From NCBI GenBank assembly GCA_944393195.1, contig CALXZG010000005.1, positions 1 to 64,000 on the forward strand: 64,000 nucleotides of DNA. The letters are read 5' to 3'. The number at the start of each line of letters is the position of its first letter. Position 1 is the first letter of the stretch. The notes beneath the pieces were generated by a model that worked only from the letters and a program-made list of their open reading frames with translations, was not told where the DNA came from and made no database searches. Below, piece after piece: positions 1-64,000 of this stretch. This DNA comes from an uncultured Alphaproteobacteria bacterium. GTDB lineage: Bacteria; Pseudomonadota; Alphaproteobacteria; CAAHEQ01; UBA3637. The translations under genes were made by a program, and so were the position numbers.

Positions 1-638
1 AGCTAAACCGGTCTTACCGTCTTTACGCGCAAATATTTTGCCCATCAATCCCGGTTCTTCCGCTTCTGCTGTTGCAGCCGTCGTTTCCGGTGTAACTTCC
101 GCCGTCTCCCCCGTCATAGCCGCGTCAACGGACCGGTTAATGGATGACAACCATTCGGCATTATCTTCCTGGAATTGAATCCACAGCTTGTCTGTTTCTC
201 CGGATTTATCCATCCGCTCTTTTTCCGCGGCAACTTCCTCTTTCGTCATTGTTAATTTTGACCAGAACGAAGTCCCCAGATTATTCCGCGCCGCTTGCGT
301 TTTTGCTTCTTCCCAAGCCGCCTGAAACTTTTCTATCTCCGTTTTTTCCGCCGGCATATTGATTTGAACGTCGCCAAACGGATTCATCGCCGCCAACCCG
401 GTCTTACCGTCGGCTCGATCTAAAATACCGACTTCCTTCTCCGGTGTCGTTTCTGCCGTAGCTTCCGGTGTTGTCGCCTCGGCACTCTCCTCCGGCGCGT
501 TCCGCGTCAAATCACCGAACGGATTCAGCGCAGCTAAACCGGTCTTACCGTCTTTACGCGCAAATATTTTGCCCATCAATCCCGGTTCTTCCGCTTCTGC
601 TGTTGCAGTCGTCGTTTCCGGTGCAACTTCCGCCGTCA
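1..638 (-). repeat. 531-bp in-frame tandem repeat
   Basis: Bases 1-107 match 532-638 nearly perfectly, with only a few substitutions. The offset is 531 bp, an exact multiple of three, so the repeat encodes a 177-residue protein unit. Only the start of the second copy is inside the window. The units contain a shorter internal repeat (DGKTGLAAxNPFGD). Confidence 0.85.
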
Positions 639-2328
639 CAGTCGTCGTTTCCGGTCCTGCTGTTTCAGGTGCTGTCACGGTCGGATTGACCACAGTTGCC
701 GGCTCTGTCTTTTCGGCCTCTTGTTCCGCCGAAGCATCCGGCGCTACAACCGGTGTCACATCCGGAGTCGGTTCAACGGTTTCCGCAACAGTCGGTGTCG
801 CAACCTCCGAACCGATCACCTCTTCCGGCGTTATTTCAGGAGCCGTTGTATCGGGTGCCGTTTCTTCCGCCGAAACCCCCGTATCCACAGAAACAACATC
901 CGGTGCCGCTTGCTCGGTCGATACGGTCGCCTTGCTTTCTTCCACCGATTGCTCCACATCCGCCGGAGCCTTAACATCTTGTTCCGCCTGTGGCGCAGCT
1001 TGCGTCATTTCGGCAGCTTGCGTCGTCGGTGCAACATTTTGGACATGTGTCACGGCCGGTCCGCTTTGATTCGACACAACATCCGGCGTACCATTGGCCC
1101 GTGTTGCCCCCAAAACACCAAAAGCCACAGTTCCTGCCAAAACAGCAAGAACGGCCGCTTTTTTCAAAGTGGGAAAATGATTTAATGCCTGACCGGCCAA
1201 GTTCATCCAATCCCGACGCGTCGGAATTGTCGGTGCAATGATTTGACGCGGACGGGCACGAGCCAACAACTTCGGCATAGCCTCTCGCGCTTCAACCTTT
1301 TGAACGGCTTTCTTTTGCCGCTTAATGACAATTTTCGGACGCGGCGGAACCGTTACCCGTATTTTTCGAATGGACACATTCTTCTGTTTACCGGCCAAAT
1401 CACGTGTTGCGCCACGATAACCGGTCATCATCTCCTTGACCGTTTTTCCGCGGAAAGCCGCATTAAATTCTTTTTTATCTACCGGTGCCTCACTCGGTCG
1501 TCCGGACAATTCGTTAAACAACCGTTGATATTCCGGATTGGCATACGCCCGCGTGACACCGATATATTCACGACGCCCTTCCTTCTTGGGTTGCAGCGAC
1601 TTAATCAAATTGCCGAAAGTTTGATTATACCGATAAATAAAATCCGCCGCGTTTAAAACAGCCCCCTCCGAACCGTTAATGATTTGGGACAACCGCGCCA
1701 CAATATCATCACGCGTTTGATACGTTTCAATGGCACCGTTAATAACACGTTCACGCTTGTACGCTTGCAAAATCAAATCCCGTCGTCCCAATTCTTTTTT
1801 GACTTTTCGCTGCGTCTGGCGCGCTGTCTTAGGTAACGCCGGCTTTCGACCGCTGATATTTGTTTTAACAACGGCCGGCTCTTTGCGACGAATGATATTC
1901 TTACCTTCCGGAGCCAACACCGTAAACGGCAACACCGTCTTTGTCCGTGCCGTCTTCGCCTGCGCCTTGGGCCGAACCGAAGCCCGACCACGCCGCCGTG
2001 TCGACCGTTTTTTGCCGGAACGGGACACCCGAACCGGTTGTTTTGCCGCAGTCATAACCGGAGTCGCTTGTCGTTCAGGTTGTTGCACCACCGATTCGGT
2101 TTTCAATTCCGGCTCAAAAGTCCATGTCATACTTGTCGTGTCCGGTGTCGGTACCGTTATCGTTTCCGTCGGAAAAGAGAACATCGGTTCCACACGACCT
2201 ACATTCGGCTTTGTCTGTGCCCCATTTTGTTGTTTTCGAAAAATCTTTTTACCACTGTGTTTTATAGCCTGCGCTTCCCGTTGCGCCGCGCGAATTTTTC
2301 TTCTTGTTTTTGTTCTTATCTTTGTCAT
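1..2328 (-). CDS. Large single-pass membrane protein with ~177-residue repeats (partial, C-terminus beyond left edge)
   Basis: This minus-strand frame is open from an ATG at 2328 (GGAGG at 2336-2340) to the window edge, 776 codons without a stop. I do not recognise the family. The first ~385 residues are very rich in Lys and Arg and include a mixed helical module (residues ~195-330). A hydrophobic segment (AAVLAVLAGTVAFGVLGA, ~residues 388-405) should span the membrane; the basic N-terminus predicts a cytoplasmic N-terminus and a periplasmic C-terminus. After it comes a low-complexity stretch rich in Glu, Thr, Ala and Pro, then a unit beginning EEPGLMGKIFARKDGKTGLA that recurs exactly 177 codons later. 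Inside one unit the submotif DGKTGLAAxNPFGD appears twice. There is no signal peptide and no Cys cluster. A role as an envelope-spanning or scaffold protein is only a guess. Confidence 0.85.
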   Translation of the reverse strand, partial: MTKIRTKTRRKIRAAQREAQAIKHSGKKIFRKQQNGAQTKPNVGRVEPMFSFPTETITVPTPDTTSMTWTFEPELKTESVVQQPERQATPVMTAAKQPVRVSRSGKKRSTRRRGRASVRPKAQAKTARTKTVLPFTVLAPEGKNIIRRKEPAVVKTNISGRKPALPKTARQTQRKVKKELGRRDLILQAYKRERVINGAIETYQTRDDIVARLSQIINGSEGAVLNAADFIYRYNQTFGNLIKSLQPKKEGRREYIGVTRAYANPEYQRLFNELSGRPSEAPVDKKEFNAAFRGKTVKEMMTGYRGATRDLAGKQKNVSIRKIRVTVPPRPKIVIKRQKKAVQKVEAREAMPKLLARARPRQIIAPTIPTRRDWMNLAGQALNHFPTLKKAAVLAVLAGTVAFGVLGATRANGTPDVVSNQSGPAVTHVQNVAPTTQAAEMTQAAPQAEQDVKAPADVEQSVEESKATVSTEQAAPDVVSVDTGVSAEETAPDTTAPEITPEEVIGSEVATPTVAETVEPTPDVTPVVAPDASAEQEAEKTEPATVVNPTVTAPETAGPETTTVTAEVAPETTTATAEAEEPGLMGKIFARKDGKTGLAALNPFGDLTRNAPEESAEATTPEATAETTPEKEVGILDRADGKTGLAAMNPFGDVQINMPAEKTEIEKFQAAWEEAKTQAARNNLGTSFWSKLTMTKEEVAAEKERMDKSGETDKLWIQFQEDNAEWLSSINRSVDAAMTGETAEVTPETTAATAEAEEPGLMGKIFARKDGKTGLA

Positions 2329-2429
2329 GAGCATACCTCCACCGCATTTCTTGACAGTATTTTTAAAAAAGCTTTATACTTTTATTGTAGCATATTTCAA
2401 CAGACTGTCAAATAATTCCGTACATAAAA

Positions 2430-2460
2430 CGCCCCCGGTTTCACGAACCGAGGGCGCTTT
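2430..2460 (-). terminator. Rho-independent terminator of the autotransporter
   Basis: On the minus strand, GCGCCCTCGGTT pairs with AACCGGGGGCG around a short loop and is followed by TTTT. It lies 18 bp beyond the autotransporter stop codon. Confidence 0.8.
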
Positions 2461-2477
2461 GACTTTATCTGTTCAGA

Positions 2478-5400
2478 TTAGAAGTTGTACTTAATCTTGA
2501 ACATACCGGCTTGCGTATTGTTTTCGGACCGGAACGAAGCGTCATAATTCAATGACAATTCCAAATTCCGAACAGTCGCCGTTAACCCGACGCCCGCTTC
2601 AACCGCCGCACGGCTCAACCGCTTCGCATTCACAGAATACGTGACCGGCGTACCGACAATGCTGACATTCGCTGTCGAATTATCGGACTTAAAGTCATAC
2701 GTACCGGCCAAACGGAATTCCGGTTTAAAGACCACATTCTTACCGACCGTAAAGTCTTTACTGACTTTCGTACCGATAACGGCTGTCGCAACCTGAGCGT
2801 GCTTTGTATCCGTTTCCGTCACACCGTTGTTATACTTTTCGGTATCGATGTAGGTATAACGAACACCGGCATAGTTGTTCAGGATGTTCCATTCATATCC
2901 GGTCAAGACCTGAGCACCATATGTATCCACATTGTATTTGTGGTTCATCATGCCTTGTTCTTTATAGTTCGCATGACCGTAGTTCAACACGGCATTCACA
3001 TACCAGTTGGACGGTTTATATTGTGCATAGGCAAAGTAGTTATCACCATACACATTGGTCTTACGAACCGCGTTCTTAATATCAGTTGCCGTATAGGCAT
3101 ACCCGATACCGACGGTCCAATCTTCATTCAGATCCGTATCGGCACCAAACGCAAAGCCTTGGCTGTACGCATCAAATCCGGCACCTTGCGAGTTATGCGT
3201 TTTGCTGTACAATCCTTCAACCCACGGCGACAATTTGGACACACGCCCATCACCACCCGAACGCCCCACGGCCGCAGCGGCAGAACCGATATTAGCCATA
3301 CGCGTCGTCACAGCACTTAACACCGCATTGTTGGTTGCAACGGCCTGAACCATCGGCACATCCAACGGTTGCAATTCATTGACAAGCGCACCGGCTGTTG
3401 CCGCATCGCCGGTTTGAGCCGCCGACGTGATTTTGTTCAACAACGCATCGGCCTGATCATTCCCCGTTGAACCGGCTTCGGTCATAGCCAACACAGCGTT
3501 TGTCTGATTACCCGTCATACCGGCTTCGGCTAGGGTAGCAGCTGCTTCTTCCGCAGCCTTTTTAACAACTCGGATAGAACCGTCTTCGGCCGTAATATCA
3601 TACAACGTATTGTTTGTCATGCTGTCGGAAAGACCCAACGCATCACCATTCCAAGTTTCCGCATCAACAAACGCATAGGTTGCATCCTCGGTCCCGTTAG
3701 CAATTGTCAAATCAACATTTAATGTTGCACCATCATTTTGAACCATACCGGCCGTAATCTTCGGAGCACTACCATCCCAAGCATTTTGCAATTTTAACGT
3801 CGTCCCGTCTTTGAATGTAATATCACCATCACCGGTAATACCACCATCTAACGTAATATCACCACCCAATGTCAGGCTACCAACGTTGTGAATATCATTC
3901 GCACCCGTGCTGTCCGTATTGCCCGAAAAACTGAATGTACCATCCAACGTCATATCTTTATCGTTGTAAATGGCACCACCCAAAGCATCGGCGGTATTCC
4001 CTTTAAATTCCGCACCGGCTAACGTCATCGTGCCGCCATAGTTGGCAATCGCACCACCGTTAGCAGCCGCCGTATTTCCATCAAATAAAGCATTGGCACC
4101 GACTTCAATCGTGCTTGAACCTTCTTCATTAGCTTGATAGTTATAGATAGCACCGGCCGATTTGCTGGAGGTATTCCTAATGAATTGAGCCCCTGTTCCA
4201 ACCGTTGTTTTAATTGCTTTTGCCGCATCGCTGTCTACATATAACGCACCACCGGAATGGGCTTCCCCGCCATTACCGCTGGAGTTACCTTCAAAATAAA
4301 CATTATTACCCAAAACGGCATTAGAACGTTGAATATGAACCGCACCGGCCTGATTATCGGCCTCGTTATTCGTAAACCGAGTTCCATCACCAATTGTTAA
4401 ATCACCGACGGCATCAACATGTGAGATAGCCCCACCAACCGTGGCCGTATTACCGTCAAAGACTGTCGTTCCGGCAAACGAAATCGTTCCGTTGTTAAAA
4501 ACGGCACCACCTTGATTTACGGCCGTATTACCGCTGAACACATTGGTTCCGACTAAGGATATACCACCGTTTGTTTCGTTGTAAATCGCACCGCCCGCCC
4601 CTTGGGCCGTATTGTCGTTAAACTGTGTATTTTTGACCGTGACAATACCGCGTCCCGAAACTTCACCGGTTGCGGTCTTTGTCGCTTTGTTGTAAATTGC
4701 AGCACCGCTTCCGGTTGTACTGTTCCCCGCTAACGTGACATTATTTAAAGTCAACGTCCCTTCATTGTATATCTTGCTACCGTTTTCGACAGCACCCAAA
4801 ACACCGCCGGTAATTGTCAACTCATGCTTTAAATCCCCGATGGCACTACCGTCCGTTGTTACTTCGATTTTGCCTGAAATATCGGAATTTTCAACGGCTA
4901 CGGAAACATCCCCGTATCCATTTTTTTACCATGAATACACATCAAAAGCAAACCCACCTTCTTTGGCAATAATTTTAGAATCTTTAATCAGAATATTACC
5001 GTTATTATTCGAAACCGTATAAGGCGTTGAACCCTGCAAGTTTGAACCGTCTATGGCCATATGATCCAATGTTAAATTAGAATAATTTTGAATCCCCATT
5101 TTAAATTTACCGGTTTCATCCGTCGGATCAGCCACGTTCACTGTTCCGTTTTTCAAGGTAATAGTACTGTCCTTTAACAATTGAAATACCTGTGTTTCAG
5201 TCCCCGACGAACCGACGGAAGCTTTATAGGCCGTATATGTGTTGCCGCCGAAATCAACCGTAAAGTCTGAATTACTCTTAACAGAAACACCTTTTCCCTC
5301 GGGAACATCGGCTATCACGGAAATTTCAGCACCGTTATTTGATCCTCCCTGAACACTTTGGATGGCTTCTGCCAAAGTTGCATATTCATTATCCCCGATT

Positions 5401-5537
5401 TTGGCTTCATTAGCCGCCATAGCCGGCATTGCCACAGCCACTCCCATTAAAACCATAGCGTTGAATAAAGCACATTTCCGCAAAATACGTCCGTATTGGG
5501 CCGATAATTCGCGAAGAGTTGTATTAGAATACTTCAT
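2478..5537 (-). pseudogene. Pmp-like autotransporter with an in-frame stop at codon 204
   Basis: Read through one TAA, this is a 1019-residue type V autotransporter. ATG 5537 follows GAGG at good spacing; the GTG at 5549 overlaps that site and is less likely. A long signal peptide ends MPAMA|ANEA near residue 38. The passenger carries many GGAIYN and FxxN-type repeats, as in chlamydial polymorphic membrane proteins, which form a beta-helix. The last ~270 residues form the beta-barrel translocator and end in Phe (KIKYNF). The TAA at 4928-4926 interrupts the frame after DVYSW; both sides are in the same frame and the 35 codons between it and the next possible start continue the passenger (KNGYGDVSVAVENS), so this is a nonsense change, not a frameshift. 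Translation might resume at TTG 4820, but that product would lack a signal peptide. Recent inactivation, strain polymorphism or an assembly error are all possible. Confidence 0.8.
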
Positions 5538-6003
5538 AAGGCACCTCACATGTTATGTATTAAAAAAATTACCGCCTTCTCAGGCACTCGGGTCAATTTT
5601 ACGACTCCAACCTTACAAAAGTCAATTACTTTTTTTACCAAAAATTGAAGTTTAAATTAAATATACCTCTTTTTAGGATATAATGCATTGATATGATTAT
5701 ATCTTTTTTTTTGATTTTTTTCACCCATCATTATGCGATAAAAAAATAACCCATTGAAAAACATACACAACAAAAATTTAATCAGATTGCCTGCGCGACA
5801 ATTATGTGTTTTTAATTCAATACACAGGCTACTATTTTACCCCCTCTCCTCTTTTTTTTCTTGTTTTTTCGGCAAAATTTACATATAACGTCTGCATCCA
5901 TGTAACAGCATAAAAAAACTGTTGACATTTTTAATATATATCATTATTGTCATATATTGTTGACGCAGTAGTGATTGATTATTCGTAAAACAAAGGAGTT
6001 ATC
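5538..6003. other. Gene-free AT-rich intergenic region between divergent genes
   Basis: This 466-bp stretch separates the divergent autotransporter and the CxxC membrane protein. It is strongly AT-rich with several poly-T/poly-A runs. I see no credible small gene. It should contain both promoters; only the rightward one (5922-5950) is recognisable. Confidence 0.6.
5922..5950 (+). promoter_or_regulatory. Putative sigma70-type promoter for the CxxC membrane protein
   Basis: TTGACA at 5922-5927, a 17-bp AT-rich spacer, and TATTGT at 5945-5950, about 50 bp before the start codon at 6004. The -10 box matches 4 of 6 positions. Confidence 0.5.
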
Positions 6004-6531
6004 ATGTTCAAATTATTATCTTTTTTAGGAACACTTGGCCTGGCTTCCCGCGCTTTGGCAAATCCGGCGTGCGTTGTTTGCACGGTCGCCATCGGGACTT
6101 CTTTATCTCTGGCGCAAAAACTGGGCGTTGACGATTGCGTTGTCGGCGTATGGGCCGGCGCCATGTTGGCAATCATCGGATACTGGGCGATTCGCTGGTT
6201 TGATAAGAAAAACTGGCACTTTTACGGACGCGACAATGTGTTAATGATATTGTCCATTGCCTCCATCGGCTTTATGTATATGGGCAATTTACATTACAAC
6301 CCGTCCGTGATCGGCTTTTTATACATTGATTCGTTTTTGTTGGCCACAATTTTGGGGGCCGGCACATTCATTATCGCCATGCGATTCTATGAATGGATGA
6401 AGGCGCACAACGGCGGTCACGCTCATTTCCCGTTTGAAAAAGTCGTTGTTCCCGTTTCGGCCGTTTTGATTCTCAGCTTGCTTTTCAACTACTTCCCGAT
6501 CTGCAACTGCCACACGGCCGCTATCGGCTAA
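6004..6531 (+). CDS. Four-TM membrane protein with N-terminal CxxC motif
   Basis: 175 residues, started at ATG 6004 behind AAGGAG (5993-5998). An N-terminal hydrophobic segment ending ALANPA resembles a signal peptide and is followed at once by CVVC. Four further hydrophobic segments alternate with short loops, and a CNC motif lies near the C-terminus (FPICNCHT). Proteins with a PACxxC start and this topology exist as an uncharacterised conserved family; the paired Cys suggest a thiol-redox or metal role in the periplasm, but this is inference. It stands alone, with its own promoter and terminator. Confidence 0.8.
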   Translation: MFKLLSFLGTLGLASRALANPACVVCTVAIGTSLSLAQKLGVDDCVVGVWAGAMLAIIGYWAIRWFDKKNWHFYGRDNVLMILSIASIGFMYMGNLHYNPSVIGFLYIDSFLLATILGAGTFIIAMRFYEWMKAHNGGHAHFPFEKVVVPVSAVLILSLLFNYFPICNCHTAAIG

Positions 6532-6549
6532 ATTTCAACCGGTGCAAAA

Positions 6550-6578
6550 AACAGAGGTCTCCGCCTCTGTTTTTTTTA
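6550..6578 (+). terminator. Rho-independent terminator
   Basis: ACAGAGG-TCTCCG-CCTCTGT followed by eight T residues, directly after the CxxC membrane protein gene. Confidence 0.9.
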
Positions 6579-6680
6579 TCGAGGCACAGTATCAAAAAAA
6601 TGTCATAAAAAAAGGTTTCTTTTTATACCTGATTTATGTATAATAACTCATCTTTTCACAAATAATATAAAGGATAACAC

Positions 6681-7631
6681 ATGAAAACAGCATTCGTATT
6701 TCCCGGTCAAGGTTCGCAAAGCATCGGCATGGGACAGGATTTATATCAAAATATGGCAGCCGCCCGCCTCGTCTTTGAAGAGGTCGACGATGCCCTGAAT
6801 GAAAAGCTCAGTACACTGATGTTCTCCGGCGATTCGGCCGCCTTAACCAAAACGGAAAATGCCCAACCGGCCATTATGGCTGTCGGGATGGCCGCCGTTC
6901 GCGCTATGGAAGCCGAACTCGGTCGCCCGTTATCGGACATCGCAACATGTATGGCCGGTCACTCCTTGGGTGAATATACGGCACTTTGCGCGGCCGGGGC
7001 TCTGTCTATTGCCGATACGGCCCGTTTACTCCGCGCCCGGGGACAGGCTATGGCCGAAGCCGGTGCCAATGCCCCCGGTGCCATGGCCGCTGTTTTAGGC
7101 TTATCCATGGATCAGGTTCGCGATATCGTGACACAGGCTTCCGATACCGAATCGCGGGTTGTTGTTGCTAACGACAACTGCCCCGGCCAGGTTGTCATCA
7201 GCGGTCATACCGACGCTATCGATCGGGCAATTGCCGCCGCAACGGCTGCGGGTGCCAAACGTGCCCTTAAATTACAGGTTGCCGGCGCGTTCCACAGCCC
7301 GTATATGCAAGCTGCCGCCGATAAAATGCAGGCAATCTTATCTGACCTGACCATTCACACTCCCCGCACGCCGGTGGTAGCCAACGTTACGGCTGATTTT
7401 GTTTCCGATCCGGCCGATATCAAACGCCGTTTGGTTGATCAGGTGACAGGCTCTGTCCGTTGGACGGAATCGGCTCACTTTATGACGGCAACGCAAGGCG
7501 TCAATACATTCATTGAATGCGGCAACGGCAAAGTCATTGCCGGGCTGATGAAGCGCATGGCACCGGATGCGACGATTCTGTCCGTCGGGGATACCGCCGG
7601 CGTGGAATCCGCTCTGGCTGTTTTAAAATAA
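6681..7631 (+). CDS. fabD: Malonyl-CoA:ACP transacylase
   Basis: FabD moves malonyl from CoA to acyl carrier protein, the entry step of type II fatty acid elongation in the cytoplasm. The 316-residue length is typical. The N-terminus has FPGQGSQ (residues 7-13), the nucleophile motif GHSLGEY places the catalytic Ser at 95, and AFHSPYM near residue 205 supplies the catalytic His. An SGH motif and a Gly-rich C-terminus also fit. The gene is monocistronic here, flanked by terminators, not beside fabG/acpP as in many bacteria. Confidence 0.97.
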   Translation: MKTAFVFPGQGSQSIGMGQDLYQNMAAARLVFEEVDDALNEKLSTLMFSGDSAALTKTENAQPAIMAVGMAAVRAMEAELGRPLSDIATCMAGHSLGEYTALCAAGALSIADTARLLRARGQAMAEAGANAPGAMAAVLGLSMDQVRDIVTQASDTESRVVVANDNCPGQVVISGHTDAIDRAIAAATAAGAKRALKLQVAGAFHSPYMQAAADKMQAILSDLTIHTPRTPVVANVTADFVSDPADIKRRLVDQVTGSVRWTESAHFMTATQGVNTFIECGNGKVIAGLMKRMAPDATILSVGDTAGVESALAVLK

Positions 7632-7652
7632 AGGCGACCGTAAACCAACAAG

Positions 7653-7684
7653 AAAACACCCCGTCGGACGACAGGGTGTTTCTT
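7653..7684. terminator. Bidirectional terminator between fabD and the OM barrel gene
   Basis: AAACACCC pairs with GGGTGTTT around a short spacer; T-rich on the right and A-rich on the left, so it can serve the two convergent genes. Confidence 0.8.
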
Positions 7685-7703
7685 TATGACTCACACGTTA
7701 TTG

Positions 7704-8294
7704 TTAGAAATAATAACGGGCGGATAATTTCACATCATGCGAACGCATGTCTTGTTTATTACGACCTGTGAAGCCATCCAATTCTTTTACACGCGCATTC
7801 CCCAAATCGGAATACCGATAGCCTAAGTCCAAAGACCAGCATTCATTGATATCATAGTCGACACCGGCACCGATTTGCCATGCAAAATTGGTTTTTGTTC
7901 TGCCTTTGGCATTTTCAATGCTCTTTGTCTTGTTCCAAGCCATACCGATACCACCCATTGCATAGACATCAAACATCTGGTGAATCGGGTAGGAAGCATA
8001 CAGGTTTGCAAAAACCGGAATCGACCAAACGTCGGATTTTTTAGCCCCCGGTTCCTTAAAGTCAACTTTACCCCAACCACGGTAAGAAACCGTTAAATCC
8101 GTCCGCAGATAATCATTGATATGATAACCGGTTCCTAAACCCAAGATACCCGCATCATCATTGTTTTTTGTCCCGAAAGAATATCCGGCTTCGCCGACCA
8201 CGTACGGACCACGGAGCGGTTCGGCAGCAGAAACAGTCGTGGCACAAGCCATCAAACCGGCAACGGCCAAAGTTGATAACAAATACTTCTTCAT
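7704..8294 (-). CDS. Small outer-membrane beta-barrel protein (OmpA/opacity-like)
   Basis: 196 residues from ATG 8294, which has AAGGAG just upstream; an ATG 36 bp further up lacks such a site. A signal peptide (MKKYLLSTLAVAGLMACATTVSA) precedes a chain of alternating amphipathic strands rich in Gly and aromatics, ending LSARYYF with the C-terminal Phe recognised by the BAM machinery. Size and pattern fit an eight-stranded OM barrel of the COG3637-type group. No periplasmic OmpA domain follows. Its ligand or function cannot be told from the sequence. Confidence 0.85.
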   Translation of the reverse strand: MKKYLLSTLAVAGLMACATTVSAAEPLRGPYVVGEAGYSFGTKNNDDAGILGLGTGYHINDYLRTDLTVSYRGWGKVDFKEPGAKKSDVWSIPVFANLYASYPIHQMFDVYAMGGIGMAWNKTKSIENAKGRTKTNFAWQIGAGVDYDINECWSLDLGYRYSDLGNARVKELDGFTGRNKQDMRSHDVKLSARYYF

Positions 8295-8517
8295 GTGATT
8301 CTCCTTTCTTAAAAATATCATTTGAAGCATTAAAAACTTTGGGGTGCGAAACTGCCGTTGTCCAGCGTAAAAACGCCTTTTTGATAAAATAAATAGAATC
8401 GTATGCGTTTTAACCTAACCGAGTATGTTTTTTTGATTTTCGTGCACAAGAAAAACTTGTTTTTTTATTTTTTTTGCGCTAACCTGAACCTATATTATCA
8501 ATGAAAGGGATTTAATT

Positions 8518-8970
8518 ATGAGAAATTATGATATCATCCGCAATATTATCAATCCGAATGAAGAATTTTTATGGAACGTCACCGGCTCCATCGCCGATAT
8601 CAAATATAACCCCGTGTATTGGATTCTGACAATCATTACCCTCGGCATTTTTCCGATTGCCCTCTATTATAAAAGAATCTTTCGCTCCTACGTTTTAACC
8701 AATCAACGCCTGATTATCATTACCGGGATTTTCAGTAAAAGCGTTGATGAAATCGAATTATTCCGTGTGGTTGACAGCGCGACGGATCAATCCCTAATCG
8801 ATATCTGGGCCAACATCGGCAATATCGCCATTAACTCGACGGATAAAACCGGATCGGTTTATATGGAAAAAATCCCGAATCCGCATTGGGTTCGCGATGT
8901 TTTACGGCAACAATATACACTGGCACGACAAAAAAAAGGAACCGTTGTCCTCGAAAGTTTGGCCAGCTAA
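8518..8970 (+). CDS. Membrane-associated bacterial PH-domain protein
   Basis: 150 residues, ATG 8518 behind GAAAGGG. A central hydrophobic hairpin (VYWILTIITLGIFPIALYY, residues ~38-56) precedes RSYVLTNQRLIIITGIF, the hallmark of the bacterial PH (bPH_2, YdbT/YdbS-like) domain; VVDSATDQSLIDIWANIGNIAI matches the rest of that fold. These proteins are membrane-bound with a cytoplasmic PH-like domain of poorly known role. The gene stands alone between an AT-rich leader and a terminator. Confidence 0.85.
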   Translation: MRNYDIIRNIINPNEEFLWNVTGSIADIKYNPVYWILTIITLGIFPIALYYKRIFRSYVLTNQRLIIITGIFSKSVDEIELFRVVDSATDQSLIDIWANIGNIAINSTDKTGSVYMEKIPNPHWVRDVLRQQYTLARQKKGTVVLESLAS

Positions 8971-8986
8971 TCAAAAAACAGATAAT

Positions 8987-9013
8987 ACGCGCCGCTTTTG
9001 CGGCGTTTTTTCT
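8987..9013 (+). terminator. Rho-independent terminator
   Basis: CGCCGC-TTTT-GCGGCG stem followed by TTTTTT, 17 bp after the PH-domain gene. Confidence 0.88.
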
Positions 9014-9072
9014 TGCATTTCGAAAAATACTCTTGTATGCTGATCGGGTATTAAGTAAAAAAAGGAGTCAAC

Positions 9073-9537
9073 ATGAAAAAAATAATTCTGACATCTGTTG
9101 CCGTAGCGGCATTAGCAATGCTTTCCACAACGGCCGGCGCCGTAGACAGTACCGGTTGCGGTTTAGGCAGTATGATTTGGCGCGGCCAAAAAGGTCCCGG
9201 CCCGCAAATTTTAGCCGTCACAACAAACGGTACATTCGGAACACAAACATTCGGTATTACAACCGGCACCATGGGATGTGACCCGAACGGTCGTATTACC
9301 GGCGGAACAGGTCGTATGCTCTTAACGTTCTTGGAAAACAACATGGAACAATATGCTTTTGACGCTTCCCGCGGACAAGGGGAAACATTGCACGCCGTTG
9401 CCGGCATTCTCGGTGTTCCGGTTGAAAAAGTGGCCGCCGTTTCTCAGGCAAATTTCGATACGTTATTCCCGAATGAAAATACGGAAGTCATCACGGTTGC
9501 CGCCAACCTGATGGATCTGTTAAACGTTCAAGCGTAA
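9073..9537 (+). CDS. DUF3015 family secreted protein
   Basis: 154 residues with an AAAGGAG site and a signal peptide (cleavage near AGA|VDS, residue 23). The mature part carries the DUF3015 signature: GCGLGSMIW, then TTNGTFGTQTFGITTGTMGCD, with two conserved Cys that may form a disulfide. The periplasmic function is unknown. The next gene, a DUF4105 protein, begins 10 bp after the stop codon; DUF3015 and DUF4105 genes are often adjacent in other proteobacteria, so the two probably act together. Confidence 0.9.
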   Translation: MKKIILTSVAVAALAMLSTTAGAVDSTGCGLGSMIWRGQKGPGPQILAVTTNGTFGTQTFGITTGTMGCDPNGRITGGTGRMLLTFLENNMEQYAFDASRGQGETLHAVAGILGVPVEKVAAVSQANFDTLFPNENTEVITVAANLMDLLNVQA

Positions 9538-9547
9538 TCGGATTACC

Positions 9548-11386
9548 ATGATGCGAAACAGAGCTTTTCGTTATATAACGATAGCTCTGTTTTTGTGTCT
9601 GACGATTCGTCCGACAAAGGCTGCCGAAATCGACGGCAACACACATTTGTTTGATGATCCGCAATGGCATGCGTTGGTACATTATCGGCCGACCCTGTTC
9701 GGCGGCGTTAAAAGCACCATTGATTCCGAAGAATTCTTTTTGGCACCGGACGGTAAAACAAATCCGGCGGCCGAATTACAGGCAACCCGTGATTTATTCA
9801 TGGGAACCGATACACAAAAACAATGCCTGTTCCCCGCACGATATCGTTTTTTACAAGACAATCACCTGATTCAAAAAGCCTTTCCCGATTGCCCGGAATA
9901 TATTCAATTTCGTAAAGACCTGAATCCCGCCGGTCTGACCCTATTGTACACGGACGCGTATATGAACAATCCGGCCTCTTTGTTCGGTCATACGTTAATG
10001 CGGATTGATATTCCCGAAGGCCGGACACAACTTGTCGCTCACGGGGTTAATTACGGCGCCTTTGTTTCACCTGACGAAAACGGTGTTCTGTTCGCCGTAT
10101 TGGGCTTAACCGGCGGGTATCAGGGCGGCTTTACGGTTAAACCCTATTACTCCGTCATCAATACTTACAACAATATCGAAAATCGGGATATTTGGGAGTT
10201 TCACCTCAACCTGACACCGACGGAACAAGATCGCTTTGTCGCTCATTTATGGGAATTGGGACATACACGAACGCGATATTTTTTCTTTACGGAAAACTGT
10301 TCCTACCTACTGATGGAAACCCTTGATGCCGTTCGCCCGACGGCCCGCTTGGCCGATGATTTTCCGGCACAAACCATTCCGCTGGACACCTTGAAAGCCG
10401 TTGCCGAACGACCGGGGTTAGTCGATCACGTTCAATATCGCCCTTCCCGTCAAAAAAGAATCGCCGCATCCTATAACCGATTGGATAAAAGGCAGAAAAA
10501 AGCATTACTGACTTTTTTACAAAATGAAACCCTGACGAATACCCTATCCCCGACGGAGCAGGCTGCCGTCCTTGAAACCGCCTATGAATACACACAATAT
10601 CAATGGGAGGCCCAAACCATTCCGTTGGATGATTACCGCCGGCGGTCATTCCGTCTGTTAAAAGAACGCCGCGCCCTACCGACAACACAATCGACCGAAA
10701 CCATAACAACGCCCTCCCCGCTGACGGCACATGATGCTAAACGATTATTGGTAGCACAAGGATGGGAACGCGGCCACAGCTTTCAGGAAATATCATTCCG
10801 GCCGGCCTACCATTCCCTGACAGAGCAACCGGACGGCCTTTTACCCGGTTCGGAAATTAACTTTTTAAATACGACACTCCGCTATTATACACAACGAAAC
10901 AAACTGGTTTTGCAACAACTGGATATCGTGAATATCTACTCCGTTTCACCGCGCACACCGTTGTTTCATCCGATTTCCTATCAAATCAAAGCCGATATTC
11001 GCCGAATTTGGAACCCGCAAACGGATCGTGAAGGCATGACCGGCGTTCTGTCCGGCGGTTCGGGTGTCAGCTTTGAAATCTACCCACACATATTCACCTT
11101 CGGTTTTGGCAAAACAACCCTGCAATACGGCGGCATTTTACCCCACAATATAGGCATCGGTATCGGCGCCGAAACCGGTTTTCTGGCCTATCTGCCCGAC
11201 GCACAAATCAAAGTCAGTGCCGAACGCCTGTTTTCGGATAACTGGTACCTGAATCAAACCACGGTCACATCGGAAGTCGTCTATAACATCGCCCGCAACT
11301 GGGGAATCGGCCTTTCTTATGATTGGCAACAAACGAATAAGCACACCACAAACACCCTGCGCCTGAACTTCCGCCACTTTTTCTAA
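9548..11386 (+). CDS. DUF4105 (Lnb N-terminal-like) envelope protein with C-terminal barrel-like domain
   Basis: 612 residues. A signal peptide (cleavage near TKAAE, residue ~26) leads into a DUF4105 domain at ~residues 120-275, with SLFGHTLMRID and FTENCSYLLMETLD. The conserved His and Cys resemble the Cys-His pair of NlpC/P60-like enzymes, so an amidase or peptidase activity is possible. The C-terminal ~250 residues show alternating strands and end LRLNFRHFF, which fits an outer-membrane barrel. It is probably co-transcribed with the DUF3015 gene. Start choice between ATG 9548 and 9551 is open; neither has a clear ribosome site, suggesting coupling. The 3' end abuts a convergent gene with one base between. 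Confidence 0.85.
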   Translation: MMRNRAFRYITIALFLCLTIRPTKAAEIDGNTHLFDDPQWHALVHYRPTLFGGVKSTIDSEEFFLAPDGKTNPAAELQATRDLFMGTDTQKQCLFPARYRFLQDNHLIQKAFPDCPEYIQFRKDLNPAGLTLLYTDAYMNNPASLFGHTLMRIDIPEGRTQLVAHGVNYGAFVSPDENGVLFAVLGLTGGYQGGFTVKPYYSVINTYNNIENRDIWEFHLNLTPTEQDRFVAHLWELGHTRTRYFFFTENCSYLLMETLDAVRPTARLADDFPAQTIPLDTLKAVAERPGLVDHVQYRPSRQKRIAASYNRLDKRQKKALLTFLQNETLTNTLSPTEQAAVLETAYEYTQYQWEAQTIPLDDYRRRSFRLLKERRALPTTQSTETITTPSPLTAHDAKRLLVAQGWERGHSFQEISFRPAYHSLTEQPDGLLPGSEINFLNTTLRYYTQRNKLVLQQLDIVNIYSVSPRTPLFHPISYQIKADIRRIWNPQTDREGMTGVLSGGSGVSFEIYPHIFTFGFGKTTLQYGGILPHNIGIGIGAETGFLAYLPDAQIKVSAERLFSDNWYLNQTTVTSEVVYNIARNWGIGLSYDWQQTNKHTTNTLRLNFRHFF

Positions 11387-11387
11387 A

Positions 11388-12029
11388 CTACCAATGCGAA
11401 CATAACGCCGTTGTTTCCCGGTACGATTCCGGTGTATCAATTTCGTAATTTTTTTCGGCAATTTTATCATTGATATGTTGAATAACGGGACGAACTTCGT
11501 CCATAACCTGCTGAAACTGTTTTTCAAAAGCCGGCTGAACTTCGGCCTGACTCCGAACAACGACCGGTTTCAAGCGATTAACGGCACGGCGAAGAGCTTT
11601 TTCCACATCCGGTCGAAAAAAGTAAACCGCTTCTTTGGCCACCCGGACGTGATAATCTTCATGATCCTTAACAACCCGATACTCACATGTGCCGGGGCGA
11701 TACTTTTTATCAATATAAACATCCAACATATCATACCCGATTTTAACCCGAATTTTATGCAGTCCGACACAAGCCTTTATCCCGTCTTGAACAAGAAAAG
11801 GATCCCCGTGTCCGCTCACATTTAACCGAGCCACCGTCAAACCAAGCGTATTCGGTGAAGCCTTTGTTCCGGCAAACGTTAAAAATTCACGGCGCGACAA
11901 ATCATTGTGGTATTCCACAACACCGGGATCCGCCTCCAAAACAATCTGTGTATCTGCCGATTCGCAAAAAGCATTTGCCTTTTGCCCCAAAAACAACGAT
12001 ACTGTTAATAACACAAAAATATACTTCAT
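11388..12029 (-). CDS. Periplasmic protein with HExxH-like motif (putative zincin)
   Basis: 213 residues with a signal peptide (MKYIFVLLTVSLFLGQKANA). In the middle, CEYRVVKDHEDYHVRV contains H-E-x-x-H, the usual zinc-binding and catalytic motif of zincin metalloproteases, and a Cys a few residues upstream may pair with another Cys. The C-terminal ~90 residues look helical and charged. I do not recognise the family; it may be related to DUF922-like secreted Zn proteases. No ribosome site is strong. Its stop lies one base from the stop of the DUF4105 gene on the other strand, so the two transcripts probably overlap at their 3' ends. Confidence 0.75.
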   Translation of the reverse strand: MKYIFVLLTVSLFLGQKANAFCESADTQIVLEADPGVVEYHNDLSRREFLTFAGTKASPNTLGLTVARLNVSGHGDPFLVQDGIKACVGLHKIRVKIGYDMLDVYIDKKYRPGTCEYRVVKDHEDYHVRVAKEAVYFFRPDVEKALRRAVNRLKPVVVRSQAEVQPAFEKQFQQVMDEVRPVIQHINDKIAEKNYEIDTPESYRETTALCSHW

Positions 12030-12058
12030 ATCGTTAACTTAACACAGGATATTTAAAA

Positions 12059-12862
12059 ATGCAAAAAATTATTTCATGGAATGTTGCCTCCGTCCGCGCC
12101 CGTTGGTCGGCATTGACAACCTTGTTGCAACAAGAATCCCCCGATATCGTCTTTTTACAGGAAATTAAGGCTACCACGGAAACATTCCCCTTTATGGATT
12201 GTCAACTCGCCGGATACCAAGCCGTTTTGTCGGGACAAAAAGGCTTTAACGGTGTTGCCATCCTGACACGTAAACCTCTGTCCGACGTTATCACAACATT
12301 GCCCGGCTTATCCGATGAAGATGGGATTCAGGCGCGTTTTATCCAAGCCGATACCGCCGATGGTCTGACATTGATTTGCGTCTATGTCCCCAACGGCAAT
12401 CCACCGGAAAAAGACCCGAATGATACCTCCCGTCTGGCTTACAAACACCGTTGGATGAAAGCGTTAACCACACATGTCGCCGGTTTACTGCGCACCGGTC
12501 GATCCCTGATTTTAGGCGGTGATTTTAACGTCATCGAACGGGATAGCGATGTCTATAATCCGGAGGCATATCGCACCAACGCCCTGATGCTGCCGTCTGT
12601 TCGCGCCGATTTTGCCGATCTGACACAGTTACCGCTTGATAACCTGATTCGCCGGTTTTGTCCGGAGCCGCACACTTACTCCTTCTGGGACTTTCAAATG
12701 GGGGCCTGGCCTAAAAATAACGGCATGCTTTTGGACTATCTGTTCGTTTCACAAGACATATCATCCGCCGTTCAAAATGCCTGTATTTACAAAGATGTTC
12801 GCGGATGGCCCAAAACATCGGATCACGCCCCTGTCGGCTGCCTAATCAACCGTACGCCATAA
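12059..12862 (+). CDS. xth: Exodeoxyribonuclease III family AP endonuclease
   Basis: 267 residues. This cytoplasmic enzyme cleaves DNA at abasic sites and removes 3' blocks in base excision repair. All ExoIII motifs are visible in order: SWNVASVRAR (residues ~6-15), FLQEIKAT with the metal-binding Glu, YVPNGNP, GGDFNV, WDFQMGAWPKNNGMLLDYLFVS, and C-terminal SDHAPV with the catalytic His. The start follows a weak AGGA site in a short gap between divergent genes. Confidence 0.95.
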   Translation: MQKIISWNVASVRARWSALTTLLQQESPDIVFLQEIKATTETFPFMDCQLAGYQAVLSGQKGFNGVAILTRKPLSDVITTLPGLSDEDGIQARFIQADTADGLTLICVYVPNGNPPEKDPNDTSRLAYKHRWMKALTTHVAGLLRTGRSLILGGDFNVIERDSDVYNPEAYRTNALMLPSVRADFADLTQLPLDNLIRRFCPEPHTYSFWDFQMGAWPKNNGMLLDYLFVSQDISSAVQNACIYKDVRGWPKTSDHAPVGCLINRTP

Positions 12863-12879
12863 GTACCGTATCAATATTA

Positions 12880-13206
12880 TCAGGCCTCATTCGCCATCTG
12901 AGTTAACAAAACCGCTGCCGCTTCCGCCGCTGTATCGGAAGGATATATTATCCGTATGATTTTGCAACGGCCCGTCGCCCCGCTCAACAAATCCACATCC
13001 CCTTTTCGCACGCCGGTTAATGCCGCCAAAAAAGCCGTTACCGCCACATTCGCCTGTCCATCCACCGGTGGTGCCTGTAAAGCAATCCGCACATGAGTTC
13101 CGTTCCAAATGCCTTCAATCCGACTTCGCCGCGCCCGCGGTGTTACCCGAATCGATATCGTTAAAACGGCACCGTTACGCTTCACCCAAATGTTATTCTG
13201 TTCCAT
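12880..13206 (-). CDS. yggU: DUF167/YggU family protein
   Basis: 108 residues. It has the YggU signature: RVTPRARRSRIEG near the N-terminus and the block APPVDGQANVAVTAFLA, with the later LLSGATGRCKIIRI replacing the usual SG.tsr.K.v.i segment. The function of the family is unknown; the fold is small alpha/beta. The gene is convergent with xth, 17 bp apart. Confidence 0.9.
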   Translation of the reverse strand: MEQNNIWVKRNGAVLTISIRVTPRARRSRIEGIWNGTHVRIALQAPPVDGQANVAVTAFLAALTGVRKGDVDLLSGATGRCKIIRIIYPSDTAAEAAAVLLTQMANEA

Positions 13207-13263
13207 GCGAATATCATATCACGATTTTTCATGAAATAAAACCGTTTTTTAGCAGTGGGACGG

Positions 13264-13295
13264 TTGACAAAAAAATCATATCTTTGTAGGATAAT
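13264..13295 (+). promoter_or_regulatory. Putative promoter of the intact autotransporter
   Basis: TTGACA at 13264-13269; TAGGAT at 13287-13292 with a 17-bp spacer, or GATAAT at 13290-13295 with a 20-bp spacer. AGGAGG precedes the start codon at 13333. Confidence 0.55.
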
Positions 13296-13332
13296 TCTCA
13301 ACTAAGGTTTATTGTGAACAGGAGGCTTTTTC

Positions 13333-15813
13333 ATGACTTCATTGACAACATATCTGACGGCCGGTCTTTTTGCTCTAACACCGATGATTACTTCGGCACA
13401 AGAAACCGATACGACCGATCCGATCGTTTTACCGGGATTATTAGGGGCATTGCAAGGAACGGAAAACACCTATACGGCCACGGCCGATGACACGATTTAC
13501 TATTGGTCGGACGGGGAAGGATATGTCGGCAGTATCGGCACCATGAAACCGACCGAATTGACGGCGGATTTTGCCGGTTTTTCGGTCATCGGATCCCCTA
13601 TGTCGGATACCGAAGGCATGCCGACTTATTTGTCGGGGATTGCTATCGGGAACGCACAAATACTGACCGTTAAAAATGCCGCCTCTTGGCAGGGATTTGA
13701 TACCGCCTTTATGACACAAACCGGCGGAACACTTAATTTGGACAATATAACAATGTCCGGCAACGCCGCTACAACGGCCAACACGGATACAACCGCAAAC
13801 GGCGGAGCCATCCACAATGCCGGCACAACAACACTGAACAATGCCATTTTACAACATAATACGGCCACGGCCGGGGAAGGTGTCACCGGGTCCGGTAACG
13901 GTGGCGCCATTTGGAACAGCGGAACCCTCACCGCTAACAACACCTCTTTTACCGGTAACGTCACAACTGTGGCCGCCGATACGGAAAATACCGGTCGCGG
14001 CGGAGCCATTTATAACGACGCCACCGGCACTTTAACATTGAATCAAACCGTCTTTAATAACAATTCGGCCGGATCCGAAGGCGGTGCCTTATATAATGCC
14101 GGCACGGCAACACTGACCGATTCAACCTTTACCGATAATACGGCAACTACCGGCGGTGCCATTTGGAATAGTGGCACCTTAACTTTGTCCGGCACAAATA
14201 CTTTTAGCGGTAATACCGCCCTTCTGGGAACGGCAAATGATATTCATAACGACGGAACCCTAACCATTAGCGGAACAACCACACTGAATGGTGGCCTGAC
14301 CGGAACGGGGACAACAACCGTTACCGACGGCAGTATCCTGAATATCGGAACAACAACCGTACAAAACAATCAAATTTCATTCGCCGCCAACGCAAAACTG
14401 GCATTGTCTATCGATAACCTGAACACCTACGGCCGATTGAACGCGACAACGGAAGCCGGCGACGGAACCCTCTCCTTCGACCAATTGTCCGCAGACAGCT
14501 TACAAATTTCCATTGCCCGCGGAACAATTGATCAAGGTCAAACCGCACAATTTGATATTTTCTCGGCAGACACCATTACCCTTGGGAATGATCAAACACT
14601 GGCCGATATTTTAGGCGAAAAATGGCGTGTCGGCCGTAAATATTTTGCCTGGTTTGACGATACCAATTTATTAAATATTGAAGCGATCAAATTGGCCTGT
14701 ACCACCGGTAATAATTGCGCCGTTGCCGATGCCTGGTTGGATGAATTGAATCAACCGACCACCACAACAGGACAGGCCGTTCTGAACCAATTGGATGCCC
14801 TCGGTATTACGGCACCCGATTCTCACGCTTTTAATACGGCTCTGTCGGCTTTGGCACCGACAACCGCGCCTGTTTTAACAAGTCAGGCCGTCAACATTAC
14901 GCGCCAATTAGATCATATGATTGATGCCCGGATGCGGCATACATCCTCATTTTTTAAAACACGGGCCAAGGCATACCACGACAAAGTACCGACTCGCGGC
15001 ACCGCCTTGTGGGCTGATGCGGCTTATGACAAAACAGATTATTCGGGGAGTACCGCTTTTGACGGCAACAATAAAACCATAGCCGTCGGCTTGGATTCAC
15101 GTCCGCGCCTCGGCTTCCGGTTCGGTATCGGATACGCCTATACCCAATCGGATATTTCCACCGACTATCGGGATTTTGATGCCGATACCCATACCGCCAT
15201 GCTCTATATGGACTATCAACCGGATAACCTTTTCTGGCGCCTGTTGCTGACCTATGGTCTGACACAATACGACGAAAGCCGCCGTGTTGCGGATATTCCC
15301 GTCACCGATTCTTTCGATACACAAACCATCGCCGCCCATAGTACCTGGGGTTATAACCTCGGTCATTTACGCTTTGGAGAACGCGGTCAGAGTTTCAGCG
15401 GCGATTTCATCCCAACTTTCGGCTTGCGTTATTACCATATAACCCAAGATGATTATACCGATACGGCCGGCCAAAAAATAGAAGGTGAAACATACCAGAT
15501 ATTAACCGCCTCCGCCGGCTTAAAATACGATATCGAATATCCGGTTTTAAAGATGAGCAGCCTGCGTTTTGAAGCCGGTATCGCGGCGTTGTACGATATT
15601 TTGCAAGATGATATCGAAACAACCGCTGTCCTCGGGGACAACCTCCGTTATACCGTTACCGGGGACAATATAGAACGCCTCGGCGGGGAAGCAACTCTCC
15701 GCTTGGGTTTAAGCATTGATCAACGTCTGGATATCGGTTTATCCTACTCCGGCCTGATCAAATCGGATTACAGCAACCATACTGGTAGTTTCAATATTCG
15801 ATACCTATTTTAA
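13333..15813 (+). CDS. Pmp-like autotransporter (type V secretion)
   Basis: 826 residues, ATG behind AGGAGG. A signal peptide ends near ITSAQ (residue 23). The passenger (~residues 120-340) holds repeats of GGAIxN and FxxN types, as in chlamydial Pmp proteins and the broken autotransporter at 2478-5537, and should form a surface beta-helix. A linker follows with a CTTGNNC pair. The C-terminal ~270 residues are an autotransporter barrel (ALWADAAYDKTDYSG, FGIGYAYTQSDI) ending FNIRYLF. The OM protein gene begins 24 bp downstream, so both are probably one transcript. Likely an adhesin or surface antigen; the ligand is unknown. Confidence 0.9.
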   Translation: MTSLTTYLTAGLFALTPMITSAQETDTTDPIVLPGLLGALQGTENTYTATADDTIYYWSDGEGYVGSIGTMKPTELTADFAGFSVIGSPMSDTEGMPTYLSGIAIGNAQILTVKNAASWQGFDTAFMTQTGGTLNLDNITMSGNAATTANTDTTANGGAIHNAGTTTLNNAILQHNTATAGEGVTGSGNGGAIWNSGTLTANNTSFTGNVTTVAADTENTGRGGAIYNDATGTLTLNQTVFNNNSAGSEGGALYNAGTATLTDSTFTDNTATTGGAIWNSGTLTLSGTNTFSGNTALLGTANDIHNDGTLTISGTTTLNGGLTGTGTTTVTDGSILNIGTTTVQNNQISFAANAKLALSIDNLNTYGRLNATTEAGDGTLSFDQLSADSLQISIARGTIDQGQTAQFDIFSADTITLGNDQTLADILGEKWRVGRKYFAWFDDTNLLNIEAIKLACTTGNNCAVADAWLDELNQPTTTTGQAVLNQLDALGITAPDSHAFNTALSALAPTTAPVLTSQAVNITRQLDHMIDARMRHTSSFFKTRAKAYHDKVPTRGTALWADAAYDKTDYSGSTAFDGNNKTIAVGLDSRPRLGFRFGIGYAYTQSDISTDYRDFDADTHTAMLYMDYQPDNLFWRLLLTYGLTQYDESRRVADIPVTDSFDTQTIAAHSTWGYNLGHLRFGERGQSFSGDFIPTFGLRYYHITQDDYTDTAGQKIEGETYQILTASAGLKYDIEYPVLKMSSLRFEAGIAALYDILQDDIETTAVLGDNLRYTVTGDNIERLGGEATLRLGLSIDQRLDIGLSYSGLIKSDYSNHTGSFNIRYLF

Positions 15814-15837
15814 CCTCCACAAAACGAAAGGAATTTT

Positions 15838-16719
15838 ATGCTATCTAAATATGCCTTACTTTTAGGCACCCTTCTGTTAACGGCTCCGGCTATGGCTGCC
15901 CCAACCGATAACGCAAATAACTTTGCCCCGCCCAGCACGGGAACCCTCAAATTCAATCTGCGCCGACTTGGCCTTGAAATGTCGTCCACGGATGTATCCC
16001 ATGCCCGCGAATACAAAGACTCTCCTGTTTCTCAATTCAATTCGGACAGTCAAACCGTTATTAAAGGCGTTTTTGACGGCGTATTGGAATACGAACGTGA
16101 AAATATGCAATGGAATAACGCTTTATTCATGGAATACGGGAAAACCAAACTCAAACCGGTTGACGAACCCGCCGACACCAATGAAACGGCAGACCAAATT
16201 TTATTGACATCCGAATATACCCATAAATTATGGAAAGCCTATGATCTGGATATCGGCCCGATGGCCAACGTCGGTTATCAAACCGAATTTACGGATAATC
16301 AGGATGCTCCGCGAACCAAAATCGCCCGCGCCAAAGCCGGTATTAAGGTATTTAACGGCGATATTATCAAAGACCTGTATGTGGCCGGTGTTTATGAATA
16401 CGATATGACCTATTCCGAGCATGTCAGTAAAAGCGCCCTTGAACTCGGATGGCGGGTTGAATACGATATTCGGGAAGGCGTGCGCTTTTCAACAGACGGT
16501 TACTATCGGGATTATCTGTCATTCAGCCAATATGTCGGCGAAGATCTGACGTATGATTTAAAAGCAACCGCCCGAATGGACGTAAACCTGACCGATACAT
16601 TAACCTTCGGTCCCTATGTTTCTTATCGTCTCGGAAAATCCCGCCAAGCCGATGTATCGGGCAGCAACTTTATGATAGGCCTCTCTCTCGGCTATCGTGA
16701 TTTATTTAATATTTTCTAA
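15838..16719 (+). CDS. Outer-membrane beta-barrel protein of unknown function
   Basis: 293 residues, with GAAAGGAA before the start. A signal peptide (MLSKYALLLGTLLLTAPAMA) is followed by strand-rich sequence with alternating hydrophobic and polar residues (MQWNNALFMEYGKTKLK; FGPYVSYRLGKSRQ), ending YRDLFNIF. The pattern fits a 10-14 stranded barrel with a C-terminal Phe. It resembles the loosely defined DUF3078-like group, but I am not sure. It sits between an autotransporter and mscL with gaps of 24 and 11 bp, so an operon is likely. Confidence 0.75.
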   Translation: MLSKYALLLGTLLLTAPAMAAPTDNANNFAPPSTGTLKFNLRRLGLEMSSTDVSHAREYKDSPVSQFNSDSQTVIKGVFDGVLEYERENMQWNNALFMEYGKTKLKPVDEPADTNETADQILLTSEYTHKLWKAYDLDIGPMANVGYQTEFTDNQDAPRTKIARAKAGIKVFNGDIIKDLYVAGVYEYDMTYSEHVSKSALELGWRVEYDIREGVRFSTDGYYRDYLSFSQYVGEDLTYDLKATARMDVNLTDTLTFGPYVSYRLGKSRQADVSGSNFMIGLSLGYRDLFNIF

Positions 16720-16730
16720 GGAGAATCCAT

Positions 16731-17228
16731 ATGTTAAAAAATATGTTAACTGAATTTAAAAAATTTGCCATGCGCGGTAATGTCATGGATATGGCCGTCG
16801 GTATCATTATCGGGACCGCGTTCGGCAAGATTGTCGATTCTTTGGTTAAAGACATTATTATGCCGCCACTCGGCATTCTACTGGGCAAAATCGACTTTGC
16901 CAACCTGTTCGTCGTCCTGAAAAACGGGGCGGAAACGGCCGGTCCGTATGTTTCATTGGAGGCTGCCAAAGCCGCCGGTGCCGTCACGTTAAATATCGGT
17001 ACGTTCCTGAATACGATTATCAGCTTTATTATCGTTGCTTTCGCCGTCTTTATGCTCATTAAAGGCATGAATTCATTACAGGCAAAATTGGAAGCCAAAG
17101 AGGAAACAACCACGCCGACACCGACAACGAAAAAGTGTCCGTACTGTTGTTCCGACATTCCGCTTGAAGCCGTTAAATGCCCGTTTTGCACGGCGGATTT
17201 ATCCCCCAAAACAAAACGAAAAGCATAA
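16731..17228 (+). CDS. mscL: Large-conductance mechanosensitive channel with C-terminal zinc ribbon
   Basis: MscL forms a homopentameric inner-membrane pore that opens under osmotic downshock. The N-terminus (FKKFAMRGNVMDMAVGIIIGTAFGKIV) is the signature amphipathic helix and TM1; TM2 is near residues 90-110. After the usual cytoplasmic helix a Thr/Pro linker leads to CPYCC (136-140) and CPFC (150-153), a four-Cys zinc-ribbon-like extension that shorter MscL proteins such as the E. coli one lack. AAGGAGA precedes the start. A strong terminator follows. Confidence 0.95.
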   Translation: MLKNMLTEFKKFAMRGNVMDMAVGIIIGTAFGKIVDSLVKDIIMPPLGILLGKIDFANLFVVLKNGAETAGPYVSLEAAKAAGAVTLNIGTFLNTIISFIIVAFAVFMLIKGMNSLQAKLEAKEETTTPTPTTKKCPYCCSDIPLEAVKCPFCTADLSPKTKRKA

Positions 17229-17234
17229 TACGGT

Positions 17235-17265
17235 AAAAGAGAGGTTCCCAACCTCTCTTTTTTTA
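17235..17265 (+). terminator. Rho-independent terminator of mscL
   Basis: AGAGAGGTT-CCC-AACCTCTCT followed by a run of T residues. Confidence 0.9.
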
Positions 17266-17287
17266 TTGATATGTCCAACAATTGCCA

Positions 17288-17318
17288 CAAAAAAACACCC
17301 CGATTCGGGGTGTTTTTC
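17288..17318 (-). terminator. Terminator of gap (bidirectional)
   Basis: AAAAACACCCCG-ATT-CGGGGTGTTTTT is symmetric and lies 18 bp beyond the gap stop codon. Confidence 0.88.
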
Positions 17319-17336
17319 ATCTTGACCGATATCGGA

Positions 17337-18461
<1,125 letters not shown>

Positions 18462-18592
18462 TTAGGCATATTTTCGTTAAAAAATCAAGGGGAATTTACG
18501 AATTTCCGACATTATTTTCCACGACTGTTTTTTCGCTTGACAACACCCCCCGAATACGACACATATAAGGATATTAACGAAAGGAGAATCCC

Positions 18593-19225
18593 ATGGTAAA
18601 AATCGTTCCGGACGCTATTGAAATCTTAACTCCCATTGACGCACCGACTATTTTAAAACATTTGGAGTTATGTATTCGCAACTGTTATAAATCCGAAGAT
18701 AAAATCGAACCCGGTTCGGCCGAAAAAATGATTCGCAAAATTATCGAATTAAAACACGAAGCCATGCTGGAACATTTTGCCATTACCGTCCGATTGACCA
18801 CCGACATCGGTGTTTATAAAGATCTGACCCGCCACCGAATCGCCAGTTTTGCGATCGAAAGTACCCGCTATTGCAATTACAGCAAAGGCAAATTCGGATC
18901 GGAAATAACCGTTATGGAACCGCCCGAACTCACACCGGGGACAGAAGCCTATAATGTCTGGCTGCAATGTATGCACAACATTGAAACAGCCTACAATACT
19001 TTGGCTGCGCAAGGCTATAAAGCTGACGTTTGCCGGATGCTGTTGCCACATTCAACCCGGGCTTCTGTCATTATGACCGCCAACCTGCGCGAATGGCGTC
19101 ATATCTTTAAACTGCGGACAGCCAAAGCCGCTCATCCGACCGTTCGTCGGATTATGAAAAAACTACTGATTGCTTTTCAAGAAAAATTGCCCGTTATCTT
19201 TGATGACATCATCGCAGAAGATTAA
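18593..19225 (+). CDS. thyX: FAD-dependent thymidylate synthase ThyX
   Basis: 210 residues. ThyX methylates dUMP to dTMP using methylene-THF and reduced FAD. The defining motif RHRxxSxxxxSxRY is complete at residues 80-93 (RHRIASFAIESTRY). The C-terminal RxLLP block appears as RMLLPHSTRASVIMTANLREW. GAAAGGAGA precedes ATG 18593. A TTGACA lies at 18537, but the best -10 candidates sit at suboptimal spacing. The last bases overlap the convergent mutY by 4 bp. No thyA was seen in the window. Confidence 0.96.
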   Translation: MVKIVPDAIEILTPIDAPTILKHLELCIRNCYKSEDKIEPGSAEKMIRKIIELKHEAMLEHFAITVRLTTDIGVYKDLTRHRIASFAIESTRYCNYSKGKFGSEITVMEPPELTPGTEAYNVWLQCMHNIETAYNTLAAQGYKADVCRMLLPHSTRASVIMTANLREWRHIFKLRTAKAAHPTVRRIMKKLLIAFQEKLPVIFDDIIAED

Positions 19226-20229
19226 CGCGGCAATCGCTTAATGACTTTACGCATCAGTGTTGAAAAAGGATACTGTTTAAAATCCGACGGCAGAACAAAA
19301 ATGCCGTCCGGAAAAGGAGCCTCTTCGGCTTCCACATATTGAAACCGTAATGTTAAATTAAAATGCGTAAAGACATGAGAGATCTGTTCCGCCGAGGCAT
19401 CGGGTTTTACCGGATACAAAGGGGATTCTTCATCATAAATCCACGGAAATTCATATAACCCCGACAACAACCCTTTTCCGGGACGAATCCGAATAAAATA
19501 TGCCCCGCGTTGATTCCGAATTAAATAAACAATCCCTTGACGTACAGCGCGCTTTGGCTTATTAATCAACGGAATCTGCGTCGCATTCCCCATGTGATAC
19601 GCCCGACATACATGCGACCACGGACACATCAAACAGGCCGGCCGCCCCGCCGTACACACCAAAGCCCCCAAATCCATGATGGCCGACGCATAATCGGCAC
19701 CGGCATGTGCCGGTGTAATTTGTCTGGCCAATTCATAAATCTCATCCTTTGTCACCGCATGCGTTAATCCGTGCAACCGGGCAATAACCCGAATCACATT
19801 CCCGTCCACAACCGTTTCCGGCAAATTAAAAGCAAAGCAACAAATACTTGAAGCCGTATACGGTCCGATTCCCGGTAACGTCAACAATGTTTCCCGATCG
19901 GCCGGAAACTCTCCGCCATACTGATCCACGACAACTTTGGCACATTCATGAACTTTTTTAGCCCGCGTATAATACCCAAGCCCCTGCCACGCCAATAACA
20001 CATCATGGATATCGGCCGCAGCCAGACTTTGAATCGTCGGGAATCGATTCATCCACCGAATGAAATACGCCTCAACCGTTCGAACCGTTGTTTGTTGTAA
20101 CATAATTTCCGAAATCCAAACGGCATACGGATCGGAATGCGCGCCACCCCGTACACGCCACGGCATCTCCCGCCCGTTTGACGCATACCAATCCAATAAA
20201 CTCTGAGCTAATGGGAAATTATTAAACAT
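19222..20229 (-). CDS. mutY: A/G-specific adenine DNA glycosylase
   Basis: 335 residues from ATG 20229, which overlaps the stop of the Clp-like gene by 8 bp (ATGTTTAA); an upstream in-frame ATG would run 67 bp into that gene. MutY removes adenine opposite 8-oxoguanine. Visible motifs are WISEIMLQQTTV (catalytic Glu), the HhH segment LPGIGPYTA, VDGNVIRV (catalytic Asp), and the 4Fe-4S loop C-x6-C-x2-C-x5-C (CTAGRPACLMCPWSHVC). The C-terminal NUDIX-like domain that reads 8-oxoG is present (FIRIRPGKGLLSGLYEFPW). Confidence 0.96.
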   Translation of the reverse strand: MFNNFPLAQSLLDWYASNGREMPWRVRGGAHSDPYAVWISEIMLQQTTVRTVEAYFIRWMNRFPTIQSLAAADIHDVLLAWQGLGYYTRAKKVHECAKVVVDQYGGEFPADRETLLTLPGIGPYTASSICCFAFNLPETVVDGNVIRVIARLHGLTHAVTKDEIYELARQITPAHAGADYASAIMDLGALVCTAGRPACLMCPWSHVCRAYHMGNATQIPLINKPKRAVRQGIVYLIRNQRGAYFIRIRPGKGLLSGLYEFPWIYDEESPLYPVKPDASAEQISHVFTHFNLTLRFQYVEAEEAPFPDGIFVLPSDFKQYPFSTLMRKVIKRLPR

Positions 20230-22213
20230 CGTCTGTATCGGTAAAAGAATCCGGTTGTAATACCAACTTGGGATTAGCCAAAACATCATTTAAGGATAAG
20301 GCACCATCGTTCTCCGTCGGCTTTGGCACAATGGTCACTTCATCCTCCGCATTCGGATCATCCGCCGGTGTTTCCGAAGTTTCAGACTGTTCCGTTATCC
20401 CCGCCTCTTCTTCCTCCGGTACCGAAGAACCACCGCTGACGGCAATCATCTCTTCCTGTTGCATTGTTTTAACGGTCCGCGCCAAAACCTGTAATTTTCG
20501 CCGCGAAGCCGGATCAACCCGCAAAAATACATCCTGACCGGCCTTAATCCGTTCTTGCATAATCAATAAAGACAAGGGATTTTCCACCTGCTCTTGGATT
20601 AGTCGTTTCAAAGCCCGCACCCCGAATTTAGAGGTAAAGACTTCATCCACAAACCAATCTTTGGCTTTATCATCCACAATGATATTCAATCCGACCGCTT
20701 TGGCCCGCTTTAACAATTTATTCAAATGAATGTCAACAATGGCCCGCAAATGTTCTTCTTTTAACTGATGGAACGACACAATATCGTCCAAACGGTTTAA
20801 AAATTCCGGCCGGAAGTATTCCGTCAACCGTTCAACGCGCTGATAGCTCGGTAAATTAGCCCCGACATTGGACGTCAAAATAATAATCGTATTCCGGAAA
20901 TCAACCGTCACACCTTTACTGTCCGTCAAACGTCCTTCATCCAACAATTGCAACATCAGGTTTAAAATATCCAAATGCGCCTTTTCAATTTCATCAAACA
21001 ACACAACTTGAAACGGTTTCAACCGTACCGATTCCGTCAACAAACCGCCTTGCTCAAAACCCGGCGTCCCCGGCGGCGGTCCGATTAATCGTGCCACGGA
21101 TGTCCGTTCCATATATTCGGACATATCCAAACGCAACAATGCCGTTTCGTCATTAAACATAAAATCAGCCAAAGACTTAGCCAATTCGGTCTTACCGACA
21201 CCGGTCGTACCGATAAACAGGAACGATCCGATCGGGCGATTCGGATCCTGTAATCCGGATCGCGCACGTCGCAACGCATCGGCTACCACTTTAACGGCAT
21301 TATCCTGCCCCACAACCCGTTGCCGTAAAATATCTTCGGCGTGTGCCAATCGTTGCTTATCTTCGGCATCCACCTTTTCCACCGGAATGCCCGTCCAATC
21401 CGCAATTGTTCGCTGACAAAACGCCGGCGTCACAACGTTATGCGTCGGATCAACGACCCCCTTTGCCATATCCATCATCAACAAACTGGCCGAATCATCC
21501 AACAAATCCAAAGCCTTTTCCGGAAAAGCACGTTGTTTAATATACCGTCCCGTCAACTGACAGGCCGCCCGTACCGTTTCCGCCGGAATAACAACCCCGT
21601 AATGATCCTCAAAAACCTGCTTACGCGCTTCGGTAATTTGAATGCTTTCATCCAACGACGGCTCTTCCAATAACAACGACTGAACACACCCCATAACGGC
21701 TGTGTCTTTTTCCATCGCCCCGACATAATGCATCGTATCCGTTTCAATAATACAATCAACCTGATCGGCCAATAAAGACAATTTTAAAAACTTGGCAGGC
21801 TCCTTATTTTCCGGATTGGTATCCACATTAACCAAAAAGCTGATGTCTTTTAAATACAAAACCATCCGATGGTCACTGGCAATGACAATCTGCATAACCT
21901 GCTTAACCAACTCGGCATAGGCATCTTCCGATACGGCATCCAACATCATCTGAGCCACATCTAATCCTACGACCTGTTTCTGTTGTAAATATTCGGGCGC
22001 GTTTTCAGAAGCCATAAAAGTAATCAGCCCTTCAATCAAAGCCGTTTTACCGATACCGGCCGGCCCGACAACCACCGGATTGTGTTTCGTCCGACGAAGC
22101 AAAATATGCAACAATCGTTCCAGCTCCGTTTCACGACCGACCAAAGCCGTCAACAAACCGTCCCGTGCCCGTTCCGTATAATTGATCAAATACCGCGATA
22201 AATCGTCAGCCAT
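20222..22213 (-). CDS. ClpA/ClpB-type double AAA+ ATPase with degenerate first module
   Basis: 663 residues. Two AAA+ modules are present, but the N-terminal Clp repeat domain and the ClpB middle domain are missing. Module 1 keeps Walker A (GPAGIGKTA, ~50-58) but the Walker B acidic pair is LYLKDIS instead of hhhDE, and the usual RRF arginine-finger block is MGCVQ, so it is probably hydrolysis-inactive. Module 2 is intact: GTTGVGKTE, VVLFDEIEKAH, ILTSNVG, FRPEFLNRLDDIV; its pore loop is GTPGFEQGG instead of GYVGYEEGG. An acidic ~90-residue tail follows. It lies between a secreted Pro-rich protein (3-bp gap) and mutY (8-bp overlap). No ClpP-binding loop was recognised. Substrate unknown. Confidence 0.85.
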   Translation of the reverse strand: MADDLSRYLINYTERARDGLLTALVGRETELERLLHILLRRTKHNPVVVGPAGIGKTALIEGLITFMASENAPEYLQQKQVVGLDVAQMMLDAVSEDAYAELVKQVMQIVIASDHRMVLYLKDISFLVNVDTNPENKEPAKFLKLSLLADQVDCIIETDTMHYVGAMEKDTAVMGCVQSLLLEEPSLDESIQITEARKQVFEDHYGVVIPAETVRAACQLTGRYIKQRAFPEKALDLLDDSASLLMMDMAKGVVDPTHNVVTPAFCQRTIADWTGIPVEKVDAEDKQRLAHAEDILRQRVVGQDNAVKVVADALRRARSGLQDPNRPIGSFLFIGTTGVGKTELAKSLADFMFNDETALLRLDMSEYMERTSVARLIGPPPGTPGFEQGGLLTESVRLKPFQVVLFDEIEKAHLDILNLMLQLLDEGRLTDSKGVTVDFRNTIIILTSNVGANLPSYQRVERLTEYFRPEFLNRLDDIVSFHQLKEEHLRAIVDIHLNKLLKRAKAVGLNIIVDDKAKDWFVDEVFTSKFGVRALKRLIQEQVENPLSLLIMQERIKAGQDVFLRVDPASRRKLQVLARTVKTMQQEEMIAVSGGSSVPEEEEAGITEQSETSETPADDPNAEDEVTIVPKPTENDGALSLNDVLANPKLVLQPDSFTDTDDV

Positions 22214-22216
22214 TGA

Positions 22217-23323
22217 TCACTCCTCCGCCGGCGCAAATGTAAATGAGTGACGGTATTGTAAATCTTTGGCCTGATCTTCGGCATCAAAATAATCACGATC
22301 GAATAAATCTTTGTCTTCCATAACAATGTAAGCATTGTAATTCGACCCTTGCATCATTGCCTGCATATAGGCTTTGTCCGGATCCCCCCAAATCAGTTTT
22401 TCGCTATCGTCCGGCAATCCGTATGTTTCAAACATTAAATTCCAAAAAGCCTCTTTACGCCGCAATTTTTTAGCCAAATTCCGACGTGTAAAATTCAATG
22501 AATTATCCCCTTTGTTTTCATAGTATATTTTATACGCAACGTTGTCTGTGGCCGGTGACGTGAATAAAATCTGCACATACTCCTTCGTCGCTTTCCTGGA
22601 TAGCGTTAAACTGGATACGTAATATACCTCATCCGATAACGCCTGATTGATAATACACCGCCGAATCTGTTCCGGTCGATATACCCGCGCATCCCGACAA
22701 TTTTGTTCATAAAAAGATGTCCGGAACAAGGGAATTCCACGTTCCACTTTTGTCACCCGATATCCGGCCTCTTCCGCCGCATCCGCAATTTCGTCCGGCG
22801 TCATTCCCAACATAAATCCGGCAATATCAAATGTGTAAACATCATGTATTTTGGCAAACAACCCTTCCAAATCCGGCGTTTCCGCTGTTTTTTGAGGCGG
22901 CACCTCAACCACATCCGACGCAACCGACGGCTGTCCGGCATTCTCGACTTGCTCCGTTTTTGATTCTTTTTCCGCCCGTGTCCGCGCAATTTCAGCCTGC
23001 AATCTGGCCGCTAAATCCGCCGCCGTCGCATCGGATACATCCCGATCTATCGTAATGGGAACAGTACGCGCCCCCGGTGTTGAAAGCGGATCAGACACCT
23101 TGGCCGGGGGCGTTGATTGAGAAACCGGTGCCGGCTTTTTTTCGTTGTTCAAAGAAACCCGAACGGGCGGCAACGGAGCCGGTGTCAACACGATAGAATC
23201 CAACGGTTTGGCATTTCGCCCTAAATTCGGTGTCGTATCATCAAACAAAGGTACTTCTGGTTCCTGAGCCGCCACGACAGGCGCGAACAACATCATCAGG
23301 GCAATCAAATATATTTTTTTCAT
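22217..23323 (-). CDS. Secreted Pro-rich protein of unknown function
   Basis: 368 residues. A signal peptide (MKKIYLIALMMLFAPVVA|AQE) is followed by ~90 residues rich in Pro, Ser and Thr, then a charged helical stretch (ATAADLAARLQAEIARTRAEKE) and a C-terminal globular domain (~155-368) beginning IAGFMLGMTPDEIADAAEEAGY. That last motif resembles the short GMTxxEV repeat in several periplasmic proteins. Two Cys (NCRDARVYRPEQIRRCI) may form a disulfide. I do not recognise the family. It is the first gene of the minus-strand run with the Clp-like ATPase and mutY. Confidence 0.75.
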   Translation of the reverse strand: MKKIYLIALMMLFAPVVAAQEPEVPLFDDTTPNLGRNAKPLDSIVLTPAPLPPVRVSLNNEKKPAPVSQSTPPAKVSDPLSTPGARTVPITIDRDVSDATAADLAARLQAEIARTRAEKESKTEQVENAGQPSVASDVVEVPPQKTAETPDLEGLFAKIHDVYTFDIAGFMLGMTPDEIADAAEEAGYRVTKVERGIPLFRTSFYEQNCRDARVYRPEQIRRCIINQALSDEVYYVSSLTLSRKATKEYVQILFTSPATDNVAYKIYYENKGDNSLNFTRRNLAKKLRRKEAFWNLMFETYGLPDDSEKLIWGDPDKAYMQAMMQGSNYNAYIVMEDKDLFDRDYFDAEDQAKDLQYRHSFTFAPAEE

Positions 23324-23422
23324 CCGGCTTCCTTTTTTTGTCTTGACCTTTTCGGATTAACCCGCTAAAACTGTTATCAATAGTCAATTTAACCAAATTA
23401 TTTTTGAAAAGCAAGGAAAAAA

Positions 23423-24049
23423 ATGAGCCAATTGAAATCCGTTGTCGTTTTTTGCGGAGGGTCCGCCGGTCGTCGTGCCGTTTATACGGAAGAAGCCTAT
23501 AAACTCGGCACTATTTTGGCCAAAAATAATATTAAATTAATTTACGGAGCGGGCGGAACCGGGGTCATGCGCGCGGTCGCCGACGGCGCGTTGGATAATG
23601 ACGGGTATGTAATCGGTGCCACCATTCAATCTCTCTACGCCATGGAACGCCCTGATTTGGTCATGAGTAAAATCAGGAAAACCGAGGTTTGGCACACATT
23701 GGCCGATCGTAAAGTATCCATGACGAAACAAGCCGACGCCATTTGCATCCTTCCGGGCGGGTTCGGTACAATGGATGAATTGTTCGAAATGTTGACGCTG
23801 CGACAATTGGGTATCAGTACACAACCCATTATTCTTGTCAACATTGCCGGTTTCTTTGATATGCTGTATAAATTGTTGCTGGAAATGGTCGGCGAAGGAT
23901 TTGTCCGCCCGCATCAAATCGATCTGTTCCGAATCGTTAAAACCGTCGACGAAGTCCTGCCCGCCATTTATGACGAATTGGCGCAACAGGAAAAACATCG
24001 ACAAGAATCGAACCAACAAACCCAAGAGGAGCCATCGAAACATGCGTAG
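23423..24049 (+). CDS. LOG family protein (TIGR00730)
   Basis: 208 residues. LOG proteins are nucleotide 5'-monophosphate phosphoribohydrolases. The diagnostic motif PGGFGTMDE is present near residue 112, with the upstream LIYGAGGTGVM and the catalytic-site DRKVSM. The C-terminal ~20 residues are Gln/Glu-rich. In bacteria without cytokinin signalling the physiological role is uncertain. The stop codon overlaps mlaA by 8 bp, so the two are coupled. Confidence 0.92.
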   Translation: MSQLKSVVVFCGGSAGRRAVYTEEAYKLGTILAKNNIKLIYGAGGTGVMRAVADGALDNDGYVIGATIQSLYAMERPDLVMSKIRKTEVWHTLADRKVSMTKQADAICILPGGFGTMDELFEMLTLRQLGISTQPIILVNIAGFFDMLYKLLLEMVGEGFVRPHQIDLFRIVKTVDEVLPAIYDELAQQEKHRQESNQQTQEEPSKHA

Positions 24050-24824
24050 GCTTTTTCTGATATTGTTGTGCTGCGGTACCTTGTTAACGGGCTGTGCGAC
24101 ACGTCCGACCGATCCCGAAGAGTTGAAAATCTATGAAGCCAACAACGACCCGTTGGAACCGATGAACCGAACCATCTTTGGTTTTAATATGGCGGCCGAT
24201 ACATATGTGTTGGAGCCGGCCGTCAAAACATATCGCTTTGTGTTACCCTCCCCGGTACGGCAAGGAATCAACAATTTCTTTTCTAATCTGAAACAACCGC
24301 TGTATTTGGCTAATGCCTTGATGCAAGGGGACGGGACTGCGGCCGGCACCATTGTCAAACGCTTTGCCGCCAACACGTTCTGGGGATTTTTCGGCCTGTT
24401 TGATACGGCTTCACATATGAATATTCCCGTTGTAAAACGTGACTTTGGCGAAACACTGGCTGTTTGGGGCGTTGAAAACGGCGGTCCCTATCTGGTCTTG
24501 CCACTCATCGGTCCGTCCAATGTTCGCGATACCGTCGGTATGGGGGTCGATTCCGTCCTGACACCGGTCGATTGGCTTTTGTACCATGAACGTGGCCTGA
24601 TTTACGCCCGCCAAAGCATAGATGCTTTTCGAACACGGGATAACGTCAACGATTTAATGGAGACACTACGCAAATCATCAACGGATTTTTACGCGACTTT
24701 GCGCAGTATGTCCCAACAAAACCGGAAAAAAGAAATTGATACACTCTTGGGCAAAACACACGAAGAGGAAGCACCGGCCTATGATTTTGCCTTTCCGGAT
24801 GATGAATTTGAAGAGGAAGAATAA
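24042..24824 (+). CDS. mlaA: MlaA (VacJ) outer-membrane lipoprotein
   Basis: 260 residues from ATG 24042 behind AGAGGAG; an upstream frame extension inside the LOG gene is not needed. A lipobox LLTGC puts the acylated Cys near residue 18. The VacJ signature NDPLEPMNRTIFGFN and later SPVRQGINNFFSNL, FFGLFDTASHM and GVENGGPYLVLPLIGPS are clear. MlaA removes misplaced phospholipids from the outer leaflet and passes them to MlaC. The acidic tail (DDEFEEEE) is unusual but short. The mlaC gene follows 12 bp later; the inner-membrane MlaFEDB genes are not in the window. Confidence 0.95.
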   Translation: MRRLFLILLCCGTLLTGCATRPTDPEELKIYEANNDPLEPMNRTIFGFNMAADTYVLEPAVKTYRFVLPSPVRQGINNFFSNLKQPLYLANALMQGDGTAAGTIVKRFAANTFWGFFGLFDTASHMNIPVVKRDFGETLAVWGVENGGPYLVLPLIGPSNVRDTVGMGVDSVLTPVDWLLYHERGLIYARQSIDAFRTRDNVNDLMETLRKSSTDFYATLRSMSQQNRKKEIDTLLGKTHEEEAPAYDFAFPDDEFEEEE

Positions 24825-24836
24825 AAGGAGTCAGCA

Positions 24837-25439
24837 ATGAAAAAATTTTATGCATTAATTTGTGGAATCATGATATGGACCTGTGCCGCACAGGCGGCCG
24901 ATCCGTCAATTGAATTCGTGAATAATCTGACAGACAAAATTATTGAAAACGTGCTAACAACACAAGAATCCACCGAAGATAAACTGACGGAATTCCGAAA
25001 AGAATTTACCGCAGCGTTGGATTTAAAAAGTATCGGCCAATTCGTTCTGGGCATTTATTGGCGTAAAGCCACACCGGCCGAACGGGACGCTTTTTTGACG
25101 GCCTTTATCGATTTTACCACCAAGACATGGGCCGATCGGTTTGATATGTATACCGGCCAACAAATTATCTTTACCGGCACCCGTAATGCCGAAGGCAATC
25201 AATTATATGTCGACAGCCAAATTCAAAATAATCCGCCGGTTGAAGTTATCTGGCGCCTTCGGAAGAAAAAAGACGGTTTCCGTATCATCGATATCATTGT
25301 TGAAGGCGTCAGTATGGCTATGAGCTATCGGAATGAATACAGTTCGTTCTTACAAGCGAACGGCGGCAGTGTTCCCGCATTAACCCAAGAATTAGAACGG
25401 AAAAGTGCGGCCTTCCAATTTTCGGAAAATAAAAAATAA
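24837..25439 (+). CDS. mlaC: MlaC family periplasmic phospholipid-binding protein
   Basis: 200 residues with AAAGGAG. A signal peptide (to QAA|DPS, residue ~21) precedes the MlaC/Ttg2D fold: FTAALDLKSIGQFVLGIYWRKAT is the typical helix, and VIWRLRKKKDGFRIIDIIVEGVSMAMSYRNEYSSFL is the conserved C-terminal block. It ferries phospholipid between MlaA at the outer membrane and the MlaFEDB complex. Adjacent placement with mlaA supports the assignment. Confidence 0.95.
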   Translation: MKKFYALICGIMIWTCAAQAADPSIEFVNNLTDKIIENVLTTQESTEDKLTEFRKEFTAALDLKSIGQFVLGIYWRKATPAERDAFLTAFIDFTTKTWADRFDMYTGQQIIFTGTRNAEGNQLYVDSQIQNNPPVEVIWRLRKKKDGFRIIDIIVEGVSMAMSYRNEYSSFLQANGGSVPALTQELERKSAAFQFSENKK

Positions 25440-25474
25440 CCCGTTGCAACACATGTCTTTGAAACACGTCATCT

Positions 25475-25500
25475 TCCCCGGAAATATACCGGGGATTTTG
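25475..25500 (+). terminator. Terminator after mlaC
   Basis: TCCCCGG-AAATATA-CCGGGGA followed by TTTTG, 36 bp beyond mlaC. The T tract is short. Confidence 0.65.
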
Positions 25501-25628
25501 ATATGTTAATCTCCCGTTGACGTGGTTATTCATAACACATATCCTGTTTTTTCTTTCTTTTTTCCTTGCTTTTTGCCCTTCTTTTTGCTACACAAAAAGA
25601 CAGCATTTCAACAGAAAAGGAGAATGAC

Positions 25629-26816
25629 ATGCAATTTAAAACTTTAAATGATTTTGATTTTAACGGTAAGACGGTCTTTATCCGCGCCGATTTAAACGTT
25701 CCGGCCAAAGACGGCCAAATCACGGATATGACACGAATTGATCGTTTTGTTCCGACCTTAAAAGAAATCGTGAGCAAAGGCGGTAAAGCCGTTGTTGCCT
25801 CCCACTTCGGTCGCCCCAAAGGAGAAAAAAACACCGACTTTTCTTTGGCGTTCCTGGCCCCGGCTTTGGAAAAAGCCAGCGGCCTGAAAGTAACATTTGT
25901 TGACGATTGTATCGGGGAAAAACGGGATGCCGCTATTCGCGCCATGAAAAACGGGGATGTGATTTTACTTGAAAACCTGCGTTTTTACCCGGGCGAAGAA
26001 AAAAATGATCGGACATTCTCCGAACAATTGGCCAGCGGTATCGACATTTATATCGATGACGCTTTTTCAACGGCACATCGCGCACACGCGTCCACCGAAG
26101 GAATGGCTCACCTGTTGCCGCGCGGGGCCGGTCGGTTAATGCAGGAAGAATTGGAAGCCTTGGATAAAGCCCTCGGCAATCCGCAACGCCCGGCTGTTGC
26201 TTTGGTCGGCGGTTCCAAAGTTTCCACAAAATTAGACCTGTTGGCCAACTTGGTTAAAAAAGTTGATTACCTGTGCATCGGTGGTGGTATGGCACACACC
26301 TTCTTGGCGGCCAAAGGCATTCCGATGGGGGAAGGCTCTCTGGTTGAACTGGCCATGATTGATACGGCCAAATCCATTTTGGCCAACGCCGGATCTTGCA
26401 CAATCGTTCTGCCGACGGATTTAACATGGGCGGACGCTTTCGGCGAAGGACAAACACCGCACGTATCCGATGCGGATCAAGTTCCGGCCGGTAAAGTCTT
26501 AATGGATATCGGCCCCAAATCGACAGAGGCCTTTATTGCCACGATTGAAAAGTGCAAAACTCTGATTTGGAACGGCCCGGTCGGCGCTTTTGAAATTAAA
26601 CCGTTTGACAAATGCACAAACGAAATTGCCGCGGCGGTTGCCAAATTAACCAAAGAAGGAAAACTGACATCCGTTGCCGGCGGTGGCGATACGGTTTCCG
26701 CCCTGAAAAAAGCAGGGGTTGAACCGGATCTGACATATGTTTCTGCTGCGGGTGGCGCGTTCTTGGAATGGATGGAAGGCAAAACATTGCCGGGCGTTGC
26801 CATTTTGGAACAATAA
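25629..26816 (+). CDS. pgk: Phosphoglycerate kinase
   Basis: 395 residues from ATG 25629, which follows AAAGGAGA; an in-frame ATG 63 bp upstream has no ribosome site. Pgk makes ATP from 1,3-bisphosphoglycerate in glycolysis. Motifs: IRADLNVP (N-terminal substrate loop), ASHFGRPKGE, ENLRFYPGE, ALVGGSKVSTK, and the nucleotide-site IWNGPVGAFE and GGGDTVSA. The length is normal. It stands alone, bounded by terminators. Confidence 0.98.
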   Translation: MQFKTLNDFDFNGKTVFIRADLNVPAKDGQITDMTRIDRFVPTLKEIVSKGGKAVVASHFGRPKGEKNTDFSLAFLAPALEKASGLKVTFVDDCIGEKRDAAIRAMKNGDVILLENLRFYPGEEKNDRTFSEQLASGIDIYIDDAFSTAHRAHASTEGMAHLLPRGAGRLMQEELEALDKALGNPQRPAVALVGGSKVSTKLDLLANLVKKVDYLCIGGGMAHTFLAAKGIPMGEGSLVELAMIDTAKSILANAGSCTIVLPTDLTWADAFGEGQTPHVSDADQVPAGKVLMDIGPKSTEAFIATIEKCKTLIWNGPVGAFEIKPFDKCTNEIAAAVAKLTKEGKLTSVAGGGDTVSALKKAGVEPDLTYVSAAGGAFLEWMEGKTLPGVAILEQ

Positions 26817-26828
26817 TCCGTTATATCG

Positions 26829-26857
26829 AAAAGCCCCCGTTTCGGGGGCTTTTTTTG
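26829..26857. terminator. Terminator between pgk and the DnaJ-like gene
   Basis: AAAGCCCCCG-TTT-CGGGGGCTTTTTTT; symmetric, so it may serve both convergent genes. Confidence 0.92.
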
Positions 26858-26872
26858 ATACGTTAAACATCC

Positions 26873-27829
26873 CTAAAACGAACGCGGATTCGGGGTCGGA
26901 TCACGCCAACCGGCCATAAAATCATCCAATGCTTTATCCGGTTTCGGCGGCAATACAATCGTAAATTTTACCAATAAATCACCCTTACCCGTCACCCCTT
27001 TTCCTTTCAGGCGCATTGTCTTTCCCGAACCCGTCATGGGTGGCACTTTCATATTAACGGCTCCCGACGGTGTCGGCACCGTCACGAATGTCCCCAATAC
27101 AGCCTCTTTTAACGTCAACGGTACCGTCAATAAAACATGATTGCCGTCCCGCGTAAAAACCTTACTCGGCTCTACCTTGATTTTAATTAAAGCATCCCCC
27201 CGTTGACCGGATCGCCCGATATCCCCCTGCCCTTTTAAGCGAAGAACGGCATCATCCGCCACACCGGCCGGCACCTTAATTTTTAACCGTTTTCCATTGG
27301 CCAAGCCAACCGTTGTTTCACCGCCCGTCACGGCCAAATTAAACGGGACGGATAACTCATACGACACATCCCGTCCGCGCGTCCCCGCGTCACCGCTAAA
27401 TCCGTCAAAACCACCATTGAACCCACCGGCACGACCACCACCCATTCCAAACAAATCCGAAAAGTTAAATCCGCCGGCTCCGCCAAACATAGACGCTAAA
27501 TCTTCGGGGTTAATATTGTGCGTTTGATACCGCGTTCCGCCCTGTCCAAAACCGCCAAAGCCACCGCCGAATCCGCCTCGGTCATAAGCCCCGGCCCCAA
27601 ACGGTGTCGGATTACCGTTTTCATCAATTTCTCCGGCATCAAAACGCCGCCGCTTTTCTTTGTCCGATAAAAGCTCATACGCCGCCGAAACTGCTTTAAA
27701 TTTTTCGGCCGCTTTTTTATCCGGATTCACATCGGGATGTAACGTACGGGCCAACTTATGATACGCTTTTTTAATTTCGGCATCACTGGCCGTTTTGGCA
27801 ACGCCTAACAAGTCATACGGATTCGCCAT
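26873..27829 (-). CDS. DnaJ/CbpA-type co-chaperone without zinc finger
   Basis: 318 residues. An N-terminal J domain (residues ~4-68) has the essential HPD in LHPDVNPD and drives Hsp70 ATPase. A Gly/Phe-rich region (~78-145) follows, then two C-terminal substrate-binding beta domains (LKIKVPAGVADDAVLRLKGQGD; MRLKGKGV). The CxxCxGxG zinc finger of true DnaJ is missing, so it is a type II (CbpA/DjlA-like) partner. dnaK starts at 63.8 kb; this gene is not adjacent to it. It is convergent with pgk. Confidence 0.92.
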   Translation of the reverse strand: MANPYDLLGVAKTASDAEIKKAYHKLARTLHPDVNPDKKAAEKFKAVSAAYELLSDKEKRRRFDAGEIDENGNPTPFGAGAYDRGGFGGGFGGFGQGGTRYQTHNINPEDLASMFGGAGGFNFSDLFGMGGGRAGGFNGGFDGFSGDAGTRGRDVSYELSVPFNLAVTGGETTVGLANGKRLKIKVPAGVADDAVLRLKGQGDIGRSGQRGDALIKIKVEPSKVFTRDGNHVLLTVPLTLKEAVLGTFVTVPTPSGAVNMKVPPMTGSGKTMRLKGKGVTGKGDLLVKFTIVLPPKPDKALDDFMAGWRDPTPNPRSF

Positions 27830-27934
27830 TCTTTTTTTCCTTTTCGATTCATGAAAACATATTATGATATAATATAGGCCAAAATTTTAAAAAATCTATG
27901 GAAAAAAGAAAAAAAATAAGATACACTATCCAAA

Positions 27935-28825
27935 ATGAAAACAAATACACAAAAAAACAAGATGATGAAGCACGCGGCTTACGCCTCTTTGACCGTTGCC
28001 ATCACGCTCATTTTACTTAAAGGAATCACATTTTTACTGACCGGCTCCGTTGCCATCTTGTCCAGCCTTTTTGATTCGACACAGGACTTCATGACATCAG
28101 CCGTCAATTTGGTTGCCGTCCGTCAAGCAACGGCTCCGGCCGATAAAAAACACCGCTTTGGTCACGGAAAAGCACAAGCCATTGGCGGTTTGGTACAGGG
28201 TATTATTATCCTGACAGCGGCGGCCTTTTTAATGTACGAATCCGTTAACCGCCTGTTTATGCCGAAAGAGCTGACACAAATGGGAACCGGTATTATCGTC
28301 ACATTAATTGCCATTATTCTGACTGTTCTCCTCATCACATTCCAAGCGCATGTCATTCGTGAAACCGGCTCCCTGTCCATTAAAGCCGACCGCGCACATT
28401 ATACCGGTGATATTTTAATGAACGTCGGTGTTATTGCTTCTATGCTCATTACGCGCTACCTTGGTTGGGGGTATGCCGATAGTCTATTCGGTGTCGGTGT
28501 TGCGCTCTATCTATTCGTTGTCGTTTATCAAGTCGCCGGCGAATCCCTTGAAATGTTGATGGATGCCGAAATGCCCGAAGAATTCCGCCAACAAATTCAA
28601 AACATAGCGGTCTCTTTTCCCGATGTTTTATACATCCATGCCCTGAAAACACGCCGTTCCGGCTCCAACGCCTTTGTTCAATTCTGCGTCCATATGGACG
28701 ACGGTTTAACTTTGCGTCAAGCACATAACATTACCGATATGATTGAAGATAGAATTAAAGAACGTTTTCCGGATACCGAAATCATCATTCATGCGGAACC
28801 GGATCAACATCGGAGCGGCCTATGA
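27935..28825 (+). CDS. Cation diffusion facilitator transporter (FieF-like)
   Basis: 296 residues with about six TM helices and a C-terminal cytoplasmic domain. CDF transporters export Zn2+, Fe2+ or similar by proton antiport. FDSTQDFM (~residue 46) and HYTGD (~residue 152) carry the metal-site Asp and His residues of the FieF type (DxxxD and HxxxD). HRFGHGKAQA is the conserved cytoplasmic loop. No ribosome site is convincing for ATG 27935; the ATG at 27962 is an alternative start. The 3' end overlaps the next gene by ATGA, so the three genes here are probably coupled. Confidence 0.92.
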   Translation: MKTNTQKNKMMKHAAYASLTVAITLILLKGITFLLTGSVAILSSLFDSTQDFMTSAVNLVAVRQATAPADKKHRFGHGKAQAIGGLVQGIIILTAAAFLMYESVNRLFMPKELTQMGTGIIVTLIAIILTVLLITFQAHVIRETGSLSIKADRAHYTGDILMNVGVIASMLITRYLGWGYADSLFGVGVALYLFVVVYQVAGESLEMLMDAEMPEEFRQQIQNIAVSFPDVLYIHALKTRRSGSNAFVQFCVHMDDGLTLRQAHNITDMIEDRIKERFPDTEIIIHAEPDQHRSGL

Positions 28826-30384
28826 TTTTAGAATCCCAAACAGATATTATCGCCGCTTTATCCGATCCGACAACCTATGGTACAGACATCGACCATGTGG
28901 ATGTTTGCCAATCCCATATATCCATCCTGTTTCTGGCCGGCGACAAAGCCTATAAATTGAAACGAGCCGTTTTGTATTCCGAAGCCGACTTTTCCACACC
29001 GGAAAAAAGACGACTCAGCTGTGTTCGGGAAATGAAACGCAGTACAATCTATGCTCCGGGTCTGATTACGGATGTGAAACCGATTCGCCGCCTGAAAAAC
29101 GGTCGGATTGTTATCGGCGGCAAAAACGGAACGGAAATCGACACTGTTCTGGAAATGCGCCGCATTCCCCGGGAAAACCTGTTGAACAACCTGTTACCCA
29201 GTCCGACATTTGATCGGTTCGAAGCCATGGATTTGGCAGAATCTTTGGCCGAATTGCATAATCGTGCCCAAGTCTTTAAAACCAAATGGGGCACGGATAC
29301 CGTCAAAAAAATCATCTTGGAAAACGAATCCATTCTTTCGTGTTTTTGTCCCGATCTTTTTACCAAAGAAGCCGTCAATACGTTGACACGACAAACATTG
29401 AGTATGCTCGGTCAAACGGCAGCCCTCATCCGATACCGGCAAAAAACGGGACACGTTCGCAAATGCCACGGGGATTTGCTCTTGTCCAATATCGCCCACC
29501 ACGAAAACCGCTTTTGGTTTTTCAGCCCGATTGAATATAACGAAACCCAAAGCTGTATCGACACGTTATACGATTTAGCCGATTTAATGATGGATTTGGA
29601 AGCCAAAGGCCTCCGGCGCCTGACTAATATTTTATTTAATCATTATATGGCTTACACAAACGATATCGACGGTTTTCCGTTGTTGCCGTTGTATCAATCC
29701 ATTCGGGCGGCCGGCCGCGCAGCCGTCTGCGCCAAACGTTCCACCTTGTTAAAAGGAGCCGATAAAAAAGCCGTCATCAAAGAAGCCCGTCGATACTTTC
29801 ATTTGGCAACCTGCTTTATTACCGAATTTCATCCGGTTCTGATTGCCTGCGGCGGCTTGTCGGGTAGCGGTAAATCCCGTGTTGCCCGTGATTTAGGCGG
29901 TATGTTATCGCCGGCGCCCGGTGCCGTTATTCTGCGCGACGATGTTGTTAAAAAACAAATCGTCGGCCTTCTCCCGCATCAACCTCTCGACGATCAATAT
30001 AACACACCCGCATTTGAAGAAGTCGTCTACGACGTTTTGCGTCAGGAAGCCCGTACCGCCTTAGGCACCGGTTCCTGCGTTATTATCGATGCCCTGTTCT
30101 ATAACCCGACCGAACGTCAAGCCGTTGAAAATCTGGCCAAAGAGCTCAATCTGCCTTTTGTCGGGTTTTGGATGGATGCACCGTTGGCCGTTCGCGCCGA
30201 GCGTGTTGAAAAGCGATTGCGCAACCCGTCGGATGTCCATTCGTCTGAGGAGTTGCAAAAACAATTACACCTGGAAACCGGCCGGATTAGTTGGCATAAA
30301 ATCATGACCGACGGTGCCCGGGAAAAAACGACGGAGCAGGTGTTACGTATTCTGAAAAAAGAAATAAAGGAGGTAAAAAAATGA
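28822..30384 (+). CDS. Aminoglycoside-phosphotransferase-like/P-loop kinase fusion protein
   Basis: 520 residues. The N-terminal ~330 residues resemble the COG2187 APH-like kinase module, with AYKLKR (ATP-anchoring Lys) and CHGDLLLSN, where HGD fits a catalytic-loop Asp. The C-terminal ~180 residues are a COG0645 P-loop kinase with Walker A GGLSGSGKSR and a RDDVVKK segment. This two-domain arrangement is widespread in proteobacteria; the substrate is not known. It overlaps the CDF gene (ATGA at 28822-28825) and the next gene (ATGA at 30381-30384). Confidence 0.88.
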   Translation: MILESQTDIIAALSDPTTYGTDIDHVDVCQSHISILFLAGDKAYKLKRAVLYSEADFSTPEKRRLSCVREMKRSTIYAPGLITDVKPIRRLKNGRIVIGGKNGTEIDTVLEMRRIPRENLLNNLLPSPTFDRFEAMDLAESLAELHNRAQVFKTKWGTDTVKKIILENESILSCFCPDLFTKEAVNTLTRQTLSMLGQTAALIRYRQKTGHVRKCHGDLLLSNIAHHENRFWFFSPIEYNETQSCIDTLYDLADLMMDLEAKGLRRLTNILFNHYMAYTNDIDGFPLLPLYQSIRAAGRAAVCAKRSTLLKGADKKAVIKEARRYFHLATCFITEFHPVLIACGGLSGSGKSRVARDLGGMLSPAPGAVILRDDVVKKQIVGLLPHQPLDDQYNTPAFEEVVYDVLRQEARTALGTGSCVIIDALFYNPTERQAVENLAKELNLPFVGFWMDAPLAVRAERVEKRLRNPSDVHSSEELQKQLHLETGRISWHKIMTDGAREKTTEQVLRILKKEIKEVKK

Positions 30385-30740
30385 CAAATATTACAGAATT
30401 AGAAAAACTGGCGACCCTGCGGGATAAAAAAATCATTACGACCAAAGAATTCGAAGAGCAAAAAAAGGCCTTGCTGTCCCGTAATTTAAAGGAGGTTGAA
30501 CAAGATACGTCCCCCGATCGTAAAAGCCGTCTGGCATACCTGTTGCTGGCGTGGTTTTTGGGTATTTTCGGGGCGCATAATTTTTACGCCGGGTATAAAG
30601 GAACGGCAACGGCACAATTGCTGATCACTCTTTTGCTGTTTTGGTTGATTATTCCGCTAATCGCCGTCGGTATCTGGGTTTTGATTGAAATGATTTGCGT
30701 CACCAAAGATGCCCAAGGTCGCCCCTTTACATGGCCTTAA
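30381..30740 (+). CDS. TM2-domain membrane protein with N-terminal SHOCT-like motif
   Basis: 119 residues; ATG overlaps the previous stop by 4 bp and has AAAGGAGG upstream within that gene. The first ~35 residues (LEKLATLRDKKIITTKEFEEQKKALL) match the short oligomerisation SHOCT pattern. Two TM helices follow with LAWFLGIFGAHNFYAGYKGTATAQL, the TM2 signature (GxxGxHxFYxG). The function of TM2 proteins in bacteria is unknown. It closes the CDF-kinase-TM2 run. Confidence 0.88.
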   Translation: MTNITELEKLATLRDKKIITTKEFEEQKKALLSRNLKEVEQDTSPDRKSRLAYLLLAWFLGIFGAHNFYAGYKGTATAQLLITLLLFWLIIPLIAVGIWVLIEMICVTKDAQGRPFTWP

Positions 30741-30827
30741 TACAGGCAGATGACAAAAAAATACCTATTTTGTAAAAAAACACTTGCTTTTTGATATAAA
30801 ATAGTGTAAACATAGTGTCATCACGAT

Positions 30828-30904
30828 GCGCCCGTAGCTCAATTGGATAGAGCATCTGACTACGGATCAGAAGGTTGTAAGTTCGAATCCTGCCGGGCGC
30901 GCCA
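30828..30904 (+). tRNA. tRNA-Arg (anticodon ACG)
   Basis: The full cloverleaf is visible: acceptor GCGCCCG/CGGGCGC, D arm GCTC...GAGC, anticodon stem TCTGA/TCAGA with loop CTACGGA, and T arm GTAAG-TTCGAAT-CCTGC. The anticodon ACG, normally edited to ICG, reads CGU/CGC/CGA. CCA is encoded at 30902-30904. Confidence 0.97.
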
Positions 30905-30906
30905 TT

Positions 30907-30938
30907 TAAGGCCACCTTTTTCAGGGTGGCCTTTTTTT
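30907..30938 (+). terminator. Terminator of tRNA-Arg
   Basis: AAGGCCACC-TTTTTCA-GGGTGGCCTT followed by a T run, directly after the tRNA. Confidence 0.92.
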
Positions 30939-31059
30939 ACCCGTCGGATTCCCAATTCCACCTGTATTTCAATCATCGGATGACAGAACACCCTCGATTT
31001 CAATAAGGTTCATTGCTTTGCGCATCAAAACTTGACACCGGCAACTTTTGATTTACGCA

Positions 31060-31082
31060 GTATCCTTGCGCAAGCGGGGATC
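31060..31082. repeat. Short REP-like palindrome fragment
   Basis: A perfect CTTGCGCAAG palindrome inside ATCC...GGAT. On the minus strand it would encode DPRLRKD-like residues, as dispersed palindromic elements in several proteobacteria do. Only one copy is seen here. The stretch 30939-31147 holds no gene I can support. Confidence 0.3.
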
Positions 31083-31147
31083 TTTTGACGCATACACTAT
31101 ATTTTCCAACATCCGCTTATCTGCAACAACCCCAAATTTATCATGAT

Positions 31148-31175
31148 AAAAACCCCTCACATGAGGGGTTTTAAA
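31148..31175 (-). terminator. Terminator of the first prepilin-like gene
   Basis: AAAACCCCTC-ACAT-GAGGGGTTTT, 18 bp past the stop codon of the minus-strand gene; symmetric. Confidence 0.88.
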
Positions 31176-31192
31176 AGTGACTACATTTCTCT

Positions 31193-32581
31193 TTAATTCA
31201 TAATACACAAAGCTGCACTGCCAAACGCACGATTCCCATATGTACTGTATGATCCCTCCTCTGACCAAATATGATATGGTTCACATTTAAACCCGTCATC
31301 AGATTCCTGCAAAAAGAACGCATCTTTCCCTTTTGGTTGTGCACCATATAAAGCCATTAATGCTTGTACAATCCGCGATCCGGTACACCGACCACCCCCG
31401 GGATTCTGACTAACCGCATCAAGACAATCCATATCCTCAAAAGTTGCCAACCGCCCGCCTTGCGCCAAACACCAATTTTTGATGTTAAACCAAACAGATG
31501 TATTTTCAGATACGATCATATGAGACGTTAACCGTAAGGCCTCTGCTTCTCCCAACAAACTACCGGTCCCTAAATTATTAGCTCCTTTTTGGTCATAAGT
31601 AGCATTATAAACAGGCTCGCGGATATTACCCAGGCTATCTAAATCGACACAGCGTCCCTTACGCGTCGGTCCATAACATGTATAACTACTGTATCGATAG
31701 AACTGTCCTTCCGGACATCCTTCCTGACATTGTTGGAAAAACTCATCATTCCAGGTATCTTGCCCCGTCCCATCATTGACCCAACACGTATCCCAATCCT
31801 GACATTTTTGCTTAGATTCCCGCCAGTAATGATTCGCAGGGCAACAATGATTCTCCCCAACACACTCGCATCCCCCAACACCGTCATCCTGCCATCCCAA
31901 AGCCGTATTACACACACACGTATTATCACTTTCAATCATCGATTCTGGACAAGATAAAACACAGGATTGCGTCTCGGTCGAACAAATATGATATCTCCGA
32001 CATCCAACCCAACATTGTCCCCCTTTACAATAAGCGCATCCATTCTCACTGCAATCCGCATCCGAAGTACATGAAGCTTCTGGAATAACCTCCCCTAAAT
32101 TTTCATTATTTAAATCCTCTGCAAATTCAAAAGAAAGCGTCACGATACCGTCAGCGTTTGCCCCCGCACGACAATTTTCCCGCGTTAGCACGTCAAATGT
32201 ATCATCCCCGTGCACAACATAAGAAGCATATGGCACTCTCCATTGCGCATCGGCAATATGCCGACAAACACCCACAGAAACCGACTGTGGTTCAATAAAA
32301 AAACCGCGCTGTTTTTCCCCTTCTAAAATCCCCCGAACAAATGAATATCCCGCAATTTCTTGATTTGGAAACTCCTGATCCGATAACGCAACTCCGCTTA
32401 ACATTTGTTGAGAATATACAAGTGCCCGCTTGCTGGCATCATTAATCAACGTATTTGCTCGTTGTTTATCCAAGGCGGATCGATATCCGATTAAAGCACC
32501 GATAGATAACACACCCATCACGGCCAATACACCGATAATTTCAACCATGCTCCGACCGTTTTCCTGTTGTGTTTCAATCAT
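31193..32581 (-). CDS. Prepilin-like Cys-rich surface protein 1
   Basis: 462 residues. The N-terminus carries a type IV prepilin signal: a polar leader ending in Gly, then RSMVEIIGVLAVMGVLSIGALIGY, with Glu at +5 of the mature chain, so PilD-type peptidase cleavage and inner-membrane anchoring are expected. After a pilin-like ~160-residue domain come ~100 residues dense in Cys (CCPANHYW, CQEGCPEGQFYRY), then a C-terminal domain with SVWFNIKNWCLAQGGRLATFEDMDC and ending AALCIMN, faintly like C-type lectin folds. It is far larger than ordinary pilins. GGAG lies 7 bp before the start. Two 32-bp palindromes lie upstream (32600-32631, 32718-32749). It shares leader and start region with the gene at 50960. 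Confidence 0.8.
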   Translation of the reverse strand: MIETQQENGRSMVEIIGVLAVMGVLSIGALIGYRSALDKQRANTLINDASKRALVYSQQMLSGVALSDQEFPNQEIAGYSFVRGILEGEKQRGFFIEPQSVSVGVCRHIADAQWRVPYASYVVHGDDTFDVLTRENCRAGANADGIVTLSFEFAEDLNNENLGEVIPEASCTSDADCSENGCAYCKGGQCWVGCRRYHICSTETQSCVLSCPESMIESDNTCVCNTALGWQDDGVGGCECVGENHCCPANHYWRESKQKCQDWDTCWVNDGTGQDTWNDEFFQQCQEGCPEGQFYRYSSYTCYGPTRKGRCVDLDSLGNIREPVYNATYDQKGANNLGTGSLLGEAEALRLTSHMIVSENTSVWFNIKNWCLAQGGRLATFEDMDCLDAVSQNPGGGRCTGSRIVQALMALYGAQPKGKDAFFLQESDDGFKCEPYHIWSEEGSYSTYGNRAFGSAALCIMN

Positions 32582-32599
32582 TTAATACTCCTTTTCAAC

Positions 32600-32631
32600 T
32601 ATAACACAAAAATGTACCCTTTCGTGTTACA
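32600..32631. promoter_or_regulatory. 32-bp palindromic operator A, proximal to prepilin-like gene 1
   Basis: TATAACA-N18-TGTTACA on the plus strand. It ends 19 bp upstream of the ATG. On the minus strand the arm TGTTATAGT includes TATAGT, a possible -10 box. Same arms and spacing as operators B, C and D. Confidence 0.7.
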
Positions 32632-32717
32632 CTTTGGACAAAAAATGACAAATCGATAACCGATTAATTCTTAATAAAAAAGGACTTGCGCTTCACACCC
32701 GATTATGTTATAAAATC

Positions 32718-32749
32718 TATAACATTTTAATGTACATTTTTGTGTTACA
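32718..32749. promoter_or_regulatory. 32-bp palindromic operator C, distal to prepilin-like gene 1
   Basis: TATAACA-N18-TGTTACA with centre AATGTACATT. It begins 118 bp from operator A. Confidence 0.7.
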
Positions 32750-32755
32750 GCCATC

Positions 32756-32785
32756 AAAAAAGCCCTTGAAAATCAAGGGCTTTTA
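32756..32785 (-). terminator. Terminator of tsf
   Basis: AAAAGCCCTTGA-AAA-TCAAGGGCTTTT, 16 bp beyond the tsf stop on the minus strand. Confidence 0.9.
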
Positions 32786-32800
32786 AAAACGGGTGTTTAA

Positions 32801-33721
32801 TTAACCACCGATTTGCTTGGCAACTTCGGCCGCGAAATCTTCTTCTTTCTTTTCAACACCTTCGCCTAAACCAAAGCGTACAAATGCCGCTAATTTAATA
32901 TCGGCACCGGCTTCTTTGGCCGCTTCAGCCAAGACATCTTTGACCTTTTTATCCGGATCCATGATGAAGGCCTGTTCCATCACAACAACTTCTTCATAGA
33001 ACTTACGCAGACGGCCTTCCACCATTTTTTCAATAATGGCGGCCGGTTTACCGGAAGCCTTGGCCTGTTCTTCATAAATGCCTTTTTCATGGGCTGTTGT
33101 GTCGGCATCCACGTCGGCAATCGTCAGGAAGCGCGGGTTAGCCGCCGCAATATGCATGGCGATTTTCTTGCCGATTTCCATTAAAGCCGTTGTATCGGCC
33201 GTGCTTTCCAACGCAACCAAAACACCGATTTTACCCATGTTCGGAGCTGTCGCCGTATGAATGTACGGAACAACAACGCCGTTTGTGACGGACACATAGC
33301 CGGCACGACGCAGTGTCATGTTTTCACCAATACGGGCAATTAATTCCGTTAACGTATCCGCAACGGTTTTACCGTTCATATCGGCCGCTTTGATCGCTTC
33401 AATGTCGCCTTTTTGCGCCAAGGCAATTTCTGTAACCTGCCCCAAGAACGATTGGAAGTCCGCGTTTTTAGCGACAAAATCCGTTTCCGAGTTCAATTCA
33501 ACAATCGCCCCTTGTGTTCCGGCAACCGCCACGCCGACAAGCCCTTGACTAGCCACACGGCCAGCTTTCTTTTCGGCGACGGACATCCCTTTTTTCCGCA
33601 AAAAGTCGATGGCAGCTTCTAAATCTCCACCAACTTCGCTGAGCGCTTTTTTACATTCCATCATCCCTGCGCCCGTTTTTTCACGCAGTTCTTTTACTAA
33701 ACTTGCTTTAATTTCTGTCAT
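32801..33721 (-). CDS. tsf: Elongation factor Ts
   Basis: 306 residues. EF-Ts exchanges GDP for GTP on EF-Tu. The N-terminal UBA-like segment VKELREKTGAGMMECKKAL and the TDF motif in NSETDFVAKN are diagnostic; the C-terminal block ends AAEVAKQIGG. It follows rpsB by ~65 bp in the standard rpsB-tsf operon. Confidence 0.98.
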   Translation of the reverse strand: MTEIKASLVKELREKTGAGMMECKKALSEVGGDLEAAIDFLRKKGMSVAEKKAGRVASQGLVGVAVAGTQGAIVELNSETDFVAKNADFQSFLGQVTEIALAQKGDIEAIKAADMNGKTVADTLTELIARIGENMTLRRAGYVSVTNGVVVPYIHTATAPNMGKIGVLVALESTADTTALMEIGKKIAMHIAAANPRFLTIADVDADTTAHEKGIYEEQAKASGKPAAIIEKMVEGRLRKFYEEVVVMEQAFIMDPDKKVKDVLAEAAKEAGADIKLAAFVRFGLGEGVEKKEEDFAAEVAKQIGG

Positions 33722-33787
33722 TTTTTCTCCTCAAAATATGTAATGCGGGGAAAGGGAACCCGAAAGTTCCCTTTCAAACCGTCAGCC

Positions 33788-34567
33788 TTATTCGGCAGCT
33801 GTTTCTTCGGCCGGAGCGGCAACTTCTTCCGCAACGACTTCGGCTGCAGCACCGATATCAACGCCGGCAGCCTTTAATTCGGCTTGAATCCCATCCAGTA
33901 CAGCACCCGAAATCAGGTCACAATACAGGTTAATGGCACGCAAGGCATCATCGTTACCCGGAATCGGGTACGCAATGCCGTCCGGATTCGCGTTGGAATC
34001 GCAAATCGCCACAACGGGAATGCCCAACTTTTTGGCTTCGGCAATAGCCAGCTCTTCCTTAGGCACGTCAATCACAAAGATAATGTCCGGACGACCGGCC
34101 ATGTCTTGAATACCGCCCAAAGACGCAAACAATTTTTCACGTTCACGTGTCAGGTTCAGTTTTTCTTTCTTTGTGAAACCGTCCAATTCACCTTTTTCAA
34201 TTTTGGCGTCGATTTCTTTCAAGCGTTTAATGCTGGAAGAAATGGTTTTCCAGTTTGTCAACATACCGCCCAACCAACGATGGTTGACATAGTATTGACC
34301 ACACCGTTCGGCCGCCGCCGCGATCGGTTCTTGAGCTTGGGGCTTTGTACCCACGAACAGAACTTTACCGCCTTTGGCCGCCACGTCACGAACCGCTTCC
34401 ATCGCACGATAGATCATCGGAACCGTTTGTGTTAAATCCATGATATGGACGCCTTCACGCGTGCCATAGATGTATTGTTGCATTTTCGGGTTCCAACGAC
34501 GGGCATTATGACCGAAGTGTACGCCAGATTCAATCAATTGACGCATAGTAATTGTCGGAAGTGTCAT
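33788..34567 (-). CDS. rpsB: 30S ribosomal protein S2
   Basis: 259 residues. Opening [22 protein letters not shown] is the S2 signature; [13 protein letters not shown] and [33 protein letters not shown] are also typical. The C-terminus has an acidic/Ala-rich tail. A leader of ~120 bp contains a CGCCCG/CGGGCG hairpin (34691-34708), which could be involved in autoregulation. Confidence 0.98.
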
Positions 34568-34867
34568 TTTTTATCCTTTCTTTTTCCGGTTAAACGTCTG
34601 TGGGGCAAGATACCAACACGTTGTCGGCACCGGAAGCGTTGCTTAACGGGATTTTCCCCGCCAAAAGCGCTTTCCCCACATGTGAAATACCGCCCGTTCA
34701 TTCGGGCGATGTTGTTTTTATACACGATTTTACAATAAAAAGCAAGCAAAAAACATCAATACCGGCAAAAGAATATCGGACGCGTTATAAACCGCCCCCC
34801 CCCCCAAAAAAGCCTCCGCCGGCAAAAAATGCCGGCGGTTATCGAAAAGAACAGGTCTTTTTATATG
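34568..34867. other. rpsB leader and adhE terminator region
   Basis: No gene is seen. The rpsB side carries the hairpin at 34691-34708. A pure run of eleven C residues lies at 34795-34805, next to the adhE terminator. Confidence 0.6.
34804..34840 (-). terminator. Terminator of adhE
   Basis: On the minus strand CCGCCGGCA pairs with TGCCGGCGG and is followed by AGGCTTTTTT; it lies 28 bp past the adhE stop. Confidence 0.88.
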
Positions 34868-37537
34868 TTATTTACGGTTCGCTGCCCCAGTTTTGGACGC
34901 CGAACCTTTTGTATCGGTGTCTTCGTCAAAAATCGGTTTACCGTAATAGGCTTTCAGGAACAATTCCTTAATCTCCGGAATCAACGGATACCGGGCATTT
35001 GCCCCCGTGCATTGATCGTCAAAGGCTTCTTCGGACAACGCATCCAAGCCGGCCAAGAAAGCCTGTTCATCCACACCGACATCTTGAATGGCGTGCGGAA
35101 TACCGACTTTGTCTTTCAATGTTTCAATCGCTTCGACCAAGCGCCGGACTTTACCCATCGTATCATCGGCAACAATACCGTCCGTCAAGCCCAAAATATC
35201 GGCCAAACGGGCATACCGTTCCGTCACCATCGGGTACCGGTATTGCGGGAACAAGCCTTGCTTTGTCGGTTTTTCCGTTGCATTATAGGCAATAACGTAC
35301 GGCAACAACAACGCGTTAGCCAACCCGTGTGCCACATGGAAATGACCGCCGAGTTTATGCGCCATTGAATGGCATAATCCCAAGAAGGCGTTAGCAAAAG
35401 CCATACCGGCCAAAGTGGCGGCATAGTGCATTTTTTCACGCGCCCGCGGATCTTCGGCCCCTTTTTCGTAGGAGCGCGGTAAATATTTCAGAACCAACCG
35501 AGCGGCTTCAATCGCTTGACCATCGGACAAATTGTTGGCCATGACCGAGGTATAGGCTTCAATCGCATGTGTCAAAACGTCAACACCGGAAGCTGCCGTT
35601 AAGCCGCGCGGCATACTCATAGCCAAATCCGGATCAACGATCGCCATATCCGGTAAAATTTCGTAGTCCGTAATCGGATATTTATGTCCTGTTTTATCAT
35701 CGGTAATTACGGTAAACGGTGTCACTTCGGAACCGGTACCGGAAGTTGTCGGAATGGCAACCATTTTGGCTTTGCGTCCCAATTCGGGGAAAACGACGAC
35801 ACGTTTCCGAATATCCATAAAGCGCATAGCGATATCGGCAAATTCCAATTCCGGATGTTCATACATCAACCATACGATTTTAGCCGCATCCATCGGAGAA
35901 CCGCCCCCGACCGAAATAAAAACATCCGGTTCGAAACGATTGACCTGTTCCAAAATTTGACCGATTGTGGTTAAATCCGGATCCGGTTTAACGGCATCAA
36001 AGACTTGATAAGACATACCGTTTGTTTCCAGAATGCGACCGATACGAGCCGTGTGACCGATTTGCGTCATGGTCTTATCGGTAATGATAAAAGCGCGTTT
36101 ATGCCCTTTTAATTCGGCCAGTGCGAAATCAAGGCAACCACGTTTAAAGTAGATTTTTTGCGGTGTTTTAAACCATTGCATATTTTCGCGGCGTGCCGCA
36201 ACAGACTTTGTATTCATCAGATGTTTGACTCCTATGTTTTCACTCACCGAATTACCGCCCCATGATCCGCAACCGAGTGTCAAAGACGGTGCCAGGCGGA
36301 AATTATACACATCACCGATCGCGCCTTGGGAGGCCGGCATATTAATCAAAGTACGTCCCGTTGTCATGGTACGCGCGAACAAATCAATATGCGCCTGATT
36401 GGCTTCGGCTGTATAAAGAACGGACGTATGACCCGCGCCACCCAAAACGATTAACCGTTGCGCCATATCAACGGCCGTTTCAAAATCTTTTGCTTTGAAA
36501 AAGCCGAGGACGGGGGATAATTTTTCATGCGCAAACGGGTTGTCGTCGGCAATCTCATCCGTTTCGGCAATCAGGATTTTTGTCGCCGGATCGACTTTAA
36601 TACCGGCCATTTCGGCAATTTTTGCCGCCGATTGCCCCACAATACCGGCGTTCAGTTTGCCGTCGATAAAGATGGTGTTTTTCAATTTTTTCTGATCCGC
36701 ACCGCTAATAAAGGCGCAACCGCGTTTGATAAATTCCTGCTTGACGGCATCATAAACCGGCGCTTCGACAACGACGGATTGTTCGGAGGCGCAAATCATA
36801 CCATTGTCAAATGTTTTACTGAGAATGATACTGCTGACCGCCATTTTGATGTCCGCGCTGGCGTCAATAATAACCGGCGTATTACCGGCCCCGACACCGA
36901 TTGCCGGTGTACCGGAGCTGTAAGCGGCTTTTACCATACCGGGACCACCGGTGGCTAAAATCAGGTTCACATCCGGATGTCCCATCAGGTAACCGGTAAT
37001 CGCCGGAGAAATGGTATCAAGCCATCCGATAATATCTTCCGGCGCACCGGCTTTGACGGCGGCATCTCGGACAATACGGGCCGCCTCATTGGTTGCGTTT
37101 TTAGCCCGCGGGTGCGGTGCAAAAATAATCCCGTTCCGTGTCTTTAACGAAATCAAGGATTTAAAAATAGCCGTAGATGTCGGGTTCGTTGTTGGAACAA
37201 TACCGGCAATAATACCGACCGGTTCGGCAACGCGGCGCAGACCGCCTTCCTTGTCTTCACAAATAACACCGCATGTTTGGGTATTTTTATATGTATTGAA
37301 AATGTATTCTGCCGCAAAATGGTTTTTGATAACTTTGTCTTCGACGATTCCCATGCCTGTTTCGGCAACGGCTTGTTTGGCCAAAGGAATACGGGCGGCA
37401 CATGCGGCGATGGCGGCCGCTTTAAAAATAGCGTCAACTTGTTCTTGTGAATATGTTGCAAATACTTTTTGTGCTTTTTTAACACGGGCGACAATGGCGT
37501 CGACCTGTTGTTTTTCCTGTTCGGTTAACTCTGACAT
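34868..37537 (-). CDS. adhE: Bifunctional acetaldehyde-CoA/alcohol dehydrogenase
   Basis: 889 residues. AdhE reduces acetyl-CoA to acetaldehyde and then ethanol, regenerating NAD+ in anaerobic growth. The N-terminal ALDH half has GNTPVIID and GMICASEQS with the catalytic Cys near residue 250. The C-terminal half is an iron-dependent alcohol dehydrogenase (GGGSPMDAAKIVW for NAD; DVLTHAIEAYTS and GLCHSMAHKLGGHFHVAHG for Fe). It usually forms spirosome filaments. GGAGG precedes the start. The long upstream region carries a terminator-like hairpin and a 13-bp inverted repeat. Confidence 0.98.
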   Translation of the reverse strand: MSELTEQEKQQVDAIVARVKKAQKVFATYSQEQVDAIFKAAAIAACAARIPLAKQAVAETGMGIVEDKVIKNHFAAEYIFNTYKNTQTCGVICEDKEGGLRRVAEPVGIIAGIVPTTNPTSTAIFKSLISLKTRNGIIFAPHPRAKNATNEAARIVRDAAVKAGAPEDIIGWLDTISPAITGYLMGHPDVNLILATGGPGMVKAAYSSGTPAIGVGAGNTPVIIDASADIKMAVSSIILSKTFDNGMICASEQSVVVEAPVYDAVKQEFIKRGCAFISGADQKKLKNTIFIDGKLNAGIVGQSAAKIAEMAGIKVDPATKILIAETDEIADDNPFAHEKLSPVLGFFKAKDFETAVDMAQRLIVLGGAGHTSVLYTAEANQAHIDLFARTMTTGRTLINMPASQGAIGDVYNFRLAPSLTLGCGSWGGNSVSENIGVKHLMNTKSVAARRENMQWFKTPQKIYFKRGCLDFALAELKGHKRAFIITDKTMTQIGHTARIGRILETNGMSYQVFDAVKPDPDLTTIGQILEQVNRFEPDVFISVGGGSPMDAAKIVWLMYEHPELEFADIAMRFMDIRKRVVVFPELGRKAKMVAIPTTSGTGSEVTPFTVITDDKTGHKYPITDYEILPDMAIVDPDLAMSMPRGLTAASGVDVLTHAIEAYTSVMANNLSDGQAIEAARLVLKYLPRSYEKGAEDPRAREKMHYAATLAGMAFANAFLGLCHSMAHKLGGHFHVAHGLANALLLPYVIAYNATEKPTKQGLFPQYRYPMVTERYARLADILGLTDGIVADDTMGKVRRLVEAIETLKDKVGIPHAIQDVGVDEQAFLAGLDALSEEAFDDQCTGANARYPLIPEIKELFLKAYYGKPIFDEDTDTKGSASKTGAANRK

Positions 37538-37643
37538 ATTTCCTCCGTAATAATAAACAGTAGTTCGGATTATAGAGATATTTTGCCCAGAATCAAGCTC
37601 TTTTTACATTTTTGTGACATTTTTTGGAATTATGGGGGAAGAA

Positions 37644-37684
37644 TAAAAAAGTTCCCCGGGCGGATTTCCCGGAGAGTTTTTTTA
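37644..37684. terminator. Bidirectional terminator-like hairpin upstream of adhE
   Basis: CCGGG and CCCGG arms around a short spacer, with runs of A/T on both sides (AAAAAAG...GTTTTTTT). It may end transcripts coming from the lytic transglycosylase gene or from a small RNA in the gap. Confidence 0.55.
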
Positions 37685-37698
37685 TGAGAAAAAATAAA

Positions 37699-37741
37699 TG
37701 ACCGATTTTTGTGTGATAGGAACATTATCAAAAATCGGTCA
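37699..37741. repeat. Perfect 13-bp inverted repeat
   Basis: TGACCGATTTTTG and its exact reverse complement CAAAAATCGGTCA, separated by 17 bp. It may be an operator or an RNA hairpin. Confidence 0.7.
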
Positions 37742-37970
37742 GACGCGACCTGTTTTACATTCTACCGATACCGGTAAACGAACCCGGAAAAACAAGTCAT
37801 GTCGACAAAGAACCGAAGCCCGTCATCGATGTCCGAAATTATCATACATCATTTTTATTTTTTTGTGAAGCAAAAAATGATATTTTGCATAAATAAAACT
37901 ATAAGTCTGTGGTTAAAAAGATAAAATTTCGGGATAAAACGGCGGCTGATTTAATGGTTGACGGTATTAT

Positions 37971-39680
37971 TCAAGTGTCGACTTCAACGGCGTGATAGGC
38001 GGGCCATCCGCCGGTCGCCGTTGTATCCAAAGAAGGCAGCGGTTGTCCCATCAGGCTGCGATAAATCCAATAATTGACGATAATTCGCTCGGTAAAACTG
38101 CGCGTTTCTTTGGAAGGAATACTTTCCAGGAATAACAACGGATCATCCTGATACTTCATTTTCTTTTTCCATTTAATCAGGTTACCGGGACCGGCGTTAT
38201 ACGCGACCGCCAAAAACATCAGGTTATTACCGACAGCCGGCAGAGCCATCAGGCGCAACAAATAGTTCTGCCCTAACGACAGATTGTATTCCGGTTCTTT
38301 TAATAATTTTTTCTGCCACGGATAGGATAATAATTTAGCCAGTTCCCGTCCGGTATCCGGCATAATTTGCATCAAGCCGACGGCACCAACGCTGCTTTCC
38401 GCCCGTTGATTAAAGCAGGATTCCTGACGAACAAAAGCGTACACAAGGGCTTTATCGACTTTCCAACCGTCTTTGGGCGTCCAATTCGGCGCGGGATAAC
38501 GGGTCATACCGTCGGTTGTTGTGCCGACGACGGCCTGTAAATCCACATCAAAATCGTTTTGTTGTGAAATCATCAATAAAATACCGCGTCCTTCTTCATC
38601 GGCTTCCAGATACAGTTGGGATAATTCTTTTTGAGCCCACTCTTCCTGTCCGATTTGCGTTAAAGCATAGAATCGATTTAGGCCGGGGTGAGAAAATTCG
38701 GCACTGATATCATCACTGGGTTTGGCCGGTTCGTCCCAAACATGCTCTAAATCCTGAGCCAACAGGCGCATAGCCAAAATACCGTAAAACAAACGCGGAT
38801 AACGGGCGGCTTTTTCCAAATAATCGCCGACTTTTTCATATTGCCCGAGTTTCAGGTAAGAACGGGCGGCCCAAAAGGAGGCTGCCGATTCCAGAAAAGG
38901 ATATCTTTTGGGATGATTGGCCGCGTCGGAAAAGTGTTTGGCGGCTTGTTGAATACGTCCTTGACGCCAGCTGATCAAACCGGCGACCCAATGTGCCTGC
39001 GGAATCGAATCGGCGGAATGTTTCAGAACGTTGGTAATAAAATCATATCCGCGTTTGTCTTCACCGTCAATGAAGTAGGAAAAAGCCAGCGCCGTTCGGG
39101 CAGCGTCGTGATCATCATAGGAAAACAGATTTTTTGCGTCCTTGGATTCAATAAGCTGTCGGGCATTTAATGTAAGACCGCGGTTAATATAGCGGGCAAT
39201 TTGGTTCATAATTTTGGCGGCTTTTTTACGACGATCCATGGACAGATAGGAAAAGGATCGATCACGTAATAAATCAATGGGTTCGGGACGAAAAACCGCC
39301 GAACAGGAACCGGTCCCGCTACCGAACAGATCTTTTGGTTTCCGGGTCGGCAGTTTTGCTTTCTTTTGACGACCGAGTTCATAAATATCCGCCGCGACGG
39401 GCAAATCGGAATATGATTTCAACCAGTCCGTGATTTCCTGTTTTTTGGTATAATAATGTTTGGAAAAATACCTGTCGTATAAAACATAGCCGAGCAGGAT
39501 TTTATTTTCCAAATTGGTCGTCAACTTTTTGGCGGTTGCCATATCCCCCGTTTTGTGCGCTTCTAAAATCCGGCGGTAAGCCGTCACATCCGCTTTCGAC
39601 AAAACACGTTGTGGTGTTGCCCAAACGGGTATAAACCACAACGATATGACGATCAACAAAATGAAACGAACAAGCCGCAC
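37971..39680 (-). CDS. slt: Soluble lytic murein transglycosylase
   Basis: 569 residues. A signal peptide (VISLWFIPVWA|TPQ, residue ~22) precedes a long helical superhelix with TPR-like units, then the C-terminal SLT domain. ALVYAFVRQESCFNQ has the catalytic Glu (~residue 415), followed by SVGAVGLMQIMPDTG and AVAYNAGPGN, the three lysozyme-like motifs. The enzyme cuts the MurNAc-GlcNAc bond, giving anhydro-muropeptides that AmpG (59928) could take up. The next minus-strand gene upstream encodes a small secreted protein, 9 bp away. Confidence 0.95.
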   Translation of the reverse strand: MRLVRFILLIVISLWFIPVWATPQRVLSKADVTAYRRILEAHKTGDMATAKKLTTNLENKILLGYVLYDRYFSKHYYTKKQEITDWLKSYSDLPVAADIYELGRQKKAKLPTRKPKDLFGSGTGSCSAVFRPEPIDLLRDRSFSYLSMDRRKKAAKIMNQIARYINRGLTLNARQLIESKDAKNLFSYDDHDAARTALAFSYFIDGEDKRGYDFITNVLKHSADSIPQAHWVAGLISWRQGRIQQAAKHFSDAANHPKRYPFLESAASFWAARSYLKLGQYEKVGDYLEKAARYPRLFYGILAMRLLAQDLEHVWDEPAKPSDDISAEFSHPGLNRFYALTQIGQEEWAQKELSQLYLEADEEGRGILLMISQQNDFDVDLQAVVGTTTDGMTRYPAPNWTPKDGWKVDKALVYAFVRQESCFNQRAESSVGAVGLMQIMPDTGRELAKLLSYPWQKKLLKEPEYNLSLGQNYLLRLMALPAVGNNLMFLAVAYNAGPGNLIKWKKKMKYQDDPLLFLESIPSKETRSFTERIIVNYWIYRSLMGQPLPSLDTTATGGWPAYHAVEVDT

Positions 39681-39689
39681 GAAACACCT

Positions 39690-40232
39690 TTACGAAAAAG
39701 GAACGAATTCAACCCGCTTTTTACAATCATCGGCGGACATGTTAGTCATGCGGCAATTTTGGACTTCGACAACCGGTTGACCTAAAATACCTTCGCACGC
39801 TTCGCCGACAAGGGTAATTTGACGTGTCTGACTTTGATTTTTGGGCACATTGGAAAAAGAAATCGTAACGGACAGCGGCGGATAATTGAGCCGCCCATTC
39901 AAACTTTGCAAGGTTTGTGATGTCCCGTTTTCCAAACGGATATTCGCCGTACAATAAGCAAAATTACGCATGGTGGGCGTAATGCGGTTGACATTATCCA
40001 CAACCAAACGCAGGTTACCGGTATCCATTTCGGGTTTGGCGGCATCCGAAGAAGCCCCCGGGTTATGCGCTATGGCCGGTGTTGTCGATCGGTTGGTAGT
40101 CGGCGTCGTTTGATTGACTGAGGGTGTCGTCTGAGTGGTACGTCCCGCCAATTCGGGAAACAACGCTGCATTTTGAGCCAAAGCCGGACAAATCGTACAG
40201 ACAATGGCCAGTGCCGATAAAAATACTTTCAT
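39690..40232 (-). CDS. Small secreted protein of unknown function
   Basis: 180 residues. A signal peptide (MKVFLSALAIVCTICPALA|QNA) is followed by a Thr/Pro/Asn-rich linker (residues ~30-70), then a compact domain with four Cys (FAYCTANIRLENGT; GEACEGILG; VQNCRMTNMSADDCKKRVEF), probably two disulfides. I do not recognise it. It is probably co-transcribed with slt, suggesting a cell-wall or periplasmic role. Confidence 0.75.
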   Translation of the reverse strand: MKVFLSALAIVCTICPALAQNAALFPELAGRTTQTTPSVNQTTPTTNRSTTPAIAHNPGASSDAAKPEMDTGNLRLVVDNVNRITPTMRNFAYCTANIRLENGTSQTLQSLNGRLNYPPLSVTISFSNVPKNQSQTRQITLVGEACEGILGQPVVEVQNCRMTNMSADDCKKRVEFVPFS

Positions 40233-40312
40233 GGTTTGATCCTCTCTTTACATTAGACGTATTTTGGCATATACTGACTTATCACAAATCAGTTTAATGA
40301 AAGAAAATAAAA

Positions 40313-41686
40313 ATGGCAACCTTTTTTTTCTGTGGTATCGGCGGCATCGGGATGAGTGCGATAGCATTATGCCTATGCCGGGCGGGACATACCGTTTACG
40401 GATCGGATCGGTCGTTTGACCGGAATGAAAACCAAACCATGCGTGATTTATTGACGGCGGCGGGGATTTGTCTGTTTCCTCAGGACGGAACGGGCGTTTC
40501 TTCGGCCGTAAACACGGTCGTGGTATCGACGGCCGTAGAGGAAAGCATCCCCGATGTGCGGGCGGCTCGGGAACAAAGAATTCCCATTCGTCGTCGGGCA
40601 GAAATTTTGGCGGATATTTTACACGCGCATACCGGAATTGCCGTCGGTGGGACAAGCGGTAAAACAACGATTACCGCAATGGTTGGTCATATTTTATATG
40701 AAACGGGACGGGATCCGCTGATGATTAACGGCGGCATATCGATCAATACGTATCATGATCGGTCGCCGTCCAATGTGATTTTAGGACGTGGTGACGTATG
40801 TGTGGCCGAGGCGGATGAATCGGATGGATCGATTGATTTGTATACACCGGCGGTGGCTTTGGTTTCGAATGTCAGTCTGGATCACAAACCGATTGCCGAA
40901 ATTATCCTGTTATTCGAATCGTTCTTAAACAGAGCCACATTGGCAGGCGTTATTAACGCGGATGATCCATCGATTCAACGGATGCATTTAACACAACCGC
41001 ACCTGATTTCTTTTTCCGCCAACGGACAACCGGCCGATTTTCGGGCAACGGATATTCAAATCGAACCGGCAAGCATTGCTTTTCGGGTGAACGGTTTGCC
41101 CGCTCATTTAGATATGATCGGACGACATAACGTGGAAAACGCGTTGGCGGCAATTGCCGTTTGTTCGACGGTCGGAGTTTCGGTCGAGGACAGTATCCGG
41201 GCTTTGGCTTCTTTCCGAGGAACGGGACGCCGTATGCAGGTTGTCGGAGCGGTCGGCGGTATTACGGTTTATGATGATTACGCCCATAATCCGGCTAAAA
41301 TACAAGCGGCTTTACGGGCATTGAAAGCGTATCCCGGTCGAATTTATGCGGTCTTTCAACCGCATGGTTTCGGACCGACACGGTTAATGAAAGACACGTT
41401 AATCCAAATGTTGTTGACTGAGTTGGATGAACGCCTGACCTGGATTATGCCGGATATTTATTATGCGGGCGGAACAACGGTTAAGGATATTTCAAGTCGT
41501 GACATTGTCATACCGTTGCAACAGGCGGGAAAAGCGGCTTACTACTTACCGACACGACCGGAAATTGTGGCTTTCTTAAAAGAACGCTTGCAAGACGGAG
41601 ACCGGGTTATTATCATGGGTGGTCGGGATAACACTTTGACACAATTGGCCGAAGCGATTGTTCGGGCTATTGGAGGGGAAAAATGA
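40313..41686 (+). CDS. MurC/Mpl-type Mur ligase
   Basis: 457 residues. Mur ligases join an amino acid or peptide to UDP-MurNAc using ATP. The N-terminus FFFCGIGGIGMSAIAL has the MurC-type GxGGxGMS loop; VGGTSGKTT is the ATP P-loop; EADESDGS and a GRHNVENALAAIAV block follow, then TVYDDYAHNPAKIQAAL. VFQPHGFGPTRLMKD differs from the VFQPHRYSRT of classic MurC. Because the next gene is an LD-carboxypeptidase, overlapping by 4 bp, a recycling role like that of Mpl (re-attaching tripeptide) is likely, but MurC itself is not excluded. Confidence 0.85.
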   Translation: MATFFFCGIGGIGMSAIALCLCRAGHTVYGSDRSFDRNENQTMRDLLTAAGICLFPQDGTGVSSAVNTVVVSTAVEESIPDVRAAREQRIPIRRRAEILADILHAHTGIAVGGTSGKTTITAMVGHILYETGRDPLMINGGISINTYHDRSPSNVILGRGDVCVAEADESDGSIDLYTPAVALVSNVSLDHKPIAEIILLFESFLNRATLAGVINADDPSIQRMHLTQPHLISFSANGQPADFRATDIQIEPASIAFRVNGLPAHLDMIGRHNVENALAAIAVCSTVGVSVEDSIRALASFRGTGRRMQVVGAVGGITVYDDYAHNPAKIQAALRALKAYPGRIYAVFQPHGFGPTRLMKDTLIQMLLTELDERLTWIMPDIYYAGGTTVKDISSRDIVIPLQQAGKAAYYLPTRPEIVAFLKERLQDGDRVIIMGGRDNTLTQLAEAIVRAIGGEK

Positions 41687-42552
41687 CCATAGCCCTGATT
41701 TCGCCATCGTCCCCCACCCCCGGCATGAATACCCAAGATTCTTTATCCGATTTGGTTGCCAAATTGTCCGTATTGACGGCGGATGAAGTTGTTGTGATGC
41801 CGCACGCGGGAAACGCGGTTCGCTTTTTGGCCGGAACGGATGAAGAACGGGCGGCGGATATCATGGCGGCATTTAGCAATCCGCAAATAACGGCTATTAT
41901 GACCGTTCGTGGCGGATACGGATCGGCGCGCGTATTGGATCGGTTGGATTACGATACAATTCGCCGTCATCCCAAACCGGTTTTAGGATTCAGTGATGCA
42001 ACGGCTTTACAAAATGCTTTATTCGCGCGGGCCGGTATAACGGGGTATTCGGGATTTCAGGCCGGCTTTTTACAAACGGAAACCCCGACGGAATTACAAC
42101 GGGCCTGTCTATCCGTTTTGGCCGGTCAACCGGTTGAACATCACGGATTGATCGGGTTGACACACGGAACGGCAACAGGTGTTATGATCGGCGGAACGTT
42201 GAGTGTTTTTTGCGGATTATTGGGAACACCGTATTATCCGGATGTGACGAACAAAATCATTGTGTTGGAAGACGTCGGGGAGGAACCGTATGTCCTTGAT
42301 CGCCTCTTAACACAATTACGATTGGCCGGCGTATGGGAAAAAGTCGCCGGTGTGGCATTAGGTGATTTTACGGATTGTGTGGCCAAGGATCCGGCCGACG
42401 GAACGGTTTCGGATGTTTTACAAGAACATTTCGGCACCTGGTCTAAACCGGTTATTCGGATTCCGTACGGACATCGAACAGGACGAATGGTTGTGCCTAT
42501 CGGCAAACGTGTTTTAATTGATGCCGACCAAGGTATCTTAAAGGAGTTATAA
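41683..42552 (+). CDS. ldcA: LD-carboxypeptidase, peptidase family S66
   Basis: 289 residues. S66 enzymes cut the terminal D-Ala from murein tetrapeptide in the cytoplasm. GFSDATAL carries the nucleophile Ser (~residue 103); VLEDVGEEPY the Glu and PYGHRTGR the His of the Ser-His-Glu triad. RGGYGSARVLDRLDY is the conserved N-terminal block. No signal peptide is present. Its start overlaps the Mur ligase (ATGA), its stop shares one base with the next start (TAATG). Confidence 0.94.
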   Translation: MTIALISPSSPTPGMNTQDSLSDLVAKLSVLTADEVVVMPHAGNAVRFLAGTDEERAADIMAAFSNPQITAIMTVRGGYGSARVLDRLDYDTIRRHPKPVLGFSDATALQNALFARAGITGYSGFQAGFLQTETPTELQRACLSVLAGQPVEHHGLIGLTHGTATGVMIGGTLSVFCGLLGTPYYPDVTNKIIVLEDVGEEPYVLDRLLTQLRLAGVWEKVAGVALGDFTDCVAKDPADGTVSDVLQEHFGTWSKPVIRIPYGHRTGRMVVPIGKRVLIDADQGILKEL

Positions 42553-44807
42553 TGCAAACGGAATTATTATCCCCGGCCGGTGATATTGAAGCAGCATACA
42601 GTGCTTTTTATTTTGGGGCAGATGCCGTGTATTTGGGATTGCGTCAATTTTCGGCCCGGGCGGAAGCGGTCAACTTTACACCGGCGGAGTTGGACGAAAT
42701 AACGGCCTATGCCCACAGTATCGGGAAAAAGGTATACGTGGCCGTTAATACGGTTATGCAAGAATCCGAATTACCGGCGTTGTTAGAAACATTGGCGGTT
42801 TGCGAACGATGCCGAGCGGATGCCGTTATTGTTCAAGATTGGGGTGTCGCCCGATTGGTTCGTCGTGTTTTTCCCACATTGGTTTTGCACGCCAGTACGC
42901 AAATGGCCATTCATAATTTAGCCGGCGCTTTGGCAATGAAACGCATGGGATTTTCCCGTGTCGTATTGGCACGGGAATTGTCCTTGCCCGAAATTCGTCA
43001 GATTCAGGCGGAATCGGGATTAGAGGTCGAAGTCTTTATTCACGGGGCATTGTGTTATTCTTACAGCGGCCTGTGTTTGTTTTCATCCATGACAACGGGG
43101 CGGAGTGCCAACCGCGGTAAGTGTGTTTATTCCTGTCGCGATACGTTTCGCCTAAACGGTCGGCAATATCATCCTTTTTCGATGAAAGATCTGGCTTTGG
43201 AAAAAGAGGTGTTAAAACTGCCCGGCCTATCGTTAAAAATTGAAGGGCGCAAAAAAACGGCTTTATATGTCGGTGCGGTGACGGACTATTATCGCCGTAT
43301 TTTGGACACGGGAAAAATTGATGCCGGATTAACGGATAACCTGAAACAAATCTTTGCCCGACCTTGGACACAATTACATTTTAAAGGAAAAAACAAAGCC
43401 GTCACGGAACCGGATTTTGTCGGACATCAGGGACTTCCCATCGGGACGGTCGATCGCGTTTTCAGTCACACGATTACATTCAAACCGACCCGTGCGGTAG
43501 CCCGATATGACGGTATTCAAATTGATGTGCCTGGATCGGAAAAACCGTTTGGGTTTTCGGCCGAAAATTTAGTCGTGGGCGGGAAAAAGGTTTTTGAGGC
43601 CTCTGCCGGCCAAACCGTCACGCTGACATTACCGCCGCATCATCCTTTTATCCAAAAAGGAAGTCCTGTTTACCTGTCCTCTTCGACTCGGGTTAAGGGG
43701 GCTTATCCATACACCAAACCACGTCCCGGTGCCTTTAAAAATCGAACACCGTTGGATATTGATGTTTTTATTGCCGCCAATCGCGTAACAGCCTGTGCCA
43801 ACGGAACAAGCGTATCGATAGACGGAAGCTTTACGACGGCGCAACAACCGGAAAAAACACGAACGGCGATTGAAAAAGCATTTGCAAAAACAGGGGAAAC
43901 ATCTTTTTCGCTGGGCATGTTACAGGTTCATAACGCAGATGATTTATTTGTACCGGCCTCTGTTTTAAACGAATTACGACGGCAATTGTATGAGGCGGTT
44001 ATTTTACCGGAACGCCCGATTGAATTACCGTCAACACCGGTTCGTACAAAGCCGACCACCGATCCGAAATGGAGTATCAAAACGGATGATTGGGATTTGG
44101 CACGACATTTAAATCCGGCGGATTACGACGAGTTAACACTTGTGATCACGCCGCGGACAACACCGGCGGATTTGGCGGGTTTTCCGGCGGATAAAGTGCG
44201 ATTGGCGTTACCGGTAATTATGCGACCGGAAAAACCTTTTGCCGCCGTGGTATCAACTTTGGTTCAAGCCGGCTTTCACAAATGGGAGATTGCCAATCCG
44301 GCGGGGTTGACGCTTGTTCCCAAACAGGCGGACATTGCGTTGGACGGAATGGTGCCGATTTTAAATACACAGGCGGCGGCTATGGCCGACGAGTTAGGCA
44401 TCGGCCGTGTGACATTATCGGTGGAAGATACGGCCGATAATGTGGCCTCATTGGTTAGTCGGATAAAATCCGTCTGTCTGATTCGGTATCAGGATGTCCC
44501 ATTATTTCTGTCGGCCAATTGTGTTCGGGAAAACGATTGTCGGGATTGTCCGCGGGGACGGATAGAAATGTCCATGACAAACGGCAAGGGTTCCTTTACC
44601 GTTATTTCCGAAAACTGTCAAACGATTGTGACGGATAATCGGCCGTATTATATTAAGGAAGCACCGCCCGCCGATTGGTACCGGATTGATTTTTGCTATC
44701 GTCGATACACGCCGGATCAGGCAAAGGATGTGGTGAAAACGGTTAAAGCCGGCGGGGAAATCAACCATTCTTTCGACGGCAACTTTCATAAACGATTTGC
44801 GACTTAA
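42552..44807 (+). CDS. U32 family peptidase-like protein (RlhA-like) with DUF3656
   Basis: 751 residues. The N-terminal ~280 residues are the U32 domain: ELLSPAGDIEAAYSAFYFGADAVYLG, then VFIHGALCYSYSGLCLFSS and NRGKCVYSCR, with the Cys cluster that in RlhA/TrhP binds an Fe-S cluster for RNA hydroxylation. A DUF3656-like region follows and CRENDCRDCPRGR supplies further Cys near the C-terminus. Called a collagenase-like peptidase by family name, it is more probably an RNA-modifying enzyme. AAGGAG lies inside the end of ldcA; translation should be coupled. Confidence 0.9.
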   Translation: MQTELLSPAGDIEAAYSAFYFGADAVYLGLRQFSARAEAVNFTPAELDEITAYAHSIGKKVYVAVNTVMQESELPALLETLAVCERCRADAVIVQDWGVARLVRRVFPTLVLHASTQMAIHNLAGALAMKRMGFSRVVLARELSLPEIRQIQAESGLEVEVFIHGALCYSYSGLCLFSSMTTGRSANRGKCVYSCRDTFRLNGRQYHPFSMKDLALEKEVLKLPGLSLKIEGRKKTALYVGAVTDYYRRILDTGKIDAGLTDNLKQIFARPWTQLHFKGKNKAVTEPDFVGHQGLPIGTVDRVFSHTITFKPTRAVARYDGIQIDVPGSEKPFGFSAENLVVGGKKVFEASAGQTVTLTLPPHHPFIQKGSPVYLSSSTRVKGAYPYTKPRPGAFKNRTPLDIDVFIAANRVTACANGTSVSIDGSFTTAQQPEKTRTAIEKAFAKTGETSFSLGMLQVHNADDLFVPASVLNELRRQLYEAVILPERPIELPSTPVRTKPTTDPKWSIKTDDWDLARHLNPADYDELTLVITPRTTPADLAGFPADKVRLALPVIMRPEKPFAAVVSTLVQAGFHKWEIANPAGLTLVPKQADIALDGMVPILNTQAAAMADELGIGRVTLSVEDTADNVASLVSRIKSVCLIRYQDVPLFLSANCVRENDCRDCPRGRIEMSMTNGKGSFTVISENCQTIVTDNRPYYIKEAPPADWYRIDFCYRRYTPDQAKDVVKTVKAGGEINHSFDGNFHKRFAT

Positions 44808-44848
44808 CGGATACGGACTTATATAACCAATATATCAAGGAGGAAACA

Positions 44849-45712
44849 ATGCCTAAAAATAAAAACAAAAAATCTTGGCTCGGCCGTATATTACGGGGAA
44901 TTTTATACCTGTTTTTGACACTGATTGTTTTGGTGGTCATCGCTTATTTATTTGCGGGACAGATTGTCAAAAAAGTTATTTCCGTCGCGGTTCCGCCCGT
45001 GACACAGACAACGGCTTCGGTGGATAATGTTGATTTATCTTTGTTCCAAGGTCGCATCGAAATAACGGGATTAAAAATCGGCAATCCGCAAGGATTCAGC
45101 AATCAAAATATTTTTGAGCTTGGCCGGATAGCGGTTTCTTTTGACCCGAAATCCGTTTTGACACCGACCGTTGTTATTCGATCTGTTGTCATTGAAGGAA
45201 CGGGGGTGTCGGCCGAAATGAATGCCAAAGGGCAAACGAATGTCGGCGTTTTAAATCAAAATATTCAAAACTACTTGAATGCCGGGCAATCGAAAAAAAC
45301 GACTTCCACCGAAACAAAAGTGACTAAATCGGAAAGCACGACACAACAATCGGAAAGCGGTAAAAAAGTCATTGTGCGTGATTTAGCCATTACGAATTCC
45401 CATTTAACATTAGGTTTGGCCGGTCAAACGGCGACGGTTAATTTGCCGAATATTCATCAACAAAATATCGGTGCGGACAAAAAAGGTCAAACCGTGCCGG
45501 AAATGATTGCACAAATTTTATCGTACTTTTCTTCCGAATCGATTCGGGCTGCGGCAGATGCGGCACGTGATTTGATGAGCCGCGGCGTTGCCGGCGCGGC
45601 ACAGTTATTATCAACGGGTGCGGCGCGCGTTACGCAACAGGTTGATCAGGTAAAAGGAACAATCGGACAAGATACCAAAAATATCGTTGACGGTATTAAA
45701 GGGTTGTTTTAG
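44849..45712 (+). CDS. AsmA-like membrane-anchored periplasmic protein
   Basis: 287 residues. A basic N-terminus and one TM helix (ILYLFLTLIVLVVIAYLFAG, ~20-39) precede an AsmA-type beta domain: DVDLSLFQGRIEITGLKIGNP is modelled closely by NVDLSLFQGRIEITGLKIGNP (residues ~65-85). A Ser/Thr/Lys-rich linker (~145-175) and a second beta segment follow, then an amphipathic helical tail. Small AsmA-like proteins relate to lipid transport between membranes. AAGGAGG precedes the start; a terminator follows. Confidence 0.8.
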   Translation: MPKNKNKKSWLGRILRGILYLFLTLIVLVVIAYLFAGQIVKKVISVAVPPVTQTTASVDNVDLSLFQGRIEITGLKIGNPQGFSNQNIFELGRIAVSFDPKSVLTPTVVIRSVVIEGTGVSAEMNAKGQTNVGVLNQNIQNYLNAGQSKKTTSTETKVTKSESTTQQSESGKKVIVRDLAITNSHLTLGLAGQTATVNLPNIHQQNIGADKKGQTVPEMIAQILSYFSSESIRAAADAARDLMSRGVAGAAQLLSTGAARVTQQVDQVKGTIGQDTKNIVDGIKGLF

Positions 45713-45735
45713 GTCTAACAATTAACACATTTTAT

Positions 45736-45767
45736 CGGCCCCGTTTCAAGCGGGGCTTTTTGTTTTT
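45736..45767 (+). terminator. Terminator after the AsmA-like gene
   Basis: GGCCCCG-TTTCAAG-CGGGGC followed by TTTTTGTTTTT. Confidence 0.9.
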
Positions 45768-45857
45768 AAAAACCGGTGTTATTTTTCCTTGCTTCATCCG
45801 GGGAGGTGTGCTATAACTTGGCGCAGTTTTAATATAACAGAACAGAAAGGAAAAGGT

Positions 45858-46919
45858 ATGTTAGTTTCTTTAAGACAATTATTAGATCACGCGGCCGAAT
45901 ACGGGTACGGCATTCCGGCTTTTAACGTGAATAATATGGAACAGGTTTTGGCTATTTTGGCGGCGGCCAAGAAAGTCGATGCACCGGTTATTATTCAAGC
46001 GTCGAAAGGGGCGCGCGGGTATGCCAATGACGCGGTGTTAAAGCATTTAATGATGGCGGGCGTCGAAATGTATCCGGATTTGCCGATTTGTGTGCATCAG
46101 GATCACGGTCCGACACCGAATGTATGCTATTCTGCAATGACAAACGGTTTTACATCGGTGATGATGGACGGTTCCTTAATGCCGGACGGAACACCGGCGA
46201 CGCATGAATACAACGCGCGTGTGACGGCTGATGTGACAAAAGTGGCGCATGCGGTCGGTGTTTCCGTTGAAGGGGAAATCGGCGTGATCGGTTCTTTGGA
46301 AACCGGTAAAGGGGAAAAAGAAGACGGCCACGGTTTTGACGGGGCGATTGACAAATCCAAATTGTTGACGGATCCGGATGACGCGGTTAAGTTTGTGGAA
46401 GAAACGCATGTGGACGCTTTGGCCGTTGCAATCGGAACCAGCCACGGGGCATACAAATTTACACGGAAGCCGGACGGTGCGATTTTGTCGATTGATACAA
46501 TTAAGCGGATTCATGAAAAACTGCCGCACACACATTTGGTCATGCACGGTTCTTCCTCTGTGCCTCAGGATTTGCAGGATATTATTAACGCGTACGGTGG
46601 TCAAATGCCGCAAACGTACGGCGTTCCTGTCGAAGAAATTCAGGAAGCGATTAAACACGGCGTCCGCAAAGTCAATGTCGATACGGATTTACGGATGGCG
46701 ATGACGGGGGCGATTCGCAAAATGTTTGCGACAAAGCCAGAAGAATTTGATCCGCGCAAGTATTTAAAGCCGGCTATGGATGCCATGCAGGCGGTATGTG
46801 AAGCCCGCTATCAGGAATTCGGCGCGGCGGGTCATGCCGGTCAGATTAAGCCGATTTCGTTGGCCGATATGGCCAAACGGTATGCGGCCGGTGAATTGGA
46901 TCCGAAAATTGCCCGATAA
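45858..46919 (+). CDS. fba: Class II fructose-bisphosphate aldolase
   Basis: 353 residues from ATG 45858 behind AAAGGAAAAGG; an upstream in-frame start has no site. The Zn-dependent enzyme splits fructose 1,6-bisphosphate in glycolysis. Zn and active-site blocks are visible: ICVHQDHGPTP, GEIGVIGSLE, GTSHGAYK, LVMHGSSS, and RKVNVDTDLR. It matches the CbbA subtype common in proteobacteria. A terminator follows. Confidence 0.96.
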   Translation: MLVSLRQLLDHAAEYGYGIPAFNVNNMEQVLAILAAAKKVDAPVIIQASKGARGYANDAVLKHLMMAGVEMYPDLPICVHQDHGPTPNVCYSAMTNGFTSVMMDGSLMPDGTPATHEYNARVTADVTKVAHAVGVSVEGEIGVIGSLETGKGEKEDGHGFDGAIDKSKLLTDPDDAVKFVEETHVDALAVAIGTSHGAYKFTRKPDGAILSIDTIKRIHEKLPHTHLVMHGSSSVPQDLQDIINAYGGQMPQTYGVPVEEIQEAIKHGVRKVNVDTDLRMAMTGAIRKMFATKPEEFDPRKYLKPAMDAMQAVCEARYQEFGAAGHAGQIKPISLADMAKRYAAGELDPKIAR

Positions 46920-46934
46920 CTCGGTTGGAACGAT

Positions 46935-46963
46935 AAAACCCCGATTTCGGTCGGGGTTTTTTG
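46935..46963 (+). terminator. Terminator of fba
   Basis: AAACCCCGA-TTTCGG-TCGGGGTTTTTTG. Confidence 0.9.
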
Positions 46964-46992
46964 TTGCGGTTCTTTCTTTTTTGGGGTATAAA
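46964..46992 (+). promoter_or_regulatory. Putative promoter of murJ, possibly giving a leaderless mRNA
   Basis: TTGCGG (46964-46969), a 17-bp spacer, TATAAA (46987-46992). The expected start of transcription falls on or next to the ATG at 46999, and no Shine-Dalgarno sequence precedes that ATG. Confidence 0.45.
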
Positions 46993-46998
46993 GAAAGT

Positions 46999-48588
46999 AT
47001 GTCTTTATTATCTTCTATCGCTACCGTGGGCGGATGCACGGCTGTCAGTCGCGTTGTCGGATTTATCCGGGATATTTTAATCGCGCGCTTTTTAGGGGCC
47101 AGCATGATGGCTGACGCTTTTTTCGTCGCGCTACGTTTTCCGAATCTGTTTCGCAGTTTGTTTGCCGAAGGAACACTCAATGTCGCTTTTGTCCCCCTGT
47201 TTTCGGGCGAGTTACACAGTCATGGAAAAGCGGCCGCCGTTCAATTTGCCCGGGCAGTGTTTGGATTTTTGTTCTACATTCTGCTGATTTTTACGGTAGT
47301 GATGGAAATTGTGATGCCCGCCCTGATGTTTTTATTGGCACCGGGGTTTGAAACAATTCCCGGAAAGCTGGCGTTAACAACCGAACTCAGCCGGATTACA
47401 TTTCCGTTTTTATTGTGCGTTTCTTTGGTATCGTTGTTATCCGGTATGTTAAACTCGGTCGGTCGGTTTTGGGCGGCGGCCTTTACACCAACGATTTTGA
47501 ACGTATGCATGATCGGATTTTTGTTGTGTGTGACACCCTTCATTCATTCGGATAGTGCGCCGGCCTATGCTTTGGCATGGGGGGTATTGACCGCCGGTGT
47601 TATAGAGTTTTGTTTTTTGGCGTGGCATATCCGTCGGGCCGGACTCGGATTTGGATTGACGGGGCCGATACGGGCGTTACGCCGATTGCCAACCGGTGTT
47701 AAGACATTGTTGCGGAAAATGGCGCCGGGTGTTTTAGGATCGGGCGTTTATCAAATCAATTTATTTTTGGATACATTGTTCGTCTCCTTTGTCGGAGCCG
47801 GGGCTATTTCATGGTTGAATTACGCCAACCATTTATTTCAATTACCGATCGGGATTATCGGGGTGGCTATCGGAACGGCATTATTACCGGTTTTATCAAA
47901 ACATATTAAAGCCGGTGAAACAGAACGGGCAAATGAACAACTGAACCGCGGATTGGAATTGTCGGTGGCTTTATCCATATCATCCATGATCGGGTTAATG
48001 ATGTTGGCGCATCCGATTATCGGCATTTTGTTCGAACGCGGAGCTTTTACGGCAACGGATACCATACATACGGCCAGGGCTTTGACGGTTTTTGCCGTCG
48101 GATTGCCGGCCTATATGATGACAAAGGCCTTATCGCCGTTCTTTTACGCCCGCGGGGATACAACGACACCGGTTAAAATAGCGGTCGTCGGGGTTGTTAT
48201 TAATGCCATACTTGCCTTAACCTTGATGCAGTTTTGGGGATATGCCGGTATTGCCGCCGCGACAAGTATTTCGGTTTGGATTAATGCCGGACAGTATATA
48301 GTTCGATTGTGGCGACGCGGGGATTTTTGGTTGGATCAATTGATTCGGTATCGGCTGCCGCGGATTGTGACCGCCGGCCTGACAATGGGCATTGTTCTAT
48401 ATGCCGGGGGGTGGTTGTACGACGGCTTTTTCCCGGGATGGCGACATGCCTCATCGGCTTTATCTGTTGTATTGTTAGGCGGGTTAATCGGCGCGGCCAT
48501 GATTGTTTTTATCGGTATGTTGATTGTGACAAACGGAATTCCGAAAGCGTCATTAACCGCTTTGATTCGGCGACGGCGATTATCATAA
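46999..48588 (+). CDS. murJ: Lipid II flippase MurJ (MviN)
   Basis: 529 residues with about 14 TM helices. MurJ moves lipid II across the inner membrane for wall synthesis. The N-terminal ATVGGCTAVSRVVGFIRDILIARFLGAS and ADAFFVALRFPNLFRSLFAEG are the family signatures; GERGAF-like FERGAFTATDT and RGDTTTPVKIAV are present. The start at 46999 was chosen because MSLLSSIATVGG matches the family N-terminus; an upstream frame would run into fba. No ribosome site is seen. Confidence 0.95.
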   Translation: MSLLSSIATVGGCTAVSRVVGFIRDILIARFLGASMMADAFFVALRFPNLFRSLFAEGTLNVAFVPLFSGELHSHGKAAAVQFARAVFGFLFYILLIFTVVMEIVMPALMFLLAPGFETIPGKLALTTELSRITFPFLLCVSLVSLLSGMLNSVGRFWAAAFTPTILNVCMIGFLLCVTPFIHSDSAPAYALAWGVLTAGVIEFCFLAWHIRRAGLGFGLTGPIRALRRLPTGVKTLLRKMAPGVLGSGVYQINLFLDTLFVSFVGAGAISWLNYANHLFQLPIGIIGVAIGTALLPVLSKHIKAGETERANEQLNRGLELSVALSISSMIGLMMLAHPIIGILFERGAFTATDTIHTARALTVFAVGLPAYMMTKALSPFFYARGDTTTPVKIAVVGVVINAILALTLMQFWGYAGIAAATSISVWINAGQYIVRLWRRGDFWLDQLIRYRLPRIVTAGLTMGIVLYAGGWLYDGFFPGWRHASSALSVVLLGGLIGAAMIVFIGMLIVTNGIPKASLTALIRRRRLS

Positions 48589-48600
48589 CGGGGGAGAAAA

Positions 48601-49833
48601 ATGAAAAAAATTATAGGAGCAGTCCTTGGCTTTATAACGGTTTGTTGTATTGGTGGCGGATGGTGGTACCTGTCGAATCAAAGGGAAACAGCCCCACAAC
48701 CGGCGGTCGAGTTGACCCGACTGGCGACGGATTATTTGCCGGGAACGGTCATTACACCGGTAACAACGGAAGAGCTTCGGGCTTGGTTTTCCGAGGCAAC
48801 GAATCGGGAAATGCCGCGTATTTTTGTGGAAAAACTGCCGGCTGATTTTGCGGAAAAAGGCGAACCGGGGTTGTTTTTACAGGTTATGGCGACTTTGATC
48901 ATGCGGGAAAATGAACTGGCCATACGGGAACGGGTTGCCTTAATTGCGTTAAAGACAAAGTTTGAATCCGGGATTACCTGGTCGGCCGAAGAATCCGCTT
49001 TTTTCAATCGGTTGGTGGACAAGTATGACGCCGGTGCCAAACGGGACGTGCCAAGTAAAATCGCAGACCTCATGAATAAAGTTGATGCCGTTCCCGTTTC
49101 TTTGGCGGTTGCGATGGCGGCCGAGGCAACAAATTGGGGGACCGAAAATACCGAACATCCCTTCCGGCAACAAGGCTGGTTGGATAATCAGACCTATGGT
49201 TTGATACCGTTTGAAACACTGCCGGAGGCGGTGGCGGCGTATGTGCGTGAAATGAACGGGATGCCGCCTTTAATGGAATGGCGGATTTCACGGAATCAGT
49301 ACCGGAATATGTTGCATGTTCCGGATATAGGATATCGGTTAATACGGTGGATTAAGAACTATATGCCGTGGGACGCGGATTATGCCGATAAAGTACGTCA
49401 TAAAGCGGATAAAATGGATGTGGTTGCCATGGATGCTTTGACATTTTTACCGGAAATTCCACCCTACAAAACGGTTCGTGTGGCAATAACAACGAATCAA
49501 GGGAGTTTCCCGATAACGGCCGAAGTGACCGAGGAAGATTGGCAACGGCGACGCGGTTTAATGTTCCGGGACACATTGGCGGATAATCACGGAATGTTAT
49601 TTTTATTTCCGGAGGTTCGGGAAGCTGGTGTATGGATGAAAAACACGTTTATTCCGCTTGATGTGTTATTTTTCGATGCGGACGGAAAAATCAACCATAT
49701 GGTGGCCAATGCCCGTCCTTTGGATGAAACGGTGCATTCATCGGAGGGGGCGGCGGCCGGTATGTTGGAATTACCGGCGGGTAGTATTGAACGGATGAAC
49801 ATCCGTGTGGGGGACAGCCTATCATATGATTAA
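48601..49833 (+). CDS. Bax-like glucosaminidase-type domain fused to DUF192
   Basis: 410 residues. An N-terminal TM or signal anchor (IIGAVLGFITVCCIGGGWWYL) leads to a ~220-residue domain like E. coli Bax (glucosaminidase family): VPVSLAVAMAAEATNWGTE keeps the catalytic-type Glu before WG, and TYGLIPFETLPEAVAAYVREMN matches the later part. Residues ~295-410 are a complete DUF192 domain (RRGLMFRDTLADNHGMLFLFPE; VWMKNTFIPLDVLFFD; MLELPAGSIERMNIRVGD). These two are normally separate proteins. GGGGAGAAAA precedes the start. The next gene overlaps by 8 bp. Confidence 0.85.
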   Translation: MKKIIGAVLGFITVCCIGGGWWYLSNQRETAPQPAVELTRLATDYLPGTVITPVTTEELRAWFSEATNREMPRIFVEKLPADFAEKGEPGLFLQVMATLIMRENELAIRERVALIALKTKFESGITWSAEESAFFNRLVDKYDAGAKRDVPSKIADLMNKVDAVPVSLAVAMAAEATNWGTENTEHPFRQQGWLDNQTYGLIPFETLPEAVAAYVREMNGMPPLMEWRISRNQYRNMLHVPDIGYRLIRWIKNYMPWDADYADKVRHKADKMDVVAMDALTFLPEIPPYKTVRVAITTNQGSFPITAEVTEEDWQRRRGLMFRDTLADNHGMLFLFPEVREAGVWMKNTFIPLDVLFFDADGKINHMVANARPLDETVHSSEGAAAGMLELPAGSIERMNIRVGDSLSYD

Positions 49834-50518
49834 TAAAGGTATATCATTGGGGATGATTAAATGGGTGGCATTAGTTGCCATGACGTTGGATCATATCGGA
49901 TTTTTCTTTCCGGAGTTAGGTTGTTCGGCGGTTTTGCGCCATATCGGCCGGATTGCTTTTCCGATGTTTTCTTTCCTGATCGCATATCATTTGATATCCG
50001 GTGTTCCCGCCCGAAAGTACTTAATACGAATAGGCCTGTTTTGGTTTTTGACACTCTTGGTTATGGGGATGATGACCGGATACGAATCCTATTTCCGACA
50101 AATGAATGTTTTGGGGACATTATGGTTCGGGGTGTTGGGTATCTGTATCGGACATCAATCCGATTTATTAAAAGGATACCCTATCGGTTCAGTTTTTTTG
50201 AAAGGAATCATACTTGCTTTGGCGTTGATTGGCAGCGGGTATGTCGGATACAACGTGTTCGGATTTGGCTACATGATTGCTTTTTATGAAGCATTAAAGC
50301 GTAAAACGGTTTTACCGCTTGCTTTTTTATTGGCATTGACACCGTATTTGGAAAGTTTTAGAACAATCGACAGCTTGATTGCGGCCTTGGCAACAACCGT
50401 TTTATATATCATACCCGTTCGGATAAATCATGGATGGCGCTTGAAATGGTATTGGTTTTACGGTTATTTCCCCGTTCATTTGGGAATTCTATACGGCATT
50501 CGTTGTTGGTTGGGATAA
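49826..50518 (+). CDS. TraX-family integral membrane protein
   Basis: 230 residues from ATG 49826, overlapping the upstream stop by 8 bp; a GTG at 49805 and an ATG at 49853 are alternatives. About seven to eight TM helices. ALVAMTLDHIGFFFP and RHIGRIAFPMFSFLIAYHL are the TraX signature (DHIG, GRIAFP). The F-plasmid TraX acetylates pilin; chromosomal members are of unknown role, perhaps membrane acyltransferases. Confidence 0.85.
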   Translation: MINKGISLGMIKWVALVAMTLDHIGFFFPELGCSAVLRHIGRIAFPMFSFLIAYHLISGVPARKYLIRIGLFWFLTLLVMGMMTGYESYFRQMNVLGTLWFGVLGICIGHQSDLLKGYPIGSVFLKGIILALALIGSGYVGYNVFGFGYMIAFYEALKRKTVLPLAFLLALTPYLESFRTIDSLIAALATTVLYIIPVRINHGWRLKWYWFYGYFPVHLGILYGIRCWLG

Positions 50519-50543
50519 AGGACCCCGCCCGACCATAAAACAA

Positions 50544-50564
50544 AACGCGCCTATTCGGCGCGTT
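50544..50564. terminator. Terminator between the TraX-like gene and tRNA-His
   Basis: AACGCGCC-TATTC-GGCGCGTT with flanking A/T runs, so it can serve both the plus-strand gene and the minus-strand tRNA. Confidence 0.82.
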
Positions 50565-50569
50565 AAAAA

Positions 50570-50647
50570 TGGGGTGGAAGATGAGACTCGAACTCACGAC
50601 ATCTGGTACCACAAACCAGCGCTCTAACCAACTGAGCTACATCCACC
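50570..50647 (-). tRNA. tRNA-His (anticodon GTG)
   Basis: Cloverleaf on the minus strand: acceptor GTGGATG/CTTCCAC, D arm GCTC...GAGC, anticodon stem CTGGT/ACCAG with loop TTGTGGT, T arm GTGAG-TTCGAGT-CTCAT, CCA encoded. G-1 is encoded (50647) opposite C73. Position 6:67 of the acceptor is a T-T mismatch. Confidence 0.95.
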
Positions 50648-50779
50648 ATGCGGTAGCATTGTTTTTATCCGATTTATCGGGAAAAGTCAAGTAAAAATTT
50701 ACGGTATTTTAATATAATTGCATATCATGAAATAAGATATGCCTAAAATGGCCGTTTTCCGTCGTTTTTACAGAATAAG

Positions 50780-50811
50780 TGTAACAATTTAATGTTCATT
50801 AAAATGTTATA
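50780..50811. promoter_or_regulatory. 32-bp palindromic operator D, distal to prepilin-like gene 2
   Basis: TGTAACA-N18-TGTTATA with centre AATGTTCATT. It begins 130 bp upstream of the start of operator B. Confidence 0.7.
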
Positions 50812-50909
50812 ATTTTTATAGCACAAAGACCATATATAAAGCAAGAAAAAAATATTTATAATAAAGGCTTCCTGTTCATTTTATCGGAAGTCGTATAAGG
50901 TGTAAAAAG

Positions 50910-50941
50910 TGTAACAAAAAAAGGAACATTTTTTTGTTATA
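50910..50941. promoter_or_regulatory. 32-bp palindromic operator B, proximal to prepilin-like gene 2
   Basis: TGTAACA-N18-TGTTATA, ending 18 bp before the ATG. The right arm runs into TATAGT and then TTGAAAAGG, exactly as at operator A. Confidence 0.7.
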
Positions 50942-50959
50942 GTTGAAAAGGGATACGAA

Positions 50960-52921
50960 ATGATTGAAAACAAATCAGAAATTGGTCATTCTATGGTTGA
51001 AATGCTCGGTGTGTTAGCTATCATGGCGGTTCTGACAATTGGGGCTGTGGCCGGCTTTCAATACGCGATGGACAAATATCGGGCAAATGTGACGATACAG
51101 GAAATGAATCAACGCGCCATCATCCATTCGGGACAACTGTTAGCCGAACAACCGGTTAATGATACAGAGTTTCCCTCCACCACGTATCAAGGGTATCCCG
51201 TAACGACAACCCCTGTTATTGATACAGAGGGATATCCCTATTTTCAAATTACCTTAGAACAGGTACAAGGCGGTGTTTGTCACCAAATTTTATCGTCTGA
51301 TTGGCAATGGCCTGCTTTAATACGGGCCAACGGCATTGAATACGAAGAAGACGATTCGATTTGCCGAACCGATGCCGGCAATCGGATGGAGTTTATTTTT
51401 CCGGCTGATTTAAATGGGGAAAGCGGGGAATTCCGAAAAGCGTGTCAAACGGACAGCGATTGTGTCAGCGTCTGTGGTCGATGCGTGGATAAGCGGTGCG
51501 AAAGTGAATGCGGTGATGGGACAAGCTGTGTACGCACATATGACAATGCTTCGTTTTTTGCCTGTTGTCGACATGAAGATATTTTAAACGGTGTGTGTTG
51601 TCCATCAATCGTTAACGGACAATGTTGCGCCAGTATCGGCAGTTGTTGCCCGGCAGAAGAACCTTTAATGGATAAGAATGGTAATTGCCACACTTGTGAC
51701 GAGGATGCCTCGGTTAACGTTGCGGGTAATACGGTCATGTGCAACATTTGTGACGGGAAAGAAGGCAGAACCTTACGTGAATTAAACGGTAGCACCTGCG
51801 TCTTGCCCTGTCCGGACGAAACACCGCTTTTGGATTCCAGTGGCAATTGTCACACCTGTGACGACGACGGACGTGTCAACACCGTTAACCAAAGCAAGTG
51901 CGACGTTTGTCCCAACCGGGAATGGTTCGGCGGATTATGTGCGTATCCTTGTGAAGACGGTTATTTTGCCAGCAGTTCTGGATCACCGGTTTGTCAACCC
52001 TGTACAAAAGTAACCAGTGTTGCCGTAACATATATGAAGGATAACGGTCATTGTTCCACAATGTGTGACGGATCCTCCCCGGAAAAACCAAAACGGATAC
52101 GTATCGGGATGAGCAACGGAGCTTCGCAATGCGTCTTGGAAACCTGCCCGTCGGATTTACCGTTACGTGATACATGGGGGAGTTGTTATGCCTGTGATGT
52201 GACATTCAGTGTTAATCTATCAACACCGTCAGATTGTGGTCTTTGTCCTAACCGCGTATTACGGGGAAGTTCTTGTGCAACCAAATGCCCGACAGGCACG
52301 CATGCCGAAAACGGACAATGCGTCTGCGATGGCGATAACCAATTTCAGGATCTTTACGGCGTTTGCTATTCCTGTGACACGGATACGTCTGTTGAAGTCG
52401 GACAATTAATGGAAAATTGTGATGTCTGCGGGGATGCTCGAGTTGTAAACAAATACGGCAACGGCTGGATAAAATGCCAAAAGAAATGTGCCGACGATGA
52501 ATACTTTACGCTTCAAGGATGTAAAAAATGTAGCGATCCAACCATTAAATACGACGAAGTATGGGGAAATTGTTCTGTCTGTAACTATTGCGACGGAAAC
52601 GACGGCCGCGCCAAACGATACTGCGTTTCCCGCGGACATTACTGTGCACTAGCCTGTGAAGATGGAGAAGTCATGGCCGGCGACGGAACCTGCCATACAT
52701 GCGACGATCCGGATCCGTTTGCCGATTTAAACAGCGCATGTAAAACCTCCTGCGCCGGACAACGCTATTTGGTGAGTAGCCGATGTTACAAATGTCCGCC
52801 GGATACATATAGTACGGACAGCAAAGCCTGCATCGCCTGTCCGTCGGATAGGACAACATTAACACGTGCGGGGGATTGCTTGGCCTGTGGCGGTGTGTGG
52901 GATAGTGATTCTTGCGTATAA
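50960..52921 (+). CDS. Prepilin-like Cys-rich repeat protein 2
   Basis: 653 residues. The prepilin signal is leader...G then HSMVEMLGVLAIMAVLTIGAVAGFQ, with Glu at +5. A ~150-residue pilin-like domain follows, similar in layout to the gene at 31193 (both have a TDxxFP or QEFP segment and a GVCxxI block). From ~residue 160 to the end lie dozens of Cys in repeats of about 50 residues of the form GxCxxCDxDxSVN...CxxCPNR, at least five of them. No C-terminal enzyme domain is seen. Extracellular disulfide-rich stalk or adhesin is a reasonable guess. AAAAGGG precedes the start. The operators B and D lie upstream. Confidence 0.82.
   Translation: MIENKSEIGHSMVEMLGVLAIMAVLTIGAVAGFQYAMDKYRANVTIQEMNQRAIIHSGQLLAEQPVNDTEFPSTTYQGYPVTTTPVIDTEGYPYFQITLEQVQGGVCHQILSSDWQWPALIRANGIEYEEDDSICRTDAGNRMEFIFPADLNGESGEFRKACQTDSDCVSVCGRCVDKRCESECGDGTSCVRTYDNASFFACCRHEDILNGVCCPSIVNGQCCASIGSCCPAEEPLMDKNGNCHTCDEDASVNVAGNTVMCNICDGKEGRTLRELNGSTCVLPCPDETPLLDSSGNCHTCDDDGRVNTVNQSKCDVCPNREWFGGLCAYPCEDGYFASSSGSPVCQPCTKVTSVAVTYMKDNGHCSTMCDGSSPEKPKRIRIGMSNGASQCVLETCPSDLPLRDTWGSCYACDVTFSVNLSTPSDCGLCPNRVLRGSSCATKCPTGTHAENGQCVCDGDNQFQDLYGVCYSCDTDTSVEVGQLMENCDVCGDARVVNKYGNGWIKCQKKCADDEYFTLQGCKKCSDPTIKYDEVWGNCSVCNYCDGNDGRAKRYCVSRGHYCALACEDGEVMAGDGTCHTCDDPDPFADLNSACKTSCAGQRYLVSSRCYKCPPDTYSTDSKACIACPSDRTTLTRAGDCLACGGVWDSDSCV
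51645..52740 (+). repeat. Cys-rich protein repeats within prepilin-like gene 2
   Basis: Units starting GNCHTCDED, GNCHTCDDD, GSCYACDVT, GVCYSCDTD and GTCHTCDDP each carry CxxC pairs; spacing varies, so the repeat is old and diverged at DNA level. Confidence 0.7.
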
Positions 52922-52986
52922 AGGCGTGGTGGTGAAGCCATAAATTCCCTCGGTTTTACCACCGCCCCATATATCGATAAAACCGC

Positions 52987-53048
52987 CATACGATTTTTAC
53001 AACAACAAAAGTCATATGATTTTTAATCGATAAAGACATATAATCTTT
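52987..53048 (+). repeat. Three short direct repeats upstream of the lipoprotein promoter
   Basis: CATACGATTTTT (52987), CATATGATTTTT (53013) and CATATAATCTTT (53037), spaced 26 and 24 bp. They could be binding sites of one regulator. Only the last is shared with the minus-strand copy. Confidence 0.4.
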
Positions 53049-53120
53049 GACTTTCAGTAAAAAACACCATAGACTGACAACGTGTTGTTAATGATTTTCG
53101 AAAGGATCAAAAAATGAAAA
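53035..53120 (+). repeat. Promoter-leader duplication, copy 1 (plus)
   Basis: About 85 bp, from GACATATAATC to the start codon and first codons, nearly identical to the reverse complement of 53980-54068. Confidence 0.9.
53047..53075 (+). promoter_or_regulatory. Promoter of the small lipoprotein
   Basis: TTGACT (53047-53052), 17-bp spacer, TAGACT (53070-53075). The same boxes and spacing occur in the opposite copy. Confidence 0.6.
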
Positions 53121-53461
53121 GAATTTCTATTTTATTATGCGCTGTTGCGACGTTGTCTTTAACGGCCTGTAATTATAATAATTATGACCGCAATACATCA
53201 CCATTTCAGGGAAGCGTCGCCTTTGAACATCCGGATGAAACGGTAGAACGTCCCAAAAAAATGAAAACAATGACCGTTAAACGGGACTTAACCACGGTGG
53301 AGGGCGGAACCGTCCATACAAAGACCGTCACGGAAACAATTACGGTTCCCGAAGATGTCTCTGATGCCGATGATTATAAAAAAGTGTTACGGGCTATTGA
53401 TGCTAATGATAATTATGTTGAAATTGATATTAACGAAAATAAAACCTATCAACGAAAATAA
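53114..53461 (+). CDS. Small lipoprotein of unknown function
   Basis: 115 residues with GAAAGGA upstream. The signal peptide ends in lipobox LTAC, Cys at residue 19. The mature chain is hydrophilic and charged, with a repeat-like stretch TVHTKTVTETITVPEDVSDADDYKKVLRAIDANDNYVEIDINEN. No family recognised. It is convergent with a glycine-zipper lipoprotein that has the same promoter and leader, so the two are likely co-regulated. Confidence 0.8.
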   Translation: MKRISILLCAVATLSLTACNYNNYDRNTSPFQGSVAFEHPDETVERPKKMKTMTVKRDLTTVEGGTVHTKTVTETITVPEDVSDADDYKKVLRAIDANDNYVEIDINENKTYQRK

Positions 53462-53474
53462 TATTGATATTAAC

Positions 53475-53508
53475 AAAAAAAACGCCACAATTTTTGTGGC
53501 GTTTTTTA
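53475..53508. terminator. Bidirectional terminator between the two lipoprotein genes
   Basis: AAAAACGCCACAA-TTT-TTGTGGCGTTTTTT, symmetric. Confidence 0.92.
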
Positions 53509-53520
53509 TATATAACCGAA

Positions 53521-53988
53521 TTAACGTCTTACCGGCATTTTGGAACGAATTCTCTTAACACCATCCAATTCAACCATAATAACGGCATCGCCGGGTTGTA
53601 ATCCTAATTCATTTGATTGAACAACCATAATAACTTCACCGGTTCTGTCTTCCTGAATTAAAAATTCACAAGCCGTATCTGTTGTAATAGCCTTGCCCGC
53701 CACATTACCAATCATAGCACCGGCAACGCCGCCACCAATTGCCAACAAGGCACTACCATGTCCGCCACCGAAAGCGTGTCCGGCTACGGCACCGGTCGCA
53801 CCACCGACTAATGTCCCGATTCCAGCACCACTCCCCTCGGTTTCAACAACTGTTATACTAACAATAACACCTGTACTGGTTGATCCTGTTTTACCGATCT
53901 GCGAACGACTATACGTCGTATTCGTCATACCGGCTCCGCAAGCGGATAAGAAAATACCCATTAAACAAATAACTAATATTTTTTTCAT
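53521..53988 (-). CDS. Glycine-zipper outer-membrane lipoprotein (SlyB/PcP-like)
   Basis: 155 residues from ATG 53988 (GAAAGGATC upstream); an ATG 33 bp earlier lies in the duplicated leader and has no site. Lipobox LSAC places the acylated Cys near residue 17. GIGTLVGGATGAVAGHAFGG and LLAIGGGVAGAMIGNVAGKA form the glycine-zipper 2TM segment of the SlyB/PcP/OmpA_2TM family. The C-terminal ~50 residues (FLIQEDRTGEVIMVVQ) form a small beta domain. Family members help outer-membrane stability under stress. Confidence 0.88.
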   Translation of the reverse strand: MKKILVICLMGIFLSACGAGMTNTTYSRSQIGKTGSTSTGVIVSITVVETEGSGAGIGTLVGGATGAVAGHAFGGGHGSALLAIGGGVAGAMIGNVAGKAITTDTACEFLIQEDRTGEVIMVVQSNELGLQPGDAVIMVELDGVKRIRSKMPVRR

Positions 53989-54068
53989 TTTTTTGATCCT
54001 TTCGAAAATCATTAACAACACGCCGTCAGTCTACGGCGTTTTTTACCAAAAGTCAAAGATTATATGTC
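53980..54068 (-). repeat. Promoter-leader duplication, copy 2 (minus)
   Basis: Reverse complement of copy 1 over ~85 bp. Around the -10 box this copy forms a short stem (GCCG-tagactga-CGGC); in copy 1 the same positions read ACCA and CAAC, so the stem is lost there. Confidence 0.9.
54028..54056 (-). promoter_or_regulatory. Promoter of the glycine-zipper lipoprotein
   Basis: On the minus strand TTGACT (54056-54051), 17-bp spacer, TAGACT (54033-54028). Confidence 0.6.
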
Positions 54069-54121
54069 CTTACCATAAAAAATTGATTACCCTAAAATAT
54101 GTTAATGATTATCAATCCTAA

Positions 54122-55444
54122 TTAATTTAACGAACCGCTTTCTTTAAAAGCTCTTTTTAACAATTCTTTCAAAGCATACTTTGTATGAATACAAAAGGGT
54201 TTATCTATTTCTTGCTGTGAGCCAAAAAGATCCTCTGCTTGTTTGGGACATCCCCGACCACAAATATAAAGCGCCGGACACTTTAAACACTTCTTTTTAT
54301 TAACTGTTAAATTATGCCGCCACTTTTGATAAGTTTCTGTTTTAAAAATATCCGAAAAACAAGATGAGTTAATGTTACCAATTGTTTCTCGTTCACTATT
54401 CCAATATCCATGACAAACTGTTATTTCTCCATTTGGTCTGATCGTTAGCTGTTGAGCACCAACAGCATTACAATCATTATACTTCAAACTATCACTTGAA
54501 AATGCTTTTATTTTTCTTAAAATCCGATCGTCCTGAACACCTAATTTTGACAATTCATCATAGGCTTGAAATAAAAATCGAGATGCTTTTTTATAATATT
54601 CTTTCCAATTATTGTTAGGGGTTGTAAAATGTAATAAGTTAAAATTAATATTCTTAATATTAATATCCCTTAACCATTTGAGGAAAAATACATTATTTAA
54701 TACTGCCTCCGAAAGAGTAACGGATAATCCGAAATTAACACCGTTTTCTTTTAATTTTTCTATCGATCTCATCACAACATCATATACACTTTTGGTGTTT
54801 GCTTTAAAATACCGATTAAAATCATTTTCATATTTTGGACCATCCAAAGAAATTCCCAAAGAAATATCATATTTTTTAGAAAATTGTATTATTTCATCTG
54901 TTAATAATGTCGCATTTGTAATCATTGAAAATTTTAAAGGTACTTTTTTCTGAACTGCCTGTTGAACCATATACCTAACAGCTTGAAAAAACATGGTTGG
55001 TTCGCCACCGTAAAAAATCACTTGACCGCTTGACTGCTTTGTTGTTCGTAAATGATCAGCAAATTGATCAAGAACATTATCTATTGTCTCAAATGAAATA
55101 TGTTGAGCTTTTTTATTATTAATATGTCCGATAAAACAATACCGACATCCCAAATTACACCCTCCATAAGGTATTATATATAATAAACTAATTTTATTAC
55201 GTAGAGAATTTATTGACTTTTTCAAAAATAATTCTGCATCTTTATCTTGTTTTTTGTCTTTAACCAAAATACCACATCGATACAATAAATTTAATTCTGA
55301 AGAAGAAAAATTATCAAATTGACAAGCCCAAATTCGTTTAACCATATCTTTTGACAAAATAATCGGCTCAAACAATATGCTATTAAATATGATATATTTT
55401 TCTCTCGTTATCAATATCTTATGTGCAAATTTAGATAACATCAT
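54122..55444 (-). CDS. Radical SAM/SPASM peptide maturase (candidate RiPP enzyme)
   Basis: 440 residues. CNLGCRYC (C96, C100, C103) is the radical SAM 4Fe-4S motif; GGEPTMF, SMITNATLL and ISLDGP follow as in the family. The C-terminal SPASM region has CNAVGAQQLTIRPNGEITVCHGYW and CLKCPALYICGRGCPKQ, binding two auxiliary clusters. The N-terminal ~90 residues (KFAHKILITREKYIIFNSILFEPIIL) resemble the leader-peptide-binding region of RiPP maturases. Start ATG 55444 or 55441; it overlaps the upstream gene by 14 bp. The 59-residue Cys peptide gene at 56172 is the likely substrate. The region is clearly richer in A and T than its neighbours, suggesting transfer. Confidence 0.9.
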   Translation of the reverse strand: MMLSKFAHKILITREKYIIFNSILFEPIILSKDMVKRIWACQFDNFSSSELNLLYRCGILVKDKKQDKDAELFLKKSINSLRNKISLLYIIPYGGCNLGCRYCFIGHINNKKAQHISFETIDNVLDQFADHLRTTKQSSGQVIFYGGEPTMFFQAVRYMVQQAVQKKVPLKFSMITNATLLTDEIIQFSKKYDISLGISLDGPKYENDFNRYFKANTKSVYDVVMRSIEKLKENGVNFGLSVTLSEAVLNNVFFLKWLRDINIKNINFNLLHFTTPNNNWKEYYKKASRFLFQAYDELSKLGVQDDRILRKIKAFSSDSLKYNDCNAVGAQQLTIRPNGEITVCHGYWNSERETIGNINSSCFSDIFKTETYQKWRHNLTVNKKKCLKCPALYICGRGCPKQAEDLFGSQQEIDKPFCIHTKYALKELLKRAFKESGSLN

Positions 55445-56132
55445 TATTCCTTATATGTACAATTAATTTTTGTAAAAATTGTGTTAGATTTACAGATTCC
55501 TGATATGCGGAAAATCCCTTTTCCAACAACACATCAACATCATGATAACCAGTTTTTTTAATTCGTTGAAACACGGGATGTATTTTATGCAATATCACAA
55601 AGGAAGCAAGCTCGGCTATTTTCCAAACATTGAAATCCGTTAAGGTATCTTCATCATATTTTTTTCTAATAGAGATAAATATCTGAGAAAGTATTACTTC
55701 ACACAATAAAATATAAATTTGAATATAAAACCTACTTTTACCTATCATTGCGGGAATAACAATGCTATTCCCATACCAATCAGATATTCCCATCCGATAC
55801 TGGGATAACAAAACGTAATAACTCGGAATTTTATATCCGAAAAAATTTTCTATACCTGTCATCCAAAAAGGTTCATATCTTTTCCAATACCGTTCAAAAA
55901 ATAAAATCGCTTTGTTAATACCATCCTTATTTACTTGAAAATCCGCATAGATGTTCTTTTTTAATTTTGATCGCCATTTATCAGGAATATCATTATGTAT
56001 AGATAGGGCAAGTTCACATGGAAATTGAATTTGTTTTGCCCTATTCAAAACCCCCAAAGGATCTTCCTCTTGAAAAGTCTGAATTAAAGCCAATTCTTCT
56101 TTATATCGAGAATAAAAAAAATGAAACATCAT
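55431..56132 (-). CDS. Unrecognised protein between precursor peptide and maturase
   Basis: 233 residues from ATG 56132; ATG 56129 is equally possible and a TTG at 56153 lies inside the hairpin. I do not recognise a family. It is mostly helical with many aromatic residues (FFERYWKRYEPFWMTG), and a segment YIQIYILLCEVILSQIFISI that could be membrane-associated. No signal peptide. The Glu in CEVILSQ sits where secreted Zn proteases carry HExxH, but His is missing. Between a precursor and a radical SAM enzyme it may be a partner, protease, or immunity protein. The gene begins right after the terminator-like hairpin, so its expression depends on readthrough. Confidence 0.75.
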   Translation of the reverse strand: MMFHFFYSRYKEELALIQTFQEEDPLGVLNRAKQIQFPCELALSIHNDIPDKWRSKLKKNIYADFQVNKDGINKAILFFERYWKRYEPFWMTGIENFFGYKIPSYYVLLSQYRMGISDWYGNSIVIPAMIGKSRFYIQIYILLCEVILSQIFISIRKKYDEDTLTDFNVWKIAELASFVILHKIHPVFQRIKKTGYHDVDVLLEKGFSAYQESVNLTQFLQKLIVHIRNNDVI

Positions 56133-56135
56133 TAT

Positions 56136-56163
56136 AAAAAGGCTACCTTGCAAAAGGTAGCCC
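56136..56163 (-). terminator. Attenuating hairpin after the RiPP precursor gene
   Basis: On the minus strand GGCTACCTT pairs with AAGGTAGCC (9 bp, 4-nt loop) and is followed by TTTTT. It lies 9 bp after the precursor stop and ends at the next start codon, the usual way to make much precursor and little enzyme. Confidence 0.85.
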
Positions 56164-56171
56164 TCCCTTTA

Positions 56172-56351
56172 TTAAGAAGCACGTTGATTTATTTTTTGCG
56201 CCATAACGGACTGTTCATACAACCGTTTAATAGACACATTTATTTTCTTTGCCCGAGGAGCATCCCAACTGCAAGAACCATAACAAGAACAAGGCAATGC
56301 AGAAGTTTCAACAGTCTTAATATTTTTCTTAATAATTAAATTTTTCATCAT
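56172..56351 (-). CDS. Candidate RiPP precursor peptide
   Basis: 59 residues from ATG 56351, or 58 from the adjacent ATG 56348, which is better spaced from AAAGGAG. The leader is basic and hydrophobic (KNLIIKKNIKTVETSA), followed by the putative core LPCSCYGSCSWDAP with Cys at 21, 23 and 27, then a 26-residue tail (RAKKINVSIKRLYEQSVMAQ plus six). No signal peptide. The leader/Cys-core layout next to a radical SAM/SPASM gene fits thioether or ranthipeptide-type RiPP precursors. The long C-terminal tail is unusual for a leader-core peptide. No database family could be checked. Confidence 0.75.
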   Translation of the reverse strand: MMKNLIIKKNIKTVETSALPCSCYGSCSWDAPRAKKINVSIKRLYEQSVMAQKINQRAS

Positions 56352-56375
56352 ACACTCCTTTCAATTGACATATAA

Positions 56376-56403
56376 ATAATACCACATATTTTATTAAAGT
56401 CAA
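56376..56403 (-). promoter_or_regulatory. Putative promoter of the RiPP-like operon
   Basis: On the minus strand TTGACT (56403-56398), 16-bp spacer, TATTAT (56381-56376), about 25 bp before the precursor start. Confidence 0.6.
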
Positions 56404-56505
56404 ACAATAATATAAATTGATTTTTAAAATTTTTCATTGCTTTTTTATCAAAAATCGGACAATATAGCCGTACGCTGCTTTGTTTCGTAAACCACAAGGA
56501 TTGAT

Positions 56506-57114
56506 ATGAAAAAAATTTGGAATAAAATCATGCACGACCTGTATCAATGGACCATGAATCTGGCCTCCGGTCCCAAAGCCGTATGGGCATTATGTGCCAT
56601 TGCTTTTATTGAAAGCTCTTTTTTCCCGATACCACCGGATTTATTACTGATTCCCTTGGTATTGGCACGTCGGACATCGGCTTTCCGTATTGCGGCGCTC
56701 ACAACAATCAGTAGTGTTCTCGGCGGTGCATTCGGATACGCCATCGGTTATTTTTTGTATCAATCCGTCGGTATCCCCGTTTTGGATTTTTATCATGCCA
56801 CGGCACAATTCGAACAATTCTGTGCGGCCTATAACGAATACGGGGCATGGATTGTGTTCGGTGCCGGTCTGACCCCCTTCCCCTATAAAGTCGTTACGAT
56901 TGCCAGCGGTGTCACCCACATGAATTTCATTGTTTTTATGCTTGCTTCCGTCATTGCCCGCGGTATGCGTTTTTATCTGGTTGCGTGGTTACTATGGAAA
57001 TGGGGCGAACCGATGAAAAAATGGATCGAAAAAAATCTCGGCTGGCTTTCCGTCGTGTTTTTTATCCTGCTTATCGGCAGCTTTTTCCTCATTAAATTAT
57101 TTAACGGAGGCTAA
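56506..57114 (+). CDS. YqaA-type DedA/VTT family membrane protein
   Basis: 202 residues with four or five TM helices. AIAFIESSFFPIPPDLLLIPLVLA is the YqaA/DedA signature (E-SSFFPIPPD), and FGAGLTPFPYKVVTIASGV the second VTT block (GRxxPGxR replaced by GLTPFPYK). YqaA proteins are DedA relatives, probably lipid scramblases or transporters. The HAD gene begins directly after the stop (GGAGG inside this gene's end), so the two are co-expressed. Confidence 0.88.
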   Translation: MKKIWNKIMHDLYQWTMNLASGPKAVWALCAIAFIESSFFPIPPDLLLIPLVLARRTSAFRIAALTTISSVLGGAFGYAIGYFLYQSVGIPVLDFYHATAQFEQFCAAYNEYGAWIVFGAGLTPFPYKVVTIASGVTHMNFIVFMLASVIARGMRFYLVAWLLWKWGEPMKKWIEKNLGWLSVVFFILLIGSFFLIKLFNGG

Positions 57115-57963
57115 ATGACCCGTCGCCTGATTCCTATGGCTATCTGCTACGACTTTGACGGCACACTCTCCCCCGGTAATATGCAAGAGTACGGCTTTGT
57201 CAAACAACTCGGCATGACGGCCGGTGAATTTTGGAAGCGCTCCAACACGCTGGCTAAACAAGTCGGTGCCGACCACATTTTAGCGTACATGAGCCAGATG
57301 AGAATTGAGGCCGCCGCCCGCGGAATCCCCTTTCAAAAAAAGAAATTCAAAGAATACGGTCGTGATGTTCAGCTGTTTCCCGGTTTGGATACCTGGTTTA
57401 AACGGATTAATGCCTACGGTCGAAAAAAAGGGTTGGCCGTCGAACATTACATTATCTCTTCCGGACTGAAAGAAATCCTGGAAGGCATGCCGATTGCCAA
57501 ATCATTTAAAGCCATCTTTGCCTCTTCTTTCATTTACGATGCCAAAGGTAACGCCATCTGGCCGGCCTTGGCGGTGAATTACACCAACAAAACGCAATTT
57601 TTATTCCGGATTAATAAAGGCTGTCTGGATGTCGGGGATAACCGCAATATCAACCGCCGCATTCCGGAATCCGAAAAACACATGCCCTTTTCCCGCATGA
57701 TTTATATCGGGGACGGCGAAACGGATGTACCGTGTATGCTGACACTCAAAAACGACGGTGGCCACTCCGTCGCCGTTTATCAGGAAAAAATACCCGACTC
57801 CTGCGAAAATGCCCAACTGCTGTTGGACGACGGACGGGCGGATTTTGCGGCGCCAGCCGATTATCGCGAAGGCAAACCCGTGGAAACATACGTCAAAGCC
57901 CTCATCGACAAAATCGCGGCCGACACCCATATCCAAATCCTGAAAAAGAAAACCGTCATTTAA
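57115..57963 (+). CDS. HAD-superfamily phosphatase
   Basis: 282 residues. CYDFDGTLSPGN (residues ~12-23) carries the DxDGT nucleophile; YIISSGLKEIL gives the motif II Ser; MIYIGDGETDVPCM the motif IV acidic pair. Between lies a helical cap domain (~20-110). The substrate cannot be read from the sequence. Translation is coupled to the YqaA gene by adjacent stop and start. Confidence 0.88.
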   Translation: MTRRLIPMAICYDFDGTLSPGNMQEYGFVKQLGMTAGEFWKRSNTLAKQVGADHILAYMSQMRIEAAARGIPFQKKKFKEYGRDVQLFPGLDTWFKRINAYGRKKGLAVEHYIISSGLKEILEGMPIAKSFKAIFASSFIYDAKGNAIWPALAVNYTNKTQFLFRINKGCLDVGDNRNINRRIPESEKHMPFSRMIYIGDGETDVPCMLTLKNDGGHSVAVYQEKIPDSCENAQLLLDDGRADFAAPADYREGKPVETYVKALIDKIAADTHIQILKKKTVI

Positions 57964-58103
57964 CAAAACCGTCCGGCCCTATCCACTCGATATCCGACAA
58001 AACATTCCATAAAAAGACAGAAAATCAATCACTTTTTACTGGACTTTTTCGACATTTTCATGTATAATTCGTCCATTCGTATTTTTATCAAAAAGGAAAC
58101 AAA

Positions 58104-59927
58104 ATGACTCAAAATATGCGTAATATCGCCATTATTGCCCACGTCGATCATGGCAAAACGACCTTTGTTGATGCTTTTTTAAAACAAAGCGGTGCTTTTC
58201 GTGAAAATCAACAGGTGGCAACCTGCGCCATGGATTCCGGGGACTTGGAACGTGAACGCGGTATTACCATTTTTGCCAAATGCACCTCGGTCGAATGGGG
58301 TGGTGCCCGTATTAATATCGTCGACACACCGGGCCACGCGGATTTCGGCGGCGAAGTCGAACGTATCTTATCCATGGTGGACGGCGTTATCGTCCTTGTT
58401 GACGCGGCCGAAGGCCCGTTGCCGCAAACAAAATTTGTGGTCAGTAAAGCCCTCAAACTCGGTCTGCGCCCCATTGTCGTCATCAATAAAGTCGACCGTG
58501 CCGACGCCCGTCCGGTAGAGGTACAAAACGAAGTTTTTGACCTGTTTGCCAACTTGGGCGCCACGGACGAACAATTGGATTTCCCGACTCTGTTTGCTTC
58601 CGGCCGTGAAGGATGGGCGGCGGAAAGCCTGACGGCCGAACGGGTTGATATTAAACCGTTATTCCAAAAAATTCTGGATCATGTTCCGGCACCGAAATGC
58701 GATGAAAACGGTCCGTTTAAAATGTTGGTGACAACATTGGAAGCCGATCCGTTTGTCGGTCGGATTTTAACCGGTCGGATTGTTTCGGGCAAAATTAAAA
58801 CGAATCAAATGATTAAAGCCTTGTCCCGTGAAGGGAAGCCGGTCGAAACCGCCCGTGCCTCCAAAATTCTGGCTTTCCGCGGCTTAAAACGGCAACCGAT
58901 TGACGAAGGATTGGCCGGTGATATCGTCAGCATTGCCGGTTTTTCGGAAGCAACGGTGGCCGATACCCTGTGCGATCAAAGTGTCACGGAAGCATTACAC
59001 GCCCTGCCGATTGATCCGCCGACATTGGCGATGACTTTTTCAATCAACACATCACCTTTGGCCGGAACCGAAGGGGATAAAGTCACATCCCGTATGATTT
59101 GGGATCGTTTGGAAAAAGAGGCCGAAGGGAATATCGCTCTGCAAATTTCCCGAACGGATTCGACCGATGCGTTTGAAGTGGCCGGTCGCGGTGAATTACA
59201 ACTCGGCATTTTAATTGAAACCATGCGCCGCGAAGGCTATGAATTATCGGTTTCCCGCCCGCGTGTTGTCTTCCATACGGATGAACAGGGTCACCGCTTC
59301 GAACCGATGGAAGAGGTCGTAATCGATGTTGATGATGCCTACACCGGTGTTGTCGTGGAAAAGATGAGCCTGCGCAAAGCCGAAATGACGGAAATGATTC
59401 CAAGCGGTGGCGGCAAAACGCGTCTGACATTCTTGGCTCCCTCTCGCGGTTTAATCGGGTATCACAGCGAATTTTTAACCGATACCTGCGGTACGGGTGT
59501 TATGAACCGTCTGTTCCATAGCTACGCCCCGTATAAGGGTGCGATTTCCGGCCGTCGTAACGGTGTGCTGATTTCCACAGAATCCGGCAAATCGGTCGCT
59601 TACGCTTTGTGGAATATCCAAGAACGCGGACCGCTTTTCATTCCGGCCGGCGTATCGGTGTATCCGGGTATGATTATCGGTGCCAACGCCAAACCGGGGG
59701 ATATTGAAGTCAACCCGATTAAAGGCAAAAAACTGACGAATATGCGCGCCGCCGGAAAAGACGATGCGGTTGCCTTAATTCCGCCGGTACAAATGTCGTT
59801 GGAGGCGGCTTTGGCCTATATCGAAGACGATGAATTGGTGGAAGTCACACCCAAAACAATTCGTCTGCGTAAAAAAATCTTAGACAGTAACGAACGCCGG
59901 AAATTTGAACGCCGGAAAGAGGAATAA
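58104..59927 (+). CDS. typA: GTP-binding protein TypA/BipA
   Basis: 607 residues. A translational GTPase involved in ribosome assembly and stress. AHVDHGKTT, RERGITI, DTPGHADFGGEVER and NKVDR are the G1-G4 motifs; EF-G-like domains follow, and GLIGYHSEFLTDTCGTGVMNRLF with EDDELVEVTPKTIRLRK mark the BipA C-terminus. GGAAAC precedes the start. The ampG gene begins at the base after its stop. Confidence 0.98.
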   Translation: MTQNMRNIAIIAHVDHGKTTFVDAFLKQSGAFRENQQVATCAMDSGDLERERGITIFAKCTSVEWGGARINIVDTPGHADFGGEVERILSMVDGVIVLVDAAEGPLPQTKFVVSKALKLGLRPIVVINKVDRADARPVEVQNEVFDLFANLGATDEQLDFPTLFASGREGWAAESLTAERVDIKPLFQKILDHVPAPKCDENGPFKMLVTTLEADPFVGRILTGRIVSGKIKTNQMIKALSREGKPVETARASKILAFRGLKRQPIDEGLAGDIVSIAGFSEATVADTLCDQSVTEALHALPIDPPTLAMTFSINTSPLAGTEGDKVTSRMIWDRLEKEAEGNIALQISRTDSTDAFEVAGRGELQLGILIETMRREGYELSVSRPRVVFHTDEQGHRFEPMEEVVIDVDDAYTGVVVEKMSLRKAEMTEMIPSGGGKTRLTFLAPSRGLIGYHSEFLTDTCGTGVMNRLFHSYAPYKGAISGRRNGVLISTESGKSVAYALWNIQERGPLFIPAGVSVYPGMIIGANAKPGDIEVNPIKGKKLTNMRAAGKDDAVALIPPVQMSLEAALAYIEDDELVEVTPKTIRLRKKILDSNERRKFERRKEE

Positions 59928-61154
59928 ATGCTGTTTTCGGCTGGTATCAAAAGCTATCTGAATCCGAAAGTCCTTGTTTTTTTAGGATTGGGATTAGCCA
60001 GCCAAGCCCCCGTCAACCTGATCGGCGGTACGTTGAAATATTGGTTTTCGCAGGAAGGCGTTGACCTGACGCGCATTGCCCTTTTCGGGTTAGTTTTACT
60101 GCCGTACGCATTTAAATTTTTATGGGCACCGCTTATCGACCAAATCAATCTACCTTTGGCACGTATACTCGGTCGAAAAAAAACATGGGGCTTTTTAACA
60201 CAAATCGCTCTGGCCATCCTGTTACTGCTGCTGTCTTTTTCCCATCCGCCGACGGAACAAATGCGGGTCTTTATCATCTGTTTGGCTATTGCCTTTTGTT
60301 CAAGCACACAGGATATTGTGATAGACGCCTTGCGTATCGACACATTATCCGGAAACGATTTAAAAACCGGTTCCGCCGTTTATCAGTTTGGGGCCAGACT
60401 CGGTTTTCTGATGGCCGTTGCCGGCATGATTTTCCTATCGGCACGCGTTTCATGGCAAACCGCCTACCAATTATCCATTATTCTGATAGGCATCGGTTTC
60501 CTGTCCCTGTGCCTGATTCATGAAAAGAAAGCTCCTCCCGCGCATATTTCTTTTCGCCGTTTTGCCATTGAACCATTTCAAGATCTGATTCGTCGGGAAC
60601 ATTTTTTAACGCTGTGCACTTTTATCGTGTTATATAAAATGTGTAACGGTGTTCTGGGACCGATGGCCTACCCCTTCTATCATCGGATTGGTTTTACCGC
60701 CGACGATATCGCCCTTGTTTCCGGTACGTTTGGTGTGTTTGTAACAATGGCCGGTATTTTCTGCGGCGGTTTATTTATGGTACGCTATCCCTACCGTCCT
60801 ATGTTGTTCTGCCTCGGTCTTTTGGAAATCTGTACATCGGTCGCTTTTGCCGTCTTGGCCTGTATCGGTCCCAGCTTGCCGGGATTCTTTATCGTCATTC
60901 TGTTCGATAATTTGGTCGGCGGTATCGGTGGCGCCGTCTGGGTCGCTTTTCTGTCCGGTCTGTGTTCACGCACCTATTCGGCCACACAATACGCCTTCCT
61001 CATGGCCTTAACCATGGTTCCCCTCTCCGTCATAGCCAGTACCAGCGGTTGGTTCGCCGAACACCTCGGTTGGCCCGGTTTCTTTCTGATGACGGGTACC
61101 CTAATGATTCCGGCCCTGATTATGTTGCGCTTCATGAAATTAAAACACATTTAA
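59928..61154 (+). CDS. ampG: AmpG-type muropeptide permease (MFS)
   Basis: 408 residues with about 12 TM helices. AmpG imports anhydro-muropeptides for recycling. NLIGGTLKYWFSQEGVDLTRIALFGLVLLPYAFKFLWAPLIDQ is the AmpG N-terminal block and FCSSTQDIVIDALRID the conserved TM4 loop. The gene starts one base after typA and has GGAGAGG-type sequence (GAAAGAGG) within typA's end. It fits the lytic transglycosylase, LD-carboxypeptidase and Mur ligase seen elsewhere in the window. Confidence 0.9.
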   Translation: MLFSAGIKSYLNPKVLVFLGLGLASQAPVNLIGGTLKYWFSQEGVDLTRIALFGLVLLPYAFKFLWAPLIDQINLPLARILGRKKTWGFLTQIALAILLLLLSFSHPPTEQMRVFIICLAIAFCSSTQDIVIDALRIDTLSGNDLKTGSAVYQFGARLGFLMAVAGMIFLSARVSWQTAYQLSIILIGIGFLSLCLIHEKKAPPAHISFRRFAIEPFQDLIRREHFLTLCTFIVLYKMCNGVLGPMAYPFYHRIGFTADDIALVSGTFGVFVTMAGIFCGGLFMVRYPYRPMLFCLGLLEICTSVAFAVLACIGPSLPGFFIVILFDNLVGGIGGAVWVAFLSGLCSRTYSATQYAFLMALTMVPLSVIASTSGWFAEHLGWPGFFLMTGTLMIPALIMLRFMKLKHI

Positions 61155-61217
61155 ACACCACCCTGTTATGTATCAACACATGAAAATCAGAAAACAATTT
61201 TTATAAGGAGAACGCCT

Positions 61218-61616
61218 ATGAGATATTTGGTTATTCGTCCGACGGATCAAGAACCCATCGTCCACCTATGGACAAAAGAACAACGCCCGAACCCCAAAGA
61301 CAGGGACTATCCGCATACAACTTACATGAAAAACAATCACATTCCGTTGGAAACGGTTTCTTCCGCCGGTTATGTTTTTTACGATCCGGATACCCAACAA
61401 TCCGAAGTTGACGATAATACATCCTATCAAATGGATAATCATGAACAAGATCGTGATGCCGATTTTAATCTGGTAAAACAAGCCTTGTCGGGATTCTGCC
61501 TGACCCACCGTGACAGAATACCGGAAATTCGGCAGGAATGGATCGTGCGACAGGAATTTTTAAAACATCGGGCAGAGGTGTTAAAACGGCTAAACGAAAT
61601 GCGGGCGAATCAATAA
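61218..61616 (+). CDS. Hypothetical protein
   Basis: 132 residues with AAGGAG. Hydrophilic, no signal peptide, no TM. The C-terminal half is helical and charged (EIRQEWIVRQEFLKHRAEVLKRL). I do not recognise it. It lies between ampG and the convergent ftsB-like gene. Confidence 0.7.
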   Translation: MRYLVIRPTDQEPIVHLWTKEQRPNPKDRDYPHTTYMKNNHIPLETVSSAGYVFYDPDTQQSEVDDNTSYQMDNHEQDRDADFNLVKQALSGFCLTHRDRIPEIRQEWIVRQEFLKHRAEVLKRLNEMRANQ

Positions 61617-61642
61617 TATCTTTCGCCGCCAATCATCATTCT

Positions 61643-61939
61643 TTAATCCGCAAAGATAACCTGCACATCGGGATTGCCCATATTTAAAACACGTAGGGCT
61701 GATTCTTCTAACTGATCCAAATCCATCGCTTCCGGCGATAGTGATTTTACTTTTGTTTCCAACAATTGACGTTCGGCACTTGTTTCCGCCGCAACCTGAC
61801 GCGCCAAAACAATCTCTTCCTTTAATTGAAACATTCGCCGATACCCGCGCGCACCCTGCACTCCGTGATAAATAAAATAACACGTGATGATTAAACAAAT
61901 GGTCGGGAAAAACCAGGCACGCGATGCCGATGATTTCAT
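61643..61939 (-). CDS. ftsB: FtsB/DivIC-type septum formation protein
   Basis: 98 residues. A short N-terminal segment, one TM helix (FFPTICLIITCYFIYHGV), a GARGYRRM turn, then a coiled coil (LKEEIVLARQVAAETSAERQLLETKVKSL) and the conserved end DLDQLEESALRVLNMGNPD. This is the pattern of alphaproteobacterial FtsB-like septum initiators, which link FtsL/FtsQ to FtsWI. It overlaps the stop of the diguanylate cyclase gene (61936-61939), so translation is coupled to that gene. Confidence 0.88.
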   Translation of the reverse strand: MKSSASRAWFFPTICLIITCYFIYHGVQGARGYRRMFQLKEEIVLARQVAAETSAERQLLETKVKSLSPEAMDLDQLEESALRVLNMGNPDVQVIFAD

Positions 61940-63660
61940 GACGCACCCTTCTTTCCGTGTACGCCCGCCTCTTTTGATGCCTCAGGGACAACCGGTGCCA
62001 CATCCTGTTTTTCGTCCTTAACGGTCACATCAACCGTATCCGAAACCGCCGCCGATACCTGCCCATCTTCTGCCGCCTCATCATTTCCTTTGTCGGAAGC
62101 AACCACTTGGTCATACAAAGATACTTGGTTTTTACCGTTATGCTTCGAATGATATAAAGCCACATCCGCCTGCTTAATCAACGTTTCCAACGTTGTCGCG
62201 CCCCGTCCCGAAATACCCAGACTGATTGTCACGGGGATTCGTTTTCCGTTAACCTCAACCGGCATGTTTTCAACAGCCTTCCGCACATGCTCTGCCGCGA
62301 TTTTTCCATCCTCCGGCGACGTCTGTGCGAAGAAAATAACAAACTCTTCCCCCCCAAAGCGCGCCACGACATCCGATTGCCGAGTCGTCTGTTTTAACGT
62401 CTGCGCCAAAGCGACCAACACCTGATCCCCGACATCATGCCCATATGTATCATTGAATTTCTTAAATGAATCAATATCAATCATCGCAACCGAATACGGC
62501 GAACCGTATCGTTCCGCAACCCGCAACAACTGATGCGTCATCACTTCAAATTGCCGTCTGTTATTCAACCCCGTCAACGGGTCGGTCGATGCCTGCCTCT
62601 GTAACAATTCCGCCACACGACGGCGTTCCGTAATATCTTTAAACGTAGAATATAAAGCAACTTCTTCATCCAATTCAATCGGACGAGAAGCAATATCCAT
62701 CCACAAAATCTCATCCCGTTTCGGATGATGCATTTGCACTTCAAAAGAAGACAATACCCGCTCCGACCGCATTTTAGCCGTCATTTCCTGACGCTTTTCG
62801 GCATGAACGAAATAATCGACCAGCCGATAAGCAAAAATCTCTCCCTTTCTTAATTGAAAAGCCTGTTGCGCCGCCGGATTTAAATAAAGCACGGTATCAT
62901 CCCGTACACGGGAAATGATAATCGGAAAAGGCGAAATATCCCATAGTTCACGCCGTGTATTGCTTTCCTGCAATAATGCCATTTCCAAACGGGCCACCCG
63001 TCCGTTAGAAAAACGAACCTGCGTCGCCATCGACAACAACATAGTCACCGTATAACATCCTAGAATCGTTATCATATCCACACTTGGGATAAGCTGTATC
63101 AACAAATAAACATAACAAATACCAAGCACCACAAAACCGGTCCCCATTCCTCGTATGGTATCGCCTTCCCGTGTCGTCGGGGCCGCATAAAAAGAAATAC
63201 CGACCAACAATAAACTGATCGCCAAATACATTAACGGCAGTTGTGCAATAAATTCAGGCGGCAAAGCCAATACAGATAACCCGATACCGACACCGCCCAA
63301 TAAAATCGCCAGAACAGGGATCAAAAACGTCGCCGAAAAATAAAGACGCAGATTTTTAAAAGCGCCGACAACGAACAACGCCGCCACAATCCCCGTCATC
63401 CCCAACATCGCCCACTCAACGGTCTGTTCCGGCAACGGATAGGTCGGTAAAACCACCGGCCAAAACATCAGGGTGATTAAGACAACATCCCGAACAACCA
63501 ACGCATAAAAACCGGCACTTAAAAAGCTAAAACTTTCCTTTAGGGTTCGTTTCACATAGGGCAAATTAATAAACGTCCCCAATAAAAAAGCACCGATCAA
63601 TTCGGAACCGTAAAGCCGAAAGGCCTCTATTGCCATATCAAAATAAATGGAAGGAATCAT
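61936..63660 (-). CDS. Membrane PAS-GGDEF diguanylate cyclase
   Basis: 574 residues. About seven TM helices (1-215) form a sensor like 7TM or MASE domains; a PAS domain (~245-365) ends YSTFKDITERRRVAELLQRQ; the GGDEF domain follows with active-site GGEEF near residue 430, so c-di-GMP synthesis is likely. RQSD five residues before GGEEF is an intact inhibitory I-site. A Glu/Val/Asp-rich tail of ~60 residues closes the protein. The stop codon overlaps the ftsB start (ATGA). The 5' gap to dnaK is ~150 bp, divergent. Confidence 0.92.
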   Translation of the reverse strand: MIPSIYFDMAIEAFRLYGSELIGAFLLGTFINLPYVKRTLKESFSFLSAGFYALVVRDVVLITLMFWPVVLPTYPLPEQTVEWAMLGMTGIVAALFVVGAFKNLRLYFSATFLIPVLAILLGGVGIGLSVLALPPEFIAQLPLMYLAISLLLVGISFYAAPTTREGDTIRGMGTGFVVLGICYVYLLIQLIPSVDMITILGCYTVTMLLSMATQVRFSNGRVARLEMALLQESNTRRELWDISPFPIIISRVRDDTVLYLNPAAQQAFQLRKGEIFAYRLVDYFVHAEKRQEMTAKMRSERVLSSFEVQMHHPKRDEILWMDIASRPIELDEEVALYSTFKDITERRRVAELLQRQASTDPLTGLNNRRQFEVMTHQLLRVAERYGSPYSVAMIDIDSFKKFNDTYGHDVGDQVLVALAQTLKQTTRQSDVVARFGGEEFVIFFAQTSPEDGKIAAEHVRKAVENMPVEVNGKRIPVTISLGISGRGATTLETLIKQADVALYHSKHNGKNQVSLYDQVVASDKGNDEAAEDGQVSAAVSDTVDVTVKDEKQDVAPVVPEASKEAGVHGKKGAS

Positions 63661-63740
63661 TTTTCACCCTGTCATAAGTTAAATTTGTTTTTATTCTACA
63701 AAAAAATCAAAAAAAAGCAAAGAAAAAATCATGTCTCCTG

Positions 63741-63769
63741 TTGCAAAATACAATGTTATGACCTATATA
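63741..63769 (+). promoter_or_regulatory. Putative promoter of dnaK
   Basis: TTGCAA (63741-63746), 17-bp spacer, TATATA (63764-63769). CCTATAT at this place also resembles the -10 of alphaproteobacterial RpoH promoters (CYTATNT). Confidence 0.45.
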
Positions 63770-63789
63770 CTCGCTATCAGTCATGATAA

Positions 63790-64000
<211 letters not shown>

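Follow-up and report, generated by a model that had tools for sequence, protein, structure and literature searches.

The 64,000 nucleotide stretch analysed here (the window) carries a horizontally acquired trio of genes on the minus strand, between positions 54122 and 56351. The genes encode a 59-residue (or 58-residue) peptide, a 233-residue protein and a 440-residue radical SAM/SPASM enzyme. The trio is conserved in related bacteria, the enzyme belongs among the SPASM peptide maturases, and the middle protein has a predicted gluzincin fold from which the zinc ligands have been lost. We favour, at a little better than even confidence, the reading that the cassette makes a RiPP, a radical-modified peptide with a Cys core, and that the zinc-less partner binds this peptide as a form of self-protection.

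A sequence-only reading of the same DNA had described the small gene with its strong ribosome site, the 233-residue gene and the radical SAM/SPASM gene; all are present as described. Added here are an identity for the middle protein, a conserved tail on the precursor, an exchangeable partner slot and evidence of insertion. The outcome is a testable trio of peptide, enzyme and partner from an uncultured gut lineage. The features are listed in Table 1.

Table 1. Features of the cassette, with positions in the window.
Feature	Position	Strand	Basis or remark
RiPP precursor gene	56172..56351	-	59 aa from first ATG, 58 aa from second ATG (56348)
Shine-Dalgarno AAAGGAG (including AAGGAG), just upstream of precursor	56355..56361	-	direct reading
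Promoter-like TTGACT-16-TATTAT, TG-extended -10	56376..56403	-	10/12 matches, consensus match only
Hairpin then U-run, gap between precursor and middle gene	56136..56167	-	equivalents in related cassettes
233-aa partner (middle) gene, from ATG	55431..56132	-	predicted gluzincin (M1-like) fold, zinc-binding His gone
Radical SAM/SPASM peptide maturase, 440 aa	54122..55444	-	Pfam, NCBIfam, Cys motifs, tree
Acquired AT-rich insertion, extent	53989..56505	.	bounded by lipoprotein gene (start 53988) and DedA/VTT gene (start 56506)

Precursor peptide and maturase

The window precursor has a leader (MKNLIIKKNIKTVETSA), the Cys core LPCSCYGSC and a conserved tail (SWDAPRAKKI..IKRLYEQ...). Homologues adjoin maturase genes in G005, G016, G015 (two copies) and G030 (two copies), and a further homologue adjoins the middle gene in G020. 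A CxC pair (CSC, CKC, CDC or CAC) and an IYK-like C-terminal tail are found in 8/8 complete alphaproteobacterial precursors, and also in the intact precursors of RF39-type Bacilli. Thus, the core does not vary at random. All three Cys of the window peptide had been put forward as modification sites. Of these, only the first two, which form the CxC, are conserved; G015 lacks the third, and in G016 it is differently placed. The long tail, previously thought unusual, is present but is no anomaly, being a conserved element of these precursors. Across homologues, conservation is higher in the tail after the core than in the leader. In cassettes with the 233-residue gene the tail reads [WF][DH][AS]PxAKK, then a helix-like segment ending IY-, VY- or LY-. 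In RF39 and G030 it takes forms such as NLKDIYKKA, KEVRKIYIK and NLTKVYREKLA. The element, which is common to two phyla, may act as a follower peptide or may belong to the product itself. Leader matches to the CLI_3235 and CA_C0660 bacteriocin precursor models fell below cut-off and were discarded.

The family sample of 43 genomes contains five close maturase members and eight full-length 233-residue proteins. The complete trio recurs in the same order in the window genome, G005, G016 and G015. The G015 locus has two intact precursors and a third, degenerate copy (L110:8805-8960), which keeps CxC and has lost the conserved IYK tail. In G030 there is a maturase with two precursors, and an RlmA-like methyltransferase replaces the middle gene. 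Beside this cassette (L108:6457-7791) is a gene for a 444-residue protein whose match to radical SAM is only marginal (E 0.98). G020 has only precursor and middle gene at one site; at the other, the middle gene is intact and the remnant of a maturase gene follows it. In G017 and G033 the intact middle gene stands alone. Between the window and G005, dN/dS was 0.15 for the precursor, 0.38 for the middle gene and 0.19 for the maturase, and it was 0.07 between the two intact G015 precursors; the values are rough because synonymous sites are near saturation. This comparison of sequences indicates that the trio is kept by purifying selection in related gut Alphaproteobacteria.

The hairpin between precursor and middle gene has a folding energy of -20.4 kcal/mol, calculated for a 66-nt piece. 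An equivalent occupies the same place in all five cassettes that have both a precursor and a 233-residue gene (window, G005, G020, G016 and G015), and the five sequences are unrelated to each other. A hairpin of the same kind, in the same place but of differing sequence, in four other cassettes points to a conserved element of the operon, the effect of which would be an excess of precursor. Hence, the hairpin is likely an attenuator. A simple terminator scan did not list it. The promoter scan gave 19 matches, compared with 14 expected in shuffles.

The maturase has the radical SAM motif CNLGCRYC at residues 96-103 (CX3CX2C; C96, C100 and C103) and a seven-Cys SPASM set (C325, C344, C386, C389, C395, C399 and C418). 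These Cys residues are invariant in eight relatives. Pfam matches to Radical_SAM (6e-20) and SPASM (2e-8) are above cut-off. The best NCBIfam match, extending from end to end, is to FibroRumin (TIGR04136; 218.8 bits, cut-off 400), and the second best is to PapB (157 bits, cut-off 340). The enzyme groups with these RiPP SPASM maturases and not with sulfatase activators. Identity as a sulfatase maturase was rejected (121 bits, cut-off 349), as were the Viperin models, whose match is confined to the radical SAM core. The maturase profile matches PDB 8vpo over 3-432, N-terminus included, and this entry is given as an RRE reference structure in PMC12710340. This makes an RRE-like N-terminal region, about residues 1-85, likely. 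Searches of viral contigs, with the maturase sequence and with the maturase alignment, gave no close relative.

In the maturase tree the five alphaproteobacterial enzymes group together (100/99). They lie beside the RF39 enzymes L150-L152 (100/99), within an RF39 clade (93/94). FibroRumin enzymes form a separate clade (100/99), sister to the RF39-type clade. The nearest maturases, with 34-41% identity, are those of RF39-type Bacilli cassettes (L019-L021, L145-L153). These also have a CxC core followed by an IYK-like C-terminal tail, but differ in having an RlmA-like methyltransferase or GNAT as partner. PapB, a ranthipeptide maturase, is alike in acting with Cys-based cores. PapA uses CX3D pairs (PMC9413430); the window core, CSCYGSCSWD, has CxxD, with no CX3D/E, and no Cys/Asp pair is conserved across homologues.

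FibroRumin systems (Ruminococcus, Lachnospiraceae and Spirochaetaceae) resemble the window cassette in the N-terminal region of the maturase, in having adjacent short CxC precursors and in having no obvious leader peptidase. Together with the end-to-end TIGR04136 match, these features would fit an ordinary, outlying FibroRumin member. We consider this very improbable. The window enzyme scores 219 bits where 400 are needed and a true FibroRumin enzyme reaches 591, and the two fall in separate clades. Moreover, FibroRumin loci have several precursors, no gluzincin-like gene and peptides without the AKKI..IYK tail. They also have a UvrA-like ATPase (loci L023-L027, and most FibroRumin loci examined), which is absent from the window cassette. 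The proposal that the system differs from familiar classes therefore stands as far as score and clade are concerned, with the qualification that FibroRumin is its nearest named relative. Less probable still is that no RiPP is made, the small ORF being incidental and the maturase acting on another protein. In its favour is that no product is known. Against it, the precursor is under purifying selection and adjoins the maturase in nearly every intact locus. Conservation of the precursor beside homologous maturases supports the proposal of a RiPP locus.

A predicted gluzincin fold in the middle protein

The 233-residue protein was earlier said to be unrecognisable. This is correct for sequence families, since no match was found in Pfam, NCBIfam, PHROG or PADLOC; a PDB sequence search also returned nothing. 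The predicted fold, however, is that of a zinc-less gluzincin. The AlphaFold2 model is confident (pLDDT 90.9, pTM 0.85). Foldseek matches of the model were non-significant (best E 2.1). In VIA structural alignments most of the best 48 rows were zinc metallopeptidases of several families. The best row was the M1 enzyme F3 (Z 8.1, a borderline value; rmsd 3.4 over 157 residues). Other rows were LTA4 hydrolase, M4 and M9 enzymes, the inactive M1 fold in TFIID, and IrrE. BFVD gave weak matches, some of them zincin-like. The prediction is therefore of a fold like the catalytic domain of M1 aminopeptidases and of TAF2-type inactive M1 folds. Compared with M1 aminopeptidases, the protein has no HExxH zinc site, only 233 residues and 6-9% sequence identity. 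In 8/8 full-length homologues HExxH is replaced by [CYFW]ExxL, with both His gone. Every homologue retains E145 and E174.

Sibling cassettes in G003 (L116:5964-9309) and G005 (L117:18-3280) encode a 233/234-residue, gluzincin-like protein at the equivalent position, with the precursor gene on one side and the SPASM maturase gene on the other. In these proteins the zinc motif is intact (HELTH, with a downstream WxxSE). The sibling cassettes constitute a different RiPP system, with a tandem SASYCCEASETVSV precursor containing a repeated KDMKSASYCCEASETVSV unit and with a further radical SAM gene. A MAFFT alignment places HELTH onto [CYFW]ExxL and WxxSE onto W170-E174, so that the invariant E174 is aligned with the third-ligand Glu of the siblings. 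The Glu-to-Glu spacing is 29 residues in both the window protein and the L116 protein. Independent models of the 233-residue protein and of a HELTH sibling match the same M1 domain (1z1w 175-414 and 177-414, respectively). When a profile built from the HExxH-less family was searched against 229 proteins of the loci studied, the two siblings ranked 1 and 2 (E 0.0021 and 0.0046). In hhalign, P was only 0.011. The HELTH sibling protein had no NCBIfam match at 0.01. Each of these lines is modest alone. Taken together, the alignments and models make it very probable that the middle protein is a zinc-less relative, either descendant or cousin, of the HELTH peptidase-like partner. The cassettes thus offer a natural series, from intact HExxH partner to zinc-less one, at a single operon position.

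The distribution of the 233-residue protein is narrow. In a 385-genome sample across the class, no genus other than the window's own yielded it. Searches of 10 genomes carrying maturase relatives, and of plasmids, did not find it either.

The partner slot and its possible roles

The gene in the partner slot of RF39 cassettes encodes an RlmA-like methyltransferase with the RlmA zinc ribbon. Across 288 RF39 genomes, 13 have the maturase, 15 have cassette-type RlmA and 10 have both (P = 9e-13, uncorrected for shared ancestry); in the other 5 genomes with RlmA there is no maturase. A GNAT gene occupies the slot in three RF39 loci, and a UvrA-like ATPase gene does so in FibroRumin loci. On the evidence of gene content, the slot is exchangeable between clades. 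RlmA-like genes related to those of the cassettes, without a nearby maturase or precursor, were seen at L185-L189 (RF39 genomes G633, G649, G516, G470 and G503).

RlmA-type enzymes methylate 23S rRNA at G745/G748, at the exit tunnel, and this protects producers, the tylosin strain among them. Self-resistance is likewise a known role of UvrA-like and GNAT proteins. Both the 233-residue protein and RlmA are retained as orphans in genomes or loci with no maturase, which suggests that the slot gene may serve in self-protection. Recent decay could also account for such orphans.

We propose the following mechanism. The 58-residue precursor, with its short basic leader, CxC core and conserved C-terminal tail, would probably be made in excess because the hairpin attenuates read-through. 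The SPASM enzyme would recognise the leader, the tail or both, and would modify the Cys core by radical chemistry, most likely joining a Cys to a neighbouring residue through a thioether. The partner, descended from the HExxH gluzincin of the sibling cassette or sharing descent with it, would have lost zinc and kept a peptide-binding fold. Its most likely activity would be stoichiometric binding of the mature or precursor peptide, best read as self-protection of the producer.

The partner could as well be a biosynthetic helper, or chaperone, that presents the precursor to the maturase, or shields it from host peptidases, and has no part in immunity. This is the chief alternative. Its gene is adjacent to and co-directional with the maturase gene, which it overlaps by 14 bases, and its HELTH relative fills the same slot in the sibling cassettes. 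Against this, full-length copies occur without a maturase in G017, G033 and G020, and maturases of the same clade in G030 and RF39 manage without it. We regard a helper role as unlikely, at well below even confidence. Lower again, and improbable in our view, is that the protein is still a peptidase or hydroxylase, its active site rebuilt around E145 and E174. The invariance of these residues speaks for it, and HExxH proteins of RiPP clusters can be alpha-ketoglutarate hydroxylases as well as proteases (PMC12636437). However, both HExxH His are replaced in every full-length homologue, and none of the columns that are invariant across the family is a His, Cys or Asp, which leaves no plausible metal site. 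The HEXXH motif of alpha-ketoglutarate peptide hydroxylases (IPR026337) is likewise absent from the family.

Self-protection by peptide binding is the role we prefer for the window partner. An extension to the other clades is more speculative, and we offer it as a doubtful but possible generalisation. The cassettes would form a mobile radical-SAM peptide family with a self-protection gene in the exchangeable slot. In Bacilli, an RlmA-type 23S rRNA methyltransferase would point to an exit tunnel target; in gut Alphaproteobacteria, a zinc-less peptidase fold would sequester the peptide rather than cut it. If the immunity role is correct, the target of each peptide would be predictable from the gene that fills the slot. 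A literature search found no paper for FibroRumin, and none combining RlmA with radical SAM and RiPP.

Acquisition of the cassette

On either side of the window cassette are a DedA-like gene and a lipoprotein gene. In the congener G016 these two are neighbours, separated by a 158-bp gap, with no cassette between them. Hence, the window carries an insertion of ~2.5 kb. The GC content of the cassette is 0.30, compared with 0.47 for the remainder of the window, and every cassette with a maturase is AT-rich relative to its own surroundings. Judged by neighbourhood and composition, the window cassette is horizontally acquired. Recent acquisition, first suspected from composition, gains from the empty site in G016 and from a prophage-borne copy. 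The latter is the trio of G016 itself, which lies elsewhere in that genome, in a prophage-like element (L179; contig C21, 1-12378) with serine integrase, DUF2924, sigma-like and ParB-like genes. Here, the trio is beside a phage-type S-adenosylmethionine synthetase gene, the product of which could supply SAM to the radical SAM enzyme. The simplest reading of the tree is that RF39-like Bacilli were the apparent source, donor and direction being inferred. This places on record what seems to be a transfer between Bacilli and Alphaproteobacteria, with one of the copies carried by a prophage-like element.

Elsewhere in the window, positions 50960-52921 (plus strand) encode a 653-residue protein that begins like a type IV pilin (SMVEMLGVLAIMAVL) and is very rich in Cys, arranged in CxxC repeats. 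Comparable pilin-like N-termini also occur in L110 and L112.
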